Of a stretch of 36,405 nt of DNA, positions 1-36,405 are shown one piece after another. Source of the DNA: Nitrospinota bacterium (GTDB taxonomy: Bacteria; Nitrospinota; Nitrospinia; Nitrospinales; VA-1). Where the stretch lies: assembly GCA_009873635.1 (NCBI GenBank), contig WAHY01000001.1, positions 119,514-155,918 on the forward strand, read 5' to 3'. The notes under the pieces are model-generated. The model saw nothing but the letters and a program-made list of their open reading frames with translations. It was not told where the DNA came from and searched no databases. The first letter of the stretch is position 1. Every line of letters begins with the position of its first letter. The position numbers and the translations under genes were made by a program.

Positions 1-855
1 AGTCCCTATGCCATCTCCAACTCACTGGTGGGCATGTTATCCAGTGAAATTTCCATGTATTTCGGATTCCAGGGCCGTAGCCATGTAATCTCTAATGGTT
101 GCACCAGTTCATCCGATGCATTGGGTTATGCATTTAATACCATTCGTTTTGGCCAGGAAGACTGGTTTGTTTCAGGGGGTGTCGAATCCTGTGTCACTCC
201 GGCAATGATGCAGGGATTCGAGAGGATGAAAGTTAACCCAATGAACTACAATGATTCTCCAACAAGAGGTTCGCGTCCATTCAACAGAGATCGGGAAGGT
301 TTCGTGCTGGCTGAAGGGGCCTGGACGGTAATCCTCGAGGAACTGGAACACGCAAAGGCGCGTGATGCAGAGATCATCGCAGAGGTTATTGGTTATGGAA
401 CAACCTGTGATGCTTATCATCGTGTTGCCATCATGCCCGACGGCAAACAGTCTTCAAGAGCCCTCGACCTTGCCTTGAAGGACGCAAGGTTGAATAAAGA
501 TGAAGTGGACTACATCAATTTCCATGGCACCTCAACATTGCTGAATGATAAAGTTGAAACCATGGCCGTCAAAAGAACTTTTAACAGCCATGCGATGAAC
601 ATCCCGGCCAGCTCCACCAAATCCATGGTCGGGCATCCGCAGGGTGCTTCAGGTGCTTTAGGGGTGACGGTGTCTGCCCTGTCTTTAAAAAATGGATATA
701 TGACTCCAACTATAAATATGGAAAACCCGGATCCGGAATGTGATATGGACTATATTTCCAATGAGGGTAGAGAAAGTAAGCTCAATATTGCAGTGAGCAA
801 TTGTATTTCTTTCGGATCAAAAAACTCAGCCATCATTCTGAAAAAATTTGCTTAG
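1..855 (+). CDS. Beta-ketoacyl-ACP synthase, FabF/KAS II type (5' end outside window)
   Basis: The reading frame is open from base 1, so the gene starts upstream and about 284 C-terminal residues are seen. It has the thiolase-fold ketoacyl synthase triad: the nucleophilic Cys in NGCTSSSDA (codon 100-102), His in FHGTST (codon 523-525) and His in VGHPQGASGALG (codon 634-636). The Cys-His-His pattern is that of condensing enzymes extending acyl-ACP with malonyl-ACP. Full-length FabF is about 410 residues, so roughly the first 130 are missing. FabF itself and a FabF-like enzyme of a secondary lipid or polyketide pathway cannot be told apart here. The next gene begins directly at the stop codon, which suggests translational coupling. 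Confidence 0.9.
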   Translation, partial: SPYAISNSLVGMLSSEISMYFGFQGRSHVISNGCTSSSDALGYAFNTIRFGQEDWFVSGGVESCVTPAMMQGFERMKVNPMNYNDSPTRGSRPFNRDREGFVLAEGAWTVILEELEHAKARDAEIIAEVIGYGTTCDAYHRVAIMPDGKQSSRALDLALKDARLNKDEVDYINFHGTSTLLNDKVETMAVKRTFNSHAMNIPASSTKSMVGHPQGASGALGVTVSALSLKNGYMTPTINMENPDPECDMDYISNEGRESKLNIAVSNCISFGSKNSAIILKKFA

Positions 856-1485
856 ATGATGAAAGTTTTTAAAAATTATTTTTCTTTTCGTGCTGACCTG
901 GGTGAAGTATTCCGCTTGAATTGTTTAAGGATTTTTTTTCTCGCAATCCTGCTAACTCCAGGCGCATGTGCCGAGAAACTGGTGGATGTCAACGTCACCA
1001 TCGTTGATCAAAAAACCGCCCTGGAAAACCAGATACTGGGGAGTTACGAGGAATTGGGCAACGATGTCCTGTTGCTGGCTTCTGTAAGGTCTGTGGATGA
1101 AGATGGAAAGCTCAAACCTTCAACCAGGATTCCGAAGGGAAAACTCAATGCGTTAAGAGCCATGCAGAGGCAGGAGTTTAACCGGGATGATATTCAGGAG
1201 TTCAAAAAAAATCATGTGGTGGGAGAAGGCAATGACGGATTGTTGAAATTTTTTGAAACGGAACGGACAAAAACCGACGCCAGGTTCAAAGAGTTTGCCA
1301 CAGCCATTGTTGCTGAAGAAAATGAAGACCGAATGGTGATATTAAAAAGAATAGTAGCAACAAACGAAAACTTCTCCGACGGAGACCTGCCTAAAGTCCA
1401 GAAAATTTCCGCCAGCCTCAACCGCGACAACGCAAAACCTGGAGAAAAAATCCAGCAGGAAGACGGTCAATGGACCACCCGGTGA
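856..1485 (+). CDS. Exported DUF1318 (YdbL-like) protein
   Basis: A protein of up to 209 residues with a hydrophobic segment ending in LTPGACAEK, so it is exported; the Cys could be a lipoprotein site but the preceding PGA is a poor lipobox. The body resembles DUF1318/YdbL: a central VVGEGNDGLL segment and a C-terminal AKPGEKIQQEDGQW segment match the family's 'GE.lnGyL' and 'AKPGE.vQ..nGkW' signatures. Function is unknown; E. coli YdbL is encoded near ydbH and ynbE, thought to act in envelope lipid transport. The ATG at 856 abuts the upstream stop without a Shine-Dalgarno. A TTG at 916, preceded by GGTGAAG (901-907), gives a more usual signal peptide and may be the real start. Confidence 0.7.
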   Translation: MMKVFKNYFSFRADLGEVFRLNCLRIFFLAILLTPGACAEKLVDVNVTIVDQKTALENQILGSYEELGNDVLLLASVRSVDEDGKLKPSTRIPKGKLNALRAMQRQEFNRDDIQEFKKNHVVGEGNDGLLKFFETERTKTDARFKEFATAIVAEENEDRMVILKRIVATNENFSDGDLPKVQKISASLNRDNAKPGEKIQQEDGQWTTR

Positions 1486-1504
1486 CACACATGTGGCTCA
1501 CCGA

Positions 1505-1756
1505 TTAACGATAGGGCATGTTATTGCCTTGCAGTTGTCGTTCGATATCGTTTTCGATCTGGTTTTCTTGTCGAACGAATTCTTCAAATTCCCTGGGGCT
1601 TTTGAACTCAAAAATCTTGGGTTCTTTCTGTCCGCAAATCTCTTCATCTTGCTCCAAGGTCAACATGTTTTTTTCTACGGACCGTATTACGAATTTTTTT
1701 CGAGTTTTAAATTTGGTGAAAATTTCCTGGTAAACAGGTTCCAGATTTAGTGCCAT
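1505..1756 (-). CDS. Small hypothetical protein (83 aa)
   Basis: No family was recognised. The protein is hydrophilic, charged and probably cytoplasmic, with many Glu/Gln/Lys and a single Cys in EEICGQKEPK; the C-terminal half (FKSPREFEEFVRQENQIEND) looks helical. An AGGAGA Shine-Dalgarno lies about 7 bases before the ATG, which favours this strand over the opposite-strand frame covering the same bases (hydrophobic, Phe/Leu-rich, no ribosome site). It is convergent with the DUF1318 gene (19-base gap) and divergent from the gene at 2123. Confidence 0.6.
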   Translation of the reverse strand: MALNLEPVYQEIFTKFKTRKKFVIRSVEKNMLTLEQDEEICGQKEPKIFEFKSPREFEEFVRQENQIENDIERQLQGNNMPYR

Positions 1757-2122
1757 GAAAGTTCTCCTGCTAAATTCACTATTTTAGTTGAATGGTAGAA
1801 TTTTATCTTTCCCTATAAGTAAAATCAAACAAATTGCCCATTCAACGAAAAGGTTATGATCCGTTGCGGTATCTGGCTGGTAATATTTAATTGTAGTTGA
1901 AGGGAATTTTTTCTGTCTGTCTCCCGCAACGACTGTTTTTGGCCTCCATCATTATTAGGGGCTGGTGAATTTATTCGCCGCTGTCCTGCAATACATTTCT
2001 TAACACTTTGCGAAATTTATGTTAGGCTATGCCCAGTAATGCGGTGAGTGATTCCTTAATCGCCGTCTTACAAGGTCTCACCTGCCGTCCATTCTGGACC
2101 GTTAAATTGTTTCTTCATAATC
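1757..2122. other. Divergent intergenic region, 366 bases
   Basis: No gene was found. It separates two divergent genes and should hold both promoters. A weak sigma-70-like pair for the rightward gene is TTAACA (2000-2005), 17 bases, TAGGCT (2023-2028). An 8-base inverted repeat, CGTTGCGG (1862-1869) and CCGCAACG (1924-1931), has its arms 54 bases apart and could be a distant operator pair or chance. The roughly 90-base leader after the putative promoter has a short imperfect stem (CGGTGA with TCGCCG). Confidence 0.35.
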
Positions 2123-3574
2123 ATGCAATCAAGAATTTCACTCAATCGTTTAGCTGATAAACTTATTCAGGAATCGACAGCCCCATTCAGTGTAGAAGAA
2201 TTCGCGAAATGCCTGGAAGGCAGATGGGACAGGGAAGTTTCCGATTCTGCCATGAAACGGCTCAAAAAATTCTTGATCAATCATTCCTCATTGATCGGTA
2301 TCCACGACAGCAATTTTATTCCATTTCGGGCGGTGGTTGAAAAGATCGCCCATGTGTCCATGTCGTTACAATTGGGAGCCTGGGAATTGAAACAGGGTGT
2401 GTTGATTCCAGGACACCGTTTGATTCCTTTCATGCCCACGAACCTTAAAGAGAGTGAGTTGACATTTTTGGATGAGGATGGGAAAGAAATTCCCAAGCTG
2501 AAACAATCCTATTTCATACAGGATATCATTCCGTTTTACCAGTATTGTGGTGGTGCGCACTTTCCTGAAGAAATCAAGATTAATGAATGGTTACCCGGCA
2601 AAAGCTGCATGACAGTCACAGTTTGGGATATGCAATCTTTATTCAGGAATTTTTCGTCTCGACCGGGGGATGTTATATTGATTGACCTGGTTGATTATGA
2701 AAAGGGAATCTATCGGGTGCGCCCCTACTCTTCCCAACAATACCGCCTGGAACGGCTACGCATGCGTTCCCTCTATATTGCTTTGGCGACCCAAATGGAT
2801 CCGCTTTGCCAGGATGAAAAATTTTGTTCTACCGGTCTTGAAAAACAATTGCTACATATCCTCTTTTCCGTCGACCCAAAAGTGTTTAAAGAAGTGGAGG
2901 TATTTTCTGTCACGGACTTTTTAGAATCCCTGAAGGAGTGGACCATTGTCGGGTGTGAGGCGGGTGGTGTGCAAATGGTTCCTGTGTGGCAGGAAGAGCC
3001 AGGGCCTCTTGTTCGGGCAGATGCGAACAGGGCGATAAAGGGCGAATTGGGTTCGCTGAATAAAATATTCCAGGATTTACAACTGGCCTTTGACGCTTTG
3101 GAATTTAAATCCATGCTTTATACGGTCATGGCTTCAGACAAGTATAAACTGGAAGCTGTCTTTTTTCTATTGTTTGGCGGCCAGGGAGATTTGTTCAAAG
3201 ATAAAAAACAGCATGAGGTTTTTTATGGTTATCTGCGAGAACTATTGTTTAAAATCTGCGAGGATCTAAAAACCCGGGAATCAATCTTAATTGCAAACTT
3301 GAGAGAGCAATGTGTGGACCTCAAGTTCAGTCTTGTCGGCGTATTGAGGTTTCTGGAAGATCAGGAGGTTGGCCTGGAAGACCTGCCCGCAGACTTATTA
3401 AACCAGATTATCGAACTGGATCACTTTTGTACTGATGCCCTCCACAAGTTCGCCGACCGGGATCAGCCTCCGGATCTGAAGTTTGTCCGGGAGATACGTA
3501 TCGCCTTAAAAGTTGTGTTGCCGCAACTTTCCATGGTAGAAGAAGAGGTGTACTCTCGCCTTGCTATTTATTAG
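2123..3574 (+). CDS. Hypothetical protein, 483 aa, possible N-terminal helix-turn-helix
   Basis: Family not recognised. There is no signal peptide or membrane segment, so it is probably cytoplasmic. The first ~65 residues (LADKLIQESTAPFSVEEFAK, then a basic helix and HSSLIGIHDSNFIPF) resemble a winged-helix or HARE-HTH-like layout, an impression from spacing only. The middle contains a possible beta-rich region (MTVTVWDMQSLF, GDVILIDLVDYEKGIYRVRP). The C-terminal 200 residues are mostly helical with regularly spaced Leu and acidic residues. There is no clear Shine-Dalgarno before the ATG. It is convergent with miaB (57-base gap) and appears to be a single transcription unit. The frame is intact with normal-looking composition, so it is very likely a real gene. 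Confidence 0.75.
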   Translation: MQSRISLNRLADKLIQESTAPFSVEEFAKCLEGRWDREVSDSAMKRLKKFLINHSSLIGIHDSNFIPFRAVVEKIAHVSMSLQLGAWELKQGVLIPGHRLIPFMPTNLKESELTFLDEDGKEIPKLKQSYFIQDIIPFYQYCGGAHFPEEIKINEWLPGKSCMTVTVWDMQSLFRNFSSRPGDVILIDLVDYEKGIYRVRPYSSQQYRLERLRMRSLYIALATQMDPLCQDEKFCSTGLEKQLLHILFSVDPKVFKEVEVFSVTDFLESLKEWTIVGCEAGGVQMVPVWQEEPGPLVRADANRAIKGELGSLNKIFQDLQLAFDALEFKSMLYTVMASDKYKLEAVFFLLFGGQGDLFKDKKQHEVFYGYLRELLFKICEDLKTRESILIANLREQCVDLKFSLVGVLRFLEDQEVGLEDLPADLLNQIIELDHFCTDALHKFADRDQPPDLKFVREIRIALKVVLPQLSMVEEEVYSRLAIY

Positions 3575-3631
3575 CCCGCCTCTGGCTATGCAAGAACTTC
3601 TAAACAAAGAAATTCATCTGGAATTTGGGCA

Positions 3632-4960
3632 CTAGAGAATTGCTGTGCCGTTGAGGGAGTGGCCGGTTACATTTTCGACGTTTACTTTAATTATATCTCC
3701 CGTCTTTAAAGTTCCCACCTTGGTCCGAATATTTGAGCCCCAGTATTGCGGACTCCTGCCCTTGAAAGAATAGCCTTGTTTGGATGATCTTCCTTCAATC
3801 AAAACTTCAATGTTTTTGCCAATATAGGATTGGCCCTGTTCGGCGGTCAGTCTGCTTTGCAGTGCTATAGTTTCCTGTAGCCTGTATTTTTTGGTTTCAT
3901 CTGGAACAGAATCGGGTAAATCATTTGCCGGAGTACCAGGTCTCGGGCTATAGGCAAACATGAAACTGCTGCTGTAACCAACCTCTTGCATTATATTGAG
4001 GGTATCCTCAAAAGCTTTATTTGTTTCACCTGGAAAGCCGACAATGATATCTGTTGAAAGTGATATGCCCGGAACTTCTGATTTCAATTCCAACAACAAG
4101 TCCTTGTATTCTTCAATTGTATGGTCACGTCGCATTGCCTTGAGCACTTCATTGTTGCCGCTTTGAACAGGTAGGTGCAAATGGTTCATCAGAATATCAA
4201 TATCCCTGTATGCCTGAATCGTTTCACGAGTGAAATCATTAGGGTGGCTGGTGGTAAACCTTAACCTTTGCAAGCCGGGGATCTGGGCAACTCCGTATAG
4301 AAGTTCATGAAACGGAATGGGGCTTTTCAGTCCCCGTTTGCCATAAGAATTCACATTTTGCCCGAGTAAAATAATCTCTTTAGCTCCGTGATCAACCAGA
4401 TGACGGATTTCCGCGTATATTTCTTCTGGTTCTCTTGATTTTTCCCTGCCTCTGGTAAATGGAACTACACAAAACGTACAAAACTTGTCACAACCTTTTA
4501 TGATATTTACAAATGTGCTGGGACCTGGCGCTTTTGGCAGGGAAAGTTCTGGAATGGAATATACTTTTTCCCGGTCAAAACCAGTCCAGACAAAAGACTT
4601 TCCCGTATCACGCACCCGGTCTACGGCTTCAGCGATTCCATCTACCTGGTCTGGGCCCATTACAAAATCCAGATAGGGCATACGTTGCAGAAGCTTTTCT
4701 CCCTCCTGTTGGCCCAAACACCCGGTTAATCCCAGGATCAGGTCTGGATTGGCCTGTTTTAAAGGCTTCAGACCCCCAAACAGAGAGAATGTTTTCTGTT
4801 CTGCCTTTTCTCGAATCGAACAGGTATTGACCAGAATCAGGTCGGCATCTTCCTTTTCCAGGGTACGCCTATAGCCGGAATGGAACAGAATAAGCTCCAT
4901 TCTGTCCGTATCGGCAACATTCATCTGGCATCCAAAGGTATCCAAATACACTTGTTTCAT
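3632..4960 (-). CDS. miaB: tRNA-2-methylthio-N6-dimethylallyladenosine synthase MiaB
   Basis: Radical-SAM methylthiotransferase that adds the 2-methylthio group to isopentenyl-A37 of tRNAs reading UNN codons. All three parts are present: an N-terminal UPF0004 domain with the auxiliary [4Fe-4S] ligands Cys11 (TFGCQMN), Cys47 (NTCSIRE) and Cys81 (TGCLGQ); the radical-SAM motif GCDKFCTFC with Cys157, Cys161 and Cys164, followed by VPFTRGREKSR; and a C-terminal TRAM RNA-binding domain from about residue 375. The length of 442 residues is normal. The start at 4960 sits just before the canonical first strand and has no good Shine-Dalgarno. It is transcribed away from the XRE/pilus locus. Confidence 0.97.
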   Translation of the reverse strand: MKQVYLDTFGCQMNVADTDRMELILFHSGYRRTLEKEDADLILVNTCSIREKAEQKTFSLFGGLKPLKQANPDLILGLTGCLGQQEGEKLLQRMPYLDFVMGPDQVDGIAEAVDRVRDTGKSFVWTGFDREKVYSIPELSLPKAPGPSTFVNIIKGCDKFCTFCVVPFTRGREKSREPEEIYAEIRHLVDHGAKEIILLGQNVNSYGKRGLKSPIPFHELLYGVAQIPGLQRLRFTTSHPNDFTRETIQAYRDIDILMNHLHLPVQSGNNEVLKAMRRDHTIEEYKDLLLELKSEVPGISLSTDIIVGFPGETNKAFEDTLNIMQEVGYSSSFMFAYSPRPGTPANDLPDSVPDETKKYRLQETIALQSRLTAEQGQSYIGKNIEVLIEGRSSKQGYSFKGRSPQYWGSNIRTKVGTLKTGDIIKVNVENVTGHSLNGTAIL

Positions 4961-5050
4961 AAGGGAGAATGTAAGGGAATCGCAGGGTTATTGCAACCGG
5001 CATTTAGTTGGAGTCGAAAACACATCGATAACCTTCAGGATGAGATTAAG

Positions 5051-5092
5051 TTAATAAATTTTATTAAATTTAAACAAATTTAAATAAATTAT
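5051..5092. promoter_or_regulatory. Very AT-rich tract with AAATTTAAA repeats
   Basis: The intergenic region between miaB and the XRE gene has a 40-base stretch almost free of G and C. It contains overlapping AAATTTAAA-type repeats that are near self-complementary (about 5064-5090). It lies just upstream of the XRE gene promoter and behind the divergent miaB start. It could be an UP element, a nucleoid-protein site or an operator for the adjacent regulator; only the base composition is directly seen. Confidence 0.35.
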
Positions 5093-5112
5093 TAGTTATT
5101 CATGAAATTATA

Positions 5113-5142
5113 TTGACAAATAGGTATTTTTAAAAGTAAGAT
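5113..5142 (+). promoter_or_regulatory. Sigma-70-type promoter for the XRE regulator gene
   Basis: A perfect -35 TTGACA (5113-5118), an 18-base spacer and a -10-like TAAGAT (5137-5142, four of six consensus bases). Transcription would start near 5150, about 67 bases before the GTG start of the XRE gene. Confidence 0.55.
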
Positions 5143-5216
5143 TTAAGCATTCCATAAAAAGTATTTTAAATAAGAATCCATATGAGGGAGAACCATCATT
5201 AGGGAGGGGATTTACT

Positions 5217-5468
5217 GTGGCCAATACTAACTGTGTCCGGGAAATTCGGGAAGCTAAAATGATGAGTAAGGCCGAGTTGGCTCGTAAGGCAAGTGTGACC
5301 GTTCAAACAATTGATCGAATTGAGAAAGGGAACGATTGCCGGCTTGATACAAAGCGGAAAATTATTTTAGCTCTCGGATATAAGCTGGCAGACAGGACAA
5401 GAATTTTTGACTCTGAAAATGCCAGTTCTGCTTCAGCGCCAAAAAAATCTAAATCAAAAAAGTCCTGA
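5217..5468 (+). CDS. Small XRE-family helix-turn-helix regulator
   Basis: An 83-residue DNA-binding protein. Residues ~6-60 form a lambda-repressor/Cro-type HTH: REIREAKMMSKAELARKASV, then VTVQTIDRIEKG as the recognition helix region, then KRKIILALGYKL. The tail is Ser/Ala/Lys-rich (KKSKSKKS) and probably disordered or non-specifically DNA-binding. The start is GTG with a strong AGGGAGGGGA site (5201-5210) 6 bases upstream. It precedes the pilMNOPQ cluster in the same direction, so it is likely a local regulator of pilus genes or of itself; this role is inferred from position. No ligand or partner domain is present. Confidence 0.85.
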   Translation: MANTNCVREIREAKMMSKAELARKASVTVQTIDRIEKGNDCRLDTKRKIILALGYKLADRTRIFDSENASSASAPKKSKSKKS

Positions 5469-5495
5469 AATAATTTTTAAAGGAGTATTTATAAT

Positions 5496-5633
5496 TTGAA
5501 CAATGACGTGGCATTCATATTCGGGACTGGGAAGCTTCATTTCCAATTTCCCAATGCGCTTATCGATAATAAATTGAAAAACTTGAGTGTTGAGTTGGAG
5601 ATAACTTTTAACAAGGCGAATGATTTTTTGTGA
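5496..5633 (+). CDS. Possible small protein, 45 aa, TTG start
   Basis: An open frame starts with TTG at 5496, preceded by AAAGGAG (5480-5486), a good Shine-Dalgarno 9 bases away, and ends with TGA at 5631. The predicted peptide begins MNNDVAFIFGTGKLHFQF and ends ITFNKANDFL; no known family is recognised. It follows the XRE stop by 27 bases, so the two could be co-transcribed. Its last codons form the left arm of a perfect 12-base inverted repeat. It may equally be the remnant of a decayed gene or chance; the strong ribosome site is the main support. Confidence 0.35.
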   Translation: MNNDVAFIFGTGKLHFQFPNALIDNKLKNLSVELEITFNKANDFL

Positions 5634-5653
5634 AAAGTGTTAAAAAATCATTC
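5618..5653. repeat. Perfect 12-base inverted repeat (dyad or hairpin)
   Basis: The left arm GAATGATTTTTT (5618-5629) and right arm AAAAAATCATTC (5642-5653) are exactly complementary across a 12-base loop. It overlaps the stop codon of the possible small ORF and lies about 76 bases upstream of the sigma-54 element of pilM. It lacks the GC-rich stem and trailing T-run of a factor-independent terminator, so a protein-binding dyad (perhaps for the adjacent XRE regulator or a sigma-54 activator) or an mRNA-end hairpin are both possible. Confidence 0.6.
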
Positions 5654-5803
5654 ACTTACTTATAAGGATTTAGAGCAACGGTTTTTAAAAGTCTTATTTT
5701 AAAAGAGCTTTTGGGTCACAGTCAGGTTTGGTACAAGGTTTGCTTTTTTTAAATTTTTAAGCCCTGGATTGGCTTAATATTTTGAAACTTTATTTGGGAA
5801 CAT
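5634..5803. other. Leader/promoter region upstream of pilM
   Basis: With the possible small ORF discounted, the XRE-to-pilM gap is 335 bases. Besides the dyad (5618-5653) and the sigma-54 element (5729-5744) this part holds no gene. The stretch from about 5744 to 5800 is T-rich and would be the pilM leader; no clear Shine-Dalgarno precedes the pilM ATG. Confidence 0.5.
5729..5744 (+). promoter_or_regulatory. Sigma-54 (RpoN) promoter for pilM operon
   Basis: TGGTACAAGGTTTGCT matches the -24/-12 consensus TGGCACG-N4-TTGCW with the obligatory GG (5730-5731) and GC (5742-5743) exactly 10 bases apart, and a perfect TTGCT. The predicted start is near 5755, giving a ~50-base leader before the pilM ATG at 5804. 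RpoN control of pilus genes is well known for pilA in Pseudomonas and Geobacter. A matching element is found before the pilin gene in this window. Confidence 0.7.
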
Positions 5804-6946
5804 ATGTTTTTATCAAAAAAAAGCCCATTAGTAGCCATTGATATCGGATCTTCTTCTATAAAGCTGGTTCAACTGAATGAGGTCAAGGATGGCCAATATG
5901 AACTGACCCGGTTTGGGATGATGCCGTTGGACCAGGAGTGTATTGTCGAGGGGGCCATCAAAAAACCGGAACTCGTCGCAGAAGCCCTGAAAAATTTAAT
6001 CAAAGCCGAAAAAATTCAAAATCGTTATGCCGTTTCTGCTGTTGCAGGTGAAGCCGTATTCATTAAGAAGATAAAAGTACCGGTGATGTCGGAAGAAGAG
6101 CTTTCTGCAAAGATCACTGAAGAGGCGGAGCAGTACATTCCTTTCGATATTGAAGATGTGGTACTCGATTTCCAGATTTTGGGGGAAGTGAATGAAGAGA
6201 AGGAAGAAGAATCTCAAGATTTAGAAGGCGCAGAAGTCGATAGGAATGACAAGGAAAGTGAAGAACACGGGGACTCACATGGTGGGGAACAAATGATGGA
6301 AGCCCTTTTGGTTGCGGTTCAAAGGGAAATGATCGATGAAAGAACAGATCTAATTCTTGATGCTGGCTTGAAACCGGCCATTATTGATTTGGATGTTTTT
6401 GCCTTGATGAACGCGGCTGGACTGAATGCTGATTTGTCTTCAATGGGAACTGTCGCCTTGATTGACCTGGGTGATTCCTTCACTCACATAAATATTATCC
6501 AGAATGGGGAAATGGGTTATACCCGGGACATTCCTGTTGGAGGAGGGTATCTGACAACCATGCTGATGACAAAATTCCGGATACCTTTTAAACAAACCAT
6601 AGATGTAAAAAGGGGGAAATTCTCGTCGGATATAAAAGAAGAAGAGGTCATTGAAATAATTACTCGAGCATATAAAAAAGTTTTGGAAGAGGTTCAAAAA
6701 TCATTTGAATACTTTAACACCCTTTCTGACAAACCCATTGAGAGAGTTTTGTTATGTGGAGGGGGAAGCATGATTCGAGGATTGGATAATTATTTTGCCG
6801 ACTACTTAAAGTTGTCTGTGGAGGTTCTGGATCCCATGCAGGGTGTCAAAATCAACCCTAAGAATTTTGATCAATCATTGATCGATGAAATGAGCGGGTT
6901 GTCTACAGTCGCTGTTGGTCTGGCTACAAGGAGGTTTGACTACTAA
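5804..6946 (+). CDS. pilM: Type IV pilus assembly ATPase-fold protein PilM
   Basis: A cytoplasmic actin-like (FtsA/ASKHA fold) protein that binds the N-terminal tail of PilN and links the alignment complex to the motor. Phosphate-1 motif AIDIGSSSIKLVQL is at residues 11-24, the phosphate-2 region is IDLGDSFTHINI, and the adenosine motif is LCGGGSMIRGLD near the C-terminus. At 380 residues it is slightly longer than typical PilM (about 350), because of a strongly acidic insertion at residues ~130-163 (EEKEEESQDLEGAE and following). It ends in TAATG, overlapping pilN by one base, with AAGGAGG (6928-6934) inside pilM serving pilN. It is first in the pilMNOPQQ-aroB cluster behind a sigma-54 promoter. 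Confidence 0.95.
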   Translation: MFLSKKSPLVAIDIGSSSIKLVQLNEVKDGQYELTRFGMMPLDQECIVEGAIKKPELVAEALKNLIKAEKIQNRYAVSAVAGEAVFIKKIKVPVMSEEELSAKITEEAEQYIPFDIEDVVLDFQILGEVNEEKEEESQDLEGAEVDRNDKESEEHGDSHGGEQMMEALLVAVQREMIDERTDLILDAGLKPAIIDLDVFALMNAAGLNADLSSMGTVALIDLGDSFTHINIIQNGEMGYTRDIPVGGGYLTTMLMTKFRIPFKQTIDVKRGKFSSDIKEEEVIEIITRAYKKVLEEVQKSFEYFNTLSDKPIERVLLCGGGSMIRGLDNYFADYLKLSVEVLDPMQGVKINPKNFDQSLIDEMSGLSTVAVGLATRRFDY

Positions 6947-7608
6947 TGATAAGAATCAATCTCCACGACTATAGGTATGAACTGAGAAAGATTGAAATCC
7001 AGAAACGTGTGGTCAAATGCTGCGCGGTTGTTATTGCTGCGATCTTTTTTATATTGGCTCTCTGGTTGATGGAGCAGGTTCGCCTGGATTCTGTAAGAAG
7101 CGAAACTCGTAAACTGGAATCCCAGGTGGCTGGTAAGAAAGGCCAATTTAAAAAAATCAAGGCCATGGAGTCCAGGCAAAAAAGGATGAAAACTATAATG
7201 GCGGGTATCGACAGTTTGAGAGAAAAACAGATGCCCGCTGGCACCATCGTTAGTGATTTAAACATGAACGTTCCCGACGGACTTTGGCTGACCTCCATTA
7301 TTCAGAGAGATTCAGACTATCTCAGGACTAAAAAGATACCGGTCATTATGTATGGCGATCCATCCAAGAAAAAGAAAAGAAGAAAAAGAAAAGGAAAAAA
7401 GAAGCAAGCTCTTCCAAAAGAATTTGTAGAGGTTTCGGGTTATTCCCTGAGCGAAGAGGGGGTGGCGGATTATATGAAAAGGATTCAAGAGTTCCCATAT
7501 TACAAAACCACATTCCTATATAAATCTACCCGGAGAATTATAGGAGGTCAGGGAATTCATAAATTTATTATTTATTGTTATATGCCGGAGAATAACAAAT
7601 CGGCTTAG
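6946..7608 (+). CDS. pilN: Type IV pilus assembly protein PilN
   Basis: Bitopic inner-membrane protein. The N-terminal MIRINLHDYR is the PilM-binding motif (family INLLPYR), followed by a membrane span at ~22-42, a coiled coil (~43-95) and a periplasmic ferredoxin-like domain that pairs with PilO. A polybasic insertion, 12 of 13 residues Lys or Arg, occupies 141-153, between VIMYGDPS and ALPKEFVEVSGYS, in the predicted periplasmic part. It corresponds to an almost purine-only DNA tract near 7368-7407. The length of 220 is somewhat above the usual ~190-200. It is translationally coupled to pilM and followed by pilO after 9 bases. Confidence 0.9.
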   Translation: MIRINLHDYRYELRKIEIQKRVVKCCAVVIAAIFFILALWLMEQVRLDSVRSETRKLESQVAGKKGQFKKIKAMESRQKRMKTIMAGIDSLREKQMPAGTIVSDLNMNVPDGLWLTSIIQRDSDYLRTKKIPVIMYGDPSKKKKRRKRKGKKKQALPKEFVEVSGYSLSEEGVADYMKRIQEFPYYKTTFLYKSTRRIIGGQGIHKFIIYCYMPENNKSA

Positions 7609-7617
7609 AAAACAGTT

Positions 7618-8295
7618 ATGGATAAGCTATTTGACAAACTACCCTATGATGACCTGGAAGGGATCCAGTTTACCCATATGCTGGGTGGGGCAATAGGTAT
7701 TGGGTTGATACTATTTCTAGGCTATTTCTTCACTTTGCACAGTTTTACCAATGAGGAATTTGAAAAACTTGTCAAGCAGAGGGAAGAAGCAGAAAGAACT
7801 CTGAAAAGATATAACTCTAAAATCGCGGAGAGAGGTTTGGTAGCTAAAAATATGTCTCGCGTTAAGGGTCAGTTTGAAGCGTATATCAACCAAATGCCCG
7901 ACCAGGACGAGATTCCGGGGTTGTTGGAGCAAATTGCGGAATTTGGGAAAAAAAGAAATATCAGGATGGTAGAGCTAACTTTGCAGGAAGGTGAAATCAG
8001 TGATTATTATAAAGAGATTCCTTTGAAAGTTGAGGTCAGTGGAGAGTTGTGGGTCACTCTTGATTTCATAGAATATATGCAGAACCTTTTGCGTTTGGTG
8101 AGTTTCGAAAACCTGATCTTACAAGGTCGTGATGTGGATAATAGAATCAGAGTTTCTGGTACTAATAGCAATTTTCTAAACACTACATTAACGGCAAAAA
8201 CCTATTCATTTATAAGTGGTGCTGAAAATCGCGGGCCGAAGAAAAAGGAACCGGCTAAGGCTAATAAACCGGCGAGAAAGAGGTCGGGGCATTAA
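7618..8295 (+). CDS. pilO: Type IV pilus assembly protein PilO
   Basis: Inner-membrane protein with a short cytoplasmic N-terminus, one membrane span (~20-40), a coiled coil (residues ~43-80, rich in Glu/Lys/Arg) and a periplasmic ferredoxin-like domain (GLLEQIAEFGKKRNIRMVEL, PLKVEVSGELWVTLDFIEYM). This layout is that of PilO, which heterodimerises with PilN and sets up the periplasmic frame of the pilus machine. The last ~20 residues form a basic Lys/Pro/Ala tail (KKKEPAKANKPARKRSGH), unusual for the family. Position between pilN and the PilP-domain gene supports the call. Confidence 0.9.
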   Translation: MDKLFDKLPYDDLEGIQFTHMLGGAIGIGLILFLGYFFTLHSFTNEEFEKLVKQREEAERTLKRYNSKIAERGLVAKNMSRVKGQFEAYINQMPDQDEIPGLLEQIAEFGKKRNIRMVELTLQEGEISDYYKEIPLKVEVSGELWVTLDFIEYMQNLLRLVSFENLILQGRDVDNRIRVSGTNSNFLNTTLTAKTYSFISGAENRGPKKKEPAKANKPARKRSGH

Positions 8296-8320
8296 GACTA
8301 ATTAGAGAGTGATGTTAAAT

Positions 8321-9805
8321 ATGAAACCTGGATTTAATCTGAAAGTTCTTCTTGTTATAGGGATAACTTTTCTGGGAATGCAGCCAGTATTGGTTTCAGC
8401 TTTACCCGCTAAGGTTCAGGAGGATTTGCGTTCTCGAAATTATAAGCTCAATACCCTTTTCAGGCTTAGTGGCCTTGATGACACTCTGAAGAATGTAGAA
8501 AATATTGCTCAGATGGCAGGTAATATTCGTGAGGATGCCCTGGCTCCCGGGCAGGAAGAATTTGCGAGAGGGCTCATAAGCCAGGCAATTTCTTCCAGAA
8601 GTTTTTATCGCTTGCTGAAGCAGCCTTTTTATGATGATTACAAACCTGAATATGCCCGCTCTGCGATTCAATGGTATCGAAGTCCGTTGGGCAAAAAAAT
8701 ATTAAGACTCGAAAATGAAGCGAGTGATCCCTCCAAAAGTCCTGATAAACAATCTTTTTTAAAAAAATTGTTGGGTTCTCCACCAAGCGAAAAGCGCATT
8801 GGAAGGGTGGAAAACATTGAACGCAATTCTTATGTGACCGGGGCTGGAAAAAAACTTTTTCTGGCATATGTCAAACTGATGCAGCCCTTTAATAGGAAGT
8901 TTGAAGGGAAAAAATTAAGCAAGGTTTTGAGATCACTGGGTAAGAACATTACGGAGCCTATGCGGGAAGTTGTTTTGAGAAACCTTCTCTTTAGCTACAG
9001 AAGTTTGAGTGATAAAGAGATTGAAGAATATGCCGGTTTTTTAAGCTCACCTTCGGGAAACTGGTTCAACCAGACTTTATTAACAGGTTTTGATAAAGGG
9101 CTTAGAAAAGCTTCCTACAAGGCAGGTCTCATTCAAGTTAAGTTGTTAGAAGAGATTGACTCGGGTGGTCCAGAGTATCCTTTATTAAAGGATATGGTTC
9201 CACCTGGTCAAAGATATTTGCTGATTGGAAGGAGAGACCCTTTCCGGCCTTTGGTGAACTCCCAGGGTCTGATAGATTTTTCTGAAGAACAACCGCCCGT
9301 TTCAGTGGCTCGTTTGTTTGGTGGTGAGTTAAAGGATATACCACCGGTTGCCCTGCTGGTATTTAAGAAAATTGAAGACCAGCATCCTGAACTTTACAGA
9401 AAGTTAAAGAAATTTGAACGTTTGTTTAATAACCAGGATGAATTGGAAGAACTTGATGACGAGGAATATGCACAGGTTGTAGAAGATTATCGTGATGCGC
9501 TTGAAAGGTCATCTAATATTTATATGGATGAGTCCCCTTTGCAGGTTGAGTATGACACCCTTCGTATGACTGGAATAATCAAGAAAAAAATGGAAGTATC
9601 GGCAATGTTTGAGGTTGGTTCAACAGGTTATACGGTGAAAAAGGGTGACCGAATTGGTCCTTTCTTTGGATATGTGGAAGAAATTCAGAATGGTCAGGTG
9701 GTTGTGATTGAACAGTTCAGAGACTATCTCGGTAATATCCTGACAAACCAAAAAATTATCCAGTTTTACCAGGGTTCACCTGACGAGGGCAATACGAACT
9801 CATGA
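8321..9805 (+). CDS. pilP: PilP-domain pilotin-like protein fused to DUF2059-like repeats
   Basis: Exported protein of about 494 residues, far longer than normal PilP (~175). A signal peptide (LKVLLVIGITFLGMQPVLVSA) is followed by ~280 residues with two DUF2059-like motifs: AIQWYRSPLGKKILRLE and EEYAGFLSSPSGNWFNQTLL, matching the family's 'FYrSPlGkK' signature. The C-terminal ~190 residues are PilP-like: GRRDPFRPLV, then LRMTGIIKKKMEVSAMFEVG, GYTVKKGDRIGPFFGYVEEI and VVVIEQFRDYLGN. PilP connects PilNO to the PilQ secretin. The ATG at 8321 is preferred for its signal peptide and AGAGAG 11 bases upstream; in-frame GTG 8309 and ATG 8312 are alternatives. Its stop overlaps the first pilQ start (ATGA). 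Confidence 0.85.
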   Translation: MKPGFNLKVLLVIGITFLGMQPVLVSALPAKVQEDLRSRNYKLNTLFRLSGLDDTLKNVENIAQMAGNIREDALAPGQEEFARGLISQAISSRSFYRLLKQPFYDDYKPEYARSAIQWYRSPLGKKILRLENEASDPSKSPDKQSFLKKLLGSPPSEKRIGRVENIERNSYVTGAGKKLFLAYVKLMQPFNRKFEGKKLSKVLRSLGKNITEPMREVVLRNLLFSYRSLSDKEIEEYAGFLSSPSGNWFNQTLLTGFDKGLRKASYKAGLIQVKLLEEIDSGGPEYPLLKDMVPPGQRYLLIGRRDPFRPLVNSQGLIDFSEEQPPVSVARLFGGELKDIPPVALLVFKKIEDQHPELYRKLKKFERLFNNQDELEELDDEEYAQVVEDYRDALERSSNIYMDESPLQVEYDTLRMTGIIKKKMEVSAMFEVGSTGYTVKKGDRIGPFFGYVEEIQNGQVVVIEQFRDYLGNILTNQKIIQFYQGSPDEGNTNS

Positions 9806-9809
9806 GAAA
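9788..9809 (+). repeat. 22-base direct repeat, copy 1 (pilP end / pilQ start)
   Basis: A 22-base sequence from GGCAATACG to ATGAGAAA is identical to 11650-11671. Here it encodes the last residues of the PilP-like protein (GNTNS, stop) and the start of the first pilQ. Copy 2, before the second pilQ, lies outside any pilP frame. It therefore marks the left boundary of the tandem duplication. Confidence 0.85.
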
Positions 9810-11610
9810 TCTCATGTCCAATAAACCTCATTGCTTTATGAAGATATTTCTTATGTTTTTGCTGGCAGTTATGCCGGTTTCTGAAGTGTCTTCTGCTGGT
9901 GGATCCCTGGGGGAAATAGTTTCTCTTAACACCGAGGAAGAAGGACGAGGCTCTATCATTTCCATCGAGTCCACGCGCCCTTTCCAATACACCGCGTTCA
10001 AACTTCTTAATCCACTCCGTTTGGTTCTGGATTTTCCGGAAATGGACCAGGGAAGCTTGACCAGTAATATTCAGGTGAATAAAGGTTTTGTAAAATCAAT
10101 TCGACCCGTTCACTTTAAAGAGGCAGGTGTTTTACGCCTGGAAATTGTTCTCAATCAACCTGTCGATTATGAAATCAAAAAACAGAATAAGAATAAATTG
10201 ATGGTCAGTTTGTTGTCCTCAGAGAGATTGCAAAATGAGGAAATGGCTCAGTCTTCCCCAGTGAATTCTCTTGCCAGCGAAGTTGCAAATAAAGAAGAAG
10301 TTGTTGCCGATGGTCTAAAGGACGATGGAAACAGAGATACATGTTTCCCCATGTTGTACGGAGAAAAAGAAACGATTTCCCTTGATTTTCAAAACGCTGA
10401 TGTGCGCAACTTTTTCAGAACATTTTCAGAGATCAGTGGATTCAATATTATTATTTCTCCGGAAGTCAGTGGTACCTTAAGCATCAGGCTGAATGATGTT
10501 CCTTGGAACGAGGCGTTGGAAATCGCTCTCTCCAACATCAATTTAGGCAGGGAGTGTTTTGATAACAATTTTGTCCGCATAGCAAGCAATACAGTTCTTG
10601 CTGCGGAGGAAAGTGAGCGGGTGGCTGAAAAAGCCCGTTCGGCGGCTGAGAGAGCCAATGAGCAGAATGCGCAAGCTCTGGTCACCGAGGTGATCCGCGT
10701 AAACAATGCAAACATAACTACACTTGCGGCAAATCTTAATGCATTAAAGAGTTCTCGTACAGATGCTCAAATAACTGTGGATATAAGAACCAATACGCTT
10801 ATATTAAATGACCTGCGCAAGCATGTGAACGATATGCTGGAGACGATCAGGGTGCTGGATGTTCCCACTGCCCAGGTTGCGATTGAATCGAAAATCGTGA
10901 ATATCACCAAGACTTATGCCCAGAGGTTGGGAATTCAATGGGGAGTCACCCGCCCGGTGACAGGCGCTGGCACTGGAGTAGGGCAAACCATAGGGGTCAC
11001 GGGTTCGGATGGGGATGGAGATAATTTTATAGTGGAATTGGGAAAGACTTTCACAGCTGGATCTACCAGTGGGTTTGGTTTGACACTGGGTAATTTTATC
11101 AACGGGGCGGGTCTGAATATTGCCTTGCAGGCATTGGAGACAGACGGCAAAACCCGGATCCTTTCCAGCCCCAGGGTTGTCGTCGCGGATAATAAAGAAG
11201 CCCGGATCTCATCCGGTAAACAGATTCCCTATCAGGTGACTACGGCAGAGGGTAACTCGATTGATTTTGCGAATGCTGAACTCAGCCTCACTGTTGTCCC
11301 TCATGTGACTTCTGATGACCGGATTTATATGACCATTGACACGACAAAGAACTCTGTTGACGAGACAGTTACCGTCCAAGGCGTTCCGGTTATTTCAACT
11401 AAGGAGACGCATACGGAAGTTCTGGTGGGGGATGGTGACACTACCGTTTTAGCCGGGCTCTACGAGAGCACAATTGATGAAAAAACAAGTAAGGTGCCGC
11501 TGTTCTCTGAAATCCCTTTATTGGGTTACTTGTTTAGAAACTACGAAGATACAGACACTCTTGGGGAGCTTATGGTGTTTATCACTCCGACTATTGTTAA
11601 AATGAATTGA
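9802..11610 (+). CDS. pilQ: Type IV pilus secretin PilQ, copy 1
   Basis: Outer-membrane secretin through which the pilus passes. An N-terminal signal (FLMFLLAVMPVSEVSSA) is followed by one AMIN domain (residues ~35-130, peptidoglycan-binding) and a linker. Next come an STN/N0 domain (ISLDFQNADVRNFFRTFSEI, ~195-265), an N1-type domain (LVTEVIRVNNANITTLAANL, ~290-350) and the C-terminal secretin beta-barrel (~360-600). The barrel ends in VPLFSEIPLLGYLFRNYEDT and GELMVFITPTIV. The length of 602 is within the normal range. The start at 9802 overlaps the pilP stop; an internal ATG at 9838 would also leave a usable signal peptide. It is followed by a close paralogue. Confidence 0.95.
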   Translation: MRNLMSNKPHCFMKIFLMFLLAVMPVSEVSSAGGSLGEIVSLNTEEEGRGSIISIESTRPFQYTAFKLLNPLRLVLDFPEMDQGSLTSNIQVNKGFVKSIRPVHFKEAGVLRLEIVLNQPVDYEIKKQNKNKLMVSLLSSERLQNEEMAQSSPVNSLASEVANKEEVVADGLKDDGNRDTCFPMLYGEKETISLDFQNADVRNFFRTFSEISGFNIIISPEVSGTLSIRLNDVPWNEALEIALSNINLGRECFDNNFVRIASNTVLAAEESERVAEKARSAAERANEQNAQALVTEVIRVNNANITTLAANLNALKSSRTDAQITVDIRTNTLILNDLRKHVNDMLETIRVLDVPTAQVAIESKIVNITKTYAQRLGIQWGVTRPVTGAGTGVGQTIGVTGSDGDGDNFIVELGKTFTAGSTSGFGLTLGNFINGAGLNIALQALETDGKTRILSSPRVVVADNKEARISSGKQIPYQVTTAEGNSIDFANAELSLTVVPHVTSDDRIYMTIDTTKNSVDETVTVQGVPVISTKETHTEVLVGDGDTTVLAGLYESTIDEKTSKVPLFSEIPLLGYLFRNYEDTDTLGELMVFITPTIVKMN

Positions 11611-11649
11611 TCCAGGTTGCAGGGTTACGTTTAAGGCTTGTTTAAAAAA

Positions 11650-11671
11650 GGCAATACGAACTCATGAGAAA
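11650..11671 (+). repeat. 22-base direct repeat, copy 2 (before second pilQ)
   Basis: Identical to 9788-9809. It supplies the ATG of the second pilQ and carries a relic of the pilP 3' coding end, which shows that the duplicated unit began inside pilP. Confidence 0.85.
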
Positions 11672-13475
11672 ATTAATGTTCAAAAAACCTCGTTACTTCA
11701 TGAAGATATTTCTTTTGTTGTTGCTGGCAGTTTTGCCGGTTTCTGAAGTATCTTCTGCGGGTGGATCTTTGGGGGAAATTGTTTCTCTAAATACTCGCGA
11801 AGAAGGGCAAAGCTCTATTGTTTCGATTGAGTCGACCCAACCGGTTCAATACACCGCATTTAAACTTCTTAATCCGCTCCGTTTGGTTTTGGATTTCCCC
11901 AAAATGGATCAAGGAAACTTAACCAGCCGTATACAGGTAGACAAGGGAATTATAGATTCTATCCGCCCGATTCACTTTAAAGAAGCAGGTGTTTTACGCC
12001 TGGAAATTGTTCTCAACCAGTCATCGGATTATGAAATTCAGAAACAGGGTGAGAAAAAATTAATCATTTCCCTTCAATCTTCTAAACAAGAATCAGGACA
12101 GCGCCTGGCGATGTCCGAGGAATCCGCTGCGTCAAGCGAGGCCGGGGCTGAGAATGATACCTCCAGGGAAGCAAATGTAGAAAAGGATACTTGTTTTAAG
12201 ATGTTACGTGGAGAAAAGGAGCCCATTTCCCTGGATTTCCAGAATATTAATATTCGTAACGCGTTTAACATCTTCGAAGATATCAGTGGTTACAATTTCG
12301 TTCTTTCCCCTGAAGTAGCTGGGGAGGTAAATATCAGGATGGCAGATGTGCCATGGAATAAGGCCATGGAGATCATTCTTGCAAATGCAGGTTTGGGGCG
12401 GGAATGTTTTGGTAATAATATTATCCGTGTTGCCCAAAAATCGGTGTTTGTCGCGGAGGGACGTGCAAGAATTTTAGAAAAATCCAGAGCGGCTACCGAG
12501 CGCGCCAATCGAGAAGCAGAACAGGATCTGGTCACCGAAGTGGTGCGGATTGATAATGCGAATATCACCGATCTTTCAGCAACTCTCACCGCTCTTAAAA
12601 GCCCACGTCCTGATGCCACCATTACCGTGGATACACGCACCAATAAGCTAATTCTGAATGATCTGCGAAAAAATGTGGATGATATGCTGGAGACCATAAG
12701 GGTTCTGGATGTTCCAACGCCTCAAGTTTTGATAGAGGCGAAGATTGTTGAATTATCCAGAGAATATGCCAAGGAACTGGGGATTCAGTGGGGCCTGGCT
12801 GGTGAAATAATACCGGGAACACCCGGATCATTAACTCTTGTTGATCCCACCAATGCTACTGCCAGCACGAATAGTAATTTTCTCGTAGACTTACAACAGA
12901 CTACCAGCGTTAGTGGATTCGATTTATTTCTGGGTAATGTGCTTCCCGGGTTAAAACTGAATGCGGTTTTGAATGCCCTGGAAACCATAGACAAATCAAG
13001 AACGATTTCCAGCCCCCGAGTTGTCGTGGCGGATAATAAAGAAGCCCGTTTTGAAAGCGGAGAGCAAATCCCCTATCTGGTATCTTCAGCCGAAGGAAAC
13101 TCTGTACAATTTTATGATGCAAATATCAGTCTCACGGTCACTCCACATGTCACTTTTGAAAACCAGGTATATATGACCATTGATACAACAAAAAATGGCA
13201 GAGGAAATAATGTTACTTTTAGGATTCCAGGAGGTAACACCACGGACTTACCGATCATTACAACCAATGAATCACATACAGAAGTATTAGTTGGCAATGG
13301 AGACACGACCGCTTTAGGTGGAATCTTCGAAACCACCGAAGTCGAATCCAATAAGGCAGTACCTCTTTTCTCAAAAATACCTATTCTGGGATATTTGTTT
13401 AGAAGTTTTAAAGATACACAAGACGATACCGAACTTATGGTGTTTATCACTCCTACCATCATTGAAACAAATTGA
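11664..13475 (+). CDS. pilQ: Type IV pilus secretin PilQ, copy 2
   Basis: A full-length 603-residue paralogue with the same order as copy 1: signal peptide, one AMIN domain, STN/N0 (ISLDFQNINIRNAFNIFEDI), N1 (LVTEVVRIDNANITDLSATL) and a secretin barrel ending VPLFSKIPILGYLFRSFKDT and ELMVFITPTIIETN. The first ~130 residues are almost identical to copy 1, with many DNA differences at third codon positions. The inter-domain linker and the barrel segment after the ELGIQWG region differ most. All hallmark motifs are intact with no frameshift, so both copies should be functional. Whether they form a mixed ring or are alternatives is not visible. Confidence 0.95.
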   Translation: MRKLMFKKPRYFMKIFLLLLLAVLPVSEVSSAGGSLGEIVSLNTREEGQSSIVSIESTQPVQYTAFKLLNPLRLVLDFPKMDQGNLTSRIQVDKGIIDSIRPIHFKEAGVLRLEIVLNQSSDYEIQKQGEKKLIISLQSSKQESGQRLAMSEESAASSEAGAENDTSREANVEKDTCFKMLRGEKEPISLDFQNINIRNAFNIFEDISGYNFVLSPEVAGEVNIRMADVPWNKAMEIILANAGLGRECFGNNIIRVAQKSVFVAEGRARILEKSRAATERANREAEQDLVTEVVRIDNANITDLSATLTALKSPRPDATITVDTRTNKLILNDLRKNVDDMLETIRVLDVPTPQVLIEAKIVELSREYAKELGIQWGLAGEIIPGTPGSLTLVDPTNATASTNSNFLVDLQQTTSVSGFDLFLGNVLPGLKLNAVLNALETIDKSRTISSPRVVVADNKEARFESGEQIPYLVSSAEGNSVQFYDANISLTVTPHVTFENQVYMTIDTTKNGRGNNVTFRIPGGNTTDLPIITTNESHTEVLVGNGDTTALGGIFETTEVESNKAVPLFSKIPILGYLFRSFKDTQDDTELMVFITPTIIETN

Positions 13476-13552
13476 GTTTTGTGCAGGTTGTTTTATTATT
13501 TTTGCTGGACCAATTGCATGTTCAAATTATCAATTAAAGAATTTATTGGATT

Positions 13553-14623
13553 ATGAAACGCTTAAGCATTGACCTGGGTGAAAGAAGTTATGACATTCTT
13601 ATCGGCTCGGGTCTCAGGAAACAGACTGGCGAGTTACTCAACGCTGTATTAAAACCCAGTCGGGTTGTAATAATCACTCACCCTTCTATCAACAGCCTCT
13701 ATGGCGAAGTTGTGTCCAACAGTTTTATGGCTCAAGGTTGGGATACGGATACCATTGAAGTTCCTGAAGGTGAATCTTCCAAGAATCTTGGTCAGGCTGA
13801 AAAGCTGTTTGACAGACTGTTAGAGTTAAATTGTGACAGGAAGTCCCTGCTGGTTGCTTTAGGAGGTGGAGTGATTGGGGATTTAGTGGGTTTTGTGGCG
13901 GCGACTTATCAGAGAGGCGTTCCTTTCATACAGATCCCGACAACTTTGCTTTCCCAGGTAGATAGCAGTGTGGGAGGAAAAACGGCGGTCAATCATCCCA
14001 AGGGGAAAAATATGATCGGGGCGTTTTACCAACCGCGACTAGTAGTGATTGACCTGGAAACTCTCAGAACACTTCCCCAAAAAGAATACCGGGCAGGTCT
14101 TGCCGAAATAGTTAAATATGGTGTCATCGCTGATGCAAAACTCTTTGAGTTTCTGGAAACCAATTATAAGAAGATCCTGAATCTCGATTTCGAATGCCTT
14201 TCACATATTATTGAAACCTCATGTGCGATCAAGGCAAAAGTGGTTGAAAAGGATGAAAGAGAAAGTCATTACAGGATGATTCTGAACTTTGGTCATACAT
14301 TTGGCCACGCCATCGAATCATTGACGAATTATTCCAGGTTCATACATGGTGAAGCGGTGTCGATAGGAATGGTGCATGCTGCGGAGCTTTCTCATTCAAT
14401 GGGAAAATGCTCGAAAGACATTCCGGTTCGCCTTGCGGCTTTGTTGAAAAACCTGGGACTTCCTGTTGATATGCCGAACCTCGATACAGCATCAGTAGTT
14501 GGTTCTTTGTATCATGATAAAAAAACAATGGATCGTAAAATAAAGTTTATCCTGGTTAATGAGATAGGTTCAATTGAAATAGCGGACCAGGTTTTGGAAG
14601 AAGAAATTCTGAAAGTGTTTTGA
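13553..14623 (+). CDS. aroB: 3-dehydroquinate synthase AroB
   Basis: Second enzyme of the shikimate pathway: NAD- and Zn-dependent cyclisation of DAHP to 3-dehydroquinate in the cytoplasm. The NAD-binding glycine motif is ALGGGVIGDLVGFVAATYQR (~102-121), followed by the conserved PTTLLSQVDSSVGGKTAVN region. Metal ligands are Glu185 (AGLAEIVKYG), His248 (FGHTFGHAIE) and His265 (IHGEAVSIGM). The length of 356 is normal. It follows pilQ by 77 bases; pilQ-aroK-aroB is a classical order in proteobacteria, but aroK is absent here and pilQ is doubled. Confidence 0.97.
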   Translation: MKRLSIDLGERSYDILIGSGLRKQTGELLNAVLKPSRVVIITHPSINSLYGEVVSNSFMAQGWDTDTIEVPEGESSKNLGQAEKLFDRLLELNCDRKSLLVALGGGVIGDLVGFVAATYQRGVPFIQIPTTLLSQVDSSVGGKTAVNHPKGKNMIGAFYQPRLVVIDLETLRTLPQKEYRAGLAEIVKYGVIADAKLFEFLETNYKKILNLDFECLSHIIETSCAIKAKVVEKDERESHYRMILNFGHTFGHAIESLTNYSRFIHGEAVSIGMVHAAELSHSMGKCSKDIPVRLAALLKNLGLPVDMPNLDTASVVGSLYHDKKTMDRKIKFILVNEIGSIEIADQVLEEEILKVF

Positions 14624-14644
14624 ACTGGTTGTCAGGAGTAAAAC

Positions 14645-15322
14645 ATGTTGGCTGGACAGACCATATCAGTGTTAATCCTTTTTCTATTGATATGTGCTGT
14701 CAATGCGAACGCCGCTATTTATAAATGGAAAGATGAGAAAGGAAAAACCCATTTCACAGATAATCCGATCCGGGTCCCCAAGGCATACCGTGAAAAGCCT
14801 TTCATAAAGGGTTCTGCAGTAACTCCGTTGAAAACAAAAAACACTGAAGATAAAAAATTAAATGACAGGGAAACAGTTGAAGATAAAGGTGGATTGAAAG
14901 AAGAGACAAAAGAAGAAAAAAAAGAAGAAACCAGGCAGGAAGGCTTGACCGAGGAGCAGCGTCTTGTCGCTGAAAACGCGTTGAGCTTTTTGGAAACAGA
15001 TATTGTCCGGTACGAAAAATATTATAACTATCCGCCGAGCCGGAGTAAATTTCGTCTCATCAAGTTGGCTGTCAAGGAGGCGACTCCGCAAAAACAGGAT
15101 TTGTTGGACCAGGTTTCCACGATTGATCTTCCTTTGTTTAATGAAATAGCCGGTTTTCTGGAAACAAGCATTGCTGCGGATGAAAAGGCACAGAAAATTA
15201 TGCCGACCACCCTTCCTTCAGCGCGTCAAACTTTTGCATTGATGAAACGACTGAAGAGTGATACCCGGCAGGAAAAACAACTTCTGGAAAAATTGAACGC
15301 AGAACTGAATTCTGCTGAATAA
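14645..15322 (+). CDS. Exported DUF4124 protein with charged coiled-coil region
   Basis: A 225-residue secreted protein. The signal peptide ends near VNANA, followed at once by a DUF4124 domain (IYKWKDEKGKTHFTDNPIRV, then PKAYREKPF). Residues ~65-105 are a highly charged Glu/Lys linker (KEETKEEKKEETRQE), and the rest (~105-225) is helical. The function of DUF4124 is unknown; it is common in exported envelope proteins of proteobacteria. It lies 21 bases after aroB and ends the pil-aroB run, so it may belong to the same transcript. A DUF4124 paralogue is fused to a retropepsin at 31163-32059. Confidence 0.8.
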   Translation: MLAGQTISVLILFLLICAVNANAAIYKWKDEKGKTHFTDNPIRVPKAYREKPFIKGSAVTPLKTKNTEDKKLNDRETVEDKGGLKEETKEEKKEETRQEGLTEEQRLVAENALSFLETDIVRYEKYYNYPPSRSKFRLIKLAVKEATPQKQDLLDQVSTIDLPLFNEIAGFLETSIAADEKAQKIMPTTLPSARQTFALMKRLKSDTRQEKQLLEKLNAELNSAE

Positions 15323-15451
15323 TTTTTAGTTCTTTCCAGCCTGGTCAGAGGACTTGCCAATCCTGATTCGCGGGTATAAATTGGTTAGGGTAGGAAAAGT
15401 TTATATTGCCCTGTACTTTTTAAATTACTCCAACCTCCAAAGGATCCGGCC

Positions 15452-16939
15452 ATGGCTATCAAAACTTATAAAAATTACATAAACGGAAAATGGGTCGCTT
15501 CTTCAAGTGGTGAAACTTTTGATAATACTAATCCTGCAAACCAAAAAGAAGTTCTCGGGCGTTTCCAAAAATCCAATTCGCAGGATTTGAACAAAGCGGT
15601 TAAATCTGCCGTTAATGCTCAAGAGGAGTGGCGGAACATGCCAGCCCCCAAGCGTGGCGAGATTCTTTTTCGTGTTGGTGAACTTTTGATCAAGCATAAA
15701 GAATCTTTGGCTCAGGATATGACCCGTGAAATGGGAAAGATTCTGAACGAAACCCGCGGAGATGTGCAGGAGGCGATTGACCTGACTTATTTCACAGCCG
15801 GGGAAGGCCGACGATTGTTGGGAGAAACCGTTCCCTCCGAATTGAACAATAAATTTTGCATGACTGTCAGGATGCCTGTGGGAGTCGTGGCGGCGATCAC
15901 TCCCTGGAATTTTCCCATAGCCATTCCTTCATGGAAACTGATCCCCGCCCTGGTCTGCGGTAATACTGTTGTCTTCAAGCCAGCCAGTGACACACCTCTT
16001 TCTGCCTGGCGTTTTGTAAAGTTGTTTGAAGAGGCTGGCTTGCCGCCGGGAGTGTTGAATTTTGTCACCGGTTCAGGTGCGGAAATTGGTGAACCTCTCA
16101 TAGAGCATCATAATATAAACCTGGTTTCCTTCACTGGTTCAACGGATACAGGCGCAACGGTAGCGCATAAGTGCGCCTGGAATATGAAACAATATTCGCT
16201 GGAAATGGGGGGGAAGAATGCCATCATCGTGATGGAAGATGCTGATCTCAACCTGGCTGTCGAAGGTGTCATATGGGGAGCTTTTGGTACAACCGGTCAA
16301 CGTTGTACGGCTTGCAGCCGGGTAATTGTGCATAAAAATATTCTCAAAAAGTTTACCAACCTTCTCCTCAAAAGAACAAAGGCGCTTCGTTTGGGGGATG
16401 GGCTTAAAAAAACCACTGATGTCGGACCACTGATCAATGAGTCACAACGTCAGAAGGTTTTGGGTTACTGCGAACTGGGTGTGGAAGAAGGCGCCAAACT
16501 GCTGCTGGGTGGGAATATTTATAAGAAAGGTAATTGCAGGAACGGATTTTTCTTCGAGCCAACATTGTTTGCGGAGGTTTCTCCAAAAATGCGTATTGCG
16601 CAAGAAGAAATATTCGGCCCGGTTCTGAGCATCATTGAATGCAAGAGTCTGGAAAATGCCGTTCAAATTGTCAATGATTCCAGGTTTGGCTTGTCATCGG
16701 CAATTTACACCCAGGATGTGAACCGGGCTTTCAAAGCCATCGAAAAACTCGATACCGGGCTCACTTATATCAATTCTTCAACCATAGGCGCGGAAGTGCA
16801 ACTCCCGTTTGGAGGCACTAAAGGAACAGGCAATGGTCATCGTGAGGCGGGGACCACTGCGTTGGAAATATTCACCGAATGGAAATCGGTGTTTGTCGAT
16901 TATAGCGGTGCACTGCAAAAAGCCCAGATAGAGGATTAA
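15452..16939 (+). CDS. NAD(P)-dependent aldehyde dehydrogenase
   Basis: A 495-residue ALDH-superfamily enzyme that oxidises an aldehyde to its acid. Visible motifs are [19 protein letters not shown] (149-167), [10 protein letters not shown] (cofactor Lys), FTGSTDTG (Rossmann turn), catalytic Glu251 in LEMGGKN, nucleophile Cys285 in GQRCTACSR, and [11 protein letters not shown]. The GQRCTACSR motif and the C-terminal [20 protein letters not shown] segment are like those of semialdehyde dehydrogenases such as the 2,5-dioxovalerate and alpha-aminoadipate semialdehyde groups. The substrate cannot be fixed by sequence reading. AAAGGA lies 8 bases before the ATG. It is isolated from its neighbours and probably has its own promoter in the 129 bases upstream. 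Confidence 0.93.
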
Positions 16940-16997
16940 GGAAAAATAAAGCACCCAAAGACTCCCGGATAATATGTTAAAATCTTTCCTGCCAGCC

Positions 16998-17108
16998 GCT
17001 ACTTATTTTGTAGCAACTGCCTGCAGTTTTGCTGTAGTCCTTTGAGCAATAATCAGTTTTATTGCCGCTGAGAAAAACTTAAATCAAGTCCTTATCAATA
17101 AATAAGGA
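16998..17108. other. Leader region with two small hairpins
   Basis: The ~209-base gap after the aldehyde dehydrogenase contains no gene. GCTAC/GTAGC (16998-17002 and 17010-17014) may help terminate the upstream transcript, though no T-run follows. TCCTTAT/ATAAGGA (17089-17095 and 17102-17108, 6-base loop) sits about 40 bases before the AUU start proposed for the next gene and could affect its translation. Confidence 0.35.
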
Positions 17109-17148
17109 TATGGGGTCTTGAACCATCCCCGCTTTACGGAGAATAGTC

Positions 17149-17967
17149 ATTATCCAGATTCCTGACGCACATCCGCGTGTCAATGCAAGCGAGCCTTCAC
17201 GTTTAAAATTCTCAATTTTATCCAGTGGTAGTGGTGGTAACGCACTTTATATCGAAGCGGATGATAAACGTATTTTGATCGATGCCGGGTTGAGTGAAAA
17301 AAAACTTTCTCAACGAATGGCTGCGATTAACCGTTCATTTGAAGGGTTGAACGCGGTTTTTGCAACTCACGAGCATACTGACCACATCCGTGGTATAGGT
17401 CCTCTATTAAGAAAACATAAACTTCAACTCTTCACTACTGAGGGAACCTTTAAGCGCGCCAGTTCTTCAATGGGAACGCTTCCCGGGTTCAATTCGATTC
17501 GCGCGGGTCAACCCGTTGAATTTGGAGAGTTATTGGTCGAACCCTATTCCACTCCACATGACGCGGAAGAACCAGTGGCTTTTGTTTTTCACTATCGGGG
17601 TTTGCGGCTTGGCCTGGCTACTGACCTGGGTCGAGTGACCCGGGAAGTTAAAAACAAACTGCAAAAACTTGATGCTCTTCTCATTGAATCAAACCACGAT
17701 ATAAACATGCTGGATGCGGGGCCTTATCCATGGATTACCAAGAGAAGAATTAAAAGTGATGTTGGGCACCTTTCAAATGAAGCCTGCGGTGATTTATTAT
17801 CTTCTGTAAAGCATTCCGGGTTACGACTCGTTGTATTAATGCATATGAGTGAAACCAATAATCATCCGGAACTGGCTATGATCACTGCCCGCCAGGCTTT
17901 GGGACAGGACTCGCCGGAAATGATCGTTGCCGAACAGAACCATCCTACCCCTTTGATGGCTTTATAG
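17149..17967 (+). CDS. Metallo-beta-lactamase-fold hydrolase, YycJ/WalJ-like, probable AUU start
   Basis: Cytoplasmic MBL-fold protein (about 272 residues) of the YycJ-like group, whose members are predicted nucleases or phosphodiesterases. The first strand LKFSILSSGSGGNALYIEAD and the metal motif THEHTDH (codons 17365-17385) are present, followed by later ligand regions STPHDAEE, ATDLG and ESNHD. The frame is open back to a TGA at 17119, but no in-frame ATG, GTG or TTG exists before TTG 17275, which would remove the first strands of the fold. The only well-placed candidate is ATT at 17149, 7 bases after GGAG (17138-17141). It is followed after 27 bases by the ADP-ribosylglycohydrolase-fold gene. 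Confidence 0.8.
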   Translation: MIQIPDAHPRVNASEPSRLKFSILSSGSGGNALYIEADDKRILIDAGLSEKKLSQRMAAINRSFEGLNAVFATHEHTDHIRGIGPLLRKHKLQLFTTEGTFKRASSSMGTLPGFNSIRAGQPVEFGELLVEPYSTPHDAEEPVAFVFHYRGLRLGLATDLGRVTREVKNKLQKLDALLIESNHDINMLDAGPYPWITKRRIKSDVGHLSNEACGDLLSSVKHSGLRLVVLMHMSETNNHPELAMITARQALGQDSPEMIVAEQNHPTPLMAL

Positions 17968-17994
17968 CGCATTTCCATTTTTGCTTAAACTTCA

Positions 17995-19311
17995 ATGAGT
18001 GATTTTCGCGACAAAACAGCAGGTAGTTTTTTTGGCATGGCGGTGGGCGATGCTATGGGCCGTTCTGTAAAGGGATTAAAGCCAGCAGCCATTAAGCAGA
18101 TTTTTGGAAAAATGGATGACTTCAAAGATGTTCGTCCGATCATGGGGAAAGGTATTAAGAGCTACCGTATGCGAGGGTTATATGGATCTCCTTTCCAATG
18201 TGCTTTGGTGGTCGCCGATGCTTTGCTTGAAAACAAAAAAAATTTTCTACAGGGTTCGGCAAAAAATTTTAAGGAGCTTGCGAAATCCGGTCCAGAGAAT
18301 TATTTCGGTGTTTACCGAAATCACTCGGTCTGTTTGTGGCGAGCGGTAGACCTGTTGAGCGACAATGAGGAGCTCATATCAGATCAGAATTCTTCTACTT
18401 CCTTGTTTGTTAACATGGCTGTTCCTGTCTCCTTGTTTCAGGGCAAATGGTCCAAAACTTTAGCCAAACAATGTTTTGAAATCTGCCTGTTGATGAGCCG
18501 GAACCGGTTTGAAGTGGTTGGAGCTGCTTTAACAGGCTTTTTAGTGACACGGTTATTGGCCTTGCGGTCCGATGAGATACTGCTCGAAGGGGCCGGAATA
18601 CTGAAAGAGTGCGAAGAGGTATGTCGTCAGGTGGAAGAAGAATATCAGCAGCGGTTCCCATCTTCGGAAGATGGCGGACTTAAGGGAATGAACGCTATGA
18701 GCGGTGCTTTGAAAGGTTTGGCTGAGAAATTTCAAGAACCGGATCTTATGAAATGGATTTGCGAATATTCAAATACTTTTACGAAACAGGAAATCCTTCA
18801 CCCCTCGCAGGGATTTGTGATGACTCTTCTTCCCCTTGCTTTGTATTGTGTGCTTAATCCTCCAGAGCCTGATTTTGCTTCGACCCTTACATGTTCCCTG
18901 AGTTATGGGCGGGAGTCTGAAATGCTTGGTGCTATGGTGGGGGCCTGGGCTGGTGCTTTATATGGGCTTGACAATATCCCGGCTACATGGAAAAGAGGAT
19001 TGGTCAATGCAAAGGAAATCCGTTTCCGGGCAGAGGCATTGGCATTAAGACGTGGGAAGAAAGATCAAAAAAATTTATTTGATATGGAGGCAGGTTTAAC
19101 CGCCAAAGAGTTTGAAGAAGGAAAACGAAACCTGCCGAAAGAAACGAAAAAGGGAGTTCAAATTAAACCTTTGGACCTGTGGGATGATGAGGAAGCGGAG
19201 GATTCAGTCCCCTCAAAGGAAGACCGAGCTCAATGGAGAAAATTCCATAAGGAAAAAACCAAATCAAAGCGAGATCGACGCAAAAATATCCCTTCTTTAG
19301 ACGAATTTTAG
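17995..19311 (+). CDS. ADP-ribosylglycohydrolase-fold protein lacking metal-binding motifs
   Basis: A 438-residue protein of the ADP-ribosyl-GH (DraG/ARH) fold. The first helix motif is recognisable (GSFFGMAVGDAMGRSVKG), as is the last (EMLGAMVGAWAGALYGLDNI, then PATWKRGL). In active relatives, Mg ions are held by a TDDT-like motif after the first segment and by GGDTDT before the last. Here these are replaced by GLYGSPFQCAL and SYGRESEM, so the protein is probably catalytically inactive or altered. The C-terminal ~80 residues are a charged tail (DLWDDEEAEDS, then KTKSKRDRRKN) absent from simple DraG proteins. It is probably co-transcribed with the MBL gene. A non-enzymatic binding or scaffold role is possible, but not shown. 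Confidence 0.75.
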   Translation: MSDFRDKTAGSFFGMAVGDAMGRSVKGLKPAAIKQIFGKMDDFKDVRPIMGKGIKSYRMRGLYGSPFQCALVVADALLENKKNFLQGSAKNFKELAKSGPENYFGVYRNHSVCLWRAVDLLSDNEELISDQNSSTSLFVNMAVPVSLFQGKWSKTLAKQCFEICLLMSRNRFEVVGAALTGFLVTRLLALRSDEILLEGAGILKECEEVCRQVEEEYQQRFPSSEDGGLKGMNAMSGALKGLAEKFQEPDLMKWICEYSNTFTKQEILHPSQGFVMTLLPLALYCVLNPPEPDFASTLTCSLSYGRESEMLGAMVGAWAGALYGLDNIPATWKRGLVNAKEIRFRAEALALRRGKKDQKNLFDMEAGLTAKEFEEGKRNLPKETKKGVQIKPLDLWDDEEAEDSVPSKEDRAQWRKFHKEKTKSKRDRRKNIPSLDEF

Positions 19312-19330
19312 CTATCTTCGGGCAAAAAAC

Positions 19331-19357
19331 AGGCGAAAAAAATTTTTCTGCCTTTTC
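19331..19357 (+). terminator. Probable factor-independent terminator
   Basis: AGGCGAAAAA (from 19331) can pair with TTTTTCTGCCT (19343-19353) with one bulged base, followed by TTTTCT. It lies 20 bases after the stop of the ADP-ribosylglycohydrolase-fold gene. Confidence 0.5.
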
Positions 19358-19422
19358 TCCCCGCCCGCAAGAAACCCCTTAAATTATTGAAACCAAATGT
19401 TTAATTTTTTTACGTTTAGGGT

Positions 19423-19428
19423 TACAAT
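19423..19428 (+). promoter_or_regulatory. Possible -10 element for the gene at 19493
   Basis: TACAAT (five of six consensus bases) lies 64 bases before the GTG start. The only -35 candidate at a tolerable distance is TTAATT (19401-19406, 16-base spacer), which is weak. An AAGGAG ribosome site precedes the start codon. Confidence 0.3.
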
Positions 19429-19492
19429 GTTTACATCCCTAATTGGCACGAGTAATTAGAAATTGACCTTTTGATTTTGGAAGGAGCTACCG

Positions 19493-20113
19493 GTGAATAC
19501 TTTGAAGTTTGCAGTTTCATTTATTTTTTGTTTGATGCTCCCAGCAGGAGTGGTGGCAGATACGAATGATAATCAAACCCCGCAACCTGCAAAAGTGGTA
19601 AAACCTGAGGCGGCTAAACCCGCAAAGAGTGCTAAACCTGCTACTCCCGAAAAGAAAGCTGCGGTTTCCGCTGAAGCCAAAAAGAAAAAACCTGAAGGAC
19701 TGATCATAGGTAAAAATCTGAATGTCGGCATGTCTGTGGAAGACGCCATTAAATTGCTTGGAACGCCTCGCTCAATCAAAGTCAAGCGTGGAACAGAATC
19801 CACACTGGACAGCCTGTCTATTGAGTACGATAACCATGGAGTTGTCATTCATTTTTTGAACGGTAACAAACAAATTGAAGGTTTGGAACTTATGCCTCAA
19901 TTTAAAGGGCGGTTTGCAGAAGGCGTCAAAATGGGAGAAAAGGTTGTATCCATGATAGACAAATATGGTGTGCCTGAGTCCATGAATGACAGCCTGGCTA
20001 AATATCCTGAAAAAGGAATGTATTTCTCTTTGAAATCAAATGTGTTGGTCGCGGCACATGTTTTTTCAAAAAACAGTAAACTTCTCAGCCATAAACTTTA
20101 TAAAAAACGTTAG
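19493..20113 (+). CDS. Exported Lys/Pro/Ala-rich protein, possible BamE-like domain
   Basis: A 206-residue secreted protein with GTG start and an AAGGAG site 6 bases upstream. The signal peptide ends near GVVADTND. Residues ~28-68 are a low-complexity linker of KPAK/AKP repeats (PEAAKPAKSAKPATPEKKAA), likely an extended periplasmic spacer. The globular part (70-206) begins GLIIGKNLNVGMSVEDAIKL, LGTPRSIKV, reminiscent of the first half of SmpA/OmlA (BamE)-type domains, and has a second similar unit (GVKMGEKVVSMIDKYGVPES). Its function is unknown. It stands alone between a terminator-like structure and a convergent operon. Confidence 0.65.
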   Translation: MNTLKFAVSFIFCLMLPAGVVADTNDNQTPQPAKVVKPEAAKPAKSAKPATPEKKAAVSAEAKKKKPEGLIIGKNLNVGMSVEDAIKLLGTPRSIKVKRGTESTLDSLSIEYDNHGVVIHFLNGNKQIEGLELMPQFKGRFAEGVKMGEKVVSMIDKYGVPESMNDSLAKYPEKGMYFSLKSNVLVAAHVFSKNSKLLSHKLYKKR

Positions 20114-20287
20114 CCGACGTGCCGCCTTTTGAAAAGGGCTTCACCCTTAAGGTATTTAGAAAGCGTCAATCCTCTCACGCAATATAATACCTTTATGTCA
20201 TTCAGTAGTATAGGTGGCGAATTTTCCCCAAGACCAGGAAATTGCTTTTTCGGTTAGTGTCGGACTCTCTAGCTCGACAGTTCTTGC
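20114..20287. other. Convergent intergenic region with small palindromes
   Basis: No gene found. CCTTTTGAAAAGG (20125-20137) is a near-perfect palindrome and AAGGG/CCCTT (20134-20138 and 20144-20148) forms a short stem. Read on the minus strand, the latter is followed by TTTTC, so it may act as a weak terminator for the leftward operon. An orphan TATAAT occurs at 20183-20188 without a -35 partner or a plausible gene downstream. Confidence 0.35.
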
Positions 20288-21499
20288 TCAGGCTACTGGC
20301 GGTTCGCCGGAGAGGGAAAATATTGCGTCTCGGGTTAAATCGAACTGGGTACCGTTTCCGGGGTGTTGTGCTTTCTCCAGCAATAACGAGTGGAGCAGAG
20401 GGTGTTGCGATGGGTTGTTCTCAAGAAGGTTCCGAGCTTTGTCTTCCAGTCCATGCTCAAGGTAAAGAGTGGATAATAAAAGTACTAGAAGAGAAGATTG
20501 CCCCGCTTCTTCGAGCGATTCTTCATAGGTGCGCATAAGGTCCTGATAGTTTTCGGACTCCCTGAGGGCGATTTGCAAACGGACAAGGCAAGCCAATTCG
20601 CCAGTTTTTTCAAACCCGGTTCTCCAGATCTTTATTGCTTGTTTCTGTTTCCCGGATTCAAGATAGGCATCTCCCATTGATAAGTATGCAGGGAGGCATT
20701 TATCACATGTTCGAATAGCCTGTTTAAATTCTGAAATAGCACTTTCCTTGTTTCCTGTTTGCAGGCTTTTACTGCCGAGCTCGAAAAGATACTGACCCAG
20801 GTTAGATTGTTCCTTTTTCCATTCCTCGTTGTTATCCCTTAGCAGAGGTAAAATCTTTTTTTGCAACACACAAACTTTTTTCCATTCTTCCTGTCTTATA
20901 TAAATATCACGGAGATGTATTAAGGGAACGGCTGTTCCCGGATTCATCCCCTGAATTTTTTGGAGGATGGCAATTTCTTCACCTTGGCGTTCTGTATTCG
21001 AGTAAATTCCTGCTAACCCAAATAAGGCGTGGATGTTTTGTGATTCAAGGGCAAGAGCTTTATTGAAAAATTTTTCAGCCTGGTCGTGGTTTCCATTCGC
21101 AGACGAAATTTGCCCCATCAGGTTGAGTGAGCCGACATGTTCCGGGGCTGTGTCGAGGAGTTTTTCAACAAGGTTTTGTGCTTTGTCAAATTTGCCGCAA
21201 GTGAAAAGGCTTTCGCCTTTTTTGAACATGGTTTCAACCTTGTTGTTCTTTTTTTCAATCTGGTTTTTTTTGAAATTGATTTTCCATCGCGTCAACGCAT
21301 TCTTGAAGTTAAAAGTCCAGAATAGAAAAACCGTAACGATCACCCCGATAAGGACAGCTCCTAATATGAGAAGAACGGTCGGCAACTTCAGCGAATGGTT
21401 TTGGGTGATATGGACTATCGACTCATGGGGATTTAGAAATGCAGTATAAATGGCGAGTAGCGCAAAAACCAAAAAGATAATAATTTGTTTCAAGGACAC
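20288..21499 (-). CDS. LapA-domain protein fused to TPR repeats (LapA/LapB-like)
   Basis: A 403-residue inner-membrane protein. The N-terminus has the LapA (DUF1049) layout: membrane span ~4-22, a short periplasmic loop with VHITQNHSLKLP, and span ~41-62, then a basic coiled segment. From residue ~90 to 370 there are TPR-like helical pairs (GESLFTCGKFDKAQNLVEKL, GNHDQAEKFFNKALALES, GNKESAISEFKQAIRTCD). In E. coli, LapA and LapB are separate and LapB regulates LpxC turnover with FtsH; LapB also ends in a rubredoxin-like Zn domain that is missing here. The start is GTG, 2 bases after the stop of the DksA-like gene, so it ends the nadD-rsfS-dksA-like operon. A role in LPS control is an inference from architecture. 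Confidence 0.8.
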   Translation of the reverse strand: MSLKQIIIFLVFALLAIYTAFLNPHESIVHITQNHSLKLPTVLLILGAVLIGVIVTVFLFWTFNFKNALTRWKINFKKNQIEKKNNKVETMFKKGESLFTCGKFDKAQNLVEKLLDTAPEHVGSLNLMGQISSANGNHDQAEKFFNKALALESQNIHALFGLAGIYSNTERQGEEIAILQKIQGMNPGTAVPLIHLRDIYIRQEEWKKVCVLQKKILPLLRDNNEEWKKEQSNLGQYLFELGSKSLQTGNKESAISEFKQAIRTCDKCLPAYLSMGDAYLESGKQKQAIKIWRTGFEKTGELACLVRLQIALRESENYQDLMRTYEESLEEAGQSSLLVLLLSTLYLEHGLEDKARNLLENNPSQHPLLHSLLLEKAQHPGNGTQFDLTRDAIFSLSGEPPVA

Positions 21500-21501
21500 G
21501 C

Positions 21502-21894
21502 TTAATTTTCTCCAAACTGGTTATCAACAATATTGTTTGTGACCTTAATGTTTTCTTCCATTTTACTCAGACATTGGGTGCAGAATTCTGCGTAAGGGAC
21601 AATTTGTAATCTTGCTTCCGGGATCGTGTTTTCACATTCCGAGCAAACCCCATATTCGCCTTCATCGATCTTTTCAATGGCTACATCCACCTGTTTGAGT
21701 TTTTTCCATTCCTGTTCACCCAGTTCACCTTCCAGTTGGCGGTTGTAGGCACGTGCCGCATCATCACTAATGTCAGCAATTTGCCCGATATCGCCTTCTT
21801 TCACGCTGTGATTTGATCTTTCAACATCTCCGAGCAACTCAGACCTTATAGATTCCAATTGTGAACGAAACTGATCTAATTTTTTCTTATTCAT
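21502..21894 (-). CDS. DksA/TraR-family zinc-finger protein
   Basis: A 130-residue protein with an N-terminal helical coiled coil (1-75) and a C4 zinc finger: Cys84, Cys87, Cys105 and Cys108 (GEYGVCSECENTIPEARLQI, AEFCTQC). The family binds in the RNA polymerase secondary channel and works with ppGpp. The coiled-coil tip region reads IADISDDAARAYN, which retains an acidic Asp-Asp-Ala pattern. At 130 residues it is shorter than E. coli DksA (151) and typical of the DksA/TraR proteins of many other lineages. It lies between rsfS (33-base gap) and the LapA/TPR gene (2-base gap). Confidence 0.9.
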   Translation of the reverse strand: MNKKKLDQFRSQLESIRSELLGDVERSNHSVKEGDIGQIADISDDAARAYNRQLEGELGEQEWKKLKQVDVAIEKIDEGEYGVCSECENTIPEARLQIVPYAEFCTQCLSKMEENIKVTNNIVDNQFGEN

Positions 21895-21927
21895 ATAATC
21901 TAATGATTCAGGGTGAAAGACGGATAT

Positions 21928-22281
21928 TTATTGGCCTACTGCCTTGATAACAGGAACATCTCCCCATAGACGTTCGAGGTCGTAGTGAAGGCGGGCTTCT
22001 TTGTGAAAAACATGTACTATTAAATCTCCAAGATCTACCACCACCCAGTCGCCACCTGAATAACCTTCTACAGCCAGAGGTTTATTTTCGGTCTGGTGGC
22101 AATTTTCCAGAATGGCATCCACAATCGATTGCACGTGAACCTTGGAGTTCCCACTGCAAATCATGAAAAAGTCAGTCAGGTCTGAGCGGTTCCTCAAATC
22201 CAGAATCAGGATATCAAATGCCTTTTTTTCAGAGGCAGAATCAACAGCAAGCTGTTGCAAAGAACTTAATTGATCTATCAT
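21928..22281 (-). CDS. rsfS: Ribosomal silencing factor RsfS
   Basis: A 117-residue protein of the RsfS/Iojap family, which binds ribosomal protein uL14 on the large subunit and blocks subunit joining when nutrients are low. Signature segments are DILILDLRNRSDLTDFFMIC, SGNSKVHVQSIVDAI, GYSGGDWVVVDLGDLIVHVF and ARLHYDLERLWGD. Its ATG directly follows the nadD stop codon, the common nadD-rsfS arrangement. Confidence 0.95.
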   Translation of the reverse strand: MIDQLSSLQQLAVDSASEKKAFDILILDLRNRSDLTDFFMICSGNSKVHVQSIVDAILENCHQTENKPLAVEGYSGGDWVVVDLGDLIVHVFHKEARLHYDLERLWGDVPVIKAVGQ

Positions 22282-22974
22282 TTAACCTTTTTTGGGAGGG
22301 GACTCAGCCCTGTATAACCGGTGATGCATAATATAATGATCAACTGCAGGGGGCAACAAATTTTTGATTTCTTTTCCGGTTCTTACCTTTTGCCGGATTT
22401 CCGTAGACGATATATTTTGTGTAGGAATTTCATATAGCTGTATGGTTTTTCCTGAAGAGTCCCTCACAATCTTTGGAGAATTGAAATCATTACTTTCTAA
22501 CAATGTTTTATTTAGCCCCAGGGTTTCGATAAATTTTAATGAAAACTCTAATTTGATTCCTGGACGTGTGCTAACCAGAATATGGCAAAGCTTTAATATT
22601 TCAGATACGCGTTTCCAGGTATCCATTAATAGAAAGGCATCAGCCCCAAGAATCATGAAAAACTCCCATTCAGGATGTCTATCTTTGAGCTGGGACAATG
22701 TGTCGATAGAATAGGATACTCCTCCACTATCAACCTCCAATAACTCTATTGAAAACAAGCTCTCCTTTTTCAAAGCCAGATCAAGCATGGCGACCCGGTG
22801 GGTCGAAGAGGCTGGCAGGCTGTCCAGCTTGTGAGGAGACTGGCTGACTGGAATGAACAAAACTTCTTGTAAATCAAACAATTTAGCTGATCTTGCGGCA
22901 AGATCCAGGTGCCCGTTATGGATGGGATCAAACGTCCCCCCCAACAACCCCACTTTTTTTAATTCCCTATTCAT
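22282..22974 (-). CDS. nadD: Nicotinate-nucleotide adenylyltransferase NadD
   Basis: Cytoplasmic enzyme forming deamido-NAD from nicotinate mononucleotide and ATP. The nucleotidyltransferase motif GGTFDPIHNGHL (residues 12-23) includes the two catalytic His residues, and the C-terminal ISSTEIRQKV carries the second ATP-binding motif; FMILGADAFLLMDTWKR is the substrate loop region. The length of 230 is normal. It starts the leftward nadD-rsfS-dksA-like-lapA/TPR operon. With nadB at 27180-28841 it places two NAD-synthesis genes within 6 kb, on opposite strands. Confidence 0.96.
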   Translation of the reverse strand: MNRELKKVGLLGGTFDPIHNGHLDLAARSAKLFDLQEVLFIPVSQSPHKLDSLPASSTHRVAMLDLALKKESLFSIELLEVDSGGVSYSIDTLSQLKDRHPEWEFFMILGADAFLLMDTWKRVSEILKLCHILVSTRPGIKLEFSLKFIETLGLNKTLLESNDFNSPKIVRDSSGKTIQLYEIPTQNISSTEIRQKVRTGKEIKNLLPPAVDHYIMHHRLYRAESPPKKG

Positions 22975-23058
22975 ATTCTTTAAATCGTTTCATAAACCTT
23001 TTATCATCGCAAGGGATAATGAGGCTTTAGAGCCCAAATCTGGCAGAAAACCTAAATA

Positions 23059-23098
23059 ATGACAATTCCTGGCAATTCAGACTGACAAAAATTGTCAT
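23059..23098. promoter_or_regulatory. Cluster of three TGACAA/TTGTCA half-sites upstream of pilin gene
   Basis: TGACAA occurs at 23060-23065 and 23083-23088, and its complement TTGTCA at 23092-23097. The last two form a palindrome with a 3-base centre. The outer pair also forms a perfect 9-base inverted repeat, ATGACAATT (23059-23067) with AATTGTCAT (23090-23098). The cluster lies ~108-146 bases upstream of the -24 GG, a usual distance for an enhancer-binding protein acting on sigma-54. The TGTC core is like that reported for PilR sites in Pseudomonas, but the protein involved is inferred. Confidence 0.5.
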
Positions 23099-23150
23099 AT
23101 TTTTTCTGTGATTACGAAATCTAAAAATTTTTTACAGAAACAAAAAATTA

Positions 23151-23180
23151 TTAACACATTCAAAACAAAAGGGTTATAAT
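23151..23180 (+). promoter_or_regulatory. Sigma-70-like promoter upstream of pilin gene
   Basis: TTAACA (23151-23156), an 18-base spacer and a perfect TATAAT (23175-23180). Transcription would start near 23187, giving a ~100-base leader. It lies just upstream of the sigma-54 element, so the pilin gene may have both basal and activated transcription. Confidence 0.45.
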
Positions 23181-23204
23181 AGATAATCGAAAAATTTAGC
23201 TTAA

Positions 23205-23220
23205 AGGCATATGTTTTGCT
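23205..23220 (+). promoter_or_regulatory. Sigma-54 (RpoN) promoter for the pilin gene
   Basis: AGGCATATGTTTTGCT carries the -24 GG (23206-23207) and -12 GC (23218-23219) exactly 10 bases apart and a perfect TTGCT. The expected start is near 23231, ~56 bases before the ATG. RpoN-dependent pilin transcription is the rule in several Gram-negative genera, and the same type of element precedes pilM here. Confidence 0.65.
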
Positions 23221-23286
23221 TTAGTTATGTTTATAAAATTGGTTTATTCAAAGTTTTCTTTGTTAATCATAACGGAGGAGTAAAAA

Positions 23287-23670
23287 ATGTTATCCAAGCT
23301 CAGAAATGTTCAAGGAGAAAAAGGTTTCACCCTTATTGAACTATTGATCGTTATTGCCATTATTGGTATTTTGGCCGCTATCGCTATCCCTCAATTCAGT
23401 GCCTATAAGAACCGGGCTTATCAATCTGATGCAAAAGGTAATTTGCACAATATTTACCTGGCTTGCAAAGCTTACTGGGCGGATAATGCAGGTACGGAAT
23501 CATGTACAACTGCTATTGCTACAGGCTCTACATATGGTTGGGTTAATTCAACAGGTGTTACCGTGGCAATTACTACTGGTACTGAGTCTGGTTTTGTTGC
23601 AACTGGAACACATACTTCAGATTCTAGCTCTACAACATATACCATGGATGCAAATGGTAATATCAGTTAA
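23287..23670 (+). CDS. pilA: Type IV major pilin (PilA-like)
   Basis: A 127-residue prepilin with a 13-residue leader ending Lys-Gly, cleavage before Phe14 (class a), then [20 protein letters not shown] with the mature Glu5 needed for assembly. The mature protein is ~114 residues, shorter than Pseudomonas pilin. The only Cys pair (60 and 73) is 13 apart in the middle, not the C-terminal disulfide loop of classical pilins. Residues ~74-118 are rich in Thr, Ser and Gly. A strong GGAGGAG site precedes the ATG, fitting high expression. It has its own promoters and a strong terminator, and sits ~10 kb from the assembly cluster. Confidence 0.95.
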
Positions 23671-23690
23671 TTGATTTTAGGATTAATAGA

Positions 23691-23740
23691 AATCCCCACC
23701 CTTTGCTTTTTAGGCATGAGGGTGGGGATTTTTTCTTTTA
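23691..23740 (+). terminator. Strong factor-independent terminator after pilin gene
   Basis: AATCCCCACCCT (23691-23702) pairs perfectly with AGGGTGGGGATT (23719-23730), 12 base pairs with a 16-base loop, followed by TTTTCTTTTA. It begins 20 bases after the pilin stop codon and should isolate pilA from the next gene. Confidence 0.9.
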
Positions 23741-23803
23741 AACGAAAAAACTATTGCTATTGTCCGTATTCTTCCCTGCTCAAAAATTCAAGGTGATATT
23801 AAA

Positions 23804-26119
23804 ATGAAGGACGCCTTTCTAACCCGTTTGAGGTCCCTCTTTTTACCAGCTTGTTTCCTGTTGTTCATTTTTACCTTGTTTTTTTACCCGGTTTTGTTTG
23901 AAGGCAGTACTTTCTTCTTTCGAGACATCCACCATTTTGCCTACCCCATGAAATGGTTCATCGCCAAGACATGGGAGAAGGGGGAATGGTCTTTCTGGTA
24001 CCCCAATATTTTGCAGGGCATACCCTTAATGTCTTTGATGCATCCGGGCGTGTTTTACCCCCCATCAATTATATTTTTGCTGGAAGATTTTTCATTCGCT
24101 TTTAATGCTTATTTTCTTTTTCATCACCTTGTCCTGATGGGTTCAATTTATGCTCTCTGCCTATATTGGAAAAAATCGGTTCCCGCATGTTTATGTGCTT
24201 CTCTGACAGCATTATTGGGAGGATTTTTTTTATCACTGGCCTCGGTCTACAATCAGTTCCAGTCTGCTATTTGGTTTCCATTGATTCTTCTGCTATGGCA
24301 AAAGTTTATAGATGATGGAAACCTGAAATATTTCTGTGGTGCTGTGGTTTTCCTGGCTTTCCAGGTTCTGGGAGGTGGTCCGGAAAACGCTATTTTCTCG
24401 GTACTCCTGGTTTATGCCCACTCACTTTATCTTGTGAATGAAGGTCAGAGAGTACGAGGGTTCAATCATATAACTCTGGTTGTGGTCGCGTTGGCGGTCT
24501 TGGCATTAGCAGTATCGGCGATGCAATGGTTGCCCACCTATTATTTATTGAAAGAAACTGGACGCAGCGGTGGTCTCCCGTTCATTGCAAGCACAGTCTG
24601 GTCATTAGAGCCAGGCTCATTGCTCACCCTCTTTCTGCCTGAAAATTTCGCACACTTCCTATCCAAGGATGGAGGTGAAATGTCCTATTTTGTTCACAGC
24701 ATTTATATGGGTATTGTACCGTTATTTATTTTATTCGGCTGTCTATTGATTAACAGTGCGGAAAAATCCATCAGGTTCTGGCTGATGACTTTTGGAGCAG
24801 GGGTGTTTTTTGCCCTTGGCAAGCATAACCCAACCTACTTCCTGTTTCATGAATGGGTTCCCGTGTTTGATTTGTTTCGTTATCCACAAAAATTTTTTTT
24901 CCTTTGTGCTTATTCAATGGTGTTTCTCACCGCCTTGTCTCTTGACAGAATTGTTCAGGCGATCATCAATGGAAAACGACAATTGAATAAGCTCCTGCTC
25001 GTTGTGTTTGTCTTGGCAATTGTGGTTGCAGGGATATTGGGAGCAAATGCTGAACGGCCAGGACTTGAGAGTCTATTGATATTACTTCTACTTGCGATTG
25101 GTCTATTTGGCTTGAGTGCAAAAAAAATAAATCGTTCCGGGTTTTTCTCACTTCTCCTGTTTTTAATGTTGATGGACTTGATGGGTAAGAACTCAATGCT
25201 GATACCTCTGATAGACCGCGGGTTTTATACCGATCCTCCGCCTCTGGCAAAAAGACTGGGCGGAACGGCAGATTCATTTCGTGTCTTTAGTGGAATGCTG
25301 TTGGAAAAAGCGGTAATCAAAAAGGATCCTTCCCCTTTGGCAGAAAGCACAACGACTTCCTCCAAAACTAAAAAGCCTGCGTATAATATTTTGAGTGTTC
25401 AATTGGCCACAAGAGATCAGGTTTATCCAAACCTTGGGGCGATTTATGAATTGGCCTATGTAGATGGAATGGCTACTATGATGCTTAAACACAGCATGCT
25501 GTGGGAGCATTTATTCATTACGGCTGATATACCGAAAAAAAGAAGAATGTTGGAGCGTAGTAATGTGAAGTTTTGGGTAACAGAAGACTATGAACAACTC
25601 CCTTCCCATCAATACCCAAGGGGAATTAAAAAGGTAAACATTTTTGGAGATGCTTTGCCGCGTGCGTTTCTTGTAGGCAGTTCGAGAACTGTTCCGGAAA
25701 TGGAACTTCTTGATGTTTATTATGATGCCGAATTTGATCCATTGGATCAGGTTTTGTTGACAGAATCGGTCGATATAAAAAGTGCCACTCGGTTTTCAGG
25801 TCAGGTGAAGCAGCTAAAGTACAGTCCTAACAGGGTGAGCATTGAAACTGAACAGAACGAAGAAGGATTTCTAGTGTTGCTAGATACATTTTTCCCCGGC
25901 TGGAAGGTGGAAGTGGATGGCAAACCAGAGCATATTTACCGGGCTAATTTTTTCTACCGGGGCGTCCGGTTGGCACCGGGCAACCACCGCGTAGAATTTT
26001 ATTATGAACCTCTGGGATTAAAAACGGGTGCGATCATCAGTGCTGTAACCGTTGTTCTTTTATTATTTTTGTCACTTAACCCTTTCAACAGGCGTGAGGC
26101 TGTGATATCTCCTATGTAG
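23804..26119 (+). CDS. YfhO-family multi-spanning membrane protein (GT-C-like)
   Basis: A 771-residue protein with about a dozen hydrophobic segments over residues 10-470, then a soluble C-terminal region and one last span (~745-760). Near the N-terminus FFFRDIHHFAYPMKW has the acidic residue placed as in GT-C glycosyltransferases. The C-terminal LLDTFFPGWKVEVDGKPEHI and YRANFFYRGVRLAPGNHRVE match the YfhO family end signature (FPGWka.vDGk, YRANyafRGv.lp.G.H). YfhO of Gram-positives takes part in teichoic acid glycosylation with a lipid-linked sugar donor. The role here is unknown; position after the Thr/Ser-rich pilin suggests, but does not show, pilin or surface-glycan glycosylation. An AAGGTGAT ribosome site is present. 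Confidence 0.85.
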   Translation: MKDAFLTRLRSLFLPACFLLFIFTLFFYPVLFEGSTFFFRDIHHFAYPMKWFIAKTWEKGEWSFWYPNILQGIPLMSLMHPGVFYPPSIIFLLEDFSFAFNAYFLFHHLVLMGSIYALCLYWKKSVPACLCASLTALLGGFFLSLASVYNQFQSAIWFPLILLLWQKFIDDGNLKYFCGAVVFLAFQVLGGGPENAIFSVLLVYAHSLYLVNEGQRVRGFNHITLVVVALAVLALAVSAMQWLPTYYLLKETGRSGGLPFIASTVWSLEPGSLLTLFLPENFAHFLSKDGGEMSYFVHSIYMGIVPLFILFGCLLINSAEKSIRFWLMTFGAGVFFALGKHNPTYFLFHEWVPVFDLFRYPQKFFFLCAYSMVFLTALSLDRIVQAIINGKRQLNKLLLVVFVLAIVVAGILGANAERPGLESLLILLLLAIGLFGLSAKKINRSGFFSLLLFLMLMDLMGKNSMLIPLIDRGFYTDPPPLAKRLGGTADSFRVFSGMLLEKAVIKKDPSPLAESTTTSSKTKKPAYNILSVQLATRDQVYPNLGAIYELAYVDGMATMMLKHSMLWEHLFITADIPKKRRMLERSNVKFWVTEDYEQLPSHQYPRGIKKVNIFGDALPRAFLVGSSRTVPEMELLDVYYDAEFDPLDQVLLTESVDIKSATRFSGQVKQLKYSPNRVSIETEQNEEGFLVLLDTFFPGWKVEVDGKPEHIYRANFFYRGVRLAPGNHRVEFYYEPLGLKTGAIISAVTVVLLLFLSLNPFNRREAVISPM

Positions 26120-26145
26120 CTATTATTTTTTCCTGGAATCTTATT

Positions 26146-27081
26146 ATGAAACTTGTCAGCTTACTTCCTTCTGCGACTGAAATTCTGGTGCAACTTGGGT
26201 TAGAGGAAAGCCTTGTTGGTGTGTCGCATGAATGTGACTATCCCATGTCAGTGAAGTTTCTTCCCAACCTCACTTCAACTCGTATCAACCCATCATCCAG
26301 CAGTCCCGATATTCATAAATCAGTTCTTGAGGTTATGAAAAACAGCGTGTCGGTTTATGACCTGGATTTGGAGTTGTTGAAATCACTCAACCCGGATTTC
26401 ATCGTGACGCAGGACTTGTGTGATGTCTGCGCTGTTTCATTTTCTCAGGTTGAAGAGGCCTGCCAGGAACTCGTTGGGGCAAAAATTATTTCTCTCAGAC
26501 CCCAAAAACTGGGAGATATCTGGAATGATGTGCAGAATGTAGCAGACCAGCTTGGTATCAGTCAAAGAGGTGAAGAGTTTCGTGAAGAAGTGGACTCAAG
26601 GGTCAATGCGGTTAAAAATCGTCTTAACGGCAAGGCCACCCACACTCCGAAAGTTTTGACAATAGAATGGCTCGACCCGATTTATGTAGGAGGCATGTGG
26701 CTCCCTGAAATGATAGACATAGCTGGAGGCGAGGTTTGCATTGCTGAATGCGGAAAACCCGCGCCTGTTGTGGATCGGGAAGTCTTGGAGAAAATCAGTC
26801 CTGATGTCGTGGTGGTCAAACCATGTGGCTATAAACTGGAACAGACCTTGAAAGAAATGGATTTACTGAAAAAACAAATTCCCTGGCAGGACTGGGAAAC
26901 AAAATATAATACCCGGTTTTATCTGGTAGATGGAAATTCCTACTTCAACCGCCCCGGTCCACGTATTCTCGATTCACTCGAAATCCTTGCTCACTGCACC
27001 CACCCCAATCTCTTTCCGGAGTTCGGCGAACAATACGCGGATGGACTCATCAAATTAGAACCGGGCCTAAACCTGCCGTAG
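26146..27081 (+). CDS. BtuF-like (periplasmic-binding-protein fold) protein without signal peptide
   Basis: A 311-residue protein of the helical-backbone metal/cobalamin receptor family (BtuF/FhuD). It begins at once with the first strand, MKLVSLLPSATEILVQLGLE, so there is no signal peptide and it should be cytoplasmic. Other family segments are LVGVSHECDYP, LLKSLNPDFIVTQDLCDVCA, and a second lobe from VLTIEWLDPIYVGGMWLPEM. Standalone forms without an ABC permease are widespread and of unknown role, often labelled cobalamin-binding protein. No transporter gene is nearby. Cys residues in QDLCDVCAVS and AECGKPAP might bind metal; this is speculation. It is followed by a small terminator. Confidence 0.85.
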   Translation: MKLVSLLPSATEILVQLGLEESLVGVSHECDYPMSVKFLPNLTSTRINPSSSSPDIHKSVLEVMKNSVSVYDLDLELLKSLNPDFIVTQDLCDVCAVSFSQVEEACQELVGAKIISLRPQKLGDIWNDVQNVADQLGISQRGEEFREEVDSRVNAVKNRLNGKATHTPKVLTIEWLDPIYVGGMWLPEMIDIAGGEVCIAECGKPAPVVDREVLEKISPDVVVVKPCGYKLEQTLKEMDLLKKQIPWQDWETKYNTRFYLVDGNSYFNRPGPRILDSLEILAHCTHPNLFPEFGEQYADGLIKLEPGLNLP

Positions 27082-27088
27082 GACTTAA

Positions 27089-27108
27089 GCCCTGAGCGGG
27101 GCGTTTTT
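27089..27108 (+). terminator. Short candidate terminator after BtuF-like gene
   Basis: GCCC (27089-27092) pairs with GGGC (27099-27102) around a 6-base loop, followed by G and TTTTT (27104-27108). The stem is short, so the call is moderate. Confidence 0.45.
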
Positions 27109-27130
27109 AATCAGATATCCTCATTTTGAA

Positions 27131-27173
27131 TAACCCCTAAAAGATTGAAAAAAAAGGGTTAATTTGATATAAT
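27131..27173 (+). promoter_or_regulatory. Promoter of nadB giving a predicted leaderless mRNA, with flanking inverted repeat
   Basis: TTGAAA (27145-27150), a 17-base spacer and a perfect TATAAT (27168-27173). Six bases follow before the A of the nadB ATG at 27180, the place where transcription would start. No Shine-Dalgarno precedes the gene. TAACCC (27131-27136) and GGGTTA (27156-27161) form an inverted repeat enclosing the -35 hexamer and could be a repressor operator; the regulator is unknown. Confidence 0.65.
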
Positions 27174-27179
27174 CCGGTC

Positions 27180-28841
27180 ATGGCTATTGAAAAGGATTTC
27201 ATTGTAATTGGTTCTGGAGTCGCAGGGCTGACGTTTGCACTCAAGGTCTGTAAATACGGTTCTGTAGGCATCATCACCAAGGATGCTCTCGAAGAGTCGG
27301 CGACCAAATATGCCCAGGGGGGTATCGCCTCGGTGATGGCGGAAGACGACTCGTTTGAATTGCATGTCAAAGACACAATGGAAACCGGTCGCGGTCTCTG
27401 CCATGAGGACTTCGTACGAATTGCCTGCCGTGAAGGTCCAGCACGAATTCGAGAATTGATCGGGCTTGGTGCCAGGTTCGACCGCATTCGAGGTGCGGGG
27501 TTCGACTTGGGAAAAGAAGGTGGACATTCCAAACGCCGTATCCTGCACGCGCACGACCTGACGGGCTGGGAAATTGAGCGCACCCTCATTGAGGCGGTTC
27601 ACGCCCAGGATAATATTGAAATTTTTGAGAATCACATGGCGATTGATCTCATCACCCGGGCCCGGCTGGATGACAAAGTTCAGGTTGGAGGAGATCAAGA
27701 CGAAACCCTTGGTCTTTATGTGCTGAACCACATGACGCAAAAGGTGGAAACGATGGTGGGACGAGTCACCTTCATGGCAACGGGAGGTGCGGGTAAGGTT
27801 TATCTTTACACATCGAATCCAGACACGGCAACAGGCGATGGTGTAGCGGTGGCATATCGTGCCGGGGCAAAAATTGCCAATATGGAATTCTTCCAGTTTC
27901 ATCCCACCTGCTTGTTTCACCCGAAAGCAAAATCGTTTCTCATTTCAGAAACAGTACGGGGTGAAGGTGGAATTCTGCGTCTGCAAAATGGCAGTACGTT
28001 CATGGAAAACTACCATTCTCTAGGTTGTCTGGCTCCCCGTGATGTGGTGGCGCGAGCGATTGACTATGAGATGAAAAAGAGTGGGGATGACTACGTCCTC
28101 CTTGACGCCACCCATCTTGAGGGTTACCGCATTAGAGAACGTTTTCCTAATATTTACAAGACTTGTTTGGAGTTTGGTTTTGATATGTCTCGAGAACCTG
28201 TTCCAGTCGTGCCAGCGGCACATTATATGTGCGGTGGATTGGTTGTGGATACCAGTGGCCAGACGAATATCAAACGGCTGTTTGCCAGCGGCGAGGTTTG
28301 CTTTTCCGGATTGCATGGAGCCAACCGGCTGGCCTCCAACTCTTTGCTGGAAGGGTTGGTTCTCTCGCACCGTGCTGTTGAGAAAGCGGTTGCCTTGTTT
28401 GAGGAATCCAAAGACTCTAAGGGTTTCATGGGTCAGATTCCTGAATGGGATCCCGGAAGCGCCGTAGATAGTGACGAATCGGTGGTGGTGTCGCACAACT
28501 GGGACGAAATTCGCCGGTTGATGTGGAACTATGTCGGCATTGTCCGCTCCAATAAGCGACTGAAAAGAGCCGAGAGACGCATTCAACTTCTGTTGGAAGA
28601 GATACAGGAATATTACTGGAACTTTAAAATCACCAAGGACACCCTGGAGTTGAGAAATATTACCATCACGGCACAACTGATTATTCAGGGAGCCCTGACC
28701 AGAAAGGAAAGCCGGGGATTGCATTATAACCGCGATTTTCCGGACACAGATGACGCGAACTGGAAACAAGACACGATTTTCCAGAACAACCATAAACGAT
28801 TGATAACCCAAACCAACCCGAGAATAGTGACCCATGAGTGA
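27180..28841 (+). CDS. nadB: L-aspartate oxidase NadB
   Basis: FAD-dependent first enzyme of de novo NAD synthesis, oxidising L-aspartate to iminoaspartate in the cytoplasm. The FAD dinucleotide motif is VIGSGVAGLTFAL (residues ~9-21), followed by ATKYAQGGIASVM, the succinate-dehydrogenase-like QFHPTCLF with RGEGG, and ASGEVCFSGLHGANRLASNSL near the end of the flavoprotein core. A helical C-terminal domain (~430-553) follows. The length of 553 is normal. No nadA or nadC is in the window. It overlaps ftsK by 8 bases (ATGAGTGA). The start appears leaderless. Confidence 0.96.
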   Translation: MAIEKDFIVIGSGVAGLTFALKVCKYGSVGIITKDALEESATKYAQGGIASVMAEDDSFELHVKDTMETGRGLCHEDFVRIACREGPARIRELIGLGARFDRIRGAGFDLGKEGGHSKRRILHAHDLTGWEIERTLIEAVHAQDNIEIFENHMAIDLITRARLDDKVQVGGDQDETLGLYVLNHMTQKVETMVGRVTFMATGGAGKVYLYTSNPDTATGDGVAVAYRAGAKIANMEFFQFHPTCLFHPKAKSFLISETVRGEGGILRLQNGSTFMENYHSLGCLAPRDVVARAIDYEMKKSGDDYVLLDATHLEGYRIRERFPNIYKTCLEFGFDMSREPVPVVPAAHYMCGGLVVDTSGQTNIKRLFASGEVCFSGLHGANRLASNSLLEGLVLSHRAVEKAVALFEESKDSKGFMGQIPEWDPGSAVDSDESVVVSHNWDEIRRLMWNYVGIVRSNKRLKRAERRIQLLLEEIQEYYWNFKITKDTLELRNITITAQLIIQGALTRKESRGLHYNRDFPDTDDANWKQDTIFQNNHKRLITQTNPRIVTHE

Positions 28842-31188
28842 AGAAAAAACAGTACATATTTTAATCCGAGATTTTTTTGGTGTGGTTGCGCTCGCCTTCA
28901 CGGTATTCAGCTTGATGGCGTTGATCACTTTTTCACCTGACGATCCTTCTTTCAATAAAAGTGTTACAGGGACGGATGTGACAAACTCCGCTGGCATGGT
29001 TGGAGCCTATTTTTCAGATGGGCTGGCGCGAATTTTTGGAAGTGGTTCGTTTTTCTTCCCGGTCATCACTCTGTTTTTGAGTTGGGTTTTGGTTCGTGGA
29101 AAAGACTTCCATAATTTGCCGCTGATCTTGAGCTCAGGTCTTTTATTCCTGATTGGTCTCTGTTCTCTTCTGGCGATCCAGTTCAAGGTCGACCCATTTT
29201 TTGGCACTGCGGTTCCAGTTGGTGGTTTGGTGGGTCATGGTCTGGGTGGTTTTCTGGTGACCTGGTTGAATGCTTCAGGAGCCGTTTTAACCCTGTTAAC
29301 CTTATTGTTTGTCGCTTTTCTTGTGATGACACGTATTCCGGTTAATGTGCTGGTAGAGGCAATCGGAAAATTATCCAGGGTGCTGGGTTCTGCAACGATG
29401 CTGACGCTTGTTGCAATTAAAAATATGGTTTTAAAATCTGTGTCTTTAATCCGCGATTGGATTGTAAAGTTGCAAACTGCCAGGCAGGAAATGAGGGAGG
29501 CCAATAAGGCACCTGTAGAGCCAGTGATTGTCACCCGCAGTCAACTTGAGCCGGAAGTAAAAATAATAGAAAAAAAAGAGAAGAAAAAGAAAGCTCAGGA
29601 AGAAAAGGCAGAGTTTGTGGTTCAGGAAAACTTTGCTTTCATGGGTACATCGGGGAAGTATCAGGTGCCACCCCTTGCATTGCTTGAGAACCCGCCACCT
29701 GGCAGGGACACACAAGACGAGAAAGCCCGGGAAGAAATTTTAGCAAGCAGTGCCATTCTGGAAAAGAAATTAAAGGACTTTGGTATTGAAGGAAGAGTCG
29801 TTCAGGTTCTTCCCGGTCCCGTTATCACATTGTTTGAATATGAACCTGCACCGGGAGTCAAAGTCAGTCGAATTGTTTCTCTTGCGGACGATTTATCTTT
29901 GGCAATGCGTTGTGTGGGGCTTCGTATTCTGGCACCTGTACCGGGCAAACCGGTGGTGGGTATAGAAATTCCTAATATTCGGCGTGAGACCATCTATTTT
30001 AAAGATGTCATGACTTCGGAATCGTTTCAGGAATCAGAATCCAAGCTCACTCTTGTTATTGGTAAAGACATTACAGGGGAACCGGCAGTGCAGGATCTGG
30101 CAACGACACCGCACTTGCTAATGGCAGGCTCAACAGGTTCGGGAAAGAGCGTAGGACTCAACGCCATGATCTGCAGCATCCTTTTGAACGCCACCCCGGA
30201 AGAAGTAAAAATGATCATGATTGACCCGAAGATGCTGGAGTTATCGGTTTATGATGGCATTCCACATCTTATTTCTCCTGTCGTCACCAACCCTAAAAAG
30301 GCCGCGGCCGCGCTTCAATGGGCGGTCAACGAAATGGAATCCCGTTACAAGATGATGGCCGAGAAAGGTGTGCGTAATATTGGTGGCTTCAATGAGCTTG
30401 CGGAGAAACTCCAGAAAGAATATGAACAGGAGCTTAAGAAACGTGAAAAAGCGAATAAAGGGGTCAAGCCTGAAAACGCTGATGATGTGGAGGAAGACGA
30501 AGAAGAGGAAATAATTCCGGAACCCCCTGCAAAGCTTCCTTACATTGTCATCCTGATTGATGAACTGGCAGACCTCATGATGGTTGCTTCCAAAGGAGTG
30601 GAAGACTCGTTAACACGGCTGGCGCAAATGGCGAGGGCCGCGGGAATTCATCTGATCGTTGCCACCCAGCGCCCTTCCGTCGATGTATTGACGGGAATCA
30701 TCAAAGCCAACTTTCCCACCCGCATGTCTTATAAAGTGACTTCAAGAGTGGACTCAAGAACCATTCTGGATGCGATGGGTGCGGACAAACTTCTCGGTAA
30801 AGGAGACATGCTGTTTCTACCACCAGGAACTTCAAAACTTCATCGACTGCATGGGGTTATGGTTAGCGATGAGGAGATTCAACGAATCGTGGACTTCATC
30901 AAGAAGCAGGCGAAACCACATTATCAGGAAGATATTTTCGATTCTGTTGTTGAAGAAGAAAAAAATAATGGAGATGAGGAAGAGGAGTTTGATGAAAAAT
31001 ATGATGAGGCCCTTGCCATTGTCGCCAAAGACCGGCAGGCTTCTATTTCCTATATTCAACGACGTTTAAGAATAGGTTATAATCGGGCTGCACGAATCAT
31101 AGAAACCATGGAGCGAGAAGGGGTGGTGGGTCCATCTGATGGAGTCAAACCTCGTGAAGTCTATGTCAACCCGATCGAAATTGAATAG
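28834..31188 (+). CDS. ftsK: DNA translocase FtsK/SpoIIIE
   Basis: Septal double-stranded-DNA pump for chromosome segregation. The N-terminal membrane domain has about four spans (~15-170), then a charged linker (~215-260). The alpha/beta motor has Walker A GSTGSGKS (432-439) and Walker B ILIDE (573-577), preceded by an acidic Glu/Asp-rich insertion (DDVEEDEEEEIIPEPP). VATQRPSVDVLTGIIKANFP and FLPPGTSKLHRLHG are conserved motor segments. A C-terminal gamma winged-helix domain that reads KOPS-type sites is present (DRQASISYIQRRLRIGYNRA, ARIIETMEREGVVGP). At 784 residues it is a compact form. Translation is coupled to nadB, and the following gene overlaps its end. Confidence 0.96.
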   Translation: MSEEKTVHILIRDFFGVVALAFTVFSLMALITFSPDDPSFNKSVTGTDVTNSAGMVGAYFSDGLARIFGSGSFFFPVITLFLSWVLVRGKDFHNLPLILSSGLLFLIGLCSLLAIQFKVDPFFGTAVPVGGLVGHGLGGFLVTWLNASGAVLTLLTLLFVAFLVMTRIPVNVLVEAIGKLSRVLGSATMLTLVAIKNMVLKSVSLIRDWIVKLQTARQEMREANKAPVEPVIVTRSQLEPEVKIIEKKEKKKKAQEEKAEFVVQENFAFMGTSGKYQVPPLALLENPPPGRDTQDEKAREEILASSAILEKKLKDFGIEGRVVQVLPGPVITLFEYEPAPGVKVSRIVSLADDLSLAMRCVGLRILAPVPGKPVVGIEIPNIRRETIYFKDVMTSESFQESESKLTLVIGKDITGEPAVQDLATTPHLLMAGSTGSGKSVGLNAMICSILLNATPEEVKMIMIDPKMLELSVYDGIPHLISPVVTNPKKAAAALQWAVNEMESRYKMMAEKGVRNIGGFNELAEKLQKEYEQELKKREKANKGVKPENADDVEEDEEEEIIPEPPAKLPYIVILIDELADLMMVASKGVEDSLTRLAQMARAAGIHLIVATQRPSVDVLTGIIKANFPTRMSYKVTSRVDSRTILDAMGADKLLGKGDMLFLPPGTSKLHRLHGVMVSDEEIQRIVDFIKKQAKPHYQEDIFDSVVEEEKNNGDEEEEFDEKYDEALAIVAKDRQASISYIQRRLRIGYNRAARIIETMEREGVVGPSDGVKPREVYVNPIEIE

Positions 31189-32059
31189 GGTCCTATTTGC
31201 TGTCCAGCTGGTTCTGTCAGCTTTTGTTGTTTTTGGTCTGGTGCAACAGGGTCTCGCCGGTGTTTTTTCATACAGGGATGACGAAGGCGCGATTCATTTT
31301 ACAGATGACATCTCAAAGATTCCCCAGAAATACCGCGACAGAAAAGAAGGTGTTCGTACCCTTAGAGAGAACCGGGCCTATCGGTCAACTCCCAGCCTTC
31401 CACCCGTAATAGAGCTACCCGGGTCAACTTCATCCAACGGGGAAACCCAGGTTCCTTTGATCCCTCTTAGTGGCGGTAATTTTCTTGTTGATACGGTTCT
31501 AAATGGCCGGGTCAAAGCAAGGCTGATGTTGGATACCGGAGCCTCACTCATAACGCTTACCGAGGAAATCGGCCAAAAGCTGGGAATTTCAAGTTCTTCT
31601 GTTTCAGCCGAGTTGCCTTTCAATACTGCAGGTGGAGAAGATTGGATGCCACTCGTAGCGCTTGACTCGGTTTCGGTTGGTTCTGCCAAGACCCGTTTGG
31701 TAGAAGCATCGATCAACAGCCATATCAAAGAAATAGATGGATTACTGGGGATGAGTTTTCTAGGAGATTTTCGGTTTGAGATTGATCGCACCAACAAACT
31801 TCTCACCTTGAAACCTCCCCAGACTCAGGATGAACTGGTGTGGGATAATAAGCCGGGAAACTGGTGGAAAAGCCGGTTTGAACATTATGATGCGACTATA
31901 AAGAGTTATGCTTCCCGCGCGGATCTTCTCAGGAGGCGTGGACACGCAAAGGCGATGAACATGCAAAATACAGTGGAATTTTACAAAGCTCTGCGCCAAA
32001 AACTGGAAACACAGGCTTCCATTTCCGGCCTGCCGGTTCGTTTCCGGTCATCCATGTAA
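31163..32059 (+). CDS. Exported DUF4124 protein with retropepsin-like aspartic protease domain
   Basis: A ~298-residue secreted or membrane-anchored protein. After a signal/anchor (RVLFAVQLVLSAFVVFGLVQ) comes a DUF4124 domain (VFSYRDDEGAIHFTDDISKI), a Pro/Ser linker, and a retropepsin-like fold with the active-site motif LMLDTGASLITLTEEIGQKL (Asp codon 31532-31534) and the second-half segment EIDGLLGMSFLGDFRFEID. Such single-lobe aspartyl proteases work as dimers. A C-terminal ~65-residue helical tail follows. The start could be ATG 31139 or 31163; both lie inside the ftsK 3' end, giving 50 or 26 bases of overlap in a different frame. The later start gives a more normal signal peptide and was chosen. 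Confidence 0.85.
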   Translation: MSTRSKLNRVLFAVQLVLSAFVVFGLVQQGLAGVFSYRDDEGAIHFTDDISKIPQKYRDRKEGVRTLRENRAYRSTPSLPPVIELPGSTSSNGETQVPLIPLSGGNFLVDTVLNGRVKARLMLDTGASLITLTEEIGQKLGISSSSVSAELPFNTAGGEDWMPLVALDSVSVGSAKTRLVEASINSHIKEIDGLLGMSFLGDFRFEIDRTNKLLTLKPPQTQDELVWDNKPGNWWKSRFEHYDATIKSYASRADLLRRRGHAKAMNMQNTVEFYKALRQKLETQASISGLPVRFRSSM

Positions 32060-32068
32060 CGTCAGGGT

Positions 32069-32827
32069 ATGCGAAGCCATGGGCAACACGAGTTCCTTTT
32101 CATACTGTTAGGGGCCAGCAATCTTGCTCGGGGTTACTTTGCTTTGACCCGGCAGCTTTCTCAAAATATATCAAGATGTGAGTTTCTCAACGCGATGGGT
32201 CCGGGCCGTGGCTATTGTGTTGAGAGTGGTATGTTCAATTTCACTTATCCTCCCATCGGTGAATGCCGGATCATGGAAAATGTTGATGTGCAACAGAGTC
32301 GGCGCATTGCGGTTCTGTTAACTGATATTGGCAATGACATTATGTACGGAGTGCCTGAACAGTCTTTGGTAGAATGCTTTGATTCTTTGATTGAAAAATC
32401 CCTTCTATTGAATGCCGAAGTATTTTTAACTTCCATCCATGTGGATGTTCGCCAAGATATGGGAAGGGAAACATTTAAATTATTGAAGGGCATATTTTAT
32501 CCAAACAGTTCGGTGACCTATGACAAGGCAGATCTCGCAGTGAAAACAATAAATAAATACATAGAGGATAAATCAATTCAGAATGAACGAGTGCATTTAG
32601 TAAGTGGGCTGGGTGTCTATTGCGGTATGGATAAAATTCACTACAACCTGTTTAAAAGTCATTTTGCCTGGTTGCGTGTTGCCAATGTAATGCTAAAGGA
32701 GCTGGGAGTGACATCTTCAAGAAATATTGGGATGGGAACCATGGCGGTTTCATTATGTAAAAACCTGAACCGTTTGATCACATCTGATATGTTCAAAATC
32801 ATGAAAAAGCCAGAAGGTTTTTATTAA
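32069..32827 (+). CDS. SGNH/GDSL-hydrolase-like protein
   Basis: A 252-residue protein with no signal peptide. The four SGNH blocks can be traced: Ser17 in LLGASNLARG (block I), Gly in NAMGPGRGYC (block II), Asn89 in TDIGNDIMYG (block III), and Asp188-x-x-His191 in GMDKIHYN (block V). This suggests an esterase or acyl/acetyl hydrolase. Block I is GASN rather than the usual GDS(L/N), so the Asp before the nucleophile is replaced by Ala. The substrate is unknown. It lies 9 bases after the retropepsin gene and is probably co-transcribed; a PlsC acyltransferase follows after 71 bases, a context hinting at lipid or surface acyl chemistry. Confidence 0.65.
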   Translation: MRSHGQHEFLFILLGASNLARGYFALTRQLSQNISRCEFLNAMGPGRGYCVESGMFNFTYPPIGECRIMENVDVQQSRRIAVLLTDIGNDIMYGVPEQSLVECFDSLIEKSLLLNAEVFLTSIHVDVRQDMGRETFKLLKGIFYPNSSVTYDKADLAVKTINKYIEDKSIQNERVHLVSGLGVYCGMDKIHYNLFKSHFAWLRVANVMLKELGVTSSRNIGMGTMAVSLCKNLNRLITSDMFKIMKKPEGFY

Positions 32828-32898
32828 TAGTTTTTGCAGAGTGTATTAAAAACTGAGTATCAAATATTAGTGAACATTTTTTATTCCAGGGTTAATTC

Positions 32899-33645
32899 AT
32901 GGGATATTGTTTCGCCATCATTCGGATTGGAATTTATTCCATAGTATTTTTGGTGTTTGTGGTCATAGGAATCTGCGTGCATGTTTTGTTTTTTATGTCG
33001 CCGCCTAAGCTTTTAAAGTGGATCGCTTTTTTCACACAATTATGGGCCCGGGTGACCTGTAAGGTTTTAAACACACAGGTTCGGATTGAGGGGGATACTT
33101 CCATAAAACCCGGATCATTGATTGTTGCCAACCATGTTGGATCGCCAGATATATATGTGTTAAGTGCCAGTTTTAAAGGGTTTTTTGTGTCCAAATCGGA
33201 GATTGCCGAATGGCCTTTTCTAGGTTGGCTTGTGAGATTGGGGAAGACCGTTTTTGCAGACCGGAGCAAACGTTATCAAGTCAAAGCTCTTATTAGGGAA
33301 ATTGAACAGCGTTTAAAGAGTGAACAGTCTGTAATACTTTTTCCAGAAGCCCAGGCAACGGAAGGAAAAGATGTGATTCCCTTCAAATCCGCAGTTTTCG
33401 AGGCAGCCGTTCTTGCCGACCGGCCCGTGGTACCCATAGAGATTCACTACCATGATGGACATGAGCCAACAATTGCATTTTATGGAGACAGTTTCATCCG
33501 CCATATTACTGAATTGCTCAAGGCGCCCGGGCTTTTAGCAACGGTAACAGTCTTGCCGCAAATTCCACCGGGACCGAAAAGGCAGGCTCTGGCGACAAAA
33601 AGCTATCAGGCCATTCGTGATAGACATGATCGCTGGGAAGCTTAG
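32899..33645 (+). CDS. 1-acyl-glycerol-3-phosphate acyltransferase-like protein (PlsC family)
   Basis: A 248-residue membrane-bound acyltransferase. An N-terminal hydrophobic segment (~8-33) is followed by the catalytic H(X4)D motif NHVGSPD (His79, Asp84), the block II region FVSKSEIAEWPFLGWLVRLG, block III FPEAQATEGKDVIPFKSAVF and block IV VVPIEIHY. In most PlsC proteins block III reads FPEGTRS; here it is FPEAQAT, a variation in the glycerol-phosphate-binding motif. The PFKSAVF ending is like that of OlsA-type lyso-ornithine-lipid acyltransferases, so the acceptor may not be lysophosphatidic acid. Confidence 0.85.
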   Translation: MGYCFAIIRIGIYSIVFLVFVVIGICVHVLFFMSPPKLLKWIAFFTQLWARVTCKVLNTQVRIEGDTSIKPGSLIVANHVGSPDIYVLSASFKGFFVSKSEIAEWPFLGWLVRLGKTVFADRSKRYQVKALIREIEQRLKSEQSVILFPEAQATEGKDVIPFKSAVFEAAVLADRPVVPIEIHYHDGHEPTIAFYGDSFIRHITELLKAPGLLATVTVLPQIPPGPKRQALATKSYQAIRDRHDRWEA

Positions 33646-33745
33646 ATTGAACGAGCAGGTTTTTTTTATGATGGACATTAAAATCAAAATGACGTTAGAT
33701 TAGACCACGCTCGGTGGTAAGGAAAACAAGATAGAATAAATTTCG

Positions 33746-33760
33746 GTGGAGATACTCCAC
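33746..33760 (+). repeat. Perfect 6-base hairpin before the carbonic anhydrase gene
   Basis: GTGGAG (33746-33751) and CTCCAC (33755-33760) with a 3-base loop, 6 bases before the AAAGGA ribosome site. The first GTG of the hairpin is an in-frame but unlikely start. A smaller stem, ACCAC/GTGGT (33704-33708 and 33714-33718), precedes it. Confidence 0.5.
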
Positions 33761-33778
33761 TTTTGCAAAGGATTCGAA

Positions 33779-34285
33779 ATGATTCATTCATTTAAAGGAA
33801 AAAACCCAGAGATTGATGACTCTTCTCTGGTTGTGGAAAGCGCGCAGGTCATCGGTGATGTGAAAATTGGTGAAGAGAGTAGTGTGTGGTTCAATGCTGT
33901 AATACGTGGCGATGTCAATCATATCCAGATAGGCAAGCGTACAAACATTCAGGATGGATGTGTCCTGCATGTTGCCCGTAAGACTCTGCCGCTGGTTATT
34001 GGAGATGAAGTGACTGTGGGTCATAACGTCACGTTGCACGCCTGCACCATTGAGTCGCAATGTCTCATTGGAATGGGCGCGATTGTTATGGACGGTGCGG
34101 AAGTAGGAACGCAATCCATTGTAGGCGCCGGTTCCCTCGTGACCCCTGACACGAAGATTCCGCCTAAAAGCCTGGTGTTGGGATCGCCGGCAAAAGTTAA
34201 AAGGGAACTGACGGAAGAAGAAATTCGCGGTATTCGTGAATCGGCGGCCAATTATGTCGGCGATATTGAAACTTATTTGGATTAA
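33779..34285 (+). CDS. Gamma-class carbonic anhydrase family protein
   Basis: A 168-residue left-handed beta-helix protein (YrdA/PaaY/CamH type). Hexapeptide repeats run through VVESAQVIGDVKIGEESSVW, IRGDVNHIQIGKRTNIQDGC and MDGAEVGTQSIVGAGSLVTP. The three zinc His ligands are His64 (CVLHVA), His82 and His87 (VGHNVTLHAC). The acidic loop holding the proton-shuttle Glu of archaeal Cam is not seen, so activity is uncertain; proteins of this type may be active carbonic anhydrases or bind other ligands. ATG 33779 is chosen over GTG 33746 because AAAGGA (33767-33772) is 6 bases upstream. The next gene starts 5 bases after its stop. Confidence 0.9.
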   Translation: MIHSFKGKNPEIDDSSLVVESAQVIGDVKIGEESSVWFNAVIRGDVNHIQIGKRTNIQDGCVLHVARKTLPLVIGDEVTVGHNVTLHACTIESQCLIGMGAIVMDGAEVGTQSIVGAGSLVTPDTKIPPKSLVLGSPAKVKRELTEEEIRGIRESAANYVGDIETYLD

Positions 34286-34290
34286 TACTG

Positions 34291-35145
34291 ATGGCTGAAT
34301 GTGCTGCGGTCCCAATAGCGGTGATTGGAGGCAGTGGGGCCTACCATCTTCTAACCTCAGAGGCTCTTGGCAAAGAAAAGGGGTGTGATGTTTTTGAAAC
34401 CCCATATGGAAAAAGCGCACCCATTCATCGTTTCAGTTTTGAAGGCTTGGAGTTTTTATTCTTATCCCGACATGGAGAAACGGATTATTCCCTCACTGCT
34501 CCTTTTGTCAATTACCGGGCTAACATTCATGCATTAAAACAATGCGGGGTTGAGCGGGTGATTTCCTGGTCCGGGCCTGGAATCATCAATACGGTTTTCA
34601 AGCCGGGAGATTTTGTTGTACCGCATGACATCATTGATGAAACGAGAAACCGGGAAACCACTTTTTTTAAAGATACAGGTGTCGGATTCATCCGCATGAA
34701 CGAACCTTTTTGTCCGCAGATCGCTGAAACCTTGCACGATATTCTGCACTCCAGCGGACTGCCCCACCATGATAAAGCGGTTTATGCCTGCACCGAAGGC
34801 CCGCGATTGGAAACCCCGGCGGAGATAAAAAAACTGCGCCTGCTGGGTGCTGACCTTGTGGGAATGACCCTGGCTCCGGAGGCTTTTCTGGCCCGGGAAA
34901 TGGAAATATGTTACACACCTTTTTGCTACCTGACCAACTATGCAGAAGGAGTAAAACCTCGAAAGTTTAAAAAAGGGGAACTGTTTGAGGGGATGCAAAC
35001 TGAAGAAGAAAAGAAGAACGTTGATCTTGCAATACAAAACTTTCCTCGGTTGATTAACAAGGTTTTTGAAAGTTTGGAAGGAACCCCACGTACCTGCGAT
35101 TGTCCCGAAGCCATGCGTCGCTATAAAGATAAGGGAATGATTTAG
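34291..35145 (+). CDS. S-methyl-5'-thioadenosine phosphorylase / purine nucleoside phosphorylase family (MTAP)
   Basis: A 284-residue cytoplasmic phosphorylase that would split methylthioadenosine (or a purine nucleoside) with phosphate. The family pattern is complete: VIGGSGAYHLL at the N-terminus, FLSRHGETDY (phosphate-binding RHG), NYRANIHALK, KPGDFVVPHDIIDETRNRET, CTEGPRLETPAEIKKLRLLG and GMTLAPEAFLAREMEICYTP with TNYAEG. The base-contacting region reads SGPGII where typical MTAP has a GSL-type segment, and the family DQFID becomes HDIID, so specificity is uncertain. No other methionine-salvage genes are visible. It is probably co-transcribed with the carbonic anhydrase gene. Confidence 0.88.
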   Translation: MAECAAVPIAVIGGSGAYHLLTSEALGKEKGCDVFETPYGKSAPIHRFSFEGLEFLFLSRHGETDYSLTAPFVNYRANIHALKQCGVERVISWSGPGIINTVFKPGDFVVPHDIIDETRNRETTFFKDTGVGFIRMNEPFCPQIAETLHDILHSSGLPHHDKAVYACTEGPRLETPAEIKKLRLLGADLVGMTLAPEAFLAREMEICYTPFCYLTNYAEGVKPRKFKKGELFEGMQTEEEKKNVDLAIQNFPRLINKVFESLEGTPRTCDCPEAMRRYKDKGMI

Positions 35146-35335
35146 TAGTAACTATAGAATCAAAAAAGCAAGGTGTTATCTGATTGCCTTCACCTCAGCC
35201 CTATCCTTTCAAGGAAGAGGGTTGGGTTTACGGTACGCCCGTCACCTGAGAAGGAATATAACAATTGCTCTTTAAGCCGGGAGAGGGTTTGCTGGTCTGA
35301 TCAAGCTATTGCCAGTTGCCTCCCTCGCTAGAGGG
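35146..35335. other. Convergent intergenic region with GAGGG/CCCTC-rich repeat-like sequence
   Basis: No gene. It contains CCTCAGCCCTATCC, GAAGAGGGTTGGG and GGGAGAGGG, phrases like those of degenerate intergenic repeats built on 'CCCTCTCCC' found in many bacteria. A clean stem, CCCTC (35322-35326) and GAGGG (35331-35335) with loop GCTA, lies directly at the end of the rhodanese gene and may end both convergent transcripts, though no T-run is present. Confidence 0.4.
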
Positions 35336-35626
35336 CTAGTCTGGCCAGGCTTCGTAACCTCCTGTCATACTGTAAACTTCTTTGAATCCGTTTTTTGACA
35401 AGTATTCGGCAGCACCTCTGCTCGAGATGCCATGATAGCAGTAAACGATGAGTGGTTTTTCCTTGTCCGCAGATTCTATATACTCCTGAACATTGCTATC
35501 GTTTAAAGAAAACGCATTGGGAACATGTCCTGAAGCATATGACCCGGGATCTCGAATATCGACAACGTTCGCTGAATCTTCTTCAATCATTTCTTGAGCT
35601 TTGTGAGGATCAATTTCCTTGAACAT
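35336..35626 (-). CDS. glpE: GlpE-like single-domain rhodanese (thiosulfate sulfurtransferase)
   Basis: A 96-residue cytoplasmic sulfurtransferase that would move sulfane sulfur to a thiol or cyanide acceptor. It matches GlpE closely: VVDIRDPGSYASGHVPNAFS, the active-site loop VYCYHGISSRGAAEYL with nucleophile Cys63, and YSMTGGYEAW. An upstream in-frame ATG at 35656 would add 10 residues (MSKLYKGLQI), but it lies directly after a TATATA -10-like element (35657-35666). ATG 35626 has AAAGGA 9 bases before it and matches the normal GlpE N-terminus, so it is preferred. It is divergent from the TPR gene. Confidence 0.9.
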   Translation of the reverse strand: MFKEIDPHKAQEMIEEDSANVVDIRDPGSYASGHVPNAFSLNDSNVQEYIESADKEKPLIVYCYHGISSRGAAEYLSKNGFKEVYSMTGGYEAWPD

Positions 35627-35704
35627 GATTTGCAATCCTTTATAAAGTTTGGACATCTATATATAGGATGTCCCACTTATGAAGAAGTTACAACAAATTA
35701 ATAT

Positions 35705-36382
35705 ATGAATCTGACTGAACTGGAAAATTCATTTAAAACAGCGGAAGAAAATGGTTTGCCTGCTGAAATTCTGGAAACAATTATTCCATTGGCCAATGCT
35801 TATCAGCAGGGACGAAAGTATGATTCAGCTGTGCGATGCATGCGGAATGCGTTGCAGAGGATTCGGGATGATGGGGACACCTGTCAGCAAGCCGTTCTCT
35901 TGACAGCTCTTGGCACTGCCTTCTGGGAAAAGGCTCAACTGCAAAAGGCATTGGATGAGTTTCGTCCCGCACTGGACCTTTTTAAAGAGTCTGGCGAAAA
36001 AATGGGTGAAAGGGCCATTCTTGCGATGGTTGGCATTACTTTCTGGCGGAAATGTGAGTGGAACAGGGCTCTGGAAATTTTTTCAGATTTGTTGAAAGAA
36101 GAGAATGAAATCGCCTTTGATGACAGGTTCCTGTCTCTCCAGGGAGCCCTGGAGAGAGGTGTTGCAATTTTGCGAAACAGGGTGCGTATGGGACGTGAAC
36201 TTCAAGACCCTAAGAAAATACTCCAGCCGCTTTTTTCTTTATCATCCATATATCTTATTTCAGGGGAGCTGGAAGAATTAAATTCTACTTTGAGCGAATC
36301 AATTTCTTTGGCGGATCAATTAGGGGAGAAAGAAATCCTGGATGCCGCACAAGGAATCAGGCAACTGGCATTTCCAACTTGA
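35705..36382 (+). CDS. TPR-repeat protein
   Basis: A 225-residue soluble protein without signal peptide, made of tetratricopeptide-like helical pairs: IIPLANAYQQGRKYDSAVRC, TALGTAFWEKAQLQKALDEF, AMVGITFWRKCEWNRALEIF, and a weaker one around LFSLSSIYLISGELEELNST. A gap of ~45 residues without clear repeats separates the third and fourth. It is probably a protein-interaction scaffold, with no catalytic motif. No ribosome site is obvious before the ATG. The gene ends 23 bases before the window end. Confidence 0.75.
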   Translation: MNLTELENSFKTAEENGLPAEILETIIPLANAYQQGRKYDSAVRCMRNALQRIRDDGDTCQQAVLLTALGTAFWEKAQLQKALDEFRPALDLFKESGEKMGERAILAMVGITFWRKCEWNRALEIFSDLLKEENEIAFDDRFLSLQGALERGVAILRNRVRMGRELQDPKKILQPLFSLSSIYLISGELEELNSTLSESISLADQLGEKEILDAAQGIRQLAFPT

Positions 36383-36405
36383 TCCAGGTGAGCTCATTTT
36401 TGTTA

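Follow-up and report, generated by a model that had tools for sequence, protein, structure and literature searches.

Type IVa pilus loci of this bacterial genus typically carry one pilQ gene, and the locus described here carries two, which raises the question of where the second copy came from and whether both secretins serve the same pilus machine. The window, that is, the whole 36,405-nucleotide stretch analysed (C1:119514-155918 of genome G000), belongs to a 2.62-Mb MAG in 54 contigs with a completeness of 95% and a contamination of 0.55%. The host is a marine, Nitrospina-like bacterium represented by a Nitrospinaceae MAG, and the relatives returned by an alignment scan were Nitrospina sp. 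(including Nitrospina sp. LS_NOB) and Nitrospinaceae MAGs.

Two complete PilQ genes between pilP and aroB

The genes run on the forward strand in the order pilM-N-O-P-Q-Q-aroB, with pilM at 5804..6946 (Pfam PilM_2, 217.7 bits), pilN at 6946..7608 (Pfam PilN), pilO at 7618..8295 (Pfam PilO), pilP at 8309..9805 (498 aa, Pfam PilP and DUF2059), pilQ-A at 9802..11610 (602 aa), pilQ-B at 11664..13475 (603 aa), and aroB, also the next gene after pilQ in congeners, at 13553..14623 (Pfam DHQ_synthase). In PilP, the DUF2059 match precedes the PilP domain, and the length of the protein is common to congeners. The last 4 bases of pilP are shared with the start of pilQ-A, and a 53-nt spacer (11611..11663) separates the two pilQ genes, in which a consensus scan gave no promoter-like and no terminator-like site. 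A reading made from the sequence alone had described two intact PilQ genes of about 600 residues lying back to back, and this description holds. Both proteins consist of a signal peptide, AMIN, N0, N1, and secretin domains; the Pfam AMIN, Secretin_N, and Secretin models all match above their cut-offs and in the expected order, the short STN and N0 models falling in places near or below theirs, and the NCBIfam PilQ model TIGR02515 scores 349.6 bits for pilQ-A and 330.4 bits for pilQ-B against a cut-off of 284.35. Together with the pilMNOPQ operon context, these matches identify both as PilQ. The two proteins are 62% identical. AlphaFold monomers of low confidence (pTM 0.31-0.32) agree with the domain order, and that of pilQ-B, at the same low confidence, places a helix at residues 197-208 within N0.

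Origin of the two copies

Twelve of the 16 genomes sampled from the genus, including G000, carry the pilMNOPQ locus, and all 11 others have a single pilQ there, encoding 634-669 aa, followed by aroB. This duplication is genuine and, within the genus, out of the ordinary: the two genes are adjacent and in the same orientation, and the relatives have one copy. In a tree of 47 PilQs built on all columns, the two copies joined each other (SH-aLRT 90) and grouped with those of G003 and G013 inside the genus clade (SH-aLRT 98). Removing the 5' tract described below left pilQ-A, pilQ-B, G003, and G013 together (96/99) and reduced the support for joining the two copies to 59/29. The same four sequences were united in a barrel-only tree (96/97) and grouped in a secretin-core tree (support 96-97), and the union of the two copies was not rejected in N0-N1 (AU test, p 0.39) or in the barrel (p 0.30). 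In addition, a stretch of about 50 residues between the signal peptide and AMIN, which is present in congeners, is absent from both copies, an absence either inherited or spread by conversion. Because both copies fall inside the genus PilQ clade, they very probably arose by tandem duplication within the lineage, as the sequence-only reading had proposed, and not from different lineages. The duplication is about as old as the split of the host lineage from its nearest sampled relatives, G003 and G013; given the low support for the pair once the 5' tract is left out, it may also have preceded that split and been followed by loss in those relatives.

A conserved start region and a homogenised 5' tract

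The same reading had drawn attention to an exact 22-base repeat, GGCAATACGAACTCATGAGAAA, covering the end of pilP and the start of pilQ-A (9788..9809) and recurring at the start of pilQ-B (11650..11671). The repeat is there: it occurs exactly twice in the window, each time spanning a start codon, no further site was found in the window even with up to 4 mismatches, and by our own arithmetic about 4e-5 exact 22-base repeats would be expected by chance in 36 kb. It had been taken for the preserved boundary of the duplication, and here the comparison with congeners led to a different view, since nine of the 11 carry the 22-mer at their own pilP/pilQ overlap with 1-3 mismatches. A duplication scar as sole explanation was therefore rejected, and the repeat is better described as a genus-wide pilQ start region than as a neutral scar. 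In the 20 bases 5' of the pilQ start, identity is 0.71 among congeners and 0.80 for the two copies. Further upstream, the two copies are unrelated (0.30), whereas the sequence ahead of pilQ-A, which is pilP coding sequence, is still 0.57 identical to that of congeners. From the conservation of these 20 bases in congeners and the mismatch beyond them, the repeat would be a start region kept by function, by conversion, or by both. The two copies cease to match about 20 bases before the pilQ-B start, inside the counterpart of the pilP end, and a duplicated unit beginning inside pilP, as first suggested, is plausible from this alignment.

The first 12 pilQ codons are conserved even from congener to congener (pS 0.18), but in codons 13-31 the pS is 0.07 between the two copies versus about 0.62 between congeners. 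A segment test on third-position identity, which answers the earlier call for a gene-conversion test at the 5' end, singled out codons 5-41 (9814..9924 in pilQ-A and 11676..11786 in pilQ-B, both forward) as having significantly lower silent divergence (permutation P = 0.0014; second-best segment, P = 0.10). Only about these codons look homogenised, as by gene conversion. Across the first 120 nt the DNA of the copies is about 80-93% identical, and at the protein level the copies agree at 74% of positions in the signal-peptide region (residues 1-31).

Divergence by domain

Over their whole length the copies differ by a pN of 0.255 versus a pS of 0.693, values which indicate that both are under purifying selection; neither is decaying. 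Relative-rate comparisons with four outgroups gave 67-74 changes unique to pilQ-A and 58-69 unique to pilQ-B (p 0.16-0.93), that is, equal rates. At columns invariant in the 11 congeners, 17 departures are found in pilQ-A only and 19 in pilQ-B only, and they are rarely shared; these counts are roughly what independence predicts, and complementary loss at conserved sites is not claimed. At about 1.8 times the reference (congener slope 0.90), the whole-protein rate does not exceed the range covered by single congeners (0.32-3.11), and G000 is itself fast, with a reference tip of 0.26 versus 0.11-0.12 in G003 and G013. Outside the 5' tract, third positions and silent sites are saturated between the copies; dN/dS by domain is therefore not properly measurable, and we used orthologue-calibrated branch lengths in its place, estimated for each domain on a fixed species tree relative to PilM/N/O/P/AroB.

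In AMIN, the copies are as alike as ordinary orthologues (0.79 between the copies, 0.78 between congeners). The notion that this domain is unusually conserved was therefore rejected, and the AMIN contrast lends no support to selection on a shared peptidoglycan anchor; nor are the signal peptide and AMIN nearly identical, as had been stated, at 74 and 79%. N1 is equally ordinary (0.76 versus 0.75), and the relative branch lengths of AMIN and N1 are ordinary in both copies. N0, on the other hand, is 0.60 identical between the copies versus 0.86 between congeners. Extra divergence in the pore half, in line with the sequence-only reading, was found in the variable region at residues 359-443 (0.41 versus 0.55) and in the barrel at residues 444-602 (0.62 versus 0.78). 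Relative branch lengths of the barrel are raised (1.22 in pilQ-A and 1.68 in pilQ-B, congener slope 0.44) and within the congener range (maximum 3.52), whereas those of N0 are 1.37 and 1.67, with congeners giving a slope of 0.39 and reaching at most 1.53. Only N0 is near or above the congener maximum. Judged by these comparisons, N0 and to some extent the barrel account for the excess divergence; N0, on which the sequence-only reading was silent, deviates most from what orthologues show.

The fast-diverging N0 spans residues 186-262 in pilQ-A (10357..10587, forward) and approximately residues 182-258 in pilQ-B (12207..12437, forward) and includes the first helix, where the genus sequence ADVRNLFRIFAEIS has become ADVRNFFRTFSEIS in pilQ-A and INIRNAFNIFEDIS in pilQ-B. 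Neisseria PilQ binds PilP through the part of N0 around the first helix and strand (PMC3441751). The C-terminal domain of the G000 PilP shows no acceleration (0.72 versus 0.73).

Discussion

The explanation that we favor, and regard as probable taken as a whole, begins with a tandem duplication of the type IVa pilus secretin gene within the lineage, giving two co-oriented pilQ genes. Both copies would be translated from one operon, each with its own conserved pilQ start region, and a short gene conversion would have homogenised the 5' ends. The two products would dock on the same PilP/PilN/PilO platform and form either mixed rings or alternative homomeric rings, and the divergence of N0, which extends to the first helix (in Neisseria PilQ, PilP docks on this side), would tune the coupling of each copy to the machine in the inner membrane. 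A genome search of G000 recovered one PilO and two T2SSF proteins, one on contig C10 next to two shorter T2SSE-family ATPases that are inferred from their size to be PilT-like, and the other on contig C7, where its neighbours are a T2SSE ATPase and a further secretin. The search gave no second type IV pilus platform in the sequence of this MAG, from which, at 95% completeness, one could be missing. With one PilO and one platform found, both secretins are most simply placed on one machine, and we hold such sharing to be somewhat favored. Either different pores or a mixed ring, as first envisaged, may apply, and mixed and alternative rings appear about equally likely.

Two other readings of the divergence are each rather unlikely in our judgment. 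The copies may be functionally equivalent, mixing freely and drifting under relaxed but purifying selection after a neutral or dosage duplication, with which the symmetric rates, the apparent independence of departures at conserved sites, and the orthologue-like divergence of AMIN and N1 agree; against this, the departures are concentrated by domain in N0 and barrel, and both genes are still intact although third positions have reached saturation. Alternatively, each PilQ might build its own homomeric ring with different partners, for example for pilus extension versus DNA uptake or secretion. Type IV filament systems commonly use a distinct secretin for each filament, and N0 and barrel are the parts that diverge here, but the single PilO, the single platform found, and the spacer devoid of promoter-like sites argue against two machines or two conditions of expression.

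Explanations that deny a duplication within the lineage fare worse. Acquisition of one copy from another lineage by horizontal transfer is very unlikely: the copies do separate when N0-N1 is analysed alone, though their union is not rejected by the AU test, but both go with G003 and G013 in barrel and secretin core and both lack the pre-AMIN stretch. Still less credible is an assembly artefact or strain chimera. G000 is a MAG, and an assembler might conceivably be led astray by the 22-base repeat; yet what precedes pilQ-B is the spacer after pilQ-A and not a second pilP end, the copies are too distant for strain variants, the assembly has 54 contigs and 0.55% contamination, and tandem pilQ genes occur independently in four other genomes, including the single-contig G037.

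A scan of the phylum (PilQ matches at E <= 1e-70) found two matches in five of the 53 Nitrospinota genomes with a match, in tandem in every case: G000; G037, G040, and G050, each a different species of the same genus; and G052. In the G037, G040, and G050 pairs and in the G052 pair, the copies are sisters and keep their positions when the partner is left out, on which basis at least three tandem pilQ events appear to have taken place in Nitrospinota. As in G000, the two PilQ-type secretins of these four genomes lie between pilP and aroB, but their second copy lacks AMIN (L058, L061, L071, and L072), whereas both copies keep it in G000, and the events are independent.

Other rearrangements of PilP and PilQ domains were also seen. 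Between pilP and pilQ, genus g3 encodes an AMIN-N0-N1-PilP protein and G038 an N0-N0-PilP protein (L047:5963-7549, L050:8832-10478, L052:4882-6528, and L059:4803-6329). Five congeners carry, away from pilMNOPQ, a fusion of two PilQ-type N0 domains to a PilP C-terminal domain (L093:1204-2508, L131, L132, L133, and L134); in the two neighbourhoods read, those of G009 and G013, it adjoins genes for a family 9 glycosyltransferase and an FkbM methyltransferase, and it was not found in G000. Such PilQ-N0/PilP chimeras point to the same PilP-PilQ joint.

Secretins of solved structure are generally regarded as rings of a single kind of subunit. A bolder, tentative, and less likely proposal is that the two paralogues, with different PilP-docking faces, form a mixed ring on one platform, a hetero-oligomeric secretin. 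It would then be one of several cases in which the PilP-PilQ joint has been remodelled in Nitrospinota, counting the three tandem pilQ events and the PilQ-N0/PilP chimeras. One pilus machine may have two different pore subunits at its disposal, and paired PilQs beside one machine, which appear to have at least three origins in one phylum, make mixed secretin rings and control by N0-PilP docking testable.

Our search of the open-access literature found no study of tandem pilQ. For the xanthomonad Xcv, "two pilQ orthologs" are mentioned (PMC3071791), an extra pilQ where relatives have one, as in G000. Among the closest known systems is the type IVa pilus PilQ (TIGR02515), which has the same AMIN, N0, N1, and secretin order and the same pilMNOPQ operon as both copies described here, and whose relatives in the PDB (3jc8, 6w6m, 6ve2, and 4av2) match in sequence across the secretin half; in G000, by contrast, one operon holds a tandem of two full-length copies.
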